A program made the position numbers and the translations under genes. From contig JAIBAH010000016.1 in the NCBI GenBank assembly GCA_019695295.1, positions 1 to 60,284 of the forward strand: a stretch of DNA of 60,284 bases, in the 5' to 3' direction. Positions 1 through 60,284 of the stretch are shown here, piece after piece. How positions within the stretch are numbered: the first letter of the stretch is position 1; each line of letters opens with the position of its first letter. This DNA is from Bacteroidia bacterium. GTDB lineage: Bacteria; Bacteroidota; Bacteroidia; J057. The notes below the pieces were generated by a model, which did not search any database, was not told the origin of the DNA, and saw only the letters and a program-made list of their open reading frames with translations.

Positions 1-3000
1 TTTGTGCTGTCGTTGCACCTGTATTCCAGCTGTAGCTGTTACCTGATACTGCTGCTGTGCCTATCGTTACGCTCGTTACTGAACAGGTTAACGTCTGGTC
101 TGGGCCTGCGTCTGCGGTTGGAGGAGTCTGATCAATATCTACAATTACTGTATCAGAAGAAGAACATCCTCCAATCGAAGTAACTGTTAAAACATATGTA
201 CCAGGAATAATTACAGTGGTAGAAGTGTTTCCACCCATGTAACCATTAGGACCAGTCCAGGAGTAAGTAACACCCGGAGTAGTGCTGCTACCCGTAATTA
301 CAACTGTAGCATTGGTACAAGTAAGTGTCGTATCAGGACCTGCATCAACATTTGGCAGGATACAATTTAATCCGGCATCTAAATCTACATATGTCTGACC
401 TGATCCGATAGTTACAACAGAAGAAACTCCCGTTACAGTATTTGCGTCACTGTCAAGGTTATCAGCTGTTGCATCCTGAGGAGATACTCCAAAGCCGGCA
501 GGGTAAGAAGCTGGCAGGAACTGTACAGAATAGCTGCCAGGTGCAAGATTATTAAATGTATAAGTTCCTGAAGCATTAGTAGTAACGATTACAGGATTTC
601 CACCTACAAGAATCGGATTTCCACTACCATCCAGTAATTGAACCTGAACGTTAGGAATTCCGGATTCGCCCGAATCCTGAACACCGTCCCTGTCTAAATC
701 ATTCCATACAAAATTCCCAATAGAAGAAGGCTGATAAATACCAAAATCTACCGTTAAGTTAGTATTAGAATCTGTATCTCCGTCTGTTACTGACTCACCC
801 CCGGTGGAAAGGGTTACCGGCTGGCTCAGAATAACAGTTGCGGAATTAGAGGTACCGTTATCATCATTATTGATATCATTATCCGGATCAGGAGCTGTTT
901 CATAAGGTCCACTTGCAGAAGCATTTGTACCAGAAGAAGAAATATAGCCTGAAGGAGTTAAGATGCCTACGATATATGTACCGGGTACCAATCCTCCAAA
1001 GAGATAATTTCCACTTGCATTAGTAGTTGTGGTTGCAATTGCGCCTCCATCCGGAGTACCGTCATTGTTCGTATCTTCATAGAGATAAACCGTAACGCCT
1101 GGTTTACCGGTTTCAGTTCCGTTCAATAAACCATCATTATTGGTATCCTCCCAAACCAAATTACCGATACTCAGACAGTTCTGAGGCTGAGGAGCAATTA
1201 CGGCAGTGGATACATTAGAAATACATCCTGTATTAAGGTCTTTTACTTTTAACTGATAAGTTCCAGAAGCAAGTGCAGGGCTTGTAGCCGAAGCCTGGAA
1301 AGTTACACCATTATCAAAGCTGTATTCATAATTACCAGCAGGTGAAGTTACAGTAATCGTACCGGTTGCATTAGTACAGGTAGGATTTACTACAGTAAAC
1401 TGAGGTGCAGAAGGTAATGGATTAACAGTTACTACAACATAATCCGTATCAGGGCAACCGAAGTTATTGTTTACAATTACCTGATAAGTAGTAGTGGTAG
1501 CAGGATTTGCAACCGGATTAGCAGTGAAAGCATTGCTCAGACCTGTTGCCGGGCTCCATGAAATAAAGCCAGGCTGATTACTTGTAGGCGCGCCTCCAAT
1601 CTGAACTCCGGTAGCTGAACCCTGACAAATTGCTTTGTCCTGACCTGCATCCGCAATCGGATTAAGATTAACATCTACATTTACAGTAATCTGATCTGTT
1701 CTTACACAACCATTCAAAGTAACAGTTAAGGTATAAGTAATAGTTGACGGAGGGGTGGCCATCGGATTTGAAACCGAATTGCTGTTCAGGAACAGGTTGG
1801 GTGTCCATACATAAGTAGCACCGGATGGTCCTGAAGGTGCACCACCAATCTGAGTAGAAGCACCCTGACATATTGTTTTATCTGGTCCGCCATTAGCAAA
1901 CACAGCAGGTGTAACATTCACAGCCCATGAGTAAGTTTCAGTACAATTATTTGCAGTAGAAACTGTAAGGTAAATGGTCTGAGTGGTACCCACTGCAGCA
2001 GCAGAGTATTGAATGGTAGCAGAAGAAGCATTGGAAGAAGAAGGAGTAGCCAGTGAACCAAAGTTCCAACTGTAAGTATTACCGGGCTGCGGATTGGTTG
2101 ACTGGAATAAAGCGTCTTCCAGTGCGCAAATTGAAGCAGGTCCGTTAATTCCGGAAGCAGGTCCCGGGTTTACCGTTACATTGGTGGATAACTGTACCGA
2201 AGCTCCGCAAACCGCGTTGGTTACTGTCAGATTATATAAACCTGAGTTTGCCAAAGAAGCATTAGGAACAGAAGCTAAAGCAGAATTAGCAGAGAATCCG
2301 TTAGGACCTGACCACAAGTAGCTTCCTCCACCTGTTCCGGTAAGCGTAATTGTTCCTCCAATACAAACCGGAGAATTGCTTGCGATAGTAGCATTTGGCA
2401 ATGGACAATTCAAGCCTGCATCAATATCATTATTTACCTGTCCGTAAGTGAGTGTAATCGGAGCAGTGAAACCAGTAGTTACATTCGGGTCACTATCCAG
2501 TGCATCGCCTGTAGCATCCTGAGGAGATACAGCATAACCCGGAGGGAAAGAAGTCGGGTCAAACTGAACCACATAAGTACCTGCAATGATATTTGCAAAA
2601 AGATAGTATCCATTCGCATCAGTGCTTGTAGTTGCAATCAGATTATTGCTGCTATCATATAAATTCACCTGTACGTTAGGAATTCCTGGTTCTCCCGGAT
2701 CCTGAATACCATCTCTGTCAAGGTCATTCCATACAAAGTTTCCGATTTTTGCAGGATGGAATAATCCAAAGTCAACCGTTAGATTAGTATTGGCATCAGT
2801 ATCTCCGTCTATAACAGATTCCCCATTTACTGATAAAGTAACAGTAGAACTTAATAGTATAGGGTTAACACCCTGATTGTTTCCATTATCATCACCATTT
2901 ACATCATTATCCGGATCCGGGGCAGGCTCATAAGGGCCTGTTTCAGAAGCATTCTGTCCGGAAGATGACATATAACCTGCGCCATTTACTCCTACAATAT

Positions 3001-6000
3001 AATTACCGGGAGTAAGATAAACAAATGAATAATTACCGGAAGCATTCGTAGTAGTAGTAGCCACAGCGGGTCCATCAGGAATATTATCAAGATTGTTGTC
3101 TGTATAGAGGTAAACAAGGATATTCGCAATACCGGATTCAGCATTATTGAATAAACCATCATTATTTACATCTTCCCATACAAGGTTTCCTAAAGAAAGC
3201 GCCTGGAAGATACCAAAGTCCACAGTAAGGTTGGTATTTGCGTCCAAATCTCCGTCATTGGTAGGTTCTCCCCCAATTGTCAATGTGATTGGTCCGCTTA
3301 AAATAAGATTGCCGGACTGAGTCGTTCCGTTATCATCATTATTAATATTATTGTCAGGATCCTGACCTGGCTCGTAAGGACCGGTTGCAGAGCCCACAGT
3401 TCCAGAAGATGAAGCATATCCTCCCGGTGCAATAATTCCTACAATATAGGTACCTGAAACCAAGCCGCTGAAAATATATTCACCATTGGCATTCGTAGTG
3501 GTGGTTGCGATTGCAGGTCCGTCAGGAGTACCATCATTGTTTGCATCAGCATACAGATTTACAGTAACTCCGGGTACTCCCGCCTCTGAACCATCCTGAA
3601 CACCATTGTTATTTTCATCATTGAATACAATATCTCCTACACTCAAACAATTAACCGGTTGTGCGTTAATGGTTTCAGAAACTGCAGAAGAAATACATTG
3701 TGTATTTACATTTCTTACAATCACCTGATAAGTTCCCGCAGTAAGGCCTGATTTTACGTTGGATGCCTGATAGGTAGAACCTCCGTCAAAGCTGTATTCG
3801 AAGTTTGAACCTAAAGGCGAGTTAACTGTAATCGTTCCGGTAGCAATAGTACAGGTAGGCTGAGATGCTGCAACAGAAGGAGTAGAAGGCAAAAGATTCA
3901 CCGTAACCACTACCATATCTGTATCTTTACAACCAAACTGATTGGTGACAATTACCTGATATACAGTAGTCGCTGAAGGATTGGCAGTAGGATTGGCAAT
4001 ATTGGTTGCACTCAACCCTGTAGCAGGTGACCACAGATAAGTTGAACTTGGCTGACTGCTTGTTGGAGATCCTCCAATTACCACACTTCCTCCCTGACAA
4101 ATATCTTTATCTGCGCCTGCATCAGCATCCGGATTATTATTTACATTCACGCTTGCAACTACCTGGTCTGTTCTTACACAACCGTTCAACGTCACTGTCA
4201 AGGTATAAATAATCGTTGATGGAGGTGTAGAAGTAGGATTTGCAAGCATATTATTATTCAGGAACAAATTAGGAGTCCATACATAAGTTGCTCCGGAAGG
4301 ACCTGCAGGGCTGCCACCTAAAGTAACATTAGCACCCTGACAAATGGTCTGGTCACTACCTGCATTTGCAAATACGTTCTGAGTTACATTAATATTATGC
4401 GTATAAGTAGAAACACATCCTTCAGCGTTGGTAACTACCAGTGTTGCAGTTTGAGTAGTACCGACTGCGCCTACTGAATAGGTTACAGTTACACTTGAAG
4501 CAGTGGAAGAAGAAGGAGTAGCAAATCCTCCGAAGCTCCAGTTGTAAGTATCACCTGGCTGAGGATTGATTGCCTGATATAAAGTTCCTTCCAAAGCACA
4601 AATTGTAGATCCGGCATTGATACCAGAGTTTGGAAGCGCATTAACCGTTACAGAAGTCGCGTCAGAACCGGTACATCCGGCACTCGTAGTTACCGCAACG
4701 GTATATAAACCGGATGCAGCAACAGTAGCATTGGGAATTGTTGGGTTCTGAAGTGAAGAGTTAAATCCGTTAGGACCTGTCCAGGTATAACCGGTAATAG
4801 TACCACTTGCGATAGAAGCATTGGCGGTAAGCGTGATTGTATTACCGGAACAGATTGGGGAATTACTGCCTGCAGTTACTGTTGGAGTACCAGGCTGAGG
4901 GTTAATCACCGCTACTGTTGGTAAAGACACGCAGCCTGTGGCATTGCTTTTCACCACGATATCATAAGAACCCGCACCTAATCCTGTTTTGGTAGCAGAA
5001 GTCTGGAAAGTAACTCCGTTATCAAAACTATACATTACGCCGGAAACCGGAGCAGTTACAGTGATACTTCCGGTACCTGAAGTACAGTTTGGCTGAGAAA
5101 CACTTACTGAAGGAGCAGAAGGCAGTGCATTCACCGTTACATTCACGGAAGCAGTTGCCGTACAGCCTGCACTTGTAGTGACGGTAACCGTATAACTTCC
5201 GGACATAGCTACAGTCGCACTGGCAATTACAGGATCTTCCATACCGGAGGTATATCCGTTCGGACCAGTCCAGTTATAGGCTGTAATTGTTCCCGGAGAA
5301 GCAACTGAAGCTGTAGCGTTAAGCTGAATGGATTCACCGGCACAAACTGGAGATGATGAAGCAGATGCCGAAGGAATAGGGGAGTTATTAATCGTAACGT
5401 AATTAGCCGGAGAAATACATCCTGTATTATTATTTTTAGCAAGTACATAATAGTTACCCGCAACAAGTCCTGATTTTGTAGGATTTGACTGATAGGTAGC
5501 ACCATTATCAAAGCTATAAACAATACCGGTACCTGTAGGGCTTGTAACGGTTACAGAACCTGTTGCAGAAGAGCAACTGGGTTGAGTAACTGTAACTACA
5601 GGAGTGGGCACAGGGGCGATATTATTAAGAACACCTGCTGTTGCAACAGAAATACAACCGGAGTTGATATCTTTTATTTTCACCTGATAGGTACCCGGAG
5701 CAAGGCCTGAAAGTACCGGAGTTGACTGATAAGTTACTCCATTATCAAAACTATATTCATAGTTTGAAGCAGTAGGAGAAGTTACAGTAATACTTCCTGT
5801 AGCATTATTACAATCAGGCTGAATCAGGCTGAGTACAGGGGTAGCCGGTACATTCAGCGGAGGGTTAATTGTAGCGGAGGAAGAAGCAGAAATACATCCT
5901 GTACTGATTCTTCTTACTACAATCTGATATACTCCTGAACTTAACCCGGATTTACTGTTACTTACCTGATAAGTAGCACCGTTATCAAAGCTATATTCAA

Positions 6001-8923
6001 ATAAACCACCTGAAGGGCTTGTAACAGTAATACTTCCTGTACTTACGCCGCAGGAAGGCTGAGTAGCGGAAAGTACCGGAGTAGCCGGAATTGCATTAAT
6101 CGTTGCTACTACCGGAACTCTTGCACTCTTACACCCATTCAAATGACATTCTACGTAATAAGTAGTCGTTACTGAAAGGGATACAGTCGTATAAGCCGTT
6201 CCTGTATTTATAATATTAGTAGAAGTTGGAGTGGCAAACCATTTGATTTGTCCGCCAGTACATCCTGAAGCGGATAAATCAACGGTACCCGGCCCGCATC
6301 TGCTTCCATCAGTCACTGAAGGAGCGGCAGGATTAGGCGTTACGGATATAGTTACCATGGTTCTTGCTCCGGTACAACCGCTTACTGTACAATCCACATA
6401 ATAATTTGTAGTGGCATTCAGTACAGGAGTAGTAAATGTAGCAGAAGAAGAAACCGGGGAGCCACCTGTAGCAACAGTGTACCAGTTAAGCGTACCACCA
6501 TTACAGCCTGATGCAGTAAGGGTAGTGGTATTGCCTTCACAAACAGTGGTATTCCCTGTAACTGTTGGAGTGCCTGGAATCGGGGTAACAATCTTACATA
6601 CCCAATGAGTTTCTCCTACATAAGAAGTACATCCACTTCTTCTTGCACAGCGTCTGTAGCAAGTTGACTGAGAGATAAAGCCCGGGTCATAAGAAGCACC
6701 TGTTGCACCGGATATAACCCCCCAAGCACCACTGTTGGCGGTATCCTGAGGAGCAGCCTGTAACCAGATATATTCTATTGTACCTGCACCACCTGAAGGG
6801 AGGGTAATACTTTGAATCAACGCAGGGTCAAAAGGCCCGCAATTGGTTTGAGTATAGCCAATCGTTCCGGGAGAAGTTACATTGCTACAACCTGGAGTTA
6901 CAGTAATAACGAACTGCTGAAAAGGACGACATGCCGGATCAGAAGGCGTTGGATTTAAAATCGCATAAACATAATAACTTACGTTTGAGCCTGTATTATT
7001 AGCCGGGAATGAAATGTTGTTTGCACAGGCACTTCCTCCGGAAGGGGTAACCGTACTAATTAATGTACCCCCTGAAGCGGTATATGGATTTATCTGCGAA
7101 GAGGTAAAATACAAAAACCGAATCGAAGTTCCGGAAACAGCCGTAGTATTTACACAAATAGAAGATACGGTTTGTCCGGAAATAATCGTTGCTGAAGGAG
7201 GATTAGGATTCAGGACGCTGATGGTAGGGCAACAATTATTCAATAATTCTTTTTTCACCCAATTGGATTCTCCGTCAAAGCTGGAACATCCTGCTCTTCT
7301 TGAGCAGCGACGGTACCAGGTAGTCTGAGTAATAGTTCCCGGGTCATAAGTCGGTCCGTTCGCACCGGAAACGACCGTTACGTTCCAGGAAGTTCCAGCA
7401 GGTGTACCAGGATCTGTTGTCATCAACCATACATATTCAATGGCAGAAGAAGCACAACCTCCTGAAGGTAAAGCAATGCTTTGAATCAATGCCGGATTAA
7501 GGGAAGTACCACAAACCGATTCATCTGAACCAATAGAGCCCGCATTTGTTACATTCTGACAACCGGTGATTTCTTTTTTCACCCAATTGGATTCGCCATT
7601 CCATCCGGTACAACCGGTACGACGAGAACAACGGCGATACCAAGTAGTCTGAGAAATAATACCCGGATCATAAGTCGCACCACTTGCACCGGAAATAGCA
7701 GTCCAGTTACTTGCGGTTCCTGCTGCGGTATTTGGGTCTGTAGTCAACAACCACATATATTCTAATGTACCGCTTCCTCCTGATGGTGAGGTTACATTTA
7801 TAATATTAGCAGGGTCAAACGAAGTACCGCAAATACTTTCATTATTGCCGATAGTTCCGCCACTCGTAACATTACTACAAGTAGCAGGACATGGATAAAG
7901 TTCTTTTTTCACCCAGTTTGTTTCTGCCGGATAGGTTGTACAACCTTGACGACGGGCACATCTGCGGTACCAGGTAGTTTGTGTAATGGAACCCGGATCG
8001 TAAGTAGAACCCGTAGCGCCTGATATCACAGAATAATTGGAAGCCGTACCTGCAGCAGTTGCTGGGTCGGTAGTAACTAACCACACATATTCAATTGTAC
8101 CAATTCCACCACCGGATGGAAGAGAAAGACTATTAATTAAAGTTGGATTAAAAGAAGTGCCGCACACTGATTCATTTGAACCAATACAGCCGGCTGAGGT
8201 TAAATTCTGACAAGTAGGAGGCAAAGAAGTTCCGGACAAACGGAAATTAAAGTCTCCTGATGAACCACAATAATGAGAATAGTAGTAGTTGTTTGCTGAT
8301 ACAACGGAGTAGTTATACCAACCACTTGCCCCAAATAATAAATCAGCCACATTTGCACCAGTACCTACCTGAAAACTCGGTCCGGTATTGGTAAGACTTA
8401 GCTGTGTACCCGCAAGATTTCCGGAACCGGTAAGCGTACCAGAAAAAGAGGTATAGTAATACCAATCGGAAGTCCCAGGAGAGCCACACATGTGAGGCTT
8501 GGGACTATTAGCCGGAGTGGAATACGTCCTTCCGGAGAAGGTAACGTTTACCGTCCATTTTGTATTGGTATTATTCACATTGTAAACCTCTCCCTGAAAA
8601 GAGGCTGTACCGTTACTATACTCTGTGAATGTTCCCCAGTTAACTCTGTTGTAACTGGAAAGGGTAGAACCCGATTTTGGGGCTATCCACACGGTATAGT
8701 AGGTACTCGTTCCGCAATACTGTGCATCACTAACCGTTCGGTTGGCAACGGAAGTTTGCGCCTGCAAAAATTGAAGAGAAGTAAACAAATACATTAACGG
8801 GAACAGAAAAAATCCGCGTGTAAAAAATGTACTTGTTTTACCCCTTACAGTACCCGCCTGACATCCGGTGTCTGATGCTCGGTTTGGCGCTGTTGATGAG
8901 TCTGTGTAATTTACGCTCTGCAT
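1..8923 (-). CDS. Giant secreted modular surface protein, partial (C-terminus beyond window)
   Basis: One open frame of 2,974 codons with no stop I could find; it continues past base 1. After about 34 polar residues comes a hydrophobic stretch ending FLQAQ, which reads as a signal peptide with an unusually long n-region. Domain order from the N-terminus: a unique head; four copies of a Cys-containing module with WYRRC (6583-8212); two Ig-like CHU_C-type domains (about 6097-6590); three SprB-type repeats (about 5375-6096); an Ig domain; a fourth SprB repeat; then Ig, three PKD-like domains, SprB and three SdrD_B domains (2415-4890); and the same order with two SdrD_B domains (370-2413). SdrD_B units show IGNxVWxDxNxDG starts and repeated DNDxN acidic motifs, which in this family bind calcium. 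Likely an adhesin or gliding filament exported by T9SS, but the expected C-terminal signal lies outside the window, so that is inference. Confidence 0.9.
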   Translation of the reverse strand, partial: MQSVNYTDSSTAPNRASDTGCQAGTVRGKTSTFFTRGFFLFPLMYLFTSLQFLQAQTSVANRTVSDAQYCGTSTYYTVWIAPKSGSTLSSYNRVNWGTFTEYSNGTASFQGEVYNVNNTNTKWTVNVTFSGRTYSTPANSPKPHMCGSPGTSDWYYYTSFSGTLTGSGNLAGTQLSLTNTGPSFQVGTGANVADLLFGASGWYNYSVVSANNYYYSHYCGSSGDFNFRLSGTSLPPTCQNLTSAGCIGSNESVCGTSFNPTLINSLSLPSGGGIGTIEYVWLVTTDPATAAGTASNYSVISGATGSTYDPGSITQTTWYRRCARRQGCTTYPAETNWVKKELYPCPATCSNVTSGGTIGNNESICGTSFDPANIINVTSPSGGSGTLEYMWLLTTDPNTAAGTASNWTAISGASGATYDPGIISQTTWYRRCSRRTGCTGWNGESNWVKKEITGCQNVTNAGSIGSDESVCGTSLNPALIQSIALPSGGCASSAIEYVWLMTTDPGTPAGTSWNVTVVSGANGPTYDPGTITQTTWYRRCSRRAGCSSFDGESNWVKKELLNNCCPTISVLNPNPPSATIISGQTVSSICVNTTAVSGTSIRFLYFTSSQINPYTASGGTLISTVTPSGGSACANNISFPANNTGSNVSYYVYAILNPTPSDPACRPFQQFVITVTPGCSNVTSPGTIGYTQTNCGPFDPALIQSITLPSGGAGTIEYIWLQAAPQDTANSGAWGVISGATGASYDPGFISQSTCYRRCARRSGCTSYVGETHWVCKIVTPIPGTPTVTGNTTVCEGNTTTLTASGCNGGTLNWYTVATGGSPVSSSATFTTPVLNATTNYYVDCTVSGCTGARTMVTISVTPNPAAPSVTDGSRCGPGTVDLSASGCTGGQIKWFATPTSTNIINTGTAYTTVSLSVTTTYYVECHLNGCKSARVPVVATINAIPATPVLSATQPSCGVSTGSITVTSPSGGLFEYSFDNGATYQVSNSKSGLSSGVYQIVVRRISTGCISASSSATINPPLNVPATPVLSLIQPDCNNATGSITVTSPTASNYEYSFDNGVTYQSTPVLSGLAPGTYQVKIKDINSGCISVATAGVLNNIAPVPTPVVTVTQPSCSSATGSVTVTSPTGTGIVYSFDNGATYQSNPTKSGLVAGNYYVLAKNNNTGCISPANYVTINNSPIPSASASSSPVCAGESIQLNATASVASPGTITAYNWTGPNGYTSGMEDPVIASATVAMSGSYTVTVTTSAGCTATASVNVTVNALPSAPSVSVSQPNCTSGTGSITVTAPVSGVMYSFDNGVTFQTSATKTGLGAGSYDIVVKSNATGCVSLPTVAVINPQPGTPTVTAGSNSPICSGNTITLTANASIASGTITGYTWTGPNGFNSSLQNPTIPNATVAASGLYTVAVTTSAGCTGSDATSVTVNALPNSGINAGSTICALEGTLYQAINPQPGDTYNWSFGGFATPSSSTASSVTVTYSVGAVGTTQTATLVVTNAEGCVSTYTHNINVTQNVFANAGSDQTICQGANVTLGGSPAGPSGATYVWTPNLFLNNNMLANPTSTPPSTIIYTLTVTLNGCVRTDQVVASVNVNNNPDADAGADKDICQGGSVVIGGSPTSSQPSSTYLWSPATGLSATNIANPTANPSATTVYQVIVTNQFGCKDTDMVVVTVNLLPSTPSVAASQPTCTIATGTITVNSPLGSNFEYSFDGGSTYQASNVKSGLTAGTYQVIVRNVNTQCISSAVSETINAQPVNCLSVGDIVFNDENNNGVQDGSEAGVPGVTVNLYADANNDGTPDGPAIATTTTNANGEYIFSGLVSGTYIVGIIAPGGYASSSGTVGSATGPYEPGQDPDNNINNDDNGTTQSGNLILSGPITLTIGGEPTNDGDLDANTNLTVDFGIFQALSLGNLVWEDVNNDGLFNNAESGIANILVYLYTDNNLDNIPDGPAVATTTTNASGNYSFVYLTPGNYIVGVNGAGYMSSSGQNASETGPYEPAPDPDNDVNGDDNGNNQGVNPILLSSTVTLSVNGESVIDGDTDANTNLTVDFGLFHPAKIGNFVWNDLDRDGIQDPGEPGIPNVQVNLYDSSNNLIATTSTDANGYYLFANIIAGTYVVQFDPTSFPPGYAVSPQDATGDALDSDPNVTTGFTAPITLTYGQVNNDIDAGLNCPLPNATIASNSPVCIGGTITLTGTGGGSYLWSGPNGFSANSALASVPNASLANSGLYNLTVTNAVCGASVQLSTNVTVNPGPASGINGPASICALEDALFQSTNPQPGNTYSWNFGSLATPSSSNASSATIQYSAAAVGTTQTIYLTVSTANNCTETYSWAVNVTPAVFANGGPDKTICQGASTQIGGAPSGPSGATYVWTPNLFLNSNSVSNPMATPPSTITYTLTVTLNGCVRTDQITVNVDVNLNPIADAGQDKAICQGSATGVQIGGAPTSNQPGFISWSPATGLSNAFTANPVANPATTTTYQVIVNNNFGCPDTDYVVVTVNPLPSAPQFTVVNPTCTNATGTITVTSPAGNYEYSFDNGVTFQASATSPALASGTYQLKVKDLNTGCISNVSTAVIAPQPQNCLSIGNLVWEDTNNDGLLNGTETGKPGVTVYLYEDTNNDGTPDGGAIATTTTNASGNYLFGGLVPGTYIVGILTPSGYISSSGTNASASGPYETAPDPDNDINNDDNGTSNSATVILSQPVTLSTGGESVTDGDTDSNTNLTVDFGIYQPSSIGNFVWNDLDRDGVQDSGESGIPNVQVQLLDGSGNPILVGGNPVIVTTNASGTYTFNNLAPGSYSVQFLPASYPAGFGVSPQDATADNLDSDANTVTGVSSVVTIGSGQTYVDLDAGLNCILPNVDAGPDTTLTCTNATVVITGSSTTPGVTYSWTGPNGYMGGNTSTTVIIPGTYVLTVTSIGGCSSSDTVIVDIDQTPPTADAGPDQTLTCSVTSVTIGTAAVSGNSYSWNTGATTAQ
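370..2413 (-). repeat. Domain super-repeat copy II: Ig-PKD-PKD-PKD-SprB-SdrD_B x2
   Basis: Immediately follows copy I and repeats its order: an Ig domain (SNSPVCIGGTITLTG), PKD-like domains starting INGPASICALED, ANGGPDKTICQG and ADAGQDKAICQG, an SprB repeat, then two SdrD_B domains at about 745-1177 and 370-740. Downstream of it (1-366) an Ig/PKD-like domain with DAGPDTTLTC begins, so further modules probably lie beyond the window edge. One internal SdrD_B unit was lost here or gained in copy I. Confidence 0.8.
2415..4890 (-). repeat. Domain super-repeat copy I: Ig-PKD-PKD-PKD-SprB-SdrD_B x3
   Basis: This block of about 825 codons has the same domain order as the next block. Its Ig domain starts TPTVTAGSNSPICSG. 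It is followed by PKD-like domains starting INAGSTICALEG, ANAGSDQTICQG and ADAGADKDICQGG, an SprB repeat and three SdrD_B domains. The DNA of several matching segments is also visibly similar, for instance the PKD segment encoding WTPNLFLN in both copies. The middle SdrD_B domain (about 2758-3210) has no counterpart in copy II. Confidence 0.8.
6583..8212 (-). repeat. Four-copy WYRRC module array in the giant protein
   Basis: Four direct repeats of about 104 codons: copies at 7899-8212, 7568-7879, 7244-7561 and about 6583-6889. Each starts with a Cys followed by N-V/L-T, then G-x-I-G and a Cys. Each has an E-Y/M-x-W-L core and an S-G-A-x-G-x-x-Y-D-P-G stretch. It ends with T-W/C-Y-R-R-C-x-R-R-x-G-C and E-x-x-W-V-K-K. 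The fourth copy is the most diverged (VCKI instead of VKKE) and is separated from the third by about 115 codons of different sequence. The module recurs in other Bacteroidota surface proteins as far as I recall; I know no assigned function. Confidence 0.85.
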
Positions 8924-9570
8924 AGGCTATTAATTAAAAATATGAATAATTTACTTATATAAAAGATAACTATATACTATTTGTTGAAAAAAAATATAAA
9001 AAATAAAACAAATAAAATACTGATTCTCATTTATTTATACAAAATTTTATGTTTTATGTATCCTTTTTTCAAGTTGATTACATGTTTTAATAAGATTTTT
9101 TTTTAAATTTATTGCTTTTTCAGCAAAAACCTTACATTCATTAAGAGGCAAATATAGCAGTATTTTTTTTTAAATTCCAAATTATTTTTACTTTTTTTAA
9201 TATTTTTTTAAAAAAATTTTTGATTTAAATTTTGAATGGCACAGACTACTCCTCTTTAAAATTGGTTTTATATGATTTTTTTTCTCCCCCCAAAAAAAAC
9301 ATAATTATTTGACAATAAATATATTAATACTTATTCTATTGAATACAGAAAAAGACATTTTGTTGATAAAACTATACATCCGTATTCTACCCAAAAAAAA
9401 TAATTTTAATATTCAGACTAATATACTGATATAATTATCCAAAATATTACATATACTTTCTCTCTTTGTATTTCATTCAATATTTGCATTTTTATTGGAA
9501 AACTTACACAAGCCTGCCGAATATTTCCTCTATGGTGAATTATCTTACTGTTAGTCCGGAGTAATACAAA
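8924..9570. other. AT-rich intergenic region upstream of the giant gene
   Basis: About 650 bases without a credible gene. It holds the promoter at 9149-9181 and the long 5' leader (8924-9142). The rest is very AT-rich, with many A and T runs; I see no further hairpin or ORF in it. Confidence 0.7.
9149..9181 (-). promoter_or_regulatory. Bacteroidota-type promoter of the giant surface protein gene
   Basis: On the minus strand TTTG (9178-9181) is followed after 21 bases by TATATTTG (9149-9156), matching the Bacteroidota -33/-7 consensus. The predicted transcript start is near 9142, giving a 5' leader of about 220 bases before the ATG at 8923. That is long for this genome; the other complete promoters in the window lie 40-100 bases from their genes. 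Confidence 0.6.
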
Positions 9571-9605
9571 AAGAATCCCGGAACATTTATTATTCCGGGA
9601 TTCTT
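9571..9605 (-). terminator. Hairpin terminator of the MarR gene
   Basis: A perfect 13-base-pair stem (9571-9583 with 9593-9605) around a 9-base loop. On the minus strand it is followed by a short T run. It lies 22 bases past the stop codon of the MarR-family gene. Confidence 0.8.
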
Positions 9606-9626
9606 TCTATATATATAAAGTTAATT

Positions 9627-10076
9627 TTACTTATTTCTGATTTTATCCAGCAGTTGATTGAGCAACTCCGCTTCAGACTCGGTAAGCATAAGTAAATCCT
9701 CAAAGGTAGTCTCTACAGAATCTATTTCCTTCAGGATACTCAGCCCGGCCTCGCTGATCCGGATATCCACAAGCCTTCTGTCTTTTTTACACTTGTGTTT
9801 CTCAACATATCCTTTTGCTTCCAGTCTGTCAATCAGACGGGAAGTATCCGGCATTTTATCTATCATCCTTTCCTTTATAATGGTATTGGAAACATAAGCC
9901 GGGTATTGACCTCTCAGGATTCTTAGTACGTTAAACTGCTGAATTGTGATACCATAAGGTTCAATTTTATTTTTCAGTTCCAGTTCTATGTAATTGCTTG
10001 TAAAGGTAATATTAATCAGTGCTTTGATTCTCTGATTCCTGAATTTACTTTGCTTAATTTCTTCCTCTATATTCAT
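9627..10076 (-). CDS. MarR-family transcriptional regulator
   Basis: A 149-residue winged-helix regulator. The recognition region reads TIQQFNVLRILRG, then MPDTSRLIDRLEAKGYVE, followed by the wing with the family's D-x-R signature (KKDRRLVDIRIS). The C-terminal helix rich in Leu and Glu would form the dimer interface. I start at MNIEEE (10076); the frame extends to 10121, but the extra 15 residues (MIKQYILPYRLIVII) do not look like this family. MarR proteins usually bind a palindrome in their own or a neighbouring promoter and release it on binding a phenolic ligand or on oxidation. No divergent partner gene is next to it, so its targets are unknown. It has its own terminator. Confidence 0.85.
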   Translation of the reverse strand: MNIEEEIKQSKFRNQRIKALINITFTSNYIELELKNKIEPYGITIQQFNVLRILRGQYPAYVSNTIIKERMIDKMPDTSRLIDRLEAKGYVEKHKCKKDRRLVDIRISEAGLSILKEIDSVETTFEDLLMLTESEAELLNQLLDKIRNK

Positions 10077-10195
10077 GATAATCACAATGAGTCTGTATGG
10101 TAAAATATATTGTTTTATCAATATTTTTAATCCTTTTTTTCCAATTTCTAAATCATTTCAGAAAAATATCCCAATGAGTTTTGAAATTTTCTATT

Positions 10196-10237
10196 AAAAA
10201 CGATAACTTTTACACATTGTCTGTGCAAAAGTCATCG
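10196..10237 (-). terminator. Hairpin terminator of nuoD
   Basis: A 16-position stem (10201-10216 with 10222-10237) with a 5-base loop. It pairs fully, using two G-U pairs, only when read on the minus strand, and is followed there by TTTTT (10196-10200). It lies 35 bases beyond the nuoD stop. Confidence 0.85.
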
Positions 10238-10271
10238 CTTATATTATGTTATAATGTATAACTAACTTTTC

Positions 10272-11564
10272 TTATTTATCCGCTTCTCCCATTACAGGGT
10301 CAATAGAACCGATAAGTACTACTGTATCTGCAATCATAGAGCCTTCCAGCATTTTTTCAAGCATCTGAAGGTTAGAGAAAGAAGGAGATTTAATCTTACA
10401 ACGCCAGGGGGAGCCGGTACCGTCTGAAATCAGATGGAATCCAAGTTCGCCTTTAGGGCCTTCAATTGCTGAATAAATTTCGGCTCCTTTAGGGGGACAA
10501 ACGCCCATATCTGTCATCATAAAATCATGAATCATCCCTTCCATGGAGTAATATACCTCGTTTTTGGAAGGATACGTATGTTTCGCATTGTCTGCACGGA
10601 TATCTCCTGAAGGAATAGACTCGAGCAACTGATCAAGCAGTCTGATACTCTGGGCGATTTCTTCCATTCTTATCTGAAAACGGGCAAAACAATCTCCTTC
10701 ATCCCGGACAGGAATATCAAAATCCAGTTTATCATATACCAGATAAGGTTCGAATAAACGAATGTCATGAGGAACACCGGAAGCCCTTAAACTCGGGCCG
10801 GTAAAGCCCATTGCGATTGCGTCTTCTTTGGATACAACTCCAATCCCTATATTCCGGCGATACCAGATTCCGTTATTGGTAAGAAGCTTTTTCCAGCTTT
10901 TAAATTCTTTTTTGAAATTTTCTTTCCAGTTGATGATTCCTTTTCTGATATCGTCAGATAAATCATACTGAATCCCTCCGATACGGCAATGACTTACAGT
11001 AAAACGAACGCCTGCCATTTTATCGAATAAATCATACAGATTTTCTCTTTCTCTGAAAGTCCAGAGGAACATGGAAATCGCTCCTGCGTCCATTACCATT
11101 GTACCAAGCCAAAGTAAGTGGGCAGAAATTCTTGCCATTTCGCAGGCAATCGTACGAATCCACTGCGCCCTGTAAGGAACTTCAACTCCGGCTAATTTTT
11201 CCACAGCAAGACACCAGGCCACATTATTGGAATAAGGAGCCAGATAATCCATGCGGTCGGTATAGGGCATAAATTCCTGATAGGTTTTATTTTCAGCGAG
11301 TTTTTCCACTCCTCTGTGAAGATATCCAACATCTACCACTGATTTCAAAATCAGCTCACCGTTTACCTGAATGACGCAGCGCAGTACGCCATGAGTAGCC
11401 GGGTGCTGAGGTCCCAGATTGATAGTCATTAAGGTTCCCAGCGGGTCCTCATCCACTTCTACTGATGTATGTTTATCTTCTAATCTCCGGTAAATTGCGT
11501 CCTGATGCTTTGGAAAAAACGTCAGGTTTACCTTATCACGGAAAGCGTACACTTTATTGCTCAT
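10272..11564 (-). CDS. nuoD: NADH-quinone oxidoreductase subunit D (complex I 49 kDa subunit)
   Basis: 430 residues, usual for NuoD. Clear signatures: NLGPQHPATHGVLR near residue 50, GYLHRGVEKLAE, the MPYTDRMDYLAP motif that shapes the quinone site, and a C-terminal DPVMGEADK end. NuoD sits in the peripheral arm of complex I at the membrane interface, where the quinone is reduced. The gene stands alone: its neighbours are tpx upstream and marR downstream, each in a separate unit with its own hairpin or promoter, and no nuoABC or nuoEFG is within the window. About 45 residues precede the first conserved motif, as in several Bacteroidota versions. No domain is missing. Confidence 0.97.
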   Translation of the reverse strand: MSNKVYAFRDKVNLTFFPKHQDAIYRRLEDKHTSVEVDEDPLGTLMTINLGPQHPATHGVLRCVIQVNGELILKSVVDVGYLHRGVEKLAENKTYQEFMPYTDRMDYLAPYSNNVAWCLAVEKLAGVEVPYRAQWIRTIACEMARISAHLLWLGTMVMDAGAISMFLWTFRERENLYDLFDKMAGVRFTVSHCRIGGIQYDLSDDIRKGIINWKENFKKEFKSWKKLLTNNGIWYRRNIGIGVVSKEDAIAMGFTGPSLRASGVPHDIRLFEPYLVYDKLDFDIPVRDEGDCFARFQIRMEEIAQSIRLLDQLLESIPSGDIRADNAKHTYPSKNEVYYSMEGMIHDFMMTDMGVCPPKGAEIYSAIEGPKGELGFHLISDGTGSPWRCKIKSPSFSNLQMLEKMLEGSMIADTVVLIGSIDPVMGEADK

Positions 11565-11633
11565 ACTTTAAATAATATATCAGGATAATTATTCTATTTA
11601 GTTTCCCTAAAAAACTTTATCTGGGATTGCGGA

Positions 11634-11664
11634 CAAAATTGATATTTTTTTTTCAGAACGCAAA
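11634..11664 (-). promoter_or_regulatory. Probable promoter of nuoD
   Basis: On the minus strand TTTG (11661-11664), 19 bases, then CAATTTTG (11634-11641). The -7 box differs from TAnnTTTG at the first base only. It lies about 70 bases upstream of the nuoD ATG and inside the tpx-nuoD gap, supporting independent transcription. Confidence 0.45.
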
Positions 11665-11701
11665 GCCTTCAGGAAAAGTTTTCGGGGAATCAGGAATTCT
11701 T

Positions 11702-12220
11702 TTATTTTTTCAGGTATTTTTCCACCACCTTCAGGATTGCGTCATAATCCGGCTCCATGCCGATAGAAGGTACTAATTCTGAATAGCGGATGACAAATTT
11801 GCTGTCCACTACGAAAGCACAGCGCGCTGAAAGCCCTTTCATACTTCCCTCCATGATTTCAACCCCGAAATCCTGATTAAAATCATTGTAACGATAATCT
11901 GAACCCAGCTCTACGTTAGCGATACCTTCTGCTCCACAAAAGCGCTTTTGAGCAAAGGGTAAATCCCTTGAGATAATCAGCGTTTTTACTCCTTCAAACT
12001 CGCTCATTAATTCATTGAACTTTCGGGTTTCTGTCTGACATACTCCAGTATCTATACTCGGAATGCCTAAAATAACCTTCACCGGTTCATTGATATCATA
12101 CAGACTGATTTCAGTCAAATCATTTTTTACAAAGGTAATATCCGGAGCTTCCTCCCCAACCTGTGGGATACCTCCTGCGATTTTTATATTTTTGTCACCT
12201 ATTTTTATGCTGTTTGCCAT
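11702..12220 (-). CDS. tpx: Thiol peroxidase, atypical 2-Cys peroxiredoxin
   Basis: 172 residues. The peroxidatic Cys is at about position 61 in PSIDTGVCQTETRKFNE and the resolving Cys at about 95 in RFCGAEGI, the spacing expected of Tpx. The protein reduces hydrogen peroxide and small organic peroxides in the cytoplasm, forming an intramolecular disulfide that thioredoxin then reduces. The TGVC active-site context and the SxDLPFAQ stretch are typical. It is transcribed from its own consensus promoter just upstream; the 137-base gap to nuoD downstream holds that gene's probable promoter. Confidence 0.96.
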   Translation of the reverse strand: MANSIKIGDKNIKIAGGIPQVGEEAPDITFVKNDLTEISLYDINEPVKVILGIPSIDTGVCQTETRKFNELMSEFEGVKTLIISRDLPFAQKRFCGAEGIANVELGSDYRYNDFNQDFGVEIMEGSMKGLSARCAFVVDSKFVIRYSELVPSIGMEPDYDAILKVVEKYLKK

Positions 12221-12268
12221 AACGTATTAATATTTGGGGGCAAATTTCAGAATTTAAGTTTGAAAAGT

Positions 12269-12299
12269 CAAATTTATTTTTGTGTATTTCTTTTTCAAA
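12269..12299 (-). promoter_or_regulatory. Promoter of tpx
   Basis: On the minus strand TTTG (12296-12299), exactly 19 bases, then TAAATTTG (12269-12276): a full match to the Bacteroidota consensus. Predicted start near 12262, about 40 bases before the tpx ATG. Confidence 0.7.
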
Positions 12300-12370
12300 A
12301 CTGTATATTTTTCAGTTTTTTAATTTAAGTGCTTTCTTTTTACGACTTTATGCTGGTAACCGGGATGATT

Positions 12371-13141
12371 TTATTTCTTTTTGAAGGCCTGAATTGCTTT
12401 TCTTGTAAAGTCGGAAAGTACGAGTTCTCCACTCATTCCGGCTCTTTGTATGAGGAGTTCGTCCCAGTTTTCAGTTCCCTCCCAAAATACATTTTTAAGC
12501 ATCTGCATTGCCTGAGGATTGGATTTGCTTAGTGTCGTGGCCAGTTTTTCGATGGCTGTGTCCATTTCTTCCGTTGTATCAAATACTTCGGCATAAAGCC
12601 CTTTTTCTTTAGCCCATTCGGCAGAATAAAAAACTGAAGCGTTGATACTCATCTGTGAAAAGGCAGAAAGTCCGGTTTTTCGCTGAACAGCAGGTCCTAC
12701 CACGAAAGGACCTATTCCAACGGCGAGTTCGCTCAGCTTTACTTCCGCTTTTCGGGTAGCAAAACAATAATCTACTGCTGATGCTACTCCTACTCCTCCG
12801 CCTACGGCTCTGCCCTGTACCCTTCCTATGATAAATTTGGGGGCTTTACGGCAGGCATTGATGACCCTGGCAAACCCTGAAAAGAAAGCAAGGCCTGTGC
12901 TTTTGTCCTCAATGGCAATGAGTTCATCAAAAGAAGCTCCTGCACAAAAGGCTTTTTCTCCTTCGGATTTCAGGATAATCACGCGAATCTCCGGGTCATT
13001 ACCGGCCCGGGTAATTGTTTCTGCAAGTTCTGATAATATTGCCCCCGGCAAAGAGTTGCTCTGAGGATGAAAAAACGTAATGATTCCGGTATTTTCCTGA
13101 ACCGTTAATTTTACGTATGCCTGTGAATTGATTTCAGTCAT
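12371..13141 (-). CDS. Enoyl-CoA hydratase/isomerase family protein, methylglutaconyl-CoA hydratase-like
   Basis: 256 residues of crotonase fold. I start at the ATG at 13141 (MTEINSQ) rather than the TTG three codons earlier. The first oxyanion-hole strand is CAGASFDEL and the second is GRAVGGGVGVASAVDYCFAT, followed by KLSELAVGIGPFVVGPA. The Glu that normally follows GGG in enoyl-CoA hydratase (GGGxE) is replaced by Gly, while the second acidic residue (SEL) is kept. The pattern resembles the Bacteroidota branch often labelled methylglutaconyl-CoA hydratase of leucine degradation, but no leucine-catabolic gene is nearby. The substrate is therefore uncertain; the superfamily is secure. Confidence 0.85.
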   Translation of the reverse strand: MTEINSQAYVKLTVQENTGIITFFHPQSNSLPGAILSELAETITRAGNDPEIRVIILKSEGEKAFCAGASFDELIAIEDKSTGLAFFSGFARVINACRKAPKFIIGRVQGRAVGGGVGVASAVDYCFATRKAEVKLSELAVGIGPFVVGPAVQRKTGLSAFSQMSINASVFYSAEWAKEKGLYAEVFDTTEEMDTAIEKLATTLSKSNPQAMQMLKNVFWEGTENWDELLIQRAGMSGELVLSDFTRKAIQAFKKK

Positions 13142-13251
13142 TTTCAGCAATGAGTTTTTATTTAAATAATAGAATACAAAGCAGATAGTCCGAATGTTTT
13201 GAGACCGGCTCTGATATATTGCTGCAAAATAACTACATTAATTATAAATAA

Positions 13252-13290
13252 AAAAATCTCACAAGGTCACCTCGTAAGATTTTTTATTTC
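13252..13290 (-). terminator. Orphan terminator-like hairpin
   Basis: A 15-position stem (13252-13266 with 13270-13284) with a 3-base loop. Read on the minus strand its two imperfect positions become G-U pairs and an A/T-rich run follows; on the plus strand they are mismatches. A minus-strand terminator here has no gene upstream of it that I can identify, because the next minus-strand gene starts at 17440. Confidence 0.5.
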
Positions 13291-13543
13291 AGGATTAGTT
13301 TCAATTTCCCCGAGAAACTATGAGAAGTATTTCACTTTTAATTTCACTAATATATACAAAAACGCTGAACAGGTTAAAAGGGTTGCTTGGGTTTCTCGTA
13401 TTTTTTATTTAGAGTATCCTAAAAAAGTATTTTCATCAAAATAAACCTTCGCTATTGGCTAAATTCCCTCTTTCCGGAAAATTATTTTTTCAATTATTTA
13501 CCCCGGACTTTCATTCCTGTTACCTACATTTTCTTTTTTATGA

Positions 13544-13551
13544 TATCTTTG
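13544..13551 (+). promoter_or_regulatory. -7 box of the amylase gene
   Basis: TATCTTTG matches TAnnTTTG and lies 25 bases before the ATG. I see no clear TTTG 19-21 bases upstream, so only half of the promoter is supported. Confidence 0.4.
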
Positions 13552-13576
13552 CAAAATCAATTAACGAAAAAAATCA

Positions 13577-15427
13577 ATGACTCATAAATTCGGATTATTT
13601 TTTATTTTATCGGTACTTTGTCGGATTCTTCAGGGGCAAATAGCGGAAATCGCTCCGCCAAACTGGTGGCCGGGAATGCAAAATCCTCTTTTGCAGGTAA
13701 TGGTAAAAGGAGAAAATATCAGTAGTTTTACTCCGGTAATACGGGCTGAGGGGATTACCTTACAATCGGTGCATAAAGCGGAAAGTAAAAATTATTTATT
13801 TCTGGATTTGATTTTTTCGCCAAAAATAAAAGCGGGCAGTTTCAGGATTGAGTTTCAGAAAAACGGCAAAACGGCTTTTCATTATGATTACCCTGTTTAT
13901 GACAGAAAAAACCCTTCCCGTATAAAAGGGTTTGATGCTTCGGATGTAGTGTATCTGATTACGCCTGACCGTTTTGCAAACGGAAACCCCTCCAATGACA
14001 GTATGACCGGAATGCTCGAAAACGAAGTAAACCGGAACAAAGAAGGAGAAAGACACGGGGGAGATATCCGGGGTATGATTGACCATCTGGATTATATTGC
14101 TGCAATGGGTTTTACTGCGATATGGCCTACACCCCTTCTGGAAAATAATATGCCGGATTATTCTTATCATGGATATGCGATAACGCATCACTACAAACCT
14201 GACCCCCGCTTCGGGACGATGGAGGACTATAAAGAACTTGCTCAAAAGGCCAGGGAAAAAGGGATAAAGCTCATTTTTGACGGAGTAATCAATCATACGG
14301 GATCTTATCATTGGTGGATGAAGGATTTACCGTTCAAAGATTGGATTAACTATCCGGATTCTGCACGAATGACAAGTCACAGAAGGACGGTTAATCAGGA
14401 TTTATATGCTTCTCAGTATGATTACGAAGACATGACGAAAGGATGGTTTGTCGGTACAATGCCGGATATGAATGGATTGAATCCTTTTTTAGCCAATTAT
14501 CTCATTCAAAATTCTATATGGTGGATTGAGACTTTGGGGTTAGGGGGAATTCGTCAGGATACTTACGGGTATTCTGATAAGAAATTCCTAAAAGAATGGA
14601 GTTGTCGAATCATGGCAGAATATCCTGAGTTCAGCATCGTAGGGGAAGAATGGAGCCTGAATCCACTGATTACTGCTTATTGGCAAAAAGGGAAGAAAAA
14701 TCAGGATGGGTATGAGGGTTGTTTGAAAAGTATCATGGATTTTCCGCTTCAGCATGCGCTGGTTAAGGCACTAAATGAGCCGGAATCTAATGATTATACG
14801 AAAGGGCTTCCGCGTTTGTATGAGGCACTCGCCAATGATTTTGTCTATGCTGACCCCAAAAATATCCTTATCTTCGGAGATAATCATGACATGGACAGAC
14901 TTTTCACTCAGCTTCATCATGATGTGGACCTGACGGAAATGGCATTGACTTATCTTTTGACAACCAGAGGAATTCCGCAGGTGTATTATGGTACAGAGGT
15001 TTTGATGGAGAATTCCGCTCATCCCGATAATCACGGATATATCCGTTCTGATTTTCCGGGAGGCTGGAAGGAGGATGTCGTAAACGGATTTACAGGCAAA
15101 GGCCTGACCACAGACCAAATCCGGATTCAGTCCTTCCTGCGGCAAATGCTGAACTGGAGAAAAAATGCCTCAGTCATTCATCAGGGAAAAACGCTTCATT
15201 TTGCCCCTTTTCAGAATATGTATGTATATTTCCGTTTTACTGAAAAAGAAATGGTCATGGTGGTAATGAACAAGAATTCGGCTCCAATGCCTTTGGATAC
15301 CCGGAGATTAGCAGAAATACTCAAAGGGAAAACGACAGCAAAAGCGGTTTTTTCCGGCAAAACATCTTCTCTCTCCGAAGGATTGACGGTTCCTCCAAAA
15401 TCTGCTGTGATTTTTGAGTTATACTAA
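13577..15427 (+). CDS. Secreted GH13 cyclomaltodextrinase/neopullulanase-type alpha-glucanase
   Basis: 616 residues with a signal peptide ending LQGQ. The N-terminal domain (about 22-110) has the PPNWWPGMQNPLLQ and KNYLFLDL motifs of cyclomaltodextrinase N-terminal domains. The TIM barrel runs from about 120 to 520: GGDIRGMIDHLDYI, DGVINHTG, nucleophile Asp328 in GGIRQDTYGY, acid/base Glu357 in VGEEW, and the transition-state Asp438 in FGDNHDMDR. A C-terminal beta domain follows (about 535-616). It should hydrolyse alpha-1,4 links in cyclodextrins, pullulan or maltodextrins in the periplasm or at the outer membrane. No SusC/SusD pair, regulator or other glucan gene adjoins it, unlike classical sus loci, although a GT5 fragment lies 9 kb away. 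Confidence 0.93.
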   Translation: MTHKFGLFFILSVLCRILQGQIAEIAPPNWWPGMQNPLLQVMVKGENISSFTPVIRAEGITLQSVHKAESKNYLFLDLIFSPKIKAGSFRIEFQKNGKTAFHYDYPVYDRKNPSRIKGFDASDVVYLITPDRFANGNPSNDSMTGMLENEVNRNKEGERHGGDIRGMIDHLDYIAAMGFTAIWPTPLLENNMPDYSYHGYAITHHYKPDPRFGTMEDYKELAQKAREKGIKLIFDGVINHTGSYHWWMKDLPFKDWINYPDSARMTSHRRTVNQDLYASQYDYEDMTKGWFVGTMPDMNGLNPFLANYLIQNSIWWIETLGLGGIRQDTYGYSDKKFLKEWSCRIMAEYPEFSIVGEEWSLNPLITAYWQKGKKNQDGYEGCLKSIMDFPLQHALVKALNEPESNDYTKGLPRLYEALANDFVYADPKNILIFGDNHDMDRLFTQLHHDVDLTEMALTYLLTTRGIPQVYYGTEVLMENSAHPDNHGYIRSDFPGGWKEDVVNGFTGKGLTTDQIRIQSFLRQMLNWRKNASVIHQGKTLHFAPFQNMYVYFRFTEKEMVMVVMNKNSAPMPLDTRRLAEILKGKTTAKAVFSGKTSSLSEGLTVPPKSAVIFELY

Positions 15428-15730
15428 CGGACCTTCAATAAACAGCGAGCATGGAAATGGATTCGTACCGGAATCCCTGTATTAAAAAGGAATATTTTCA
15501 ATTTCATTAAGCATGAGAAAACAAACAACTCATCACTAAAACGATTAGTTAGGTTTTTTTGTATAAAAAAGTCTGAGATTATTTACTTCGTTACTACAGG
15601 CTTTCTCTTTTAATGATAAAACCATTTTTACGCTATCTCCCGAAACCATACATTTTCAACTATTTTTTGTTGTAATTTATCGGCAGGGGACCTGATATTT
15701 ACGGATTTTCCTATATTTGCAATAAAAAAT
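15428..15730. other. Intergenic region with a -7 box for the next gene
   Basis: About 300 bases. TATATTTG at 15712-15719 matches the -7 box and is 11 bases from the ATG at 15731, but no -33 TTTG is at the right distance. A weak 5-bp stem followed by T's lies near 15535-15562 and may end the amylase transcript. Confidence 0.4.
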
Positions 15731-16723
15731 ATGAAGCACTTACTATTACTAATCATCGCAATGATTCCTTTGTCAGAAATTGTTTCACAAAATGAATTTC
15801 ATAAAAGGATGATTCCTGTAGCAGAAGTATCGGGCATGTGGATGCCTGAAAGTAAATACCCTCCCTCAGGGCAGTTTTCGATGCCCAATGCCGGCTTTTT
15901 TGCTCAGATTCCGGTTTTGCAGAAAAAAGAAGACCGTCCGGTAACCGGAATTCCCTCCTTTCACCGGATTGCGCTGAATATCGGAAGTGACGCCGGGTTT
16001 CTGAGTATAAAAAATGACTCGGCGGTTAAACAGTCTGTCTGCCTTCAGCCACGGATCGGGATAACGGAATTCTGGTACAGCGGAAATAATACGCTATGGA
16101 TAGCCAACGCCACCCTGATGCCCGGATTCACTGCTTCTTCGATGAAACACAAAGGGTACGGACTCAGGGGAAAAGGATACCTGATTTACCGCAGGCAGCC
16201 GGTTCCCAAAGAGGAGTTTATGTTTTGGGCAGGAGCCGGATATTCCTACTGCTTTGGAAGGGGAATGATATATCCGATTCTGGGGGTAAGAGGGACTTTA
16301 AATAAAACGGAAACGCTGCATTATAATTTATTTTTCCCCTACAGCGCACGGGTTTATTTTCAGCCTTCGGAAGGATGGTTCGGGGCAGGACTTAGGATTA
16401 TTCAAAACGGAGGCGTTTATACAGACCGTGACGGGGTGATAGTTCCTGACAGAAAATCTGAAATTCTGCGTAACCGGGAAACCACCGGAGGATTGTATTT
16501 ATTTGCAGATATTGCCCGTTCTTACCGCTTTACGATAGATGGAGGAGGAATATTTTTCAGAAATTACTCCCAGGGAGGGCATCAAAGAGGATTAAAAAAA
16601 CCCAGTACAGTATATAGCATTTCTCCCGCACCTACTTATTATCTCAAGGCTTCGCTCAGCTTTTTGTTTGGAAGCAAAAAATACTCCGATGATTTTCAGA
16701 ATGAGCGAACCGGAAACTGGTAA
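15731..16723 (+). CDS. Outer-membrane beta-barrel-type protein of unknown function
   Basis: 330 residues with a signal peptide (MKHLLLLIIAMIPLSEIVSQ). The rest is made of alternating hydrophobic and polar beta strands with many Gly, Tyr and Trp residues (for example FWAGAGYSYCFGRG, GWFGAGLRIIQNGG, TTGGLYLFADIARSY). It ends in a strand with LKASLSFLFG. This is the texture of Bacteroidota outer-membrane barrels of the DUF6268 or similar type; I do not recognise the exact family. The stop is 3 bases from the stop of the convergent DUF2490 gene, so the two transcripts must overlap or share a bidirectional end. Its role is unknown; it need not be linked to the amylase upstream. Confidence 0.75.
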   Translation: MKHLLLLIIAMIPLSEIVSQNEFHKRMIPVAEVSGMWMPESKYPPSGQFSMPNAGFFAQIPVLQKKEDRPVTGIPSFHRIALNIGSDAGFLSIKNDSAVKQSVCLQPRIGITEFWYSGNNTLWIANATLMPGFTASSMKHKGYGLRGKGYLIYRRQPVPKEEFMFWAGAGYSYCFGRGMIYPILGVRGTLNKTETLHYNLFFPYSARVYFQPSEGWFGAGLRIIQNGGVYTDRDGVIVPDRKSEILRNRETTGGLYLFADIARSYRFTIDGGGIFFRNYSQGGHQRGLKKPSTVYSISPAPTYYLKASLSFLFGSKKYSDDFQNERTGNW

Positions 16724-16726
16724 AAG

Positions 16727-17440
16727 TCAGGGGATATTGAGATTGAGGGTTGTGAGCCAGATATTCCGGAAAAAATCAGCATTATTTCCACGCTGAAAAA
16801 TAAGCTGGTATCCGGAAATTATCTCTGCCTGATGGTATCTGAGAGAAAACGAAAGGTAACTCCGGTTCTGATCCAGAGTGGTATTTTTACTTTGGGTTCT
16901 CAGGAAAAACTCATTCATCACATACAGTCCAATCTGATTAGCGTTAGTTCTCCTGTTAAGGGGAATCATCAGGGAGTTTTGCAGACGATACCGGTGCTGA
17001 ATAAAATGGTCTGAATCCTCCTTGCGAATTATCCGAAGCTCATACGCAATCCGGTTTTTATTTTGTAGCCCTCCCCGGAAATAAAAAGATTTGATACCAC
17101 CGAAAAATGTTCTTACCTCAGTGGTTTTAGCAAACTGATAAGCGCGGGAAGATAGCTCTGATGTACTAAAAAAAGCAACTGGAGAATATACTATCGTCCA
17201 GTCTTTGGGCATTTTGTAGTAGAGCCAGGCACGATAAGAAGTTGTTAGCGGATACTGAAACAAGTTGGGTACTCCGGGTTGATGTAAGTCAGACTGTGTA
17301 CGGTACTGAATATCCATCCCAATACTCCATTTAGGGTTAATCGGCTTGACTACATTGACTTTAGACCAGAACTCCTCTCTGTTTTGGGCTGAAACACTGA
17401 CCGTAGCGATAATCAAAAATATAAAACCTATCCATTTCAT
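16727..17440 (-). CDS. DUF2490-like outer-membrane protein
   Basis: 237 residues. A signal peptide (to SVSAQ) precedes a run of amphipathic strands. Features typical of DUF2490 are the start after the signal with FWSKVNVVKPINPKWSIGMD, the central QNKNRIAYELRII and HRYRLQNSLMIPL strands, and the end with an Arg/Asn-rich strand. Proteins of this family are predicted 10-14-strand barrels of unknown function. A TAAATTTG box (17445-17452) lies only 5 bases before the ATG, which would give a nearly leaderless message; I could not find a matching -33 element. Confidence 0.75.
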   Translation of the reverse strand: MKWIGFIFLIIATVSVSAQNREEFWSKVNVVKPINPKWSIGMDIQYRTQSDLHQPGVPNLFQYPLTTSYRAWLYYKMPKDWTIVYSPVAFFSTSELSSRAYQFAKTTEVRTFFGGIKSFYFRGGLQNKNRIAYELRIIRKEDSDHFIQHRYRLQNSLMIPLNRRTNANQIGLYVMNEFFLRTQSKNTTLDQNRSYLSFSLRYHQAEIISGYQLIFQRGNNADFFRNIWLTTLNLNIP

Positions 17441-17495
17441 CCTGCAAATTTACAACGACTTTGCCTAATCGATTTGTATCATAAGTTACAAAGCA

Positions 17496-17537
17496 ATAAA
17501 AAAAGGACACCTGAACTCCTATTTTTCAGGTATCCTT
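17496..17537 (-). terminator. Terminator of the BNR-repeat gene
   Basis: A 12-position stem (17503-17514 with 17526-17537), fully paired on the minus strand with one G-U, followed there by seven T's. It lies about 65 bases beyond the stop at 17601. A second, imperfect hairpin at 17548-17585 precedes it, so the gene ends in two tandem stems. Confidence 0.8.
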
Positions 17538-17600
17538 CTATAAAAAGCCCAAGTCACCTTTCAGCGTGTGAAAAGCGACTTTGGGAGTATCTGTAAATTA

Positions 17601-20600
17601 TCAGTCTTTCATAAAATCTTCCTTTGTCAGCAAAGACAGGGCAGGCAAGCCAGATGCCGTAAAAACTGAATTGATTTTACCCAGATTTTCGCCACTCAGT
17701 TTTTCAACTTTTTGTTTTGCTTTCAGAATATCTGCGGCAAGAGCCTTAGCTCTGTCGTAATGGGAATCCGTAGGACGACCGTCCCAGAAAGAAACCTGAG
17801 CAAAAAGACTGGAGAGTTTTTCACGGATTTGCTCTTCGCCGGTAATAGCCGTTCCTTCCTTGGTGGCTACCAGCGTTTTGCGCACAGACTCCAGAGAATC
17901 ATGAAACGCCTGAATTGGTTTAATACTTACTTCGTCTTTGATGGTATTCAGTCCTTTTTTAAGGTCAGCCTGAAGAGATACGATTTGCTGTGTAAAATAC
18001 GCCAGTTCTTCCACCTGATTATACAACTGAAGGCTTAAATTACGCTGCGCTTTTCTGTCTTCGGCTGAATGTACTGACTTGTCGTCTTCTACCAGTTTTA
18101 CCTGAGTTTCAAAGGACTTTTCCCCAATCATCAGCACGACTTTACAAGTACCGGCGTCCAGCAGGGGGCTGATAAAACCGCCCATGTCAAGAGATGCTCC
18201 GGTTTTAGCCGCTTTGGGAGGCTTCATTCTCATGTCCCAGTTTACCACGTTGATTCCTTTTCTTTTAGAAGCAGGCTTTTCATAGAGAAAAGTGCCTTTG
18301 GAGTCATAAAAGCGCATTTTCACCTCTTCTGTAGTAATCCTGTTTTTGAGATAATAAATAATCCGGGCATCCTCACTTTTATTTGGGCCGGCAAACTCAC
18401 CGGGCTGAGACGGATATCCTCCCCCAAATCCCCTGCTTTTGAGGATTGCCGGACGGGACTCAATAAAGGCCACTTCTGACTCAAGCATTGCATTATTGAT
18501 TTTTCTCAAAGGGGAAATATCATCCAGAATATAAATTCCTCTTCCATGAGTAGCAATTACCAGATCATGGGTCTGAGGCTGAATCACCAGATCCCTTACG
18601 AGTGCATATTCCGGAAAACCGGCTTTCATCCGTGCCCAGTTCTGACCTTTATCAATGCTGACAAAAAGCCCCATTTCGGTGCCCAGAAACAATAAATCCG
18701 GGCTTTCGATGTCTTCCAGAATCTTATGGGCAAATCCGGTAAATTCCTTGCTGTTTAATCTTTCCCAGGTTTTTCCCCCGTCTTTTGACCTTGCCAGGTA
18801 AGTATTGCAGTCACCGTAGGTATGATTATCAAAAGTGACGTACACCGTATTTTTATCAAAATTGCCCGGCATAATACTACTGATCCAGGTTCCTTTCGGT
18901 ATTCCTGCAAGCGCATAATTGGCCGTAAGGTTGGTCCATGTATTTCCGCCGTCCCGGGATACCTGCAGGTTTCCGTCATCGGTTCCGACCCAGATTTCCT
19001 GAGCGTTCAGCGGAGATTCTGCAATGGTAAAAATCGTACAGTGGTTTTCGGCTGAGGAATTATCTACCGTTAATCCGCCGGATTCCTCCTGTTTTTGTTT
19101 GTTTTTGTCATTTGTAGTCAAATCAGGAGAAATCTTTTTCCAGGTAGTACCCTGATTTTCTGTTTTATACAAAAACTGAGAGCCGGTATATAAAACGCCT
19201 TTCTGAGTTGGACTTTTAACAATGGGAGTATTCCAGTTCCATCTTAATTTTTCTTCCCCGGCAAGCGGATAAGGCTGAATATCCAGAGATTCCTGTGTTT
19301 TCATATTGACTCTTGCCATATGTCCACCCTGATATTCTGCATATACAATATCCTGATTGATGTCGTCAGGCTGTACCCAGAAACCATCTCCGCCGTACAA
19401 TTCGTCCCAGTCTTTGTTGTTGATTCCACTGGGGCTTTGAGAAGGGGCTTTCCATGAGCCGTTATCCTGCAATCCTCCATATACATTATAGGGAGTCTGC
19501 AAGTCGGTTGATACATGATAAAACTGAGAAACCGGGAGATTTTGAATAAAAACCCAGGAGTTGCCTCTGTCATTACTTACATACACTCCTCCGTCAGAGC
19601 CCAGATACATCTGATTGGTGTAAGCGGGATTAATCCACAAAGCGTGATGATCCGGGTGAGGTCCGTTAAAGTAGCCTCCTTCCGAAAAAGAATACCCGCC
19701 GTCGGTACTGATAGAAAATGTAAATGACGGACGATACACCCTTTTTGCATCTTTGGGGTCCACAACCAGTGTACTAAAATAAAAAGGACGGGCGGTAACG
19801 TTTGAAGAAGAACTTTGCTGTTTCCAGGATGCCCCTCCGTCAGAAGAAATGTATAAACCGGTTGCTTTTGACTCAACAATTGCAAGGATATTATCCGGAG
19901 CGGACGGAGCAAGCGCAATTGCCACTCTTCCGAATTCTCCTTCGGGCAAACCATTGGTCAGTTTTTTCCAGGTGGTTCCGCCATCCGTACTTTTATAGAT
20001 TCCGCTTCCCTTTCCTCCTGAATTAAAGGAAAAAGGCTTTCGGCGAAATTCCCACATAGTGGCATACATTATATTGGGATTGGCTGGATTCATGATTACC
20101 TCAGCGCACCCTGTTTTGTCATCTATATACAATACCTTTTCCCAGGTTTTTCCCCCGTCTTTGGTTCTGTATAATCCTCTTTCTTTACTATTGTCCCACA
20201 AATGTCCGGGCACCGCAGCAAAAACAGTATTCGGAGAGGAAGGATGAATCAGAATCCGGCTGATGTGTTCTGTACTGTCAAGGCCCATTTTAGACCAGTT
20301 TTCGCCTCCGTCGGCAGAGCGGTAAATTCCGTTTCCAACCGACACGCTGTTTCTCATATTGGATTCGCCGGTACCTGCCCAAACCGTATCCGGACGCGCC
20401 TGATCAATCGCAATTGCACCGATTGACTGACAATGCTTATCAAATACGGGCTTAAAAGAAGAACATCCGTCCGTAGTTTTCCAGATTCCGCCCCCGGCAG
20501 TGCCTACATAAATTGTTCTGGGCTCTTTATTTATCCCTTCGATAGCAGTAATCCTGCCACTCATGGTAGCGGGTCCAATACTTCTGGCTTCCAAAGCACC

Positions 20601-20687
20601 GATAGTAGCAGAGGAAAACTTCACATTTTGTCCGGATACGGAAAGCGTAAAGGATAAAACAGTAAGCAGATAGATAAAATGTTTCAT
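17601..20687 (-). CDS. Secreted BNR/Asp-box repeat protein (VPS10/sortilin-like propeller)
   Basis: 1,028 residues from the ATG at 20687, which gives a clean signal peptide (MKHFIYLLTVLSFTLSVSGQ); the frame extends 24 codons further upstream without a signal-like sequence. At least nine Asp boxes of the S-x-D-G-G-x-T/S-W type fill residues 70-720 (STDGGTTWKK, SRDGGNTWTN, SKDGGKTWER). They form one or two beta propellers, and ATHGRGIYILDD closes the last blade. A helical C-terminal third (about 870-1028) follows. These large proteins are widespread in Bacteroidota and usually labelled glycosyl hydrolase or VPS10 domain protein, but catalytic sialidase residues are not evident. It follows the LolA-like gene by 96 bases on the same strand. 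Confidence 0.85.
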   Translation of the reverse strand: MKHFIYLLTVLSFTLSVSGQNVKFSSATIGALEARSIGPATMSGRITAIEGINKEPRTIYVGTAGGGIWKTTDGCSSFKPVFDKHCQSIGAIAIDQARPDTVWAGTGESNMRNSVSVGNGIYRSADGGENWSKMGLDSTEHISRILIHPSSPNTVFAAVPGHLWDNSKERGLYRTKDGGKTWEKVLYIDDKTGCAEVIMNPANPNIMYATMWEFRRKPFSFNSGGKGSGIYKSTDGGTTWKKLTNGLPEGEFGRVAIALAPSAPDNILAIVESKATGLYISSDGGASWKQQSSSSNVTARPFYFSTLVVDPKDAKRVYRPSFTFSISTDGGYSFSEGGYFNGPHPDHHALWINPAYTNQMYLGSDGGVYVSNDRGNSWVFIQNLPVSQFYHVSTDLQTPYNVYGGLQDNGSWKAPSQSPSGINNKDWDELYGGDGFWVQPDDINQDIVYAEYQGGHMARVNMKTQESLDIQPYPLAGEEKLRWNWNTPIVKSPTQKGVLYTGSQFLYKTENQGTTWKKISPDLTTNDKNKQKQEESGGLTVDNSSAENHCTIFTIAESPLNAQEIWVGTDDGNLQVSRDGGNTWTNLTANYALAGIPKGTWISSIMPGNFDKNTVYVTFDNHTYGDCNTYLARSKDGGKTWERLNSKEFTGFAHKILEDIESPDLLFLGTEMGLFVSIDKGQNWARMKAGFPEYALVRDLVIQPQTHDLVIATHGRGIYILDDISPLRKINNAMLESEVAFIESRPAILKSRGFGGGYPSQPGEFAGPNKSEDARIIYYLKNRITTEEVKMRFYDSKGTFLYEKPASKRKGINVVNWDMRMKPPKAAKTGASLDMGGFISPLLDAGTCKVVLMIGEKSFETQVKLVEDDKSVHSAEDRKAQRNLSLQLYNQVEELAYFTQQIVSLQADLKKGLNTIKDEVSIKPIQAFHDSLESVRKTLVATKEGTAITGEEQIREKLSSLFAQVSFWDGRPTDSHYDRAKALAADILKAKQKVEKLSGENLGKINSVFTASGLPALSLLTKEDFMKD

Positions 20688-20783
20688 AATTATTATTGAT
20701 TTGAATATGATTACGAATATCTCATTCCCCAAAACAAGACTCCCCTGCCCTGCCTTCATTCTGTTTGGGGAAAGTGAATTCCA

Positions 20784-21572
20784 TTATTTGCTGCTTTCTT
20801 TTTTCTTTTTTTCTTTTTTGGGTTTTGCGGAAGACTTGGTGTCCGCTTTTCCTTTTTCCACTTTTTCGCCCGGCATGGCAAAAATGCTATTATCTATTTT
20901 GGTGTTGATTTCGATAGTGTTCCATTTCATTTCTCCCATCATTCCGCCCATTGCAAAAGGCAGTGTCACCCCAAAATCGGTTTTTTTGTAGTTTGAAAAA
21001 GTCTGTTCCACATCCATTTCTTTTTCTTCCACCTTAATTTTCTGGCTTTGTTTTAAATCGAGATAGGATTCAGTATCAATATAATGATAAATCATATTTC
21101 CATCCGGTTTGGTTACTTTCAGTTTATAGACTTCTGTTCCTTCCATGTCTTCAGTTCCGAGAAATTCCACCTGATTTCCCTTGGTTTTGTAGTTATACAA
21201 ATCTCCGGTAACATCAAGCTGGTCTTTGGATTGCACAATTTCTTCGGGAGTCATGGGCTCAGGGTCTTTTTTACCCTGAAAAGGCATAATTTTCCAACCT
21301 TTGTCTCCGTTTACTGCATTCACCATTGTCATTCCCTGAATGGTAAGCTCAAAACGAAGTGCCTTACCCTGAACCACCGTAATCGATACAGGTGCTTCCT
21401 GACCGGGAGCAATCTGAGTACTGCCTTTCATTACCACATTCTGGATTTTGGAAAGAAGATCTTTTCCGCCAATGGCTTCCAGATGCTTGTCCACAATTTC
21501 ATCTACGGTCTGAGCCTGCATTGCAGAGGCCAGAAAAATTACTGATAACAGAAAAAAAACTTTTTTGAACAT
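20784..21572 (-). CDS. LolA-like periplasmic protein (outer-membrane lipoprotein-sorting fold)
   Basis: 262 residues. A signal peptide ends SAMQAQ and is followed by TVDEIVDKHLEAIGG, the usual opening of this Bacteroidota LolA-like family. Next come beta strands of an open half-barrel (MKGSTQIAPG, FELTIQGMTMVNAVNGDKGW, VYKLKVTKPDG, YIDTESYLDLK). The last 30 residues are a Lys/Ser/Glu tail (KPKKEKKKKESSK), presumably disordered. True LolA carries lipoproteins across the periplasm; the Bacteroidota paralogues have no proven cargo. It lies upstream of the BNR-repeat gene on the same strand, so co-transcription is likely. Confidence 0.75.
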   Translation of the reverse strand: MFKKVFFLLSVIFLASAMQAQTVDEIVDKHLEAIGGKDLLSKIQNVVMKGSTQIAPGQEAPVSITVVQGKALRFELTIQGMTMVNAVNGDKGWKIMPFQGKKDPEPMTPEEIVQSKDQLDVTGDLYNYKTKGNQVEFLGTEDMEGTEVYKLKVTKPDGNMIYHYIDTESYLDLKQSQKIKVEEKEMDVEQTFSNYKKTDFGVTLPFAMGGMMGEMKWNTIEINTKIDNSIFAMPGEKVEKGKADTKSSAKPKKEKKKKESSK

Positions 21573-22107
21573 AGTTAAATAAATTAATGTTAATGAGATA
21601 GATTTTACTTAAATTTTAATATAAATAGAGTTAGCTCCAAATTGTTCATTCCTGCAATAAGTATATCCCGGAGAAAAAATATTACATTTTATTTTCACGT
21701 TGCTTCACTGATAGATTTAGTCAATAAAATTACATTCTTTGCTGAGGGACATATTCCGGTTTAGATATATTTCATGTTTTCAGCAATCATTTTTTTACGT
21801 ATATTTATTAACATTTAATTTTAATAACTATAATTATCTCTTTATTCAAAATATAACTCTGAACGCCCCCCAGAGGAAAATTCATCTCTGAGCAGTACAA
21901 ATGTAATTTATTTCGAATAAACGTATTATATTTATACATAATATTAGATTTATCATATAAATCTTACATGGAGTTTTGTAATGGAAGCTAATAATATCAA
22001 TATAAAAATATTTATTCAGATCTTTGAGGCATAGCTTTTGACGACAATAGTATATGTAGGATTTATCAATAAAATACAATAAATCATTTCGGATATAAAA
22101 AAATTAA
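21573..22107. other. AT-rich divergent intergenic region
   Basis: About 535 bases between the minus-strand LolA-like gene and the plus-strand membrane protein. I found no complete -33/-7 pair, no strong hairpin and no RNA gene. A frame at 21882-22079 is composed of Ile, Tyr, Asn and Lys codons expected from AT-rich DNA and is not credible. Confidence 0.6.
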
Positions 22108-22542
22108 ATGAAAAGAAACATCATACCTAACCTTTCTAAAGCAATCTTGCTCTTTGTTTTTTCAGGAATATACTTTCCGGCCTTGGCACAGGAACAGCAT
22201 TCTGTCCATTCTATCCATTTGAATTTCAGTGACATGAATACGTGGTTCGGACTCCTTGAGCTTCCCTTCCTGTTTATATGTATGTATTATGCTTTCAAAA
22301 CGGCAACCTCCCTCAAAGGCGGTGTATTCGGTAAAGCTATGTCACTCATGGCCTGGGGATTTCTCGTCATGGGAGTCGGACATCTTCATATGCAGATAGA
22401 GCATTTTATGGGCATCAATATTTTTAAGCAGCTCTTTGGAGAAACAGCCGGAAGTATAATATGGTTTATTGCACTGATTACTACATGGTTGCTATCCGGA
22501 ATGGGGTTCTATTCCATCTATAATACCAGCAAAAAATCCTAA
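22108..22542 (+). CDS. Small three-helix membrane protein with His cluster, paired with a histidine kinase
   Basis: 144 residues. A signal peptide or first helix (residues 1-27, ending PALAQ) leads to a short His-rich outer segment (EQHSVHSIHLN). Three further membrane helices follow at about 47-64, 76-95 and 115-137. At the end of helix 2 is GHLHMQIEHF, with His92, His94, Glu98 and His99 close together, a plausible metal or haem site (inference). The histidine kinase gene starts 11 bases downstream, so the two form one unit. I do not recognise the family. It could be the membrane input module for the soluble kinase, which has no membrane helix of its own. Confidence 0.8.
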   Translation: MKRNIIPNLSKAILLFVFSGIYFPALAQEQHSVHSIHLNFSDMNTWFGLLELPFLFICMYYAFKTATSLKGGVFGKAMSLMAWGFLVMGVGHLHMQIEHFMGINIFKQLFGETAGSIIWFIALITTWLLSGMGFYSIYNTSKKS

Positions 22543-22553
22543 TATCAACATAA

Positions 22554-24482
22554 ATGACTCATAGTCTGTTTACATATTTTCGGAGGTTATTTTTCCGAAA
22601 AGGTAAGCCGGAATTTAATTCTGACTATCAGCTTTATGTGCATATAATTCAGTCGCTGTTAAATCGTTTTAGTCTTCCTTCTCAGGAAATAAAGATAAGA
22701 AACAGAGTAAACCACTATTATCAGTCCTCCCCTGATAAACAAAAAACCGACTTTCCGGAAGTGTATTTATTACTGGAACAGTTTGTCACAGAATCGGATT
22801 CCAACCCTTCAAAAAAATACAGCAGGGAGAAATTAAGGGCAGAAATTCTGTCAGAATTTCCTGAAATATTACATTTTGAAAATATTTCTTTTGTTTTTCA
22901 GGGAACCCAGCAGGTTACTCTTTATTTGTATAAAATTTTTCTCAGGACGGTAACAGAAAAAACCGAAAAAGTACTGGGGGCATTCAAGGAAAATCAACTT
23001 CCGGAAATCCGGAAATGGCTGAGAGGGTTACCTGATACAGAAGAATTGCCTCCGTTTGATATCATACCGCCGGCAATGATGGATTATGAAAACGCTCTGT
23101 TACTGATTCAGGAGGTTTCTCAGCAACTCTTTTTTCAGATAGAGTCTTATATGGGCGGAGATTGCCCTGCAGAAATCTGGAATGAAACCTACGAAGAGTT
23201 AAATCAGGTGTACGGAAGGATTGAGCATTTTCCTCATTTATTACAGTTGATTCCGTCCCGCATTATGGATGAGTCCAAGCTGAAACTGCTAAGCAGAATA
23301 CAGATAGAAGAAACCCTGCTAAAGCAAACCAATACCCTCAGAGAAATAAACCGGCAAATAATAGCCAAAAATCATGAACTGGTAAAGGCACAGAAAGAAA
23401 TCAGTGCTGCAAGAGAAAAGGAGGAGGAGTCTCAGGGAATGCTGCTGACTATACTGGATACCGTAGGTGAGGGTATCATCACAATAGATGAGAACTCTAT
23501 CATTGTCAGGGCAAACCGGGAGGCAGAGTTGATGTGGGGTTATGAACCGGGAGCACTCACCCGGCAGCCGCTGGAAGTACTCATGTCGGGGCCTATGCGA
23601 AAAAAGCATCATGAAGGAATGTCAAGATACCTTCAGACAGGAATTTCGGAGGTATTGGGAAAATGGATGACATTGACCGGAGTGCATAAAAATGGAAGTA
23701 CTTTTCCGATAGAAATGAAAATCCGGGAAACCTACATCGGGAAAAAAAGGTTTTTTACAGCAGCACTTCACGATATTTCTGAAAGAGTAAGAAAAGAATC
23801 CGAGCTTAAGGAAAAAAACGAGGAAATGGATATGCTCATCTATAAAACCTCCCATGATTTAAGAGGGCCGATTACGTCAGTACTCGGGTTGGTTAATATC
23901 ATTGCTTTGTTTCCGGAGGATTCCCTGAAATATGTAACCCTGATTGAAAAAAGTATTCTGAAACTGGATCATTCCATCCGGGACTTAATGGATTTCGGGC
24001 AGATTAACAATTCGGGCATTCCTTCCTCTGTCGTAAATCTCAGGGACTTATTTCATGAAATTATTGACGGACTGCAAAAAACAGAAGGGATTGAAGCAGT
24101 ACGAATCGAAGCTGACCTCCCTCCGGAGTTTTCTGTTTATACCCGAAAAAACCTCTTAAGAATCATTTTTCAGAACCTGATAGTCAACAGCATACAGTAC
24201 CGGCAGAAAAATCGGGAAGATTCCTGTATCAGGATATGTGCTGAGTATAAAAACAACAGGATTCACATACGGATAAAAGACAACGGACAGGGGATTCCCC
24301 ATGAATTTCAGGACAGAATCTTTGAAATGTTTTTCCGGGCAAATAGTCAGGCAACAGGAACCGGACTTGGATTATACATCGTAAAAAAGAGCATTGAAGT
24401 ATTGCAGGGTACCATCATAATGCACAGCGAACCCAATGAAGGCACGGAGTTCTCGCTGACCTTTCCGCTTAAAACATCATAA
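22554..24482 (+). CDS. PAS-domain sensor histidine kinase (orphan)
   Basis: 642 residues, no membrane segment. Residues 1-245 are a helical region I do not recognise, with many conserved-looking aromatic and acidic residues. A coiled coil follows (about 245-292). The PAS domain (about 297-412) starts LLTILDTVGEGIITID and ends TAALHDISERVRKE. The HisKA domain has the phosphorylated His at about 434 in KTSHDLRGPI, then the ATPase with N box (NLIVNSIQY), G1 (KDNGQGIP), F box (FEMFFRA) and G2 (GTGLGLYIV). All catalytic boxes are intact. No response regulator is within the window near it. It is co-transcribed with the small membrane protein upstream, which may supply its membrane-bound input. Confidence 0.93.
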   Translation: MTHSLFTYFRRLFFRKGKPEFNSDYQLYVHIIQSLLNRFSLPSQEIKIRNRVNHYYQSSPDKQKTDFPEVYLLLEQFVTESDSNPSKKYSREKLRAEILSEFPEILHFENISFVFQGTQQVTLYLYKIFLRTVTEKTEKVLGAFKENQLPEIRKWLRGLPDTEELPPFDIIPPAMMDYENALLLIQEVSQQLFFQIESYMGGDCPAEIWNETYEELNQVYGRIEHFPHLLQLIPSRIMDESKLKLLSRIQIEETLLKQTNTLREINRQIIAKNHELVKAQKEISAAREKEEESQGMLLTILDTVGEGIITIDENSIIVRANREAELMWGYEPGALTRQPLEVLMSGPMRKKHHEGMSRYLQTGISEVLGKWMTLTGVHKNGSTFPIEMKIRETYIGKKRFFTAALHDISERVRKESELKEKNEEMDMLIYKTSHDLRGPITSVLGLVNIIALFPEDSLKYVTLIEKSILKLDHSIRDLMDFGQINNSGIPSSVVNLRDLFHEIIDGLQKTEGIEAVRIEADLPPEFSVYTRKNLLRIIFQNLIVNSIQYRQKNREDSCIRICAEYKNNRIHIRIKDNGQGIPHEFQDRIFEMFFRANSQATGTGLGLYIVKKSIEVLQGTIIMHSEPNEGTEFSLTFPLKTS

Positions 24483-24617
24483 TTATCCAAAATTAAAGCC
24501 AAAATCCTCTTTTACTGCTGCGATAAAACTCTCAGAACGATTGTTTAAAACACTGATTATTTAGAAACAAACCGAATAACTCCTCTTTTCAAAAAAAATA
24601 ATTCCACTTTTAAATTG

Positions 24618-24655
24618 AATTACTTTTACCCGAATTTTTCCGGTAAAAAGTAATT
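24618..24655. repeat. Inverted repeat between the kinase and GT5 genes
   Basis: Arms 24618-24630 and 24642-24655 pair over 13 positions with a single bulged A, around an 11-base AT-rich loop. Neither strand has a T run after the stem, so it is not a standard terminator. It could still end the kinase transcript, or be a protein-binding site; I cannot tell. Confidence 0.5.
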
Positions 24656-24756
24656 AGAATATTGAAATACAACGATATATAATAATTCCTAAAAACAAAT
24701 AATCTATGTAGTGAACTAAACTACATCTTAATCGGGCGGCATTTTAATAATAGAAT

Positions 24757-24788
24757 TTTGGAAATACAAATTTTTGTGCTTAATTTTG
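24757..24788 (+). promoter_or_regulatory. Promoter of the GT5-domain gene
   Basis: TTTG (24757-24760), 20 bases, then TAATTTTG (24781-24788): full consensus. The predicted start near 24795 gives a leader of about 90 bases. Confidence 0.65.
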
Positions 24789-24887
24789 CAGAAAATTATT
24801 GAGATTTTATTCATTACTGACAATATGAACGTTTCTCTCTAACGATAATAATAGTCTTTTCATTCACTTATTTAATTCCAAAAAAAT

Positions 24888-25706
24888 ATGGATCGTAAAT
24901 TAAGAATACTTTTTGTAACGTCTGAAATTGAACCATTTTTAAAAATCTCCTCTGCATCCGACCTTATTAGACAACTTCCGCAAAAACTACAGGAAAGAGG
25001 ACATGATATCAGAATTTTTATGCCAAAATTCGGGGTAATTAATGAAAGAAGAAATCGTTTACATGAGGTAGTAAGACTTTCGGGAATCAATATTAAAGTA
25101 GCAGGCGAAGAAAAACCCCTTACCATTAAGGTTGCTTCTATTCCCAACGCAAGGCTTCAGGTTTATTTCCTCGATAACGAAGATTATTTTAAACGCAAAT
25201 CCGCTCTTACAAATCCTACCGACAATACTTTCCATCCTGACAACGACGAACGCGCAATTTTCTTTTGTAAAGGGGTAATCGAAACCGTAAGAAAATTAGG
25301 ATGGGCACCCGATGTAATTCACTGCCACGACTGGATGACTTCATTCCTCCCCTTTTATCTGCGCACTCATTATCAGAATGACCCAATGTTTAAAAACACC
25401 AAAATTGTTTTCACTCTTTATAACAACGAGTTTGAAAATGAGACCATTGGCAATTTTATGGATAAAATGCGTATTGATGGAATCAATGATGAAACGCTCG
25501 AAAGATTTGAAGAAAACAGCTACGTAGGATTATGCAAAGGCGGAATCGCAATGTCTGACTATATTACGAAGGGACATGCTTCCATTCAGTCTTCTCTGGA
25601 AGACCATCTTCAGCAATCCAAGCATGACGGTGTATTTATTGATGTCGCAAATAAAGATACTTATGCTGATGAATACAATCAGTTATATGCAACCTTATTA
25701 AATTAA
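24888..25706 (+). CDS. Stand-alone glycogen/starch synthase N-terminal (GT5) domain
   Basis: 272 residues corresponding only to the N-terminal half of GT5 glycogen synthases. It has ILFVTSEIEPFLK at the start, DIRIFMPKFGVIN, a long DNEDYF insert, VIHCHDWMTSFLPFYL and a final GGIAMSDYI. The ADP-glucose-binding KTGGL motif expected after the first strand is replaced by KISSASDL. The whole C-terminal Rossmann half with the catalytic E-x7-E is absent. The gene is therefore probably not an active synthase. The same short form next to DUF4270 and glmS is common in Bacteroidota as I recall, which argues for a real, conserved but unassigned role rather than a broken gene. It has a full promoter of its own. 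Confidence 0.85.
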   Translation: MDRKLRILFVTSEIEPFLKISSASDLIRQLPQKLQERGHDIRIFMPKFGVINERRNRLHEVVRLSGINIKVAGEEKPLTIKVASIPNARLQVYFLDNEDYFKRKSALTNPTDNTFHPDNDERAIFFCKGVIETVRKLGWAPDVIHCHDWMTSFLPFYLRTHYQNDPMFKNTKIVFTLYNNEFENETIGNFMDKMRIDGINDETLERFEENSYVGLCKGGIAMSDYITKGHASIQSSLEDHLQQSKHDGVFIDVANKDTYADEYNQLYATLLN

Positions 25707-25741
25707 TTTGCCTCTATGTGGGTATATTCAATTTTTGGTTG

Positions 25742-25749
25742 TACTTTTG
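25742..25749 (+). promoter_or_regulatory. -7 box of the DUF4270 gene
   Basis: TACTTTTG matches TAnnTTTG and is 21 bases before the ATG at 25771. No TTTG is correctly spaced upstream, so it is a half-supported promoter. Confidence 0.35.
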
Positions 25750-25770
25750 CGCGCTAAATTCGAAATAAAC

Positions 25771-27129
25771 ATGTCATCTGTTTTTTATTTAATCTGTTTA
25801 AAAAATAATTTTAATAAAATCATCAGACTGTTAGCTTTCACGGCCATAACAGTCTGTATGCTTTTTATGCAGTCCTGTAAAGATCCCAATACCGGCGGTA
25901 AGGACATCCTGCCCCCCGATGAGCTGATTGGAATGGCTTATACAGATACCGTAACTGTCAATATGGACTCCCGTATCATTGACAGTATCCCTACTTTTGG
26001 TACAGATTTCCATTTGTTTGGAAATTATGTAGATAATGAATTGGGAAGAATCACCGCCGGAACCTATAGTCAAATCCGTTTTTCAGGTGATAAAATAGAC
26101 TTTGGAAGTGCTGATAGTGTCAGGGCTGATTCGGTTGTACTTTTTGTGGATGTAATCGGATATTTTGGTCGTATCGAGACACCTCAGCTTCTGAGAGTGC
26201 ATGAAATCACTCAGGCATTTGATACTACAAGCTATGCCTCCAATGACAGCCTTACGATTAACCCCCTTGACCTCGCCGGTAAATCCAAAATCAACTCCGG
26301 TACGATTGGTCTGCTCAAGGATGTAAGGGTAAAACTCGATAAATCGCTTGCAGAGAAGCTCCTGAACCTGCCGGACTCTGTCAAAGGAAAAACCAATACC
26401 GAATTTACCAACTATTTTAAAGGATTGTATCTTTCCACCTATCCCATCGGACAATTTAACTCCCGTGAACCGGGTGCGATTATGTACATGAGTCTGCAAA
26501 GCAATGACACCAAACTCATTCTTTATTATACCAAAAAAGACTCTGTGGGTAATTTTACTGAAAACAAAAAATTTGAATTTGGGGTAACCTCTTCTGCACG
26601 TCAGTTTCACGCCATCAAAAGGTCTGACTATGAGACCCGAAGATTAGGCACTGAACTGATGAATCCTGTCCGCCCGCATGAGTTTGAATTCAATCAAAGC
26701 GGGGCAGTAATCGAAAACACCCTTAAATTCCCGTTTTTAAAAAACCTCGGCACTGTTGGTATTAATAAGGCAGAATTGATTCTTAAAGCAGACCCGGCAA
26801 CCCTTGGGGCAAAAATCGGTACCACTTACCGGTACGCACCTCCTGCCCTGAAGGTTTATCAGCCTGACAGTGCTGGTAAAAAAGCAGAAAGCGCACTGAT
26901 TGTCAGCTCTATCGAGTTTGATAATATCAACAAGCAATATGTAATCTCTCTGACCAATTATGTACAAAGGATTCTTAACGGGCAGATTGAAGACAGGGGC
27001 ATTCTGATTCGTTCTACCGACGAGCTGAACTATATCGCCAACACCCTGAACCGGGTAGTACTGGGCGGGCACAATCACGCTACGCTTAAACCCGTACTGA
27101 GAGTGACCTATACTACATTACCGAAATAA
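25771..27129 (+). CDS. DUF4270 family lipoprotein
   Basis: 452 residues from the ATG at 25771; the upstream TTG at 25708 would add residues before the signal peptide. The signal peptide ends in a lipobox (MLFMQSC), with the lipidated Cys at about 36, and is followed by KDPNTGGKDILPPDELIG. The beta-rich body has an ELGRITAGTYSQIRFSGD segment and a C-terminal region with LTNYVQRILNG and GILIRSTDE, fitting DUF4270. The family is a Bacteroidota surface or periplasmic lipoprotein of unknown function, regularly found beside GT5-fragment and glmS genes. A link to cell-envelope sugar supply is a guess from context. A strong terminator closes the gene. Confidence 0.9.
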   Translation: MSSVFYLICLKNNFNKIIRLLAFTAITVCMLFMQSCKDPNTGGKDILPPDELIGMAYTDTVTVNMDSRIIDSIPTFGTDFHLFGNYVDNELGRITAGTYSQIRFSGDKIDFGSADSVRADSVVLFVDVIGYFGRIETPQLLRVHEITQAFDTTSYASNDSLTINPLDLAGKSKINSGTIGLLKDVRVKLDKSLAEKLLNLPDSVKGKTNTEFTNYFKGLYLSTYPIGQFNSREPGAIMYMSLQSNDTKLILYYTKKDSVGNFTENKKFEFGVTSSARQFHAIKRSDYETRRLGTELMNPVRPHEFEFNQSGAVIENTLKFPFLKNLGTVGINKAELILKADPATLGAKIGTTYRYAPPALKVYQPDSAGKKAESALIVSSIEFDNINKQYVISLTNYVQRILNGQIEDRGILIRSTDELNYIANTLNRVVLGGHNHATLKPVLRVTYTTLPK

Positions 27130-27147
27130 AATTTCAGAAAAAATATT

Positions 27148-27207
27148 AACTGCTTTTGATTGGGAAGAAGGGATTCTTTCTCATACTAATCAAAAGCAGT
27201 TTTTTTA
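27148..27207 (+). terminator. Terminator of the DUF4270 gene
   Basis: A perfect 14-base-pair stem (27148-27161 with 27188-27201) followed by a run of T's, 18 bases past the stop codon. The loop is long (26 bases). It separates the DUF4270 gene from glmS. Confidence 0.85.
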
Positions 27208-27399
27208 TTTCTCAATAAGGTAAAAGCCTGTAAAACATTCTTTTTTTGTATTTTTCCGGAGCCAGCTGATATGGCATTCAGTGCAAACCTTTAAGGAGTA
27301 TTCTTGGTTATCATAAAAATTTCTCAGGTGAAATGGAGGTATTAAATCATTTTATCTGATTTTTCGTTTTAAAATATTAAAATTCAATTTAAACAAAGT

Positions 27400-29232
27400 A
27401 TGTGTGGTATTGTAGGTTACGTAGGTTATCGCAAAGCTTATCCGATTATTATCAGTGGTCTGAAACGCCTCGAGTACAGAGGCTATGACTCAGCAGGGGT
27501 TGCACTGTATGATGGCAAAATAAAAATCTATAAAAAGAAAGGGAAAGTATCAGAACTGGAAAAACTGACAAAAGATAAAGATACAGAAGGCACCATTGGA
27601 ATGGGACATACGCGCTGGGCTACGCATGGCGCACCAAGTGATGAAAACTCTCATCCTCATGTCTCCAATTCCGGTAACTTCTCCATTATTCACAATGGAA
27701 TTATAGAAAACTATTCAACCCTCAAAAAAGAACTGCTGGGCAGAGGATATACTTTTAACAGCGCAACTGATACAGAAGTGCTGGTAAACTTCATTGAAGA
27801 TATTTATGAAAACAACGAAATTGACGCAACTGAAGCCGTTCGTATTGCCCTGAATAATGTAATCGGAGCCTACGGGATAGTGGTAATGTGCAAAGCGGAG
27901 CCCGAAAAACTGATTGTTGCCAGAAGAAGCAGTCCTATTGCAATCGGTGTGGGAGAAGGAGAATTTATCATCGCTTCCGACGCAACCCCTATCGTGGAGC
28001 ATACCAAAGACGTGGTTTATCTCAATGATAATGAAATTGCAGTAATTACCAAAGAGGGGTACAAAGTTCTGAATCTGAAAAACGAATCTCAGACCCCTTA
28101 TATTCATACCATCGAAATGGAACTGGAGGCTCTTGAAAAAGGGGGATATGACCATTTTATGCTGAAAGAAATTTTTGAGCAGCCCCGCTCAATCGCTGAC
28201 AGTATCCGGGGAAGAATTGACCCTGAAAACAAAAAGGTATGGCTAGGCGGGCTTGTAGATGTCAGAAAAGAACTGGCACAGGCCAAACGTTTTATTTTTG
28301 TAGCCTGTGGCACAAGCTGGCATGCGGGGCTTGTAGGTGAGTACCTGTTCGAGGAGCATATCCGGATTCCGGTTGAGGTAGAGTATGCTTCCGAATTCCG
28401 GTACCGTAACCCGGTAATACAGGAAGGCGATATTGTCATCGCCATTAGTCAGAGTGGAGAGACAGCTGATACCCTTGCCGCCATCAATCTTGCCAAAGAA
28501 AGAGGAGCACTCGTGCTCGGAATCTGTAATGTGGTAGGCTCTTCTATCTCAAGGGCTACTCACGCAGGGGTATATACACATGCAGGCCCTGAAATCGGAG
28601 TTGCTTCTACCAAAGCTTTTACTGCTCAGGTTTCAGTATTAACCATGATGGCTTTATTTATTGCAGACCTGAAAGGAAAACTAACCCCAAAATCCCGTTC
28701 TATCATTCCTGAAATGCTGCAGGTGCCCGAAAAAGTGCGCCACATTGTAAACCAAAGTGATAAAATCAAAGAAATTGCCGCCACCTTCAAGGATTCTCCC
28801 AACTGTCTTTATCTTGGAAGAGGCTCCAATTTCCCTGTGGCGCTGGAAGGAGCCCTTAAGCTAAAGGAAATTTCCTATATCCATGCTGAAGGATATCCTG
28901 CCGCTGAAATGAAACACGGTCCTATTGCGCTGATAGACGAAAATATGCCCGTAATTTTTATTGCAACCAAAGATGAATCCTACGAAAAAATCGTGAGCAA
29001 TATCGAAGAAGTGGCTGCACGAAAAGGAAGGGTAGTGGCAATTGTAACAGAAGGAGATACTGCCGTAAGAAATATTGCAGAATTTGTCATTGAAATTCCG
29101 GAAATTGACCCGTCGCTTATGCCACTCCTTTCTGTAATTCCGCTTCAGATTTTATCTTATCATATTGCAGTAATGAGAAACTGTAATGTTGATCAGCCAA
29201 GAAATCTGGCCAAATCCGTTACCGTAGAATAA
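27400..29232 (+). CDS. glmS: Glucosamine-fructose-6-phosphate aminotransferase (isomerizing)
   Basis: 610 residues, full length. The catalytic Cys follows the initiator Met (MCGIVGYVGY), with RYRGYDSAG-type and GHTRWATHGAPSDENSHPH glutaminase motifs. Two SIS isomerase domains follow (SQSGETADTLAAI, and GYPAAEMKHGPIALID). The C-terminus ends NVDQPRNLAKSVTVE, as in all GlmS. It makes glucosamine-6-phosphate from fructose-6-phosphate and glutamine for peptidoglycan and lipopolysaccharide. The leader before the ATG (27208-27399) shows no ribozyme fold that I recognise and no complete promoter. A hairpin terminator follows the gene. Confidence 0.98.
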   Translation: MCGIVGYVGYRKAYPIIISGLKRLEYRGYDSAGVALYDGKIKIYKKKGKVSELEKLTKDKDTEGTIGMGHTRWATHGAPSDENSHPHVSNSGNFSIIHNGIIENYSTLKKELLGRGYTFNSATDTEVLVNFIEDIYENNEIDATEAVRIALNNVIGAYGIVVMCKAEPEKLIVARRSSPIAIGVGEGEFIIASDATPIVEHTKDVVYLNDNEIAVITKEGYKVLNLKNESQTPYIHTIEMELEALEKGGYDHFMLKEIFEQPRSIADSIRGRIDPENKKVWLGGLVDVRKELAQAKRFIFVACGTSWHAGLVGEYLFEEHIRIPVEVEYASEFRYRNPVIQEGDIVIAISQSGETADTLAAINLAKERGALVLGICNVVGSSISRATHAGVYTHAGPEIGVASTKAFTAQVSVLTMMALFIADLKGKLTPKSRSIIPEMLQVPEKVRHIVNQSDKIKEIAATFKDSPNCLYLGRGSNFPVALEGALKLKEISYIHAEGYPAAEMKHGPIALIDENMPVIFIATKDESYEKIVSNIEEVAARKGRVVAIVTEGDTAVRNIAEFVIEIPEIDPSLMPLLSVIPLQILSYHIAVMRNCNVDQPRNLAKSVTVE

Positions 29233-29260
29233 CGAACTATTCCATAAATCATTTTAAAGG

Positions 29261-29298
29261 ACAAATCAACCGGCATTCCGGCTGATTTGTTCTTTTTT
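29261..29298 (+). terminator. Terminator of glmS
   Basis: Stem 29261-29268 with 29283-29290, one internal mismatch, then a CCGG/CCGG inner stem, followed by TCTTTTTT. It lies 29 bases past the glmS stop. Confidence 0.8.
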
Positions 29299-29343
29299 AT
29301 TTCTTACAGAAGCAAATCTAACACATAAAAAAGCCGTGTAAAA

Positions 29344-29427
29344 TAAAAAAAACCCCACCGGGCGGTGAGGTTCTCGACTTTGGGGTATTGGTGGGAAAAT
29401 TTAGGTAAGTAAAAAACAGGTCTTTTC
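29344..29427 (-). ncRNA. Candidate small non-coding RNA
   Basis: Predicted transcript of about 80 bases from its own consensus promoter (29433-29464) to a strong terminator. The 5' part is single-stranded and rich in A and C (with CCCACCAAUACCCC). The 3' end is a 9-position stem (29351-29359 with 29364-29372; one G-U) with a GCCC loop and a run of at least eight U's. A minus-strand frame crossing it (29304-29570) reads through both promoter and terminator and is not credible. The C-rich stretch could pair with G-rich messages (inference). It might instead be a relic of a riboregulator for a lost gene. Confidence 0.55.
29345..29372 (-). terminator. Terminator of the small-RNA candidate
   Basis: On the minus strand a GC-rich stem closed by AACCTCACC and GGTGGGGTT with a 4-base loop, followed directly by a long T run. 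The one non-Watson-Crick position is G-U on this strand but a mismatch on the other, so it acts on minus-strand transcripts. Confidence 0.75.
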
Positions 29428-29432
29428 AGATG

Positions 29433-29464
29433 CAAATGTAAAACCTTTTTTTGAATTAAACAAA
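29433..29464 (-). promoter_or_regulatory. Promoter of the small-RNA candidate
   Basis: On the minus strand TTTG (29461-29464), 20 bases, then TACATTTG (29433-29440): full consensus. No gene other than the RNA candidate lies downstream of it on this strand before the terminator. Confidence 0.65.
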
Positions 29465-29789
29465 TTATTTTTATAAAAAATGCAAATATTGAAAAAATAT
29501 TTTTCACAGGTGACATAAAATATATTTCGTAACCCTTAAGTTTACAAAACCTGTTCAGATAATCCATCAAAAAAGTATTTTTTTTGGATTTGTGGAAAAA
29601 ATTTGTAATTTTACCCCCTGTTTATAAATAATTATCTGTCATTTGATTATCTCATGATATTTCAATGATTGTTTTTTAAGAATTCAAAATAGTTTGAGTG
29701 TATTCTGTTCCGGAAATTTTCCATCATACAAAATTATACTTAAATTCTTTATTTTTATTTAACAAAGATTCAAAGACACATTTGTAATT

Positions 29790-31145
29790 GTGGATATAGA
29801 ACCGCTGAGTTTTAATTTATTAGTTTTCCTTCCTGCAACAGGATTGGATTGGTTTGCAATAAGTATCAATATCTTGCTTTTTTTTGTATTACTATTGGGC
29901 TCATTTTTTGCGTCTTCCTCTGAGGTTGCTTTCTTCTCTCTCAACAAAGCCGAAAGCGACAGCTTCAGGGACGACGATTCCCCCAAGTCCAAAAAGATAT
30001 GGTGGATGCTGAACAATCACAAACATTTAATTGCTACGGTACTCATTACCAATAACTTTGTTAATATTTTTGCGATTCTTACAGGTACTTATGTAATCCA
30101 TACTTTTGCACAGCACTATGGTTTACTGAAATGGCAGGAAACGCTATTGAGTATCGGTTCTATTTCCCTTCTTCTACTTCTTATAGGAGAAATCATCCCG
30201 AAAGTATATGCTTCCCGTTACAAACTAAGGGTAATAGATATGTTTTACAGGCCAATGTACATCCTGATTAAAATTTATTCTCCTATCATTCGTTTTTTAA
30301 TTTATATTACAAAGTTTATTGACAATAAAATCAAGCCCAAACAGGAAAATGCTTCTATTGAAGACCTCAGGGATGCCATAGAAATGATGCCTGAGCCTAC
30401 AAAAGATGAAACCGACGGAAGAGATATTCTGAAAGGATTACTGAATTTCAGCAATACTACAGTAGAAAGAATCATCCGGGAGCGGACCAAAGTAGCGGCC
30501 GTTTCTATTGATACGACTTTTGATGAACTGATAGAGTTTATCAATGAGAATGAATTTTCCAGGGTTCCTGTCTATAATGAAAGTCTGGACGATATAAAAG
30601 GCGTTTTACACATCAAGGACCTGATTCCTTTACTGGAAAACGGCGGAAAATCGGTTGAGTGGCAATCCCTGATAAGGCCTGCACTCTTCGTTCCGGAAAG
30701 CAAAAGAATAGATAAACTGCTGGAAGCTTTCAGGGCCAAAAGAACGCACCTGGCGATTGTAGTGGATGAATACGGAGGCACCACCGGAATAGTAACGCTG
30801 GATGATATTACCGATGAGATATTCGGCGAAATCAGCGATGAGTTCGATACAGAAGCGCTGCCTTACCAGAAACTGGAAGCAAATCTCTATCGTGTAAATG
30901 CGTCTATTCTTCTCAACGATTTTATCCGGATGATAGACCTGGATGAAAATGTATTTGAAAAACTACATAAATCCGAAAATATCAATAGTCTGGGTGGTTT
31001 AATTTTGTTGCTCCAAAATAAAATCCCTTCCGTGGGGGAAACAGTAATCTGTGATTTGACTGACCCTATGTTTGAATTTACGATTGAGTCCGTGAGCAGA
31101 AACAGAATCGAATGGGTAAAAGCTAAAATACTTCAAAATGAATAA
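29790..31145 (+). CDS. gldE: Gliding motility-associated protein GldE (CorC/HlyC family, CBS domains)
   Basis: 451 residues starting with GTG (reading MDIEPLSFN). DUF21 membrane helices fill about 20-170, beginning with an LLGSFFASSSEVAFFSLNK segment. Two CBS domains cover about 205-345 (VAAVSIDTTFDELIEFI, FSRVPVYNESLDDIKGVLHIKD, THLAIVVDEYGGTTGIVTLDDI). The C-terminal CorC_HlyC domain runs from about 360 to 448. The gldD start overlaps its stop by 8 bases, the standard gldE-gldD arrangement, which separates it from ordinary magnesium/cobalt efflux paralogues. In flavobacteria GldE can partly compensate for GldD, but its biochemical role is not known. It sits in the inner membrane. Confidence 0.93.
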   Translation: MDIEPLSFNLLVFLPATGLDWFAISINILLFFVLLLGSFFASSSEVAFFSLNKAESDSFRDDDSPKSKKIWWMLNNHKHLIATVLITNNFVNIFAILTGTYVIHTFAQHYGLLKWQETLLSIGSISLLLLLIGEIIPKVYASRYKLRVIDMFYRPMYILIKIYSPIIRFLIYITKFIDNKIKPKQENASIEDLRDAIEMMPEPTKDETDGRDILKGLLNFSNTTVERIIRERTKVAAVSIDTTFDELIEFINENEFSRVPVYNESLDDIKGVLHIKDLIPLLENGGKSVEWQSLIRPALFVPESKRIDKLLEAFRAKRTHLAIVVDEYGGTTGIVTLDDITDEIFGEISDEFDTEALPYQKLEANLYRVNASILLNDFIRMIDLDENVFEKLHKSENINSLGGLILLLQNKIPSVGETVICDLTDPMFEFTIESVSRNRIEWVKAKILQNE

Positions 31146-31719
31146 ATTAATCTTATTGGGTTTAGCAGTTGTACTGGCTTGTGTTTTAGGATTTTCTGCC
31201 TGCAACAGCAGCGCCTCCATAGATGCCCGCCCCTGGGGATTTCCCCGGCTTGATCTCCCCAAAAACTACGGTTACAAAACCTTTGAAAATAAGACCTGTC
31301 CGTTTACTTTTCAGTATCCGGATTTTGGTAATGTAACCCGTGACCAGGGGGATTCCTGCTGGGCGGATATTTCCTTTCCGGTATTTGATGCAAAATGGCA
31401 CATCTCTCACCATGATATTACTCAGAAAAAAGACCGGCAGTCGCATTATGAAGATTTTCGCAAACTGGTGTATAAACACGTAAAAAAAGCAAGTACTATT
31501 GCTGATTACCCCTTTGAAACCCCTCAGGGTAAAGGAATCCGTTATGAGTTGTACGGGAATGTAGGTGCGCCTGTAGAAATCTTTTTTTACAATGATAAAT
31601 ACACAATGACTACCGATTTTTATCTGAATACAGCCCTGAAAAACGATTCTCTGGATCCGGTTATTCAGATGATGAAAGTTGAAATGGATAAAATGATACA
31701 GTCATTTAAATGGAAATAG
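31138..31719 (+). CDS. gldD: Gliding motility lipoprotein GldD
   Basis: 193 residues. The lipobox ends GFSAC, with the lipidated Cys at 22. The mature protein shows the GldD hallmarks: RPWGFPRLDLPKNYGYKTF, then CPFTFQYPDFGNV, the Cys-Trp of DSCWADISFP, and KWHISHHDI, with KHVKKASTI later and a C-terminal amphipathic helix. GldD is one of the core Gld lipoproteins required for gliding and T9SS function in Flavobacterium. It is translationally coupled to gldE (8-base overlap). Its presence, with a T9SS cargo protein nearby, indicates a functional type IX system encoded elsewhere in the genome. Confidence 0.95.
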   Translation: MNKLILLGLAVVLACVLGFSACNSSASIDARPWGFPRLDLPKNYGYKTFENKTCPFTFQYPDFGNVTRDQGDSCWADISFPVFDAKWHISHHDITQKKDRQSHYEDFRKLVYKHVKKASTIADYPFETPQGKGIRYELYGNVGAPVEIFFYNDKYTMTTDFYLNTALKNDSLDPVIQMMKVEMDKMIQSFKWK

Positions 31720-31827
31720 AAAATATTTTTAATCGGCGATTCAGGATTTTTTCATTCACTCAAACGCTCCCTGTACAAATATATCCTGAATTTTACCATC
31801 CCTTTTTATATATTTTAACCTCATTGT

Positions 31828-32463
31828 ATGCAATATTCAGAAGAAATCGTAAAACAACTTGAAACCCGGCTTCGCTTCCCGCTTCCGGGACTTGACGCAC
31901 AAATGAAGATGGCTCCCAAGGTCAGAACAAGGGACTACGTCATTCCGGATAATGCCCGCAAAGGCGGGGTTATGCTATTACTGTATCCTCACCATAATCT
32001 GTTAAATATTGCCCTGATGAAGCGCGCCGAAGACGGGGGGACTCACAGCGGCCAAATCTCTTTTCCGGGAGGAACAGTAGAGAAAACCGATGAAAATATG
32101 ATACATACGGCGCTGAGGGAAACAGAGGAAGAGATTGGCGTACCCGCACATCAAATCCGGACTTTGGGAAGCCTTACAGACCTGTATATTCCTCCCAGCA
32201 ACTTTATTGTATATCCCTGTGTAGGATTTATTGAGCAAAGACCGGAATTCATACCGGATGAAAGGGAAGTGGCTGAAATTCTGGAAGTGCCGCTGCATTA
32301 CCTTCTGCAGGATGGAATCATGAGCATCAAAAAGGTACAAATGTCCGGCAACAAAAGCCTTGTCCTCGACACTCCGGTATATGATATCTACGGACATACC
32401 CTTTGGGGTGCGACCGCAATGATGATGGCTGAATTTTTGACGATAATCAAAGAAATCCGATAG
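31828..32463 (+). CDS. Nudix hydrolase, CoA pyrophosphatase type
   Basis: 211 residues. The family motif before the Nudix box is present (LMKRAEDGGTHSGQISFPGG), and the Nudix box itself ends ALRETEEEIGV, with the metal-binding Glu cluster intact. This combination marks the NudL/PCD1-type CoA pyrophosphatases, which split coenzyme A or oxidised CoA into 3',5'-ADP and phosphopantetheine. It is 108 bases downstream of gldD on the same strand with no terminator visible between, so it may be read from the same transcript. Its stop is 9 bases from the convergent T9SS gene's stop. Confidence 0.92.
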   Translation: MQYSEEIVKQLETRLRFPLPGLDAQMKMAPKVRTRDYVIPDNARKGGVMLLLYPHHNLLNIALMKRAEDGGTHSGQISFPGGTVEKTDENMIHTALRETEEEIGVPAHQIRTLGSLTDLYIPPSNFIVYPCVGFIEQRPEFIPDEREVAEILEVPLHYLLQDGIMSIKKVQMSGNKSLVLDTPVYDIYGHTLWGATAMMMAEFLTIIKEIR

Positions 32464-32472
32464 AAAGCATCT

Positions 32473-33771
32473 TTATTCCTTTATAATTTTCAGGCTTTTC
32501 GCCCCCGACTTCAGGGTATATATTCCCGGACTCAGGAAACTGATATCTGTTTTGATGGTCAGTTTGTCCGAAGCCGGAATTTCCATTACCTTTTTGCCTT
32601 CTGCATTAAAAAGCAGGTAATTCCCGGTTGTATTTAGAGAAGAGCGGATGATGATTTCAGAGGATGCCGGATTGGGATATACTGAGACCCAGGGCATCTG
32701 AGAAGCGGAACGGGTAATCACTCTGACTTCTGAATAGTGATGCTGACCGTTCAAATAATTCATCTTTACCCGGTATTCTGATTTACCTTCCACTACCTCT
32801 TCATCTGTAAAAAGGTACTCTCCGCTGACATCAGGCGACTGTTTGTTTATTTCCCTGAATTCTTCATCCGGGTAAGCACGCTCCAATGTAAAATCAGCAA
32901 TATTATCCGGTTGGTTATTCATTTTCCATACAAGTCCAACCGATTCATCCGGGCTGAGAACCGCTTCAAAGTCAAGCCGCACATCCGGCAAAATCAAATT
33001 CCATATATAATAACTATGCCAGGTAGCTGAAGAAGAGTTGAAAAGCCAGACCATATCATTGGCATAACTAAACCGAAACTGTGAATAGGCAGGGGAATTG
33101 GAGGGCAATTGAGAGGCCCCGGTGAATGCTCCTGTACTGATATTAAAAAGGAGAACCCTTTTTTCGGCATAGTTCAGCAGCCCTACTTCAAATCCGGTCT
33201 GCCCGGTATAGATAACGCTGTTCACGTTAAGGTTGGAAAAGGATGTCCCGCTCAAGGTAAGCGTACCGGAAGGAAGGCCGGTAACTCTGTCGTAAAAATA
33301 AATCTGATTCCCCCCGGTATAATATATAACCCGGTTATTATTATAATCAAAAGCTCCGACTGACTGCGCATTGGGTTGTAACTGACCGGTATAAATCGCA
33401 GTATAGGTATTCATGGCCAGTCCGGAGGGATTAAGATTAACAGTAGCCCATCCTCCGCTTGAAAACTGATTGCGTTCTACCTGAGCATTGATGGGATTCC
33501 ACCACATTCCACGGGTATCCAGCCCGGCAGTAGTCTGATACAGTTGGGCTCCGTTTGACGAAAGGGTTTCCAGCGGGAAGAGGGAGTTGCCCGCCCGGAT
33601 AATATAATATTTCTGAAAACCGGGATGAAACACAACCGAAGTAGAATTTAATACGCCCGTGGAAAAAGAAAGTGTAAGCGGCGTAGCAAATGCATCCGGT
33701 GCGGGCATCATTTGAGCGGAGGAAAAATGGAATAAAACAAAAACAAGTGATATTAGTAAAATTCTTGACAT
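32473..33771 (-). CDS. Secreted protein with T9SS type A sorting domain
   Basis: 432 residues. A signal peptide ends HFSSAQ. Residues 30-265 look like a propeller-type beta repeat region (WNPINAQVERN, AFDYNNNRVIYYTGG, LNYAEKRVLLFNIST). An Fn3-like region with LERAYPDEEFREINK follows (about 275-340). The end is a typical T9SS C-terminal domain: VSVYPNPASSEIIIRSS, LLFNAEGKKV, then LSPGIYTLKSGAKSLKIIKE. The tail directs export through the type IX system and attachment to the cell surface. The cargo function is unknown. A complete promoter lies just upstream. Confidence 0.92.
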   Translation of the reverse strand: MSRILLISLVFVLFHFSSAQMMPAPDAFATPLTLSFSTGVLNSTSVVFHPGFQKYYIIRAGNSLFPLETLSSNGAQLYQTTAGLDTRGMWWNPINAQVERNQFSSGGWATVNLNPSGLAMNTYTAIYTGQLQPNAQSVGAFDYNNNRVIYYTGGNQIYFYDRVTGLPSGTLTLSGTSFSNLNVNSVIYTGQTGFEVGLLNYAEKRVLLFNISTGAFTGASQLPSNSPAYSQFRFSYANDMVWLFNSSSATWHSYYIWNLILPDVRLDFEAVLSPDESVGLVWKMNNQPDNIADFTLERAYPDEEFREINKQSPDVSGEYLFTDEEVVEGKSEYRVKMNYLNGQHHYSEVRVITRSASQMPWVSVYPNPASSEIIIRSSLNTTGNYLLFNAEGKKVMEIPASDKLTIKTDISFLSPGIYTLKSGAKSLKIIKE

Positions 33772-33819
33772 TCAATATAAAAGGTGACTGGTAAAACAAA
33801 ACAGGAAAGATAGTTAGCA

Positions 33820-33850
33820 CAAATGTAAAAGCTTTTTTTCTTTTTCCAAA
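33820..33850 (-). promoter_or_regulatory. Promoter of the T9SS cargo gene
   Basis: On the minus strand TTTG (33847-33850), 19 bases, then TACATTTG (33820-33827): full consensus. Predicted start near 33813, about 40 bases before the ATG. Confidence 0.7.
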
Positions 33851-34038
33851 ATTTTCTTACATATAATTATATTTTTATAAAAATATTTTTATTCATTATA
33901 ATCCATATTTTTATTTTAACTGTCTTTTTCAGAAATTTCCTTAAATACCTACTATTAGGGATACTTTCCACTCATTCTTTTTGTGAAATCATTCGTATAT
34001 TTATTGAATTAATTTTCATTAACCTAAATAGCATTTAT

Positions 34039-35325
34039 ATGTATTTTAATTGTATTTTACTTGTTATCTTACTGATTTCCTGTTTTTCTGTATTTTCTCA
34101 GACACCTTCCGGATATACACATCCGGTGAATACCCGTACTTTCAGCAAAATTCCGCTCGACGGATTAACGAGCGGCTCCAAAGCCCTGATGATTATCAAA
34201 GACAGAGGCGTGCTGGAAGGGGATATTTTTGTAGGAGATACAGCCTATCTCAGCCGGTTTCAGTTCATGCAATTTTCAGTAACGACTGATTTGAACGCCA
34301 GAAAATGGCAAAACGGAATCATTCCTTACATGTTTCTCAACGGATTTTCTTCTACCGAGAAAAATTCAATTATTGACGCAATGAATCATATTATGGATAA
34401 AACCAATGTCCGCTTTATTGAAAGAACCGACGAAGGCAGTTATCTTATTTATAAAAAAGTAAGCGTTCAGGAACTGGGATTTGATGGCGGAATGTCAGCC
34501 ATCGGGAGACAGGACGGGAACGGTCAGTTTGTGTGGTTTTCGGATGATAATTTCAGGATGAGCCTCGCTATACATGAGATAGGTCACGCACTGGGTCTGT
34601 ATCACGAACAATCGAGGGAAGACAGGGATAATTATATCGAGATAGACGCAAATGCCGTTATGAGCGGAATGATAAGTCAGTTCAACAAGCAAACCCGGAA
34701 TGCCTCCGATTTCGGAAGCTATGACTTCAGTTCGATTATGCATTATAATTATAATACTTTCGGAATAGACGGCAGGCAGACTATCTATAAAAAATCTAAC
34801 CGGGCAGACCGGAATTTTGGCAATGTGAGCGTACTGAGTGCGGGAGATATAGCAGCAATCAATGCTTTATATCCAACCGAAAGAGGCAATTATGTAATCC
34901 CCTACACTGGCACAGGAGTGATTAAAGATGAACTGGGAATAGGAGAAAGCAAGACCTTTAATGTTTATGCAAAAGAAACGTATAATTTCCCCAGAATTTA
35001 TATCCGTAAAGACAGAAGATATAGCTTTACTGTTACTAACCCCAGCTGGAAAAATGGCAGCCGCTCCACAGACGCCAATGGATATACGAAAGAATTACTG
35101 GATTTTCCCCGACAGGGAGGTTATAATATGATGGCGCTTGTGGGAGAACTCTATGATAAAAACGGGGACGGAATGTCATACAACGGCACTCATTTCCGGA
35201 TTGGCACGAGCAGAACATGGACAGCTACTAAAAGTGGTTATCTGGGGTGCTTTGCAAACGATAATCTGACGATGTATGGAGACAACTCAGAGAAAGTGGT
35301 AGTGACCATCAGAAGGTTGGAATAA
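34039..35325 (+). CDS. Secreted astacin-family (M12A) zinc metalloprotease, flavastacin-like
   Basis: 428 residues with a signal peptide ending FSVFSQ and a propeptide-like stretch to about 80. The catalytic domain (about 80-280) has the zinc site HEIGHALGLYHE (His179, Glu180, His183, His189) and the Met-turn SIMHYNY around Met234. The C-terminal 130 residues form a beta domain with FNVYAKETYNFPRIYI, GELYDKNGDGM and SGYLGCFANDN. This looks like LecA-type galactose-binding domains (inference). The enzyme should be secreted and degrade proteins or peptides outside the cell. No T9SS tail is visible, so export beyond the periplasm is unproven. Confidence 0.93.
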   Translation: MYFNCILLVILLISCFSVFSQTPSGYTHPVNTRTFSKIPLDGLTSGSKALMIIKDRGVLEGDIFVGDTAYLSRFQFMQFSVTTDLNARKWQNGIIPYMFLNGFSSTEKNSIIDAMNHIMDKTNVRFIERTDEGSYLIYKKVSVQELGFDGGMSAIGRQDGNGQFVWFSDDNFRMSLAIHEIGHALGLYHEQSREDRDNYIEIDANAVMSGMISQFNKQTRNASDFGSYDFSSIMHYNYNTFGIDGRQTIYKKSNRADRNFGNVSVLSAGDIAAINALYPTERGNYVIPYTGTGVIKDELGIGESKTFNVYAKETYNFPRIYIRKDRRYSFTVTNPSWKNGSRSTDANGYTKELLDFPRQGGYNMMALVGELYDKNGDGMSYNGTHFRIGTSRTWTATKSGYLGCFANDNLTMYGDNSEKVVVTIRRLE

Positions 35326-35341
35326 AATCCTGGCTAAAAAT

Positions 35342-35370
35342 AAAAAGGAGGCCGCAAAGCCTCCTTTTTT
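35342..35370. terminator. Bidirectional terminator between astacin and UDP-sugar dehydrogenase genes
   Basis: A hairpin with GGAGGC/GCCTCC core (stem 35342-35352 with 35359-35370), A's on one side and T's on the other, placed between two convergent genes. It can serve both strands. Confidence 0.85.
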
Positions 35371-35389
35371 ATTGATTTTAATCCTGAGA

Positions 35390-36790
35390 TTAATGCTGCA
35401 TTACAATTTTTTCTTTTTTGGGAGTAGAGCCCAGCAGGATGATATTGTCTCTGTTTTCTGTGATATTTTTAGCCATATTACGGGTATCAATCACTTTTCT
35501 GGAGTGCTTAACGATAGCAGGAATGTCAAAGTCATCGTGGTCTGTAATCAATACCACTACGTCATAGGAAGCAATCATTTCCGGAGAGATGTCTTTGGTA
35601 TAATAAGTAGTTCCGGCAGCTTCGTATCCTTCTCCTTCCACCCAGGGGTCAGTAATATCAATATTGCGGATTCCATTTTCAATCAGGCGGATGATTACGG
35701 ATTCAGCAGGAGAATGTCTTAAATCTTTTACGTTTTTCTTAAAGGAAACCCCTACAATCAGCACTTTTGCCTGAGAAATAGAAATCGGAAGATTGGCAAT
35801 TTCTCTTACTACCAGATTAGCCACATGATAAGGCATCCCTTCGTTTACATTAGCGGCAAGTGTGATGAATTTTGTTTCGAAATCATACTCTCTTGCAAGC
35901 CAGGAAAGATAGTAAGGGTCGATTGGAATACAGTGCCCACCAACGCCGGGACCGGGTTGAAACTTAAGGTATCCGAAAGGTTTGGTACTTGCCGCTTCGA
36001 TTACTTCCCATACGTTGATATCGCCCATTCTCTCGCATAATAAAGCAAGTTCATTTACCAGAGCGATGTTTACACTACGGAAGATATTTTCGAGTAATTT
36101 TTCAAGCTCTGCTACTTTAGGATTATCGACCATATATACTTTTTCAATCACCTTGCTGTTGGCAAGTGCGGCCAGAATAGAGCTGTCAGAGTCAATTCCC
36201 CCTACTACAATCGGAGTATTTGCGGTATTGAACTGCTTATTGCCCGGATCCACGCGCTCAGGACTGAAAGCGATATAATAATCTGTACCGGCAGAAAGAC
36301 CGGATTTATTCAAAACCGGAATCAGGTAATCTTCTGTAGTTCCGGGGAAGGTTGTACTTTTAAGAATAATGAGTTGTCCTTTTTTGAGGATAGAAGACAC
36401 TCCCTCTCCTGCACTGATTACATAGGCTAAATCAGGGTCTTTATTGGCATTGAAAGGGGTGGGTACACAGATATAAATTACATCTGCGTCAGCAAGTACA
36501 TCATATTCAGCGGATGAAATAAACATTCCGCTATGAATTACTTCAGCAACTTCAGCATCACTTAAGTCTTCGATGTAGTTTTTTCCTTTCTGAAGGGATT
36601 CAATTTTCCAGCGGGAAGGGTCAACACCGATGGTTTTGTAACCCATTTTGGCGAATTCCAATGCAATCGGCATTCCGACATACCCCAGGCCAGCAACTCC
36701 GATAACGGCAGTTTTATTCTCTAATTTTTTTGCTAAAACATCAGCGTTTCCGCCTAAGTTATCCAATAATGAAGGATTAAATAATCTCAT
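35390..36790 (-). CDS. UDP-N-acetylglucosamine/mannosamine 6-dehydrogenase family (WbpA/WecC-like)
   Basis: 466 residues. The NAD-binding Rossmann motif is VAGLGYVGMPIALEF (about 32-46), with KSTTFPGTTE and AFSPERVDPG in the middle. The catalytic Cys is at about 287 in GPGVGGHCIPIDPYYL, and the C-terminal domain has GVSFKKNVKDLRHSPA. It oxidises the C6 hydroxyl of a UDP-N-acetylhexosamine to the uronic acid for surface polysaccharide. The HCIPIDPYY form points to the WbpA/WecC group rather than UDP-glucose dehydrogenase, but the sugar is not settled by sequence alone. No polysaccharide cluster surrounds it. TAATTTTG at 36817-36824 is a likely -7 box. Confidence 0.9.
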   Translation of the reverse strand: MRLFNPSLLDNLGGNADVLAKKLENKTAVIGVAGLGYVGMPIALEFAKMGYKTIGVDPSRWKIESLQKGKNYIEDLSDAEVAEVIHSGMFISSAEYDVLADADVIYICVPTPFNANKDPDLAYVISAGEGVSSILKKGQLIILKSTTFPGTTEDYLIPVLNKSGLSAGTDYYIAFSPERVDPGNKQFNTANTPIVVGGIDSDSSILAALANSKVIEKVYMVDNPKVAELEKLLENIFRSVNIALVNELALLCERMGDINVWEVIEAASTKPFGYLKFQPGPGVGGHCIPIDPYYLSWLAREYDFETKFITLAANVNEGMPYHVANLVVREIANLPISISQAKVLIVGVSFKKNVKDLRHSPAESVIIRLIENGIRNIDITDPWVEGEGYEAAGTTYYTKDISPEMIASYDVVVLITDHDDFDIPAIVKHSRKVIDTRNMAKNITENRDNIILLGSTPKKEKIVMQH

Positions 36791-36854
36791 AATTCGTTAT
36801 TTTTAAAATGACGGTGCAAAATTAGTGTTTTATAAGATAAAATAAAAAAAATAA

Positions 36855-38096
36855 CTAAAATTTTATCGTTAATAATGTTAAATCATCCACAAGTTCAGCG
36901 TTGTTTGCAAAAGTAGTGAATTGATTAATGAACGACTGAGAGATAGATTTGGCATTCTGATTTCTTACGTCCCACAAATGGGTTTCTATCCTTTTTTCGC
37001 CGAAGCTTTCCCCGCTCTGATTGGTTTGGTCGCTCAGACCGTCGGTGTATAAAAACAAAAGGTCTCCTGCCTCATAACTCAATACGGTCTCTTCCGGAGG
37101 ATTCAGTTCATTGAATGCACCTAAGAAAACACAATGACTTTCAAGATACGCTATTTTATCTTTATGAATAAATAACGGATAATTATGTCCGGCGTTGATA
37201 TAATGAATTTTGCGGGCGGAGAAATCTATTTTCGCAAGAAAAAGCGTAACAAATTTTTCTCCTTTTGTCATTTCAAACAGATTCTGATTGAGTTCTGTAA
37301 TAATCAAAGGGAGGTAATCGTACTGCGCACATAATGCGCGAAGATTGGCCTGTAGATTGGACATCAGCAGGGCAGCGCTCATTCCTTTTCCTGATACATC
37401 TGCAATACACACAAAACTCGTATTTTTACCTCGCTTGAGAATATCGAAGTAATCTCCCCCTACTCCATGATATGCCAGATTTTGGGCAAAAACATCAAAC
37501 TCAGTAAATTTGGTAAAATCCGAAATCAAAAACTGCTTCTGAATCGTTTCGGCTACTTCCAGTTCTTTTTTGATTGCTTCCTGCCGGAATCTTTCCCGGA
37601 TAAGCTGACGATTATGGAGGGCTGAATATAAAATGTGTCCTACAGTTTCGATAAAAATAATATCGTTCTGAAGCTCTTCTTCCGAATCAGCAAACTCTGC
37701 CAGAAGAAAGCAGGCTTTGGTAAGTCCTCTTATTTTGACCGGAATGACGTATTCTACCCCTAATCCGGCAAGATAGGGGGAATTCTCTTCGGATAACTGG
37801 GCGGGAATACTTACAGAAGCAAGTTTTGCCGAATATTCAGAGGGCAGTGATTCAAACCCATGACAAATCCCTTCTATCCACTCCCCTTCCATTTCATAAT
37901 AAAAGGATTGCTTATTAATCCCTAACTGAACCTTCAGGGCATTTCTTACCAGAATACAAATCTGAATCGTTTTCAAATCAGGGTTATATACTGAGCGTAT
38001 CAAATCCAGCAAGGTGTCTGCCTCCAAACGCTTGAGCTCAAGCAGTTTTTGAGGGTCTGTAGTATGATAAGGATTATAGTGCGTTTTTTTATCCAT
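36855..38096 (-). CDS. SpoIIE/PP2C-type serine phosphatase with N-terminal GAF-like sensor
   Basis: 413 residues. The N-terminal 170 residues resemble a GAF-like domain, and a short helix linker (ELEVAETIQKQFL) starts the phosphatase. The SpoIIE domain has GVGGDYFDIL, VCIADVSGKGMSAALLMS, INAGHNYPLF, GDLLFLYTDGLSDQ and DDLTLLTIKF, carrying the metal-binding Asp residues. Such proteins (RsbU type) dephosphorylate anti-sigma antagonist proteins. No anti-sigma factor or STAS antagonist is next to it; the only STAS domain in the window is on SulP, 18 kb away. It follows the permease gene by 9 bases and is probably co-transcribed with it. Confidence 0.92.
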   Translation of the reverse strand: MDKKTHYNPYHTTDPQKLLELKRLEADTLLDLIRSVYNPDLKTIQICILVRNALKVQLGINKQSFYYEMEGEWIEGICHGFESLPSEYSAKLASVSIPAQLSEENSPYLAGLGVEYVIPVKIRGLTKACFLLAEFADSEEELQNDIIFIETVGHILYSALHNRQLIRERFRQEAIKKELEVAETIQKQFLISDFTKFTEFDVFAQNLAYHGVGGDYFDILKRGKNTSFVCIADVSGKGMSAALLMSNLQANLRALCAQYDYLPLIITELNQNLFEMTKGEKFVTLFLAKIDFSARKIHYINAGHNYPLFIHKDKIAYLESHCVFLGAFNELNPPEETVLSYEAGDLLFLYTDGLSDQTNQSGESFGEKRIETHLWDVRNQNAKSISQSFINQFTTFANNAELVDDLTLLTIKF

Positions 38097-38105
38097 TTTT
38101 TTATA

Positions 38106-39167
38106 TTACTTTTCCAGTGCAAAGGTATCTCTTAAACCGTTACCAATCAAGTGGATTGAGATAACCAGTAAAATTAATGCTATTCCGGGTATCAAAGCGA
38201 GGCTTCTGCCATTTTCCATCACCAGATAGGGATAGCCTTCGAATACCATTCTGCCCCATGAGGGCACTTCAAGGCCTACTCCTAACCCCAGAAAACTCAG
38301 GCCTGACTCTACCAGAATTGCGGAGCCAAAATTCGAAACACCCATAATAATCAGCGGACTGACAATATTGGGTAAAATATGGCGAAACATCACCCGGATC
38401 TGCCCTAATCCCAAAGCGTTTGTGGCTTCTATATACAGGAGGTTCCGGATTCCCATGACCTGCCCTCTCACCATCCTTGCAATATCGACCCAGTTGGAGA
38501 GACCTATTGCGAGCATCAGTTGCCAGAATCCCATTCCCATCACAAAACCCAGTACAATGGCCAGTAATAAAGTGGGTATAGCCCAGACTACCGCAATAAA
38601 AGCCATCAGGATTCTGTCTGTTAACCCGCCGAAAAATCCGGCTGTCAGTCCGATTACAAGACCGGTAAACACACTCAGCAGCGTAGCTAAAAGCCCTACG
38701 CTGATACTGACTCTTGCCCCGAGTACAAGGCGGCTCCAGACATCTCTTCCGAAAGTATCCGAACCCAGCAGAAATTGTTTTTGCTGAACGGAAAAACTAC
38801 GGGAAGCAGGGAGATACATTTGTAGTTTCTGACCTGAATACAGGGTAGCATACAAAGTGTCATTTCTATATAATGTTTCTTTATTCAAAAGCGGAATTTC
38901 CGTATCTTCCTGAGGCTTACCCGACCAGAGTTTCTGAACCCATCCGGTATTATCCGTGCTTTTTTCGGGTTTTATCCTTAGAAAAAAAAGGGAAGTAAAA
39001 GGCGGTTTTTTGGCTACGGAGAGATACTGCGTTCCGGCATTGGGGCTTGAATCTGTGATGATAAAATAGGCAAAAAATGCCGCCAGAATCCAGACCAGAA
39101 AATAAATCAGGCCTGCTACAGCCGGATAATTTCTGAAAAAATATTGCACTTTTCTGGTTTCTGACAT
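38106..39167 (-). CDS. ABC transporter permease, DppC/OppC family
   Basis: 353 residues. One N-terminal helix (about 14-36) is followed by a long periplasmic segment (about 40-125) and then five helices. The conserved LLGSDTFGRDVWSRLVLGARVSISVG precedes the helices. The ATPase-contacting loop is EATNALGLGQIRVMFRHILPN. The family imports di- or oligopeptides or nickel through the inner membrane. It stands without its partner permease, binding protein or ATPases, a dispersed arrangement that is usual for these genes in Bacteroidota. The phosphatase gene follows 9 bases downstream. A -7 box TATCTTTG lies at 39196-39203. Confidence 0.9.
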   Translation of the reverse strand: MSETRKVQYFFRNYPAVAGLIYFLVWILAAFFAYFIITDSSPNAGTQYLSVAKKPPFTSLFFLRIKPEKSTDNTGWVQKLWSGKPQEDTEIPLLNKETLYRNDTLYATLYSGQKLQMYLPASRSFSVQQKQFLLGSDTFGRDVWSRLVLGARVSISVGLLATLLSVFTGLVIGLTAGFFGGLTDRILMAFIAVVWAIPTLLLAIVLGFVMGMGFWQLMLAIGLSNWVDIARMVRGQVMGIRNLLYIEATNALGLGQIRVMFRHILPNIVSPLIIMGVSNFGSAILVESGLSFLGLGVGLEVPSWGRMVFEGYPYLVMENGRSLALIPGIALILLVISIHLIGNGLRDTFALEK

Positions 39168-39309
39168 TATTATAATAATACACTTTTTTGAGGCACAAAG
39201 ATAATGATTTTTACAGAAAAATCAGGGAAAGAGGAGTCTTTGTTTTTTATCCTTGTATTTTTATGGATTCCTGTACTCAAATACCCGAAAAGTGCTTTTT
39301 CTGACTAAA

Positions 39310-40110
39310 TTATTTTTCCTCCATTGTACGAAAAGCCTTGTCAAGCTCTTGCTGATATAACGGTTTGGTATTGCAGTCCTTATGATTGACTCCCTCCAGG
39401 GTAACGAGATGTACTCTTTCGCCCAGCAACTGTTTGTATTTAATTGCATGTCCATAAGGCACTACCGTGTCCCAGGTTCCGTGAAAAATCCAGACAGGGC
39501 AGGAGGTTTGCTGTATGTATAAATCATTTCTGAAGTTAAATTTATACCGGAAAAGCGAAGAAAGTCCCGGATAATACGACTCAAATAAAGCAGAGATACT
39601 AAAAAATGGCGTTTCCAGAATGAGTAAAGGAGGTTGTTTCCGGGAAGCAGTATAAACCGCAAATGCAGAGCCGATAGAACGCCCGTACAGAATCAGTTTT
39701 TCGGTATTGGTCTCTTTCGCAACAAAGTCATAGACCTGAAGTGCATCCTCCAGCATTTTTTTCTCATTCTTTTCTCCCTTACTTTTTCCAAATCCTCTGT
39801 AATCGGGAACTACAATATTGTACCCTCTTCGGGTAAAATCCTTATGAATCTGTCCCCACCGAATGAGATTATCTGCATTTCCATGAAAATAAAGCACTGT
39901 TCCTTTGGGTTCGGGGACTTTAAACCACAGCAAATTAATCATGCCTTTTCCGGGAACTTCCAGAAAATGTTCTTCAAAGGGAGTCTCAAACTGAAAACGA
40001 TAATTTTGACTGAGTTTTTTGGGTAAAAAGATAAAATACTCCATCCAGTAACGGGTACAGCAGAGGCCAATTCCATATAAAACCAGAAGTATAGATAAAA
40101 TATAAATCAC
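39310..40110 (-). CDS. Membrane-anchored alpha/beta hydrolase (ABHD13/ABHD17-like)
   Basis: 266 residues from a GTG at 40110. The frame opens further up at another GTG (40173) but the extra 21 residues are not family-like, so the start is uncertain. An N-terminal helix (VIYILSILLVLYGIGL) anchors it. The hydrolase core shows YFHGNADN (oxyanion), PDYRGFGKSKG, the nucleophile Ser in LYGRSIGSAFA, Asp in FHGTWDTVVP and His in GVNHKDC. The substrate is unknown; relatives act as esterases, lipases or thioesterases. There is no ATG before residue 23, so an alternative start is certain. Confidence 0.85.
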   Translation of the reverse strand: MIYILSILLVLYGIGLCCTRYWMEYFIFLPKKLSQNYRFQFETPFEEHFLEVPGKGMINLLWFKVPEPKGTVLYFHGNADNLIRWGQIHKDFTRRGYNIVVPDYRGFGKSKGEKNEKKMLEDALQVYDFVAKETNTEKLILYGRSIGSAFAVYTASRKQPPLLILETPFFSISALFESYYPGLSSLFRYKFNFRNDLYIQQTSCPVWIFHGTWDTVVPYGHAIKYKQLLGERVHLVTLEGVNHKDCNTKPLYQQELDKAFRTMEEK

Positions 40111-40235
40111 TGTATCGTTGTTTGAAAAGGCAATATTACACGGATATAAAAGACCATTTTCAAAAAAAATCACAATCAGAGCGAAACTACATAATTGTGT
40201 TTAGATTGAAACCTTTTTAAGGCAAAAATCTGAAC

Positions 40236-40275
40236 CAAAAATAAAGTCGGACAGCATTGAAGTGCTATCCGACTT
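40236..40275 (-). terminator. Terminator of the bacilliredoxin gene
   Basis: A stem of about 14 positions (40243-40256 with 40262-40275), best paired on the minus strand, followed there by ATTTTT. It lies 27 bases past the stop of the bacilliredoxin gene. Confidence 0.8.
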
Positions 40276-40301
40276 TGAAGCGAATCATGAGGATTCAGGA
40301 A

Positions 40302-40718
40302 TTAGTTACAGAACTCATCAAAAGCGGCTTTAAGATTGGCGGCAATCATCTGGGCAGAACGGCCTTCGATATGACGACGCTCAATCATATGTACTAATTT
40401 TCCATCCTTAAACAAAGCAATTGCAGGAGAGGAAGGAGGATAAGGAAGCAGATATTCTCTGGCTTTTTTTACGGCGTCAGCCTCCATGCCAGCAAATACA
40501 GTAACTAATTTTTCCGGTTTTACTTCGTGCTCCAGTGACAGTACTACACCCGGACGCGCTGTACCTGCAGCACATCCGCACACAGAGTTGATCATGAGCA
40601 ATACAGTTCCTTTCTCATCGGAAAAAACAGTATCAACTGCGGAAGAATCTTTTAACTCCTGAAAACCTGCATTTACCAATTCGGTACGCATAGGGGCAAC
40701 TAATTGTTCGGGATACAT
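40302..40718 (-). CDS. BrxA/BrxB family bacilliredoxin
   Basis: 138 residues, the usual length. It opens MYPEQLVAPMRTELV and has the active-site VCGCAAGTARPGV with Cys47 and Cys49, followed by GMEADAVKKARE and YPPSSPAIALFKDG. The family removes bacillithiol from proteins that have been S-bacillithiolated under oxidative or hypochlorite stress. Its presence suggests the host makes bacillithiol, as many Bacteroidota do. It is a single-gene unit ended by a strong terminator. Confidence 0.95.
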   Translation of the reverse strand: MYPEQLVAPMRTELVNAGFQELKDSSAVDTVFSDEKGTVLLMINSVCGCAAGTARPGVVLSLEHEVKPEKLVTVFAGMEADAVKKAREYLLPYPPSSPAIALFKDGKLVHMIERRHIEGRSAQMIAANLKAAFDEFCN

Positions 40719-40822
40719 AATATTTATTAATTAGATGAACGTAGAATATTTTTCCGTTTTAACATCAAATGGGGTCATTTTGTTTAAAATTAAATACTTT
40801 ATGACATCCTCTGCCCTGAAAA

Positions 40823-42751
40823 TCAGAACATTGGTATCTGATAGGCTCTGCCATCAATCTTATCATAATAATTCAGGAAAGACTGATTGGATACCCTGTT
40901 TCCGCCGGGTGTAGGATAATTGCCGGAGAAGTACCAGTCTCCGGTATGATTCGGAATAGACATTGGCAGATTGCTCAGGGGCTGATACACAATTTGCACC
41001 GGAACCGGAAAGCCTTTGGGCTTCAGAATCTGAGCAATTTTATCCGAAATTTCTTCTTCAGAGAAAGGCGCATAAATATCCTGTACTACATTTCTGGTGT
41101 GTAAGAGATTATTCGCCTTGAGTTCCCGGATAGTATCATAGGTTTGATGAATCAGGGAATGCATATTCCTTTCATAAATCAAATCAATTGCAGCATTGAA
41201 AGCAATCAGTTTATCTATACGCGACATATCAATCCCGTAGCAGTCGGGATAGCGAATCTGAGGAGCAGACGAAACGATGATAATTTTTTTGGGATTCAGC
41301 CTTGCGAGCATTTTCAAAATACTTTCATTCAGGGTTGTACCTCTTACAATTGAATCATCTATACAGACAAGGTTATCAATCCCCGGCCTGAGAATTCCGG
41401 GGGTCGTGTCATATACCATGGAAACGAGATCGCTGCGGGAATCATCGGTAGCAATAAAAGTACGCATTTTTACATCTTTTATCACTGCTCTTTCCACTCT
41501 TGGCTTCTTATGGATTAATTCAGAAAGTGCTTCCAAAGACATCTCACTTCCCATAGACCTGATTTTTTGCACCTTATGGTCGTCCATAAATTGCTGCAGG
41601 CCTTCGATGAGCCCCTGAAAAGCAATTTCAGCGGTATTGGGGATAAAACTGAAAACGGTATTATCGACATCGTAATCTATGGCTTTCAGGACATTGGGGA
41701 CTACGTGTCTTCCTAAATCCTTGCGTTCAGTATAAATATCTTTGTCTGTGCCTCTCGAAAAATAAATTCTTTCAAAGGAACAGCTTCTCTTTTCTCTCGC
41801 TTCGGTAAAAGGCTGAATTTTTATTTCATTGGAAAGTGCTTTTACGGATAAAATATGCGCCGGCGGCAGCTCGCTGATTTCTTCCGGCTGAAGTCCGAAT
41901 ACTGTAGAAATTGCGGCTCTCTCGGATGCTGCCACCAGAAATTCTTCATTATAATAATAAAAACAGGGGCGGATTCCGTTAGGGTCTCTTGCTATAAAAG
42001 CGTCTCCGTTTCCAACAATTCCTCCCATGACATACCCTCCGTCCCAGGCCTTTGCAGAGCTTGAAAATATTTTTCGGATATCGAGATTTTCACTGATTTT
42101 GAATGCGATTTCGAGGTCGGTATCCTCAGGATATTTTTCTTTCAGCTGCGTATATAATTCTTTGTTTTCCTCATCCAGAAAGTGACCGATTTTTTCGAGC
42201 ACGGTTTCGGTATCGGTAGAATGTCTGGGGTGCTGACCTAATTCGAGGAGCTTTGCAATTAACTCATCCACATTGGTCATATTAAAATTGCCGGCGAGTA
42301 AGAGGCTGCGGTTTCTCCAGTTGCTTATCCGGCTTACCGGGTGACATGCGTCTATGCTGTTGGAGCTGTGAGTGCCGTAGCGGAGGTGCCCCAGATACAC
42401 ATCTGCCGCAAATTCATAATGTTCATTCAGGAATTCCGGATTATTATTGTCCTCTTTTGGAAATTTTAACCTTAACTCCTTTCTTCTTGATTCTATTTTT
42501 TTAAAAAGATTGTTCAGCGGAGGAGATTCTATTTCTCTTGCCCGGGCATGATAGCGGACACCAGGAGGAACATTCAGCTTTACACAACCCAATCCTGCTC
42601 CATCTTGTCCCCTGTTTCGCATTTTCTCCAGCAGAATATACATTTTACTTAGCCCCCAAAGCGAATTCCCATATTTCACCTGATAATATTTCATAGGTTT
42701 TAGTAACCGGATTAAACCGATACCACATTCATGTTTGATTTGCTCGCTCAT
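40823..42751 (-). CDS. purF: Amidophosphoribosyltransferase, long Bacteroidota form
   Basis: 642 residues from the ATG at 42751; the frame runs 44 codons further upstream but without family residues. The nucleophile Cys9 in KHECGIGLI would be exposed by removal of an 8-residue propeptide. The glutaminase domain has GLGCVKLN, YLGHLRYGTH and the LAGNFNMTNVDEL stretch. The phosphoribosyl site is VCIDDSIVRGTT. It is the first committed enzyme of purine synthesis, forming phosphoribosylamine. At about 640 residues it is longer than the 470-500-residue typical PurF, with extra sequence in the first domain and a C-terminal tail. A -7 box TACCTTTG lies at 42785-42792. Confidence 0.93.
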   Translation of the reverse strand: MSEQIKHECGIGLIRLLKPMKYYQVKYGNSLWGLSKMYILLEKMRNRGQDGAGLGCVKLNVPPGVRYHARAREIESPPLNNLFKKIESRRKELRLKFPKEDNNNPEFLNEHYEFAADVYLGHLRYGTHSSNSIDACHPVSRISNWRNRSLLLAGNFNMTNVDELIAKLLELGQHPRHSTDTETVLEKIGHFLDEENKELYTQLKEKYPEDTDLEIAFKISENLDIRKIFSSSAKAWDGGYVMGGIVGNGDAFIARDPNGIRPCFYYYNEEFLVAASERAAISTVFGLQPEEISELPPAHILSVKALSNEIKIQPFTEAREKRSCSFERIYFSRGTDKDIYTERKDLGRHVVPNVLKAIDYDVDNTVFSFIPNTAEIAFQGLIEGLQQFMDDHKVQKIRSMGSEMSLEALSELIHKKPRVERAVIKDVKMRTFIATDDSRSDLVSMVYDTTPGILRPGIDNLVCIDDSIVRGTTLNESILKMLARLNPKKIIIVSSAPQIRYPDCYGIDMSRIDKLIAFNAAIDLIYERNMHSLIHQTYDTIRELKANNLLHTRNVVQDIYAPFSEEEISDKIAQILKPKGFPVPVQIVYQPLSNLPMSIPNHTGDWYFSGNYPTPGGNRVSNQSFLNYYDKIDGRAYQIPMF

Positions 42752-42873
42752 GCTTTTTGTAATTAAGGATTTTTTTTTCCGGCACAAAGGTAAATATAAA
42801 ACAGGATTTAATAATATTAATTTAATTTTAATTTTCGTATTATTTTCCCTGTGTACTTCCTCTTTCTTTCTGT

Positions 42874-42915
42874 AAAAAAACACTCTCCTTTCGGGGTGTC
42901 CAAAAGGAGAGTGTT
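42874..42915 (-). terminator. Terminator of the OmpA-family gene
   Basis: A perfect 13-base-pair stem (42879-42891 with 42903-42915) with an 11-base loop, followed by seven T's on the minus strand. It lies 26 bases beyond the stop at 42941. Confidence 0.9.
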
Positions 42916-42940
42916 CAAAATTAAGAGAAACAGCAATAAA

Positions 42941-43681
42941 TTACTTTAACGCTGCAGGTACATCAATTTCCTCCACAATATTCAGGATATTGTTTCCCTC
43001 TTTCACAACCAGTTCTACCCTGCGGTTAAACTGACGTCCCTGAGGAAGGTCTTTGTCTCCCACTTCATTTTTTGCAATCGGCTGTACTTCTCCATGATAA
43101 AATCCGGAAATCCGGTCTTTGGAAATTCCTTTTTTCAGAAGATAATTCATTGCAGCGTCTTTTCTGCGGTTTGCAAGGTTTTCATTATAGGTATCGCTTC
43201 CTTTTGCGTCGGTATGCGCATGTACCTCAACCACATAGGAAGGATTCTCTTTCATAATTTTGGCGAGCAGATTCAACTGACTAATCCCTTCCGGTTTCAG
43301 ATTTGCTTTATCAAAGTCAAAAAATAGGTTTCTGATTTTACGCAAATCTTCCGAAATGGATACAGGAGGGGTATATCCGTAGCAACAACCGCTTGCTTTC
43401 TCCGCAATATCCTCTACCCTTGCATGATTAAAGCCCAGACTGACCGCTTTTGCCTTAGCCTCTTCAGCAGATTCTCTGGTCTGGAATCCGGTAAGATAGT
43501 AGTTGTACATCTGACCGTGGCTGAATTTTTCTGCTACCATCAGCCCGTTAAAGTGGCTTACAGGTACTTTTTGGTTATATCCCGCAACAAATACTTCATA
43601 TTTAGCATTCTGTGCAAAGGAACGAACACATAACAAAGAAAAGATTAATGTAAGTGAGTGAATGAATAATTTTTTTGTCAT
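42941..43681 (-). CDS. OmpA-family outer-membrane lipid-free protein with peptidoglycan-binding domain
   Basis: 246 residues from the ATG at 43681, giving a signal peptide ending RSFAQ. A linker region (about 25-120) has two short repeats and CCYGY. The OmpA domain (about 128-240) has FFDFDKANLKPEGISQL, VVEVHAHTDAKGSDTYNENLANRRKDAA and NRRVELVV, which bind diaminopimelate in peptidoglycan. The N-terminal 100 residues contain a SPOR-like segment (YYLTGFQTRESAEEAKAKA). It ties the outer membrane to the cell wall. It is a single unit with its own terminator; the frame continues to 43807 but those codons overlap ispG. Confidence 0.88.
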   Translation of the reverse strand: MTKKLFIHSLTLIFSLLCVRSFAQNAKYEVFVAGYNQKVPVSHFNGLMVAEKFSHGQMYNYYLTGFQTRESAEEAKAKAVSLGFNHARVEDIAEKASGCCYGYTPPVSISEDLRKIRNLFFDFDKANLKPEGISQLNLLAKIMKENPSYVVEVHAHTDAKGSDTYNENLANRRKDAAMNYLLKKGISKDRISGFYHGEVQPIAKNEVGDKDLPQGRQFNRRVELVVKEGNNILNIVEEIDVPAALK

Positions 43682-43782
43682 ACGAATTTCAATTGGTAAA
43701 TTAATAAAAAGAATAAAAACGCTGCAATTTATAAAAATTTCATTCACTCCAAATAAAAAACACAAAAAATCGAGAAAAATTA

Positions 43783-45759
43783 TCAGTTTTCCTGCAATTC
43801 CACCCATCTTCCGTCTTCTTTGATTATATCTATCAGCTTATCCACTGCCTCTGCAGTCTTTACCGCTTTCATTACTACCTCTTTTCCTCTGTAAAGAGCG
43901 ATTTTATCAGGGCCAACTCCTACATATCCGTAATCTGCATCGGCCATCTCACCGGGTCCGTTTACAATGCAGCCCATAATTCCGATTTTTACTCCTTTGA
44001 GATGCTCCGTCCTTGCCCGGATTTTTGCTGTAGTTTCCATTAAATCAAAGAGGGTTCTTCCACAGGAAGGGCAGGAAATATACTCTGTTTTGGTAATCCT
44101 CATCCTTGACATCTGAAGACAACCGAAAACAGTTCTCAGCAACAGATGACTTGCCTTTTGAATCCATACTCCGTCTATCAGCCCATCTACCAGAAGGGAA
44201 CTCAGGTCTGATGAAACAGACAGCTGCACTTCTGCCTCCTTATTGATTCTCACAAATTCGGGAAAATGCTGGTCAGAATAAAAAGCGAAATCTTTCCCGC
44301 TGCTTACCGAAACCAGTACCGGATTCTGAAATCCTTTTTCTGTCAGCTGATAAATCATTGTTCTAAAGGCATATACCGGAATACTTTCGTCGCTTTGCAA
44401 AACAAACACTACCTTGTCCCAAAGGAGGTCGGGACTCAGAGCTTCGACTTCTTCCGGCATAACGGTTACAAAATTCATTGAGGGATGATGTTCCTTCGCT
44501 TCAGTGAATGCTTTGCAGGAAGCAAATAGAGGAAAAGACCGGTTGTCTTCTTTCAGTAGCCTCCAGGTTTCAGCATCGTAAATCATTTTTAACCCGCCGG
44601 GCATTTCATAAGCAGGAAGCCCGGAGCCCAGATAGACAAAATCTGCTGCGATATCCTGAAAATTATATTTATCCAGCAAGGAAGAATAATCATACCCCAT
44701 TTCTTTTAAGTCGGAAGGAGAGGAAAAAGCGTGACGAATATCCCCCACAACTCTCGGCACTTCGTGATTGCCGGTATTGCCAACCTGACGGGTTTTTCTT
44801 CTTTCAAATTCATATGGATGAAAAGGAAGGGTGTTTTTTGCTTCGAATACTTTTTCGTAGGGCTTTTCCGGTAACTGAGGGGCATTTTTCACAAAATAAT
44901 CCCTTAAAAACATAGCCACAGGAGATTCATATTCAGGGTCTTCGGTAAGTGACACCCGGATAGTATCTCCGATTCCGTCCATCAGCAGGGTTGCAATCCC
45001 CAGGGCTGATTTAATCCGGCCGTCTTCTCCCTCCCCGGCTTCCGTTACCCCAAGGTGCAAGGGGTAAATCCTGTCATGTTTCAGCATTCTGTCCATCAGG
45101 AGACGATAGGCCTGTACCATTACCTGAGGATTAGAGGCCTTCATGGAAACTACCAGATTGTAATAATTTAAATCCTCACAAATCTGTATAAACTCCCATG
45201 CACTTTCCACCATTCCAAGGGGAGAATCTCCGTAGCGGCTCATAATCCTGTCTGAAAGCGAACCATGATTTGTACCGATTCGCATAGCCGTTCCGTACTC
45301 TTTACAGATTCTGACTAAGGGTGCAAATTTTTTATAAATCCTGTCAAGCTCTGCCTGATAGGTAATGTCCGTATAATCAATATTTTCAAACCGTTTTTTA
45401 TCGGCATAATTTCCCGGATTAACCCTTACCTTCTCTACAATCCGGGCGGCAACCTCGGCCGCATTCGGGGTAAAATGAATATCCGCAACGAGGGGTACAT
45501 CACATCCTCTTTTTCGCAATTCATTTTTAATATTCAGTAGATTTTCGGCTTCCTTCATGCTCGGTGCCGTAATCCGTATCAACTCGCATCCTGACTCTGC
45601 CATCCTGATGCTTTGTTCTACCGTTTTTTGTGTATCCATTGTATCAGTAGTGGTCATAGATTGAATCCGGATTGGATACTCCCCGCCCATTTTCAGGTCA
45701 CCAATCGTAACTTCCTGTGTTTTAATCCTTTTGTAGGATAAATGCTTGAGAAAAAACAT
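43783..45759 (-). CDS. ispG: (E)-4-hydroxy-3-methylbut-2-enyl-diphosphate synthase, long form
   Basis: 658 residues, the long form found in Bacteroidota, Chlamydiae and plants, with an extra domain of about 250 residues inserted between barrel and iron-sulfur domain. The TIM barrel has IRIQSMTTTDTMDTQ, LVADIHFTPNAA, KVRVNPGNYAD and RIGTNHGSLSDRIM. The [4Fe-4S] ligands are in SCPSCGRTLFDL and GIMGCIVNGPGEM. It makes the HMBPP intermediate of the MEP isoprenoid pathway, using electrons from ferredoxin or flavodoxin. It lies 101 bases upstream of the OmpA-family gene on the same strand. Confidence 0.97.
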   Translation of the reverse strand: MFFLKHLSYKRIKTQEVTIGDLKMGGEYPIRIQSMTTTDTMDTQKTVEQSIRMAESGCELIRITAPSMKEAENLLNIKNELRKRGCDVPLVADIHFTPNAAEVAARIVEKVRVNPGNYADKKRFENIDYTDITYQAELDRIYKKFAPLVRICKEYGTAMRIGTNHGSLSDRIMSRYGDSPLGMVESAWEFIQICEDLNYYNLVVSMKASNPQVMVQAYRLLMDRMLKHDRIYPLHLGVTEAGEGEDGRIKSALGIATLLMDGIGDTIRVSLTEDPEYESPVAMFLRDYFVKNAPQLPEKPYEKVFEAKNTLPFHPYEFERRKTRQVGNTGNHEVPRVVGDIRHAFSSPSDLKEMGYDYSSLLDKYNFQDIAADFVYLGSGLPAYEMPGGLKMIYDAETWRLLKEDNRSFPLFASCKAFTEAKEHHPSMNFVTVMPEEVEALSPDLLWDKVVFVLQSDESIPVYAFRTMIYQLTEKGFQNPVLVSVSSGKDFAFYSDQHFPEFVRINKEAEVQLSVSSDLSSLLVDGLIDGVWIQKASHLLLRTVFGCLQMSRMRITKTEYISCPSCGRTLFDLMETTAKIRARTEHLKGVKIGIMGCIVNGPGEMADADYGYVGVGPDKIALYRGKEVVMKAVKTAEAVDKLIDIIKEDGRWVELQEN

Positions 45760-46135
45760 ATCGCTGTTAATATTTTTCTAAAAACGAAAAAAGTAGTATG
45801 CTTGTTTAAAAAATGTTCTGCCAAATGATTTCGATAGTCTGATTCTTACAGGGTTTATCTGATTTCTTTCTTTTGTTATAATGAATCGCTGTGATATTTT
45901 GGGATTTATGTATCCGGAATAACAGAAGTTCTGAAACGAAAAATACTTATTCCTCCGGTAGATTTATGTTCAGACAATCTCCAGCCTGAAACGGTTCTCC
46001 CTTTCGGATTGATTTATGCGGTTTCAAGCGGGCGAGTACTCAGGAATGGAGTTACCGTAAACATCCGGAAAAGGGAAATCCCTTTGGCAAACGAATTTAC
46101 CGAAGGGATTTTCAATATCGTACAACCGAAAAAGA
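45760..46135. other. Intergenic region with an imperfect hairpin
   Basis: About 375 bases. An imperfect stem (46076-46091 with 46096-46111) lies 25 bases after the M23 peptidase stop and could end its transcript, but neither strand pairs perfectly and the T run is short. Nothing else is visible; a frame overlapping the peptidase end is not credible. Confidence 0.5.
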
Positions 46136-47086
46136 TTAGTCCATTGCCTGAGTAGCAGCCTGAGCTTCTTTACGGAATTGTTCGTATTCTTTTGGAGAAA
46201 GATCCTGATAGAAATAATCAACCGGGTCAATTTTTTCGCCGTTTTTGATGATTTCGTAGTGGAGGTGAGGACCGCTGGAAAGACCTGTATTACCCGTCAA
46301 ACCAATAATATCTCCTCTTTTCACTTTCTGACCAACCTGAACCTTAATTTCGGAAAGGTGGGCAAATTTAGTAACGAAGCCAAAGCCGTGATCAATTTCA
46401 ATCTGATTTCCATATCCACCGCTGCTGTGTCCTGCTGTAATGATTTCTCCGTCAGCTGTTGCCATTGCAGGAGTACCAATAGGAGCAGTAAAATCCAGTC
46501 CGGTATGTTCTTTTCTGATTTTCAAAATCGGGTGATGACGAACCCCGAAACCGGAAATAACAATACCTGGTACAGGTTTAACGGCGGGAATATGACTTAA
46601 TTTTTCTTTGTTTTCGCTCAGCAATTTGGTAAGATAATCGTAGCTTCGGTTCTGGAGTTCGATTTTGTAGGAGAGTTTGTCCAGTTTGTCGGCAGCTTCT
46701 TTTAATTCCATGGGTTGATTTGCTTCCTCGGGGTTATTGGCTCCCCCTTTTCCTGCTTCCCATACCCCGTTATCTACTTGCTGTGCATTGAGCATGCTTC
46801 GGTAAAAGTCATTGTCTCTTGTATGCAGATTATCAACCGTGGCTTCGAGGTTTTTGAGGTTTTCATTAATCACGTCAATTTTTGTAATCAATGCGGCATT
46901 CTGCTCTTTGAGGTTTTTGGTTTTTATATCATCCCAATAAGAATAGAAACCGGCAAAAAATAATCCCCCAAACACTAACCCTGCTCCAATAACTATCGCT
47001 GTTCTTTTTAATACTGTTTTTGTAGTAAGTACTTCTTGCTTATAGGTACAAGTTACTTCATCGTAATAATACCGTTTTTGCGCCAT
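46136..47086 (-). CDS. M23 family (LytM) peptidase, membrane anchored
   Basis: 316 residues. A cytoplasmic N-tail (YYYDEVTCTYK) and one membrane helix (about 28-50) are followed by a coiled coil (about 53-110) and a second helical stretch. The LytM domain (about 175-290) has GFGVRHHPILKIRKEHTGLDF, with zinc His and Asp, HLHYEII, and GNTGLSSGPHLHYE. All the zinc ligands are present, so it is probably an active endopeptidase rather than a degenerate one. It should cleave peptidoglycan cross-links, and the coiled coil suggests a role in cell separation or elongation (inference). The promoter lies just upstream. Confidence 0.92.
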   Translation of the reverse strand: MAQKRYYYDEVTCTYKQEVLTTKTVLKRTAIVIGAGLVFGGLFFAGFYSYWDDIKTKNLKEQNAALITKIDVINENLKNLEATVDNLHTRDNDFYRSMLNAQQVDNGVWEAGKGGANNPEEANQPMELKEAADKLDKLSYKIELQNRSYDYLTKLLSENKEKLSHIPAVKPVPGIVISGFGVRHHPILKIRKEHTGLDFTAPIGTPAMATADGEIITAGHSSGGYGNQIEIDHGFGFVTKFAHLSEIKVQVGQKVKRGDIIGLTGNTGLSSGPHLHYEIIKNGEKIDPVDYFYQDLSPKEYEQFRKEAQAATQAMD

Positions 47087-47147
47087 AAGGACTAATTTTT
47101 AATGAATAAATATTTTAGATTCAGAGAAACACTTTTTAATTCGGGCT

Positions 47148-47179
47148 CAAATTTAGTGATATTCTTTTATAAAAAGCAA
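47148..47179 (-). promoter_or_regulatory. Promoter of the M23 peptidase gene
   Basis: On the minus strand TTG (47177-47179), 21 bases, then TAAATTTG (47148-47155). The -7 box is a full match; the -33 element keeps TTG only. Predicted start near 47141, leader about 55 bases. Confidence 0.55.
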
Positions 47180-47588
47180 GTATTACTACAAAAAATATTA
47201 TAATGTTTCTTAAAATAATGTAACAAATTATACATAAAAATATAATTATCAACACTTTAAGTAAAATATTAGAATTCTCTTAATTTTATTAAAAAGGGAT
47301 ATACTTACTGTATTTTTCACAAAAACTTCCTGATTTTGAAGGAATAGACAAAAAGGTTTTCTATCCGGTACACCACACAAAGCCGCTCTTCGAGACAAAC
47401 GGCCCTTAATGGAAAAAGACAAACTTTTTTGTTGTAAATTGGTTTCTGAATGAATATTATTCCTCTTTGATTTAAGTAAGTTTTTGGAGGGTAATTCCAC
47501 TCATTTTGTCGGGTAATTGAAATCCGATTTATACGAATCTAAAATGCAGAATTTATTATAATTTTAGCTGTAGCCCGACTGCCTGAAT
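47180..47588. other. Intergenic region between divergent genes
   Basis: About 410 bases upstream of the methyltransferase gene. It has no complete promoter facing that gene and no clear hairpin. The stretch at about 47340-47410 is less AT-rich than the rest, with a nested short stem GCCG/CGGC around CTC/GAG. A minus-strand frame over it (47249-47500) has no family features. Confidence 0.4.
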
Positions 47589-48326
47589 ATGCAAAAATTA
47601 AAACTTGTTTTAAGAAAATCCTTGTTTATTATCTCCCCTTTATCAGTAATGATTAATCCGGCTTACTTTATCCGTAAGGGATTGTATAAAGGAATTTTAG
47701 CATTTCAGGCTCACCTCAGGGGAAATATTCTGGATTTTGGGTGTGGCAATATGCCTTATAAAGAGATTTTTAGCGAATGTACTGAGTATATTGGAGTGGA
47801 CAAGCGATTTGAGGAGGAAGCGATGAACAGCCCGGCGGATATCCTGTATGATTCGCTTCCTTTGCTTATGGAATCCGGTTCTGCGGATAATATTTTCTGC
47901 TCGGAATGTCTTGAATTAATTCCTGACCCGGATGCTGTGATTCAGGAATTCCAAAGGCTTCTTAAACCCGGAGGCAAAGTGCTTATTACCGCCCCTTTTG
48001 TATGGGAAGAGCACTGGCTTCCGTATGATTACTGCCGGTTTACGGAGGGCGGACTTCAGCTATTACTGGAAAGAAACGGATTCGAAATACAGGAATCGCG
48101 GAAAAGCACTACCTATTTTGAAACGGTATGGCAAACCAATCTGTGCTATCTTACCCAAAATCTTTTTCCTCAGCAAATTCACCTGCGATTATTGCTTACC
48201 GTGCTGATTATCTGCCCGTTGAATATTCTGGGAATCCTGCTCAATGCCATTCTCCCCAATCATAAAAATCATTATTATTATCACAATACGATTATTCTTG
48301 CCCGAAAAAAAGGGCTATCGTCTTAA
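47589..48326 (+). CDS. Class I SAM-dependent methyltransferase
   Basis: 245 residues. The SAM-binding glycine motif is NILDFGCGNMPYKEIF (about 46-61), followed by the acidic EYIGVDKRFE. The post-I motif region has FQRLLKPGGKVLITAPFVWEEHW. The C-terminus holds a hydrophobic helix (about 200-225). It belongs to the Methyltransf_11 group, whose substrates vary widely; adjacent genes do not identify the target. Its 3' end overlaps that of the convergent lipoprotein gene by 12 bases. Confidence 0.85.
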   Translation: MQKLKLVLRKSLFIISPLSVMINPAYFIRKGLYKGILAFQAHLRGNILDFGCGNMPYKEIFSECTEYIGVDKRFEEEAMNSPADILYDSLPLLMESGSADNIFCSECLELIPDPDAVIQEFQRLLKPGGKVLITAPFVWEEHWLPYDYCRFTEGGLQLLLERNGFEIQESRKSTTYFETVWQTNLCYLTQNLFPQQIHLRLLLTVLIICPLNILGILLNAILPNHKNHYYYHNTIILARKKGLSS

Positions 48327-48818
48327 GTCGAGCCGCATTGCCATTCTTTCAAACAGTTTGGCATCTTCGGGATAGGGCCTTAAGCGTGCCCGTATCTGAG
48401 GAATGAGGGCTGAAAGCCGCTTTGTGCCGCTTTTTCCGGTCAGATTTATCACAAAATACATTCTTTCATCATCTGTCATATTTTTTTGCCAGTCATCAAA
48501 CTGAGATTCCAGAGTAACAAGGGCTTCTTCATTCTGACTTCTGTAAGTCTGAAGATGCTGAAGCATTTCTGCATCTGAAGGCCTTGCAAGGGCTTCCTGT
48601 ATCACCTGAGCATAGTTTTCCACCACAAAAAAATATTTATCTTCGGTGGGTGCATCTGTACTTTGGGCTAATTCGGTAAGTTTTGAGATTGATTTTGCAT
48701 TTAAAGCCCTGGAAGGAAGCTTTTTCTTACAGCCACTTGCGCCCGGTATTATCAGGGAAAACATTCCCAAATACAGGAAAAGTATCGTAAATTGGTTATA
48801 ATTCCTTAATTTTGTCAT
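48315..48818 (-). CDS. Small lipoprotein of unknown function
   Basis: 167 residues. A signal peptide (about 8-29) ends in a lipobox GASGC with the lipidated Cys at 30, then KKKLPSRALN. The rest is mostly helical, with KYFFVVENYAQVIQEALARP and FDDWQKNMTDDERMYFVINL. I recognise no family. It converges on, and overlaps, the end of the methyltransferase gene by 12 bases. Confidence 0.75.
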   Translation of the reverse strand: MTKLRNYNQFTILFLYLGMFSLIIPGASGCKKKLPSRALNAKSISKLTELAQSTDAPTEDKYFFVVENYAQVIQEALARPSDAEMLQHLQTYRSQNEEALVTLESQFDDWQKNMTDDERMYFVINLTGKSGTKRLSALIPQIRARLRPYPEDAKLFERMAMRLDLRR

Positions 48819-48997
48819 CTGCTTTTTTGAAGTACCTTTTCAATTTTTTTACAAAAATACAAATTTCTCAGACAAAAACGGGATTTTAGGGATTGAAACC
48901 GGATTGAGTCAGATTTTTATGATTTTATTTTTGTTTTTTAACGAATTGAAATGAGGGAAAGCAACTGTATTATTTTCATCTGTTATTTTCACAATGA

Positions 48998-49582
48998 ATG
49001 AAAAAAGAAAAATCCGGTTTATATTTTCTGGATATTGTTCTGCAAAAATGGAGAATCCGTAAAGCACTACCGTTTATTCCGGAAAGGGCCAGGATTCTGG
49101 ATATTGGTTGCCTTGACGGGGTTCTTTTTGAAATAATGGAAAAAAAACTGGAGTACGGAACAGGAATTGACCCATTGGTTTTTCCTGAAAAAACAAATCA
49201 GTATGAGCTGATTCAGGGATTTTTTCCTCAGGGGCTGGAAGGAAAAGTATCCGGAAGGTTCAATGTAATCACGATGCTTGCCGTTCTGGAACATATTCCT
49301 GAAAAAGAACTTCCTGTTTTTACTGCTGCGTGTAACCACTTTCTGGAAAACAATGGTGTCGTAATTATCACTGTTCCTGACCCAAAAGTGGACAGAATTC
49401 TGGAGGTACTTCAGTTTTTAAAACTGGTGAAAACCATGTCTTTTGAAGAACACTACGGTTATGATATCCGCCAGACAGTTCCCCTCTTTGAGAAAGCGGG
49501 TTTTCAGTGTATTGCGCATAAAAAATTCCAGCTGGGCCTGAATAATTTATTTGTTTTCCGCAAAATAATGGAATTCGATTAA
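48998..49582 (+). CDS. SAM-dependent methyltransferase, Methyltransf_23 type
   Basis: 194 residues. The SAM motif is ILDIGCLDGVLFEI (about 33-46), then GTGIDPLVF, NVITMLAVLEHIPEKEL and GVVIITVPDPKVDRIL, typical of Methyltransf_11/23 domains. It resembles small methyltransferases often placed beside glycosyltransferases, though none is present here. A second ATG lies 4 bases upstream (48994) in another frame. The substrate is unknown. Confidence 0.82.
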   Translation: MKKEKSGLYFLDIVLQKWRIRKALPFIPERARILDIGCLDGVLFEIMEKKLEYGTGIDPLVFPEKTNQYELIQGFFPQGLEGKVSGRFNVITMLAVLEHIPEKELPVFTAACNHFLENNGVVIITVPDPKVDRILEVLQFLKLVKTMSFEEHYGYDIRQTVPLFEKAGFQCIAHKKFQLGLNNLFVFRKIMEFD

Positions 49583-49666
49583 CCGGAACTGAATCCGACC
49601 GGCTCAGGATTGATGATTTTTTTTCATAAATAAAAACCATAAGGGAATGGTTTTACTTATTTTTGT

Positions 49667-49700
49667 TTTGCTGAAATCTTATTGAAGTTGTTTATCTTTG
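49667..49700 (+). promoter_or_regulatory. Promoter of the sugar nucleotidyltransferase-like gene
   Basis: TTTG (49667-49670), 22 bases, then TATCTTTG (49693-49700). The spacer is 1-3 bases longer than the others in this window. The box is 26 bases before the ATG. Confidence 0.5.
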
Positions 49701-49725
49701 CCCCAAATTTAAATTTTTAAGTGGT

Positions 49726-50961
49726 ATGAAGTATCTTTTGTTTGAGGATTTTACGCATTTTGATTTATTGCCTTTTTGTTTTACCCGTCCCGTGTATGCA
49801 ATCCGCTCCGGGATTATGACGTTTGAAGAAAGGTGGAAAACGGTTTTGGGGGATTCTGTGGGAAGTATTGCGTATGATTATCTGGGAGATAAGTACAACC
49901 GGTTGCCGGAAGGGGAGTTTATCGCTGTCAACGGAAAGTTTATTCCGGATGAAGCGATGCTTCGTTTGCTAAAGGATATTCCGGAAGGGGTGTATTTTGA
50001 GAATGAAAAAGGGGAAGTGCTGGCTTTCCGGGGAAAAGATATAAGTGTTTTTGAAAATGGTCTTTTAAAGAAGGAAATACTGGAAAGCAAGGGTTTCAGA
50101 GGCGAAAAGTCTGGGCTTGACGGAATTGCTATCCGGAAAATGCAGGATATTTTCAGAAATAATGCAGCCCTGATTCGGTTTGATTTTGAGTGGATTACCC
50201 GTAACCGTAAGTCTCAGCCAATTACGGATACTTATAGCCCGGTGTATGGAAGGGACAATATTTTTCTGGAGGAGGGAGTGAAAATCCGTGCAGCAATCCT
50301 GAATGCGGAAGATGGGTTAATGTATTTAGGAAAAGGGGTGGATATTCAGGAAGGGGCAATCATTCACGGAACTCATGCTTTCGGGGAGTATGCAGTAGCC
50401 AATATGGGCGCTAAACTCCGGGGGGATTCTACTTTTGGTCCGCATGTAAAGGTAGGAGGAGAAGTAGGCAATTCAGTAATAATGGGATACTCCAATAAAG
50501 GTCATGATGGTTATCTGGGAAATTCGGTTCTGGGTTACTGGTGTAATCTGGGTGCAGATACAAATACCTCCAATCTGAAAAATACCTATGAAAATGTAAG
50601 AATCTGGAATTATGTAAGCCGCAGGTTTGAAACTACCGGCTCTCAGTTCTGCGGCCTGATGATGGGCGACCACAGTAAATGCGGAATCAATACGATGTTT
50701 AACACCGGTACTGTTGTCGGAGTCTCCGCCAATGTATTCGGAGACGGATTCCCCCGCAATTTTATCCCCGACTTCTCATGGGGCGGTGCCGCCGGCTTCA
50801 CTACCTATAAACTGGATAAGGTATTCCAAACCGCCGAAGCCGTAATGTCCCGCCGCAAAATCGAACTGGACGAAACCGAAAAAGCTATCCTCCGGAATGT
50901 GTTTGAACTGACGAAGGAGTATCGGAGCTGGGAGGCTAACGCTCACCCCTCAAACCCATAA
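49726..50961 (+). CDS. GlmU-like putative sugar nucleotidyltransferase with left-handed beta helix
   Basis: 411 residues. It begins KYLLFEDFTHFDLLPFCFTRPVYAIRSG, the usual opening of a Bacteroidota NTP_transf_4-type family. It lacks the LAAGxGTRM nucleotide signature of GlmU proper, so nucleotidyl transfer is doubtful. From about 175 it is a hexapeptide-repeat helix (AILNAEDGLMYLGKGVDIQEGAIIHG, SVIMGYSNKGHDGYLGNSVLGYW, NLGADTNTSNLKN). A small C-terminal helix follows. The N-part probably binds a sugar nucleotide or lipid precursor. Its stop lies inside the convergent ABM gene (19-base overlap). Confidence 0.85.
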   Translation: MKYLLFEDFTHFDLLPFCFTRPVYAIRSGIMTFEERWKTVLGDSVGSIAYDYLGDKYNRLPEGEFIAVNGKFIPDEAMLRLLKDIPEGVYFENEKGEVLAFRGKDISVFENGLLKKEILESKGFRGEKSGLDGIAIRKMQDIFRNNAALIRFDFEWITRNRKSQPITDTYSPVYGRDNIFLEEGVKIRAAILNAEDGLMYLGKGVDIQEGAIIHGTHAFGEYAVANMGAKLRGDSTFGPHVKVGGEVGNSVIMGYSNKGHDGYLGNSVLGYWCNLGADTNTSNLKNTYENVRIWNYVSRRFETTGSQFCGLMMGDHSKCGINTMFNTGTVVGVSANVFGDGFPRNFIPDFSWGGAAGFTTYKLDKVFQTAEAVMSRRKIELDETEKAILRNVFELTKEYRSWEANAHPSNP

Positions 50962-51263
50962 TCCCTCTCCACCTTACAGACCCGGACTTTATAACTTTCA
51001 TACCATTTTTTACGGCCGTTTTGCTGAGCGGTGAGGTGTTCACTGTGGGATTTCCATTTCCGGATGGATTCCGTATCGGTCCAGTAGGAAACGGTGATTC
51101 CTACTTCGTTCCGGGCACTTTCATACCCCAGAAATCCGGGTTGACTGTGTGCCAGCTCCAGCATTTTTTCTGCCATAAAATGATACTCTTCAGGTTCCGT
51201 TTCTTTCCTGAGCGAGGTAAAAATCACTGCAAAATAAGGAGGTTCAGTCGTTTTGGCTATCAT
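50943..51263 (-). CDS. Antibiotic biosynthesis monooxygenase (ABM) domain protein
   Basis: 106 residues, one ABM domain: YFAVIFTSLRKETEPEEYHFMAEKMLELAHSQPGFLGYES, then GITVSYWTDTESIRKWKSHSEH. The fold binds haem or small aromatic substrates in a dimer; known members degrade haem or modify quinones. The gene is 7 bases downstream of surE and overlaps the convergent gene's end by 19 bases. Its partner substrate is unknown. Confidence 0.88.
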   Translation of the reverse strand: MIAKTTEPPYFAVIFTSLRKETEPEEYHFMAEKMLELAHSQPGFLGYESARNEVGITVSYWTDTESIRKWKSHSEHLTAQQNGRKKWYESYKVRVCKVERDYGFEG

Positions 51264-51270
51264 GGATTTA

Positions 51271-52047
51271 TCAGGCGGTAAATTCCCATTTATTCACTAC
51301 CTCAAACATTTCCAGATGGGTAAGGTCATGAGTCAGAGGCGTTACTGAAACAAAGCCTTGATTCAGAGCGGCTTCATCGCTGTCGTCCCGGTCATCCTGT
51401 AAAATGAATTTTCCCGTCAGCCAGTAATACTTTCTTCCCTGAGGGTCGGTTCTTTCATCAAACTCTTCTACCCATCTTCCGGCAGCCTGACGGGTTGTTT
51501 TGATGCCTTTGATTGCCTCCAGCGGGAGATTGGGGATATTCACATTCAGCAACTGACCTGCTGCAAACTTCTGACGCAAAGCCGTAGCAATAATTGTACG
51601 GACTATTTCCTTTGCGGCTGTCATGTCCGCCTCATCGCTGTAATTGCATAAAGAAAAACCAATTGCGGGAATTCCCTGAATTGCTCCTTCCCTTGCAGCC
51701 GAAAGCGTCCCGGAATAAATCGTACTCGCTGATGAATTGGTGCCGTGATTAATCCCCGAAAGCACCAAATCCGGGTTTCGTTTCAGCAGTACTCCCGTTG
51801 CCAGTTTTACACAATCCGCAGGAGTACCGTTACAGGCATAGCCCAAAGAGCCATCTGCAAGCTTTTCCTTGTAGAGCCTTAGCGGTTTAGTGATTGTAAT
51901 CGCATGCCCCATCGCACTTTGCGGACTATCAGGAGCCACTACAATCACATCCCCAAATGAGCGGGCCACCTCCGACAAGGCCAGAATTCCCCCTGCCTGA
52001 ATTCCGTCATCATTACTAATTAAAATAACCGGTCTTCGAATTTCCAT
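51271..52047 (-). CDS. surE: 5'/3'-nucleotidase SurE
   Basis: 258 residues from the ATG at 52047, 19 codons inside the longest frame. The opening ILISNDDGIQAGGI carries the metal-binding Asp pair. APDSPQSAMGHAIT, ACNGTPADCVKL and LVLSGINHGTNSSASTIYSGTLSAAREG complete the active site. SurE is a metal-dependent phosphatase acting on nucleoside 5'- and 3'-monophosphates and on polyphosphate, in the cytoplasm. The ABM gene follows after 7 bases, forming a two-gene unit, with a consensus promoter just upstream. Confidence 0.97.
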   Translation of the reverse strand: MEIRRPVILISNDDGIQAGGILALSEVARSFGDVIVVAPDSPQSAMGHAITITKPLRLYKEKLADGSLGYACNGTPADCVKLATGVLLKRNPDLVLSGINHGTNSSASTIYSGTLSAAREGAIQGIPAIGFSLCNYSDEADMTAAKEIVRTIIATALRQKFAAGQLLNVNIPNLPLEAIKGIKTTRQAAGRWVEEFDERTDPQGRKYYWLTGKFILQDDRDDSDEAALNQGFVSVTPLTHDLTHLEMFEVVNKWEFTA

Positions 52048-52067
52048 ATTTTTTATTGAATCAGGCG

Positions 52068-52099
52068 CAAAATTAAAGATAAATCCCTGAATGGCAAAC
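52068..52099 (-). promoter_or_regulatory. Promoter of surE
   Basis: On the minus strand TTTG (52096-52099), 20 bases, then TAATTTTG (52068-52075): full consensus. Predicted start near 52061, giving a very short leader of about 14 bases. Confidence 0.65.
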
Positions 52100-52199
52100 C
52101 CCACCCGGAAGTTTCTTCAAAATAAAACCCATTCCCTTTTTTTCCGGGCAACCTTTTGGCAAAAGAAAAGTATAAAGACAAGAATTAGTATTTAGAAAA

Positions 52200-53219
52200 A
52201 TGCCTGCAAACCGAAATGCTCTCATACGATACCGCACAATTGATACTTGTCTTCAGAACCGTTACCGGAAGTGGACACTGGAAGACCTGATTGAAAAAGT
52301 ATCAGAAGCATTGTATGAATTTGAAGGAATTGAAAAAGGAATCAGCCGCCGTACCATTCAGGCAGACATTCAGTTTATGCGCAGCGACAAACTCGGATAC
52401 AATGCCCCGATTATTGTCGTGGATAAAAAATACTATACATACGAAGATAAAAAATACAGCATTACCAATATTCCCCTGAACGAACAGGACCTGAACCGGC
52501 TGAATGAGGCGGTAGATATTCTGAAACAATTTAAAGGATTTTCGCACTTTAAGAATCTGGATGCCGTAATTCAAAAATTAGAAGACCACACTTATGCAGC
52601 CAATCACAAGCAATCATCAGTCATAGATTTTGAAAAAAATGAAGCACTGAAAGGACTGGAATACCTGGATTGCATTTATCAGGCTATCATCCGTGAAGAA
52701 GTACTTCTGATTTCATACCGTTCCTTCAAAGCCAAACAAAGTCAGCAGTATATATTTCATGCCTGGTGGCTGAAAGAATTCAAAAACCGGTGGTTTGTGG
52801 TGGGCAGGGCAGACCAAAACCCCGCTGTACTAAACCTTGCGCTGGACAGAATTCTTGCAATTACTCAGGATTCCGGCACAAAATACAGAAGAAACTATAC
52901 CCTGAATCCCGAAGAATATTACAGGGATGTAGTAGGCGTTTCGGTATCTCAGGGCGTAAATCCGGAAAAGGTAATTTTACGTATCAGTAGATTTCATGCG
53001 CCATATATAGAAACCAAACCCATTCATCATTCTCAGAAAGTAGTGGAAAATACCGATTCGGGAGTAATCATCGAATTAACTGTACAACTGAATTTTGAAC
53101 TGGAAAAAGAAATTCTCAGTTTTGGAGAAGGAGTTACTGTACTCGAACCGGCTTCTCTCAGAAAACAAATCCGGGCGAGGCTCGAAAAAAGCTTAAATAT
53201 GTACAAAGACCCTGAGTAA
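52200..53219 (+). CDS. WYL-domain transcriptional regulator
   Basis: 339 residues. An N-terminal helix-turn-helix (RYRTIDTCLQ, WTLEDLIEKV, GISRRTIQADIQFMR) is followed by the WYL domain (about 160-245): LISYRSFKAKQSQQYIFHAWWLKEFKNRWFVVGRAD, then LALDRILAI. The signature is HAWWLKEF where other members have PYxLvyy, but the Arg and Trp that contact ligands are kept. A C-terminal WCX-like domain follows. WYL proteins bind nucleic acid or nucleotide ligands and regulate stress, CRISPR or phage-defence genes. No such genes adjoin it here. It is divergent from surE, sharing a 150-base gap. Confidence 0.93.
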   Translation: MPANRNALIRYRTIDTCLQNRYRKWTLEDLIEKVSEALYEFEGIEKGISRRTIQADIQFMRSDKLGYNAPIIVVDKKYYTYEDKKYSITNIPLNEQDLNRLNEAVDILKQFKGFSHFKNLDAVIQKLEDHTYAANHKQSSVIDFEKNEALKGLEYLDCIYQAIIREEVLLISYRSFKAKQSQQYIFHAWWLKEFKNRWFVVGRADQNPAVLNLALDRILAITQDSGTKYRRNYTLNPEEYYRDVVGVSVSQGVNPEKVILRISRFHAPYIETKPIHHSQKVVENTDSGVIIELTVQLNFELEKEILSFGEGVTVLEPASLRKQIRARLEKSLNMYKDPE

Positions 53220-53381
53220 ATCTTCTCCTGAAATACATAATATGTAAAAATGAGATAGAATTTCAGGATATTTCTCTCAGAAATTTTGATAAATGTGGGA
53301 ATATCTGTTAGTTTGTGAACAATTTTGCATTAAAAATAAAAAACATCCATCATTAATTCTAATCAAATTTATATCAGTCAG

Positions 53382-54584
53382 ATGAAAGCAAACATACTAT
53401 TTTTTTATTTATTATTAACGGGAGTAATTTTAAACGGTCAGAACTGGAATGACTACGTAGAAGTAAAAGGAGAATTACAGAAAAAAAGCGTAGCAAATCC
53501 CTGTCTGAGTCCAAAGCAGAACTATTATCTTCAGACTGAAAACGAAGACCTTGACCTCGATTTCAGTAAATTCAAAACCCTGATGGATATGAATGCTTAC
53601 TTTCGTCAGCCTGTAGCCGTAACCGGAATCATCCGGGAACAAAATCATCCTGCAATTGCCAATATGAAGTGCAGATGGTTAGAGGTAAGAGACATGCATT
53701 TCAGCATGGATATTCCCGAAAAATACAGAGCTGTAAAATTCATTGAAGCAAAAGGCTATCATTTAAATATTGCAGACAAAAACCCTCATAATGATTACCT
53801 GATATTATTAAGTCAGACCGATTTTAACCGGTATTTTTCAAAAATCCAGAACGAATCCGTTACTCCTCTGGATTTCAAAAACTACTTCGTCGTTGCCGTA
53901 GGCAAAAATAACCCTGCAATCGGAACGTATCTCAACCCGTCTTTCAGGCTGAGAGAAAGAGACAAAGTTCTTAAGTTTTCATATCAGACCGCACAAAGCA
54001 CACCGGCATTACCCGCAGGTGCAACTTCCTGTGCCGTTTATATGGTCGATAAAACCGATTACAGTCAGATTATTTTTGAAGAAAACGGAAAACCGGTTTC
54101 CTTCTCTTCCATTAACTGGAAAGAATACACCCCGCCTGCGCAGACTCAGAAAACCGTTGACTATACAACCCTGAAAGGATTCCGGATGAAGAGTCAGTAC
54201 AGAAAGGACGGAGCTGATTATTTCATGATTCAGACTCAGAAAGAAATGGATGAAATGACCGATAAAATCCCTTCCAAAGAGCCTGCAACTAAAGTAAACT
54301 TCATAGATGAGCTGATTGTAATGATTACCAAAGGAGACAAAGCCGCTCAGCAGTTTGTACTGGAAGATGTAACGATAGAGAACCGGGTAATTCATGTCAG
54401 ATATACTACCCGTAATTCTCCTTCTACCTTCCCAACCTGGGTTTCTCAGGGAATCGTACTCAAAAAGAGAAGCTTCGATAAAGTGATTTTCTATGAGAAC
54501 GGAGAACAAACCGGAGAAATTACCCGTGAATTCAAGGAATTAAAACCACAACCCAAAGTGAAAGTAATAAAAGCCGCAGAATAA
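53382..54584 (+). CDS. Secreted protein with two PrcB-like domains
   Basis: 400 residues with a signal peptide (ILFFYLLLTGVILNGQ). Residues about 22-105 are a beta region (VEVKGELQKKSVAN, PVAVTGIIREQNHP). Then two similar domains: about 125-230 (DYLILLSQTDFNRYFSKI, PLDFKNYFVVAVGK, ATSCAVYMVDKTDYSQIIF) and about 265-385 (DYFMIQTQKEMDEMTDKI, VNFIDELIVMITKGD, TWVSQGIVLKKRSFDKVIFYENG). The shape matches PrcB_C-type domains of a Treponema protease complex (inference, weak). It is a single gene ended by a strong terminator. The Cys of CLSPKQNYYL and of MKCRWLEV are unpaired elsewhere and could form a disulfide. Confidence 0.7.
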   Translation: MKANILFFYLLLTGVILNGQNWNDYVEVKGELQKKSVANPCLSPKQNYYLQTENEDLDLDFSKFKTLMDMNAYFRQPVAVTGIIREQNHPAIANMKCRWLEVRDMHFSMDIPEKYRAVKFIEAKGYHLNIADKNPHNDYLILLSQTDFNRYFSKIQNESVTPLDFKNYFVVAVGKNNPAIGTYLNPSFRLRERDKVLKFSYQTAQSTPALPAGATSCAVYMVDKTDYSQIIFEENGKPVSFSSINWKEYTPPAQTQKTVDYTTLKGFRMKSQYRKDGADYFMIQTQKEMDEMTDKIPSKEPATKVNFIDELIVMITKGDKAAQQFVLEDVTIENRVIHVRYTTRNSPSTFPTWVSQGIVLKKRSFDKVIFYENGEQTGEITREFKELKPQPKVKVIKAAE

Positions 54585-54606
54585 AAAACGGCAAAAGATA
54601 TCCTTC

Positions 54607-54641
54607 AAAACGGCAGTCACTGAGTGTTCTGCCGTTTTTTT
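54607..54641 (+). terminator. Terminator of the PrcB-like gene
   Basis: A perfect 10-base-pair stem (54607-54616 with 54629-54638), with a small inner CACT/AGTG pairing and a T run of seven. It lies 22 bases past the stop. Confidence 0.85.
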
Positions 54642-54835
54642 GTGTTTTTATGAAACGGAAACGCCCGTTTTTTTTGAACTCATTTCAATCATAAAAAACT
54701 ATTAATCAAAAAATTAGCTGTCTGTTTCTAAAAAACGCTGTTACCAAACCCGCTTTTTTTTCCATTACCTTTTCCGGATGAAGGTGAATCTTTGCATTGT
54801 GAATTTATGAAATTACCAGTTAACGATTGAAAATT

Positions 54836-56377
54836 ATGCTAGTTAAAACGTATGGAAGTGCGGTACAGGGAATACATGCCACGATTATCACGGTCGAAAC
54901 AGACATTGGAGGCGGGTTTGGATATGCTTTAGTGGGGCTGCCGGATAATGCAGTAAAGGAAAGTAAAGAGCGGATTTTTACCGCATTCAGAAACAACAAA
55001 CTCGAACTGCCCCGAAAAAAAATCACCATCAATATGGCACCTGCCGATATCCGGAAAGAAGGCTCCTCCTATGACCTTACGATTGCCATTGGAATTCTGG
55101 CAGCCAACGGAGATATTCCGGCAGAAGAAGTGTCAAAATATGTAATCATGGGAGAATTATCGCTGGACGGGACACTGCAACCCGTAAAAGGTGCCCTACC
55201 GATTGCGATAGAAGCCAAAAAACAAGGGTTTAAAGGATTAATCCTCCCAAAAATCAATGCCGGTGAAGCGGCGATAGTCAGTGATTTACAGGTAATTCCC
55301 GTAGAAAATATTGACGACGCAGTGGACTTTCTCAACGGGGACTTAGTCATTGAACCGCTTACCCGAAATACGCGTCAGTTGTTTTATGATGCTCAGGAAC
55401 AAAATGATTGTGATTTTTCGGATGTAAAAGGGCAGGAAAATGTAAAAAGAGCCATGGAAATCGCTGCCGCAGGCGGACACAACGTGATTATGATCGGGCC
55501 TCCCGGAGCAGGAAAAACCATGCTTGCCAAAAGAATGTCCGGTATTTTACCCCCTTTGACTTTATTTGAATCGCTGGAAACCACAAAAATCCATTCTGTT
55601 TCAGGCGTTTTACCCCAGAATACTTCCCTCGTAGCACACCGGCCTTTCCGCGCACCGCATCATACAATCAGTGATGTAGCCCTTGTAGGAGGAGGGGGAA
55701 TTCCCCAGCCGGGAGAAATCAGTCTTGCTCACAATGGGGTGCTGTTCCTGGATGAGTTACCCGAATTCAAAAGAGGGGTACTGGAAGTATTAAGGCAGCC
55801 GCTGGAAGACAGAAGAATTACGGTTTCAAGGGCGAAGGTCACTGTAGATTACCCCGCTAATTTTATGCTTGTCGCGAGTATGAATCCTTGTCCCTGCGGA
55901 TATTTTAATCATCCGGAAAAAGAATGTGTATGTTCTCCGGCTTTAGTTCAAAAATATATGAGCAAAATTTCCGGTCCGCTTATGGACAGAATTGATATGC
56001 ACATAGAAGTGACTCCCATTCCCTTCGAAGAACTAACCTCCAAAAGAGAAGGTGAAAAAACCGTTTCTATCCGGGAAAGAGTAATCCGTGCGCGGGAGCG
56101 GCAAACCGAACGGTTTAAGGAAATGGAAGGAGTGCATTCCAATGCGATGATGCCTTCTCATACCGTAAGAAAAATCTGTACTTATGATTCCGTAGCGGAA
56201 AGCCTGTTGAAAACCGCCATGAAAAAACTCGATTTATCGGCACGGGCATTTGACAGAATCCTGAAAGTAGCCCGTACAATAGCGGATCTGGGAGACTCAG
56301 ACCATATTAAAGCGGAGCACATTGCAGAGGCCATTCAGTACAGAAGTCTTGACCGGGAAAGCTGGGGGCTGGGTTAA
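54836..56377 (+). CDS. ComM/YifB family Mg-chelatase-like AAA+ ATPase
   Basis: 513 residues from the ATG at 54836; the TTG three codons upstream is less likely. The N-terminal Lon-substrate-like domain (about 1-170) has VGLPDNAVKESKERI and MAPADIRKEGSSYDL. The AAA+ core has Walker A IGPPGAGKTMLAKRM and Walker B GVLFLDELPEFKR, with MNPCPCGYFNHPEKEC, a four-Cys zinc-type knot. ComM is a hexameric helicase that promotes branch migration of integrating DNA during transformation in Vibrio and Haemophilus. No competence genes are next to it here. A near-consensus -7 box (AATCTTTG, 54788-54795) lies about 40 bases upstream. Confidence 0.95.
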   Translation: MLVKTYGSAVQGIHATIITVETDIGGGFGYALVGLPDNAVKESKERIFTAFRNNKLELPRKKITINMAPADIRKEGSSYDLTIAIGILAANGDIPAEEVSKYVIMGELSLDGTLQPVKGALPIAIEAKKQGFKGLILPKINAGEAAIVSDLQVIPVENIDDAVDFLNGDLVIEPLTRNTRQLFYDAQEQNDCDFSDVKGQENVKRAMEIAAAGGHNVIMIGPPGAGKTMLAKRMSGILPPLTLFESLETTKIHSVSGVLPQNTSLVAHRPFRAPHHTISDVALVGGGGIPQPGEISLAHNGVLFLDELPEFKRGVLEVLRQPLEDRRITVSRAKVTVDYPANFMLVASMNPCPCGYFNHPEKECVCSPALVQKYMSKISGPLMDRIDMHIEVTPIPFEELTSKREGEKTVSIRERVIRARERQTERFKEMEGVHSNAMMPSHTVRKICTYDSVAESLLKTAMKKLDLSARAFDRILKVARTIADLGDSDHIKAEHIAEAIQYRSLDRESWGLG

Positions 56378-56380
56378 TTA

Positions 56381-56419
56381 AAAACGGGGCAAAACCCGAA
56401 GGAATTGCCCCGTTTTTTT
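56381..56419. terminator. Bidirectional terminator between comM-like and sulP genes
   Basis: A 12-base-pair stem (56381-56392 with 56405-56416) with a GC core (CGGGGCAA/TTGCCCCG), flanked by A's and T's. It lies between convergent genes and reaches the sulP stop codon. Confidence 0.85.
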
Positions 56420-57974
56420 AGTGTCCTCCTGCAACCCCCGTGAACTCCGGAATATCCTTTAGCTCCAGATCTATATTTCTGAGTTTTGCAGTTGCTTTAT
56501 AGTTATGGATAATCTCCAGTACATCCAAATCAATGTAATGAGATTTATGCCCATCAATTAAAACCATAGAATCAGAAGGTAACTTTTCAAGTGTCAGCAG
56601 AATAGCTCCTTTATTGATAAAAGTTATATCCTCTGCAAGCTCAAGAATCAATATTTTTTTTCCATTTTTTACTGAACGTTTTATATCGTAAACTCTATTA
56701 TAATTGTTTTTGAGGATAAAGAATACGGCAACCAGCATTCCGATGCCGATTCCTTTTAATAAATCAGAGAATAAGATTGCAATGACGGTGATGAAAAAAG
56801 GTAAAAACTGATCCCATCCGAGTTGGTACATATTCTTGAAAAGAGATAACCGGGCAAGTTTGTACCCCGTAACCAGCAGAATTGCGGCAAGACAGGAAAG
56901 GGGTATCAGATTTAAGACTGCCGGAAATACGGCGACACTGATTAGGAGCAGGATGCCATGAAATATTGCAGAAACCTTGGTTTTTCCGCCTGCATTGATA
57001 TTGGCAGAACTCCTTACGATGACCGCAGTCATGGGAAGTCCACCAATCAGGCCGGCAATAATATTGCCTACTCCCTGTGCCTTTAGTTCCCGGTTTGTGG
57101 GCGTATTTCTTTTATAGGGATCCAGTTTGTCGGTTGCTTCAACGCTCAGCAGCGACTCCAGGCTTGCAATGATTGCAATGGTAACCGCGACTATCCACAC
57201 ATGATAATTACCAATAGCCGAGAAATCCGGCAAGGTAAACTGTCCTGCAAAATCATTAAAACTTTCAGCAACCGGTAATTTTACCAGATGGTCATCTATG
57301 AGTATAATATCCGGAAAGAAAAGGCCATAAAGATAATTTATCAGGACCCCGGTTACTGTAACGATTAAGGCAGCAGGTATAAATTTAAAAAAACTATACT
57401 TCTTCAATGCAGGTTTTTCCCATACGATGAGTATCACCAAAGAAACCACGGAAATGAGGATTGCTCCCGGATGAAGGAAATTAATAGAATTTAGAATTTC
57501 TGAGAAAGTATTCTCACCGTCCACCTGAAAAAAATCAAAGTCCCCTTCATTGTCTTTATCATACCCGAAAGCATGAGGAATTTGTTTAAATATCAGGATT
57601 AACCCAATTGCAGCCAGCATTCCTTTGATGACTGAAGAGGGAAAATAATGCCCGATTATGCCGGCTCTCAGATATCCAAGAAGTAACTGAAAGCATCCGG
57701 CAAGCACTACTGCCAGTAAAAAAACATCATACTCCTTTAAATCCCTGATTGCATTTAACACAATGACCGTAAGACCGGCGGCAGGGCCGGATACACTTAA
57801 GGGAGAAGCACTGATAAAGGCGACTACAATCCCTCCCACAACTCCTGTAATAATCCCTGAAAATAAAGGTGCTCCCGAAGCCAGAGAAATACCCAAACAT
57901 AAGGGAAGGGCTACCAGGAAAACCACTAAACCTGCAGGAAGATCCTGTTTGTAGTCCTTAAATAAATCAGTCAT
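56418..57974 (-). CDS. SulP family anion transporter with STAS domain
   Basis: 518 residues. About twelve membrane helices (14-435), opening DLPAGLVVFLVALPLCLGISLASGAP, with the family GPAAGLTVIV, ESLLSVEATDK, RELKAQGVGN and GGLPMTAVIVRSSANINAGG motifs. A C-terminal STAS domain (about 445-518) has LILELAEDITFINKG. SulP proteins carry sulfate, bicarbonate or other anions. Overlap of its start with the carbonic anhydrase stop (8 bases) strongly favours bicarbonate. The terminator at 56381-56419 overlaps its end. Confidence 0.92.
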   Translation of the reverse strand: MTDLFKDYKQDLPAGLVVFLVALPLCLGISLASGAPLFSGIITGVVGGIVVAFISASPLSVSGPAAGLTVIVLNAIRDLKEYDVFLLAVVLAGCFQLLLGYLRAGIIGHYFPSSVIKGMLAAIGLILIFKQIPHAFGYDKDNEGDFDFFQVDGENTFSEILNSINFLHPGAILISVVSLVILIVWEKPALKKYSFFKFIPAALIVTVTGVLINYLYGLFFPDIILIDDHLVKLPVAESFNDFAGQFTLPDFSAIGNYHVWIVAVTIAIIASLESLLSVEATDKLDPYKRNTPTNRELKAQGVGNIIAGLIGGLPMTAVIVRSSANINAGGKTKVSAIFHGILLLISVAVFPAVLNLIPLSCLAAILLVTGYKLARLSLFKNMYQLGWDQFLPFFITVIAILFSDLLKGIGIGMLVAVFFILKNNYNRVYDIKRSVKNGKKILILELAEDITFINKGAILLTLEKLPSDSMVLIDGHKSHYIDLDVLEIIHNYKATAKLRNIDLELKDIPEFTGVAGGH

Positions 57975-58659
57975 ATAAGAATTGCTTGGTTATTTTTTTA
58001 AAATGATGATCCACATCTGTCACATAGTCCTCATCCTTAAATGTCACTTTTCCGGTAGAAACATCATAAACTCCACCGGCAATCGCAATTTCTTTCCGAC
58101 TGAGCATTTCCCGGATGATAGTACTGTTATGAATGATAGAGGTTATTTGCTGCTGTACATTCAGATAGGTAACATTATTGACAAACTGCTTGTTTTCTGA
58201 ACTCCTTTCGACCGGATTGGAGGTTTCGTCTTCTGCTGATATTGCCGGCTTAATGAGGGTCATGATATGAAAAAGGTTTCCTTCCAGTACATTATCACAT
58301 GCACCTTTTACTGCCCCGCAGCCTGTATGCCCCAAAACTACAATGAGCTTTGTTTTCAGGCTCTTGCAGGCAAATTCAAGGCTTCCGATTGCATATTTAC
58401 TGGCAATATTTCCCGCTAATCTTACGCTGAAAATATCCCCAAGGCTCTGATCAAATACCAGTTCAACAGGTACTCTTGAATCACTGCAACTCAGAATAGA
58501 GACGAAAGGGGTCTGTATTTCCTTGGTTTCATCTACGATTTGCAACAGATTACTGTTCACGGTGAGGTTAGAACGAAAGCGTTCATTACCTAACTTTAAA
58601 TACTCCAATGCCTCTGAAGGAGTTACGTCTTCTCTTTTTTTATCTTTATGATATCTCAT
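57967..58659 (-). CDS. Beta-carbonic anhydrase
   Basis: 230 residues. The zinc site is Cys58-x-Asp60-x-Arg62 in ILSCSDSRVPVEL and His111/Cys114 in LGHTGCGAVKG, all intact, with DIFSVRLAGNIAS between. It interconverts carbon dioxide and bicarbonate in the cytoplasm. The C-terminal region (TYLNVQQQITSII, GVYDVSTGKVTF) fits the usual bacterial beta class. Its stop overlaps the sulP start by 8 bases, so the two are translationally coupled, and it follows the small exported protein gene by 83 bases. Confidence 0.96.
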   Translation of the reverse strand: MRYHKDKKREDVTPSEALEYLKLGNERFRSNLTVNSNLLQIVDETKEIQTPFVSILSCSDSRVPVELVFDQSLGDIFSVRLAGNIASKYAIGSLEFACKSLKTKLIVVLGHTGCGAVKGACDNVLEGNLFHIMTLIKPAISAEDETSNPVERSSENKQFVNNVTYLNVQQQITSIIHNSTIIREMLSRKEIAIAGGVYDVSTGKVTFKDEDYVTDVDHHFKKITKQFLYD

Positions 58660-58742
58660 ATTATATTAATTTTTGTGGTAAAATAAATAAAGATGCATAC
58701 AGTAATTTCTGCAATGCGCTAACAAAAAAACTTTAAAAAAAA

Positions 58743-59054
58743 TTATTTTACCTCGGGCGGGGGAGTCTGAATGTCGGATATCACCGGGGAAAGTGACATC
58801 AGATAATAGGCAGCCGTACAAGACTGAATGATAAAAAGCGAGAGACTTTCGGCCCTGAGTGTCTGACTCAGAAAAAAGTTCAGTTCCTCCTGAATTTCTA
58901 ATTCGCTTTTTTCACTGCCTGCCTCCTTCTCTAACTCTTTTTCGTTTTCTATTTCCTGAATAAGTTCTATACTCTTCATACTCACTCTCAAAACAGGAGT
59001 AAAGAAAAAAATAATACAGAAAGTAAAGAAAAAAGAGATTAGATTCCTTTTCAT
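58743..59054 (-). CDS. Small exported acidic protein leading the carbonic anhydrase operon
   Basis: 103 residues. An N-terminal hydrophobic stretch (about 4-25) is followed by a very acidic helix (about 30-58, ENEKELEKEAGSEKSELE), a second hydrophobic region with IIQSCTAAYYLMS, and a C-terminal QTPPPEVK. I recognise no family, though short proteins ending in PPPE occur beside carbonic anhydrase and SulP genes in other Bacteroidota as I remember. It follows a consensus promoter by about 60 bases and precedes the carbonic anhydrase by 83 bases, so it is probably the first gene of the operon. Function unknown. Confidence 0.7.
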   Translation of the reverse strand: MKRNLISFFFTFCIIFFFTPVLRVSMKSIELIQEIENEKELEKEAGSEKSELEIQEELNFFLSQTLRAESLSLFIIQSCTAAYYLMSLSPVISDIQTPPPEVK

Positions 59055-59115
59055 GACATCAGAATAGATTATTCAGAATAAGGCTCATCACCAGAGACCC
59101 TGAACTATATTTCTG

Positions 59116-59146
59116 CAAAATTAGTTTTTTTTCACAAATAAACAAA
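59116..59146 (-). promoter_or_regulatory. Promoter of the small protein-carbonic anhydrase-SulP operon
   Basis: On the minus strand TTTG (59143-59146), 19 bases, then TAATTTTG (59116-59123): full consensus. Predicted start near 59109, leader about 55 bases. No other complete promoter is visible before the carbonic anhydrase gene. Confidence 0.7.
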
Positions 59147-59219
59147 TACTTTTTTAAATATTTTTTTTGTTATTACAGATAAAAAACCGAGTACAATTTC
59201 AGGCAGGAATTACCTGAAT

Positions 59220-59732
59220 TTACTCATCTCCGGAATCTTTTCTTTTCAGACGGGGAATAATCATCCATCGTAATCTTCCTGACTGAGGCATACTAAAGTC
59301 CCAGTTGTTGAAAGGGTTTTCGATACATACCATTGCGCTTGTAGGCATATCAAACGGATGATACATTTTCAGAATAGCTCTCACAAAGTCGCTTAAAGTA
59401 GGATTATGGCCAAAAATCATCACGGACTGAACTTCTTTGGGGATGTCCTCAATCATATCCAGCAGTGAGCCGGGGCCTTCATGATATATATCCGGATGGG
59501 TTTGAATGTCTTTGATGGGATACTTTACCGCCTCCGCTACGATTTTTGCGGTAGAAAAAGCCCTGAGTGCAGGCGAACTGATAATTAAATCGGGAGAGAA
59601 GTTGTGGTCTGACAATAATTCTCCCATATATTCAGCGTCTTTTATCCCTTTTTCTTTGAGCGGTCTGTCAAAATCTGCTGTATCGGAAGGATAATCCGCT
59701 TTTGCATGACGACAAATGACTAATGTTTTCAT
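59220..59732 (-). CDS. SixA-like histidine phosphatase
   Basis: 170 residues. The phosphoacceptor motif is VICRHAKADYP (RHA in place of the usual RHG), with FDRPLKEKGIKDAE, DLIISSPALRAFSTAKI and MIFGHNPTLSDFV, giving the second catalytic His. This is the SixA branch of the histidine phosphatases, known in Escherichia coli to remove phosphate from phospho-His on phosphotransfer proteins. The role here is unknown. It starts 3 bases after the TlpA-like gene. Confidence 0.92.
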   Translation of the reverse strand: MKTLVICRHAKADYPSDTADFDRPLKEKGIKDAEYMGELLSDHNFSPDLIISSPALRAFSTAKIVAEAVKYPIKDIQTHPDIYHEGPGSLLDMIEDIPKEVQSVMIFGHNPTLSDFVRAILKMYHPFDMPTSAMVCIENPFNNWDFSMPQSGRLRWMIIPRLKRKDSGDE

Positions 59733-59735
59733 TTT

Positions 59736-60221
59736 TTATTCTGCGATTAACATTTCTATGGCTTTCATTTCTTCATAGGGAGATTTGGATTGATACTGAT
59801 ATACTCTCCCTTTTTTGTCTATCAGCATATACCGCGGCAACTGCTGAACAGCAAGTGCATTCAGCGCCGGATGTTTATGGGGGGGGGCATACAGAGAAAT
59901 GCCCGGTACTTTATATTTTCTTAACGCGGATTTCCATTTCCCCTTTTGTTTATCGGTATTAATTGTGAGCAAAACGACCGGCTTCCCCTCCAGTTTTCGC
60001 ATTACCTCGGTAGTCGTAGGGAATGAATAAATACAGGACTGACACCACGATGCCCAAAAATCCACAATTACTACTTTCCCTTTGAAGTCCTGTAGTTTTA
60101 CTGTTTTGTTTTTATCGGTTTTAAATGCGTAGTTCCGGATTTCCAGTCGTCCTTCTGTCTGGGAAAAACAACTCCATATTCCATATACATTTATAATAAG
60201 CAGAACAATGATTCTTTGCAT
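59736..60221 (-). CDS. TlpA-like thiol-disulfide oxidoreductase
   Basis: 161 residues. A signal peptide or anchor ends SCFSQ. The thioredoxin fold has DFKGKVVIVDFWASWCQSC, with the redox pair Cys60 and Cys63, and the cis-proline in VQQLPRYMLIDKKG. The family reduces or isomerises disulfides outside the cytoplasm, often for cytochrome maturation. The SixA-like gene follows after 3 bases in the same unit. Confidence 0.92.
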   Translation of the reverse strand: MQRIIVLLIINVYGIWSCFSQTEGRLEIRNYAFKTDKNKTVKLQDFKGKVVIVDFWASWCQSCIYSFPTTTEVMRKLEGKPVVLLTINTDKQKGKWKSALRKYKVPGISLYAPPHKHPALNALAVQQLPRYMLIDKKGRVYQYQSKSPYEEMKAIEMLIAE

Positions 60222-60284
60222 AAAAAGACTTCAATAATAAATGACAGAATGAGATTAAATGAATCTGTTTACGTTTCTGAAGGC

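Follow-up and report, generated by a model that had tools for sequence, protein, structure and literature searches.

A conserved intergenic small RNA family, uncatalogued in Rfam 15 but of a known kind, in one family of Bacteroidia

In the genome of a Bacteroidia bacterium (GCA_019695295.1), a locus that is very probably a genuine conserved RNA gene was found between glmS and gldE. It lies in the window, by which we mean the whole 60,284-nt stretch analysed here (contig JAIBAH010000016.1, positions 1 to 60,284). A promoter-like box, an exposed core and a covarying hairpin are kept together at several unrelated chromosomal places in genomes of the host family. The RNA is expected to be about 82 nt long, running roughly from 29426 to 29345 on the minus strand, with a start site estimated from the sequence. 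It represents a small RNA family that is uncatalogued in Rfam 15, but of a known kind. That this is an sRNA is well supported at the sequence level, and we give a probability of about 55% to a trans-acting base-pairing sRNA with the exposed C-rich core as its seed.

Organization of the locus

Direct reading of the minus strand gives, in this order, TTTG-N20-TACATTTG (29464..29433), a C/A-rich stretch free of structure, and then an intrinsic terminator. The putative sigma-ABfr-type promoter (29433..29464) has its TTTG at 29464..29461, then a 20-base spacer and TACATTTG at 29440..29433, as claimed in an earlier note made from this DNA. The presumed 5' end of the RNA, placed by its distance to the -7 box, and a poorly conserved 5' leader occupy 29412..29426. 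They are followed by the conserved, exposed C/A-rich core TACTTACCTAAATTTTCCCACCAATACCCCAAAGTCGAGA (29372..29411), a putative seed according to its conservation and the predicted folds. The terminator (29345..29371) begins about 60 bases past TACATTTG with a stem formed by ACCTCACC (29371..29364) and GGTGGGGT (29359..29352), closed by a GCCC loop, and ends in a T-run (29352..29345) of exactly eight T's, where at least eight had been announced. One stem pair is odd, being U-G on the minus strand, while a plus-strand reading would give a C/A mismatch and no T-run, so the earlier argument that this pair fixes the strand is sound.

The flanking genes named before were confirmed by their protein family matches. 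glmS (27400..29232, plus strand; TIGR01135, 807.7 bits) is convergent and lies downstream of the RNA, and gldE (29790..31145, plus strand; TIGR03520, 392.8 bits) is divergent and lies upstream. A second hairpin with a T-run is present on the plus strand directly past the glmS stop codon (window 29265-29299), and it is likely the glmS terminator.

The promoter scores 10/10 against the TTTG/TAnnTTTG consensus, which agrees with its description as perfect, but the score alone is not decisive, since about 2% of Markov-shuffled upstream stretches equal it. Folding is only mildly better than that of shuffled sequences (z about -1.5 to -2.3). Neither result settles whether the arrangement arose by chance, and it is the comparison with other genomes that does.

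There is no ATG, GTG or TTG inside the expected RNA, although an 88-aa frame with a TTG start runs across the locus. Between the host genome (G000) and G002, another species of the genus, a one-base indel within the best-conserved block places this block in different frames, so its conservation is not coding, in line with the earlier claim of no coding frame. The locus has what is expected of an autonomous intergenic sRNA: a promoter of its own, as far as the letters tell, a terminator of its own with conserved structure, and a non-coding body.

Distribution in the host family

A DNA search first recovered the element in G001 and G002, the two remaining species of the genus, and covariance models were then built successively from the three genus copies, from five and from ten copies. 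By covariance search the element is present in 9 of the 13 available genomes of the host family, including all 3 of the genus, with scores of 62.8 to 88 bits (E 1e-17 to 1e-11). The carriers are G000, G001, G002, G005, G006, G007, G008, G009 and G011. The covariance search had been proposed beforehand as a check; it did return homologues, and the RNA, described at first as an orphan, is instead a member of a family. A first-pass pattern search retrieved the genus copies and two coding matches, the latter being rejected as members. At the gathering threshold of Rfam 15, neither the window nor the RNA at the loci of its homologues gave a match.

The host genome has one copy, and at most two convincing copies occur elsewhere. 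The two copies of G005 are in tandem, 250 bases apart (L065:1501-1575 and 1751-1819; G005:C1:5962261 and 5962511), and their stems differ by one compensatory pair, from A-U to G-C. Contigs C2 and C3 of this genome match, at 99.9-100% identity, plasmid records that carry the label 'Pontibacter sp. G13', while G005 groups here with the window's family. Searches of phage and plasmid records returned no match to the RNA.

We were not able to find a convincing copy by covariance search in G003, G004, G010 and G012, which belong to the same family. Two of these four genomes, both from one genus, are 99-100% complete, and for this reason loss or strong divergence of the RNA is likely. Outside the family, the final model gave nothing above threshold in nine other genomes of the order. 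In two samples drawn from the class, of 395 and 394 genomes, nothing outside the family exceeded 35.3 bits, the best match being of about 34 bits; all member genomes falling in these samples were recovered, and very diverged copies could be missed by the stricter filters of these wide searches. Those inspected among the weak matches in other orders and families, the strongest included, sit in genes, share only the terminator or lack the core, and one of the outside matches (L075), a doubtful case, shows some C-rich similarity without synteny or promoter. Conservation across Bacteroidota, which the earlier note proposed to look for, therefore holds for nine carriers within one family and not for the phylum at large, as far as sampled.

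Conservation of core, terminator and promoter

The C-rich core is the most conserved segment, and its exposed part, CC-ACC..(A)TACCCCAAA, is nearly invariant across the 10 copies. Between G000 and G002, core and terminator are identical at 63 of 67 positions, compared with 193 of 319 in the gldE-side flank and 12 of 21 at 29432..29412. The C/A-rich 5' part, said earlier to be single-stranded, is indeed unpaired in the predicted folds of both RNAs.

In all 10 copies the 8-bp terminator stem is fully paired (all 80 cells), with two-sided changes at 5 of the 8 pairs. The covariation score of 0.583 was reached by none of 500 shuffles and collapses once the partners are slid. This ten-copy alignment was fitted to the covariance model and hence leans toward the structure, but a MAFFT alignment of five sequences, not fitted to the model, shows the same stem covariation. 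Most copies have a C-rich terminator loop.

A promoter-like TAnnTTTG box lies upstream of 8 of the 10 copies, at much the same distance, scoring 10/10 in the window, G002 and G008, 9/10 in G001, G007 and G011, and 8/10 in G006 and G009, while both G005 copies have weak boxes. In G002 the same box is found in the same place with a spacing of 19 bases. Stem and promoter had been named beforehand as what close relatives should keep, and both are conserved there.

Possible targets and partners

We suggest that the RNA would be transcribed from the sigma-ABfr-type promoter as an independent intergenic transcript of about 82 nt, with transcription stopping at the hairpin. The C-rich core, perhaps together with the C-rich terminator loop, would then be exposed to G-rich mRNA sites in trans, a few of which may be paired and thereby blocked or destabilised, possibly with the help of an RRM-type RNA-binding protein. 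Pairing with G-rich targets, as the earlier note proposed, is plausible.

Complementary targets do not stand out. In the 13 genomes, a search for sites complementary to the core, allowing 3 mismatches at most, gave fewer matches than the reversed pattern (self-sites included), mostly in coding sequence, and long complementary sites showed no excess over this reversed-pattern control. Of 709 start regions, drawn from about 1.15 Mb or about a quarter of the host genome, 60 were predicted to hybridise with the RNA at -16 kcal/mol or better, whereas shuffled RNAs gave 77 +/- 14. A pattern combining the seed with a nearby ATG could not be used, as TTT-GGG-GTA occurs often in coding sequence.

The absence of outstanding targets for a core conserved almost letter-for-letter across genera would suit a protein-binding decoy, in which the C/A-rich core binds an RNA-binding protein, of the RRM type for instance, that the RNA sequesters, rather than serving as an mRNA-pairing seed. 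Proteins with RRM domains are encoded in all 13 family genomes, and in Bacteroides the protein RbpB binds sRNAs in their single-stranded parts (PMC11697453). However, RRM proteins are equally present in the four genomes where the RNA was not found, so they are available partners but not specific evidence, and we regard a decoy as rather unlikely.

Two G-rich sites were observed. In G005 (C1 1394414-1394431; L112:1413-1575), a G-rich stretch in the intergenic space separating a TonB-receptor gene from an AraC-family regulator is complementary to the sRNA core at 17 of 18 bases. A TAttTTTG box precedes this stretch, and a terminator-like hairpin follows it directly. Chance alone, scaled by the counts in the control, would supply about a quarter of one site as good as this in the nine carrier genomes, and the context of the site was judged after the fact, so we take it as a lead only. 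In G009 (C86 86900-86917; L106:1476-1540), another TonB-receptor gene has a terminator-like hairpin downstream, whose loop contains a G-rich stretch complementary at 16 of 18 bases, a weaker case. It would be a long shot that the C-rich sRNA is half of a pair, the other half being a G-rich intergenic RNA with a terminator of its own that some genomes encode and that acts as its sponge or antisense.

Genomic context

The element of G002 lies beside gldE as in the window, with the same promoter and terminator, and in G001 it is found elsewhere, its neighbours being a thioredoxin-like gene and a member of the PorP/SprF family. Six carriers (G005 to G009 and G011) have the RNA downstream of crcB and on its strand, and past the RNA there is often a redoxin-family gene in convergent orientation. 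The crcB call in G008 relies on an antisense frame and synteny only. Having gldE, a porP/sprF-like gene or an upstream crcB as its neighbour in different genomes, the RNA behaves as an autonomous gene.

Within the crcB group some copies could be 3'-UTR products, since the RNA is on the crcB strand and, in G007, about 200 nt downstream of it. Extended to most genomes, this would make the element the transcript end of a gpmI-lipoprotein-crcB operon, with the C-rich stretch acting as a processing or termination signal. We consider such an origin improbable. The genus of the window has the RNA elsewhere (divergent from gldE or beside the porP/sprF-like gene) and with its own promoter of 9-10/10, boxes scoring 8 to 10 out of 10 occur in G006, G007, G008, G009 and G011 too, and an ordinary terminator has no need of a conserved 20-nt single-stranded core.

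A short terminator-ended transcript also resembles an attenuator, and the best sub-threshold Rfam matches of the RNA are leaders. All matches up to E 10 are weak, though, and far below the gathering scores, and in four carriers (G000, G001, G007 and G009) the gene that follows is convergent, which argues against a leader. Against a leader peptide stand the lack of start codons and the indel, which breaks the frame within the conserved block. We hold it very improbable that the RNA is an attenuator or leader for a nearby gene or encodes a leader peptide. Least probable of all is a chance co-occurrence of promoter-like and terminator-like words: such words are common in an AT-rich genome and several other copies have promoter scores that lack significance taken singly, but eight further genomes contain covarying homologues, at E values as low as 1e-17.

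Comparison with known sRNAs

In the Firmicutes C-rich sRNAs RsaE/RoxS and IsrR, exposed C-rich motifs are the most conserved part, as in the RNA described here, and they pair with G-rich Shine-Dalgarno sites. The present RNA differs from these in showing no excess of pairing at the start regions screened. One article (PMC9976891) states that Shine-Dalgarno sequences are not recognised by Bacteroidia ribosomes.

For a base-pairing sRNA with a single-stranded seed and a terminator there is precedent in Bacteroides, in FopS (PMC11697453) and GibS (PMC7366714). The RNA is most likely built on a plan like that of the FopS sRNAs, but it is not a demonstrated FopS member. The RbpB-associated, multicopy FopS family is likewise intergenic, with a sigma-ABfr-type promoter and an unstructured 5' part directly before a Rho-independent terminator, the single-stranded part being conserved (PMC11697453). 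The folds and promoter scores obtained here show this same plan, a single-stranded 5' part and terminator behind a sigma-ABfr promoter. FopS has 12-15 paralogues, whereas the RNA is usually single copy here (two in tandem in G005) and so lacks the multicopy character, and FopS comes from a different bacterial family. It is not among the Rfam matches up to E 10, in a copy of Rfam that may or may not include it. GibS of Bacteroides thetaiotaomicron is trans-acting and likewise largely unstructured, with a conserved 5' seed and a terminator (PMC7366714). In contrast to the canonical promoter and about 82 nt found here, it has 145 nt, the non-canonical promoter motif 2 and two extra hairpins.

Few descriptions exist of regulatory RNAs from Bacteroidota beyond gut Bacteroides. 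A compact, family-wide sRNA with a near-invariant seed and a covarying terminator, in genomes bearing RRM proteins, offers a defined test object, and this sRNA family would be useful to study how sRNAs act where ribosomes ignore Shine-Dalgarno sites.
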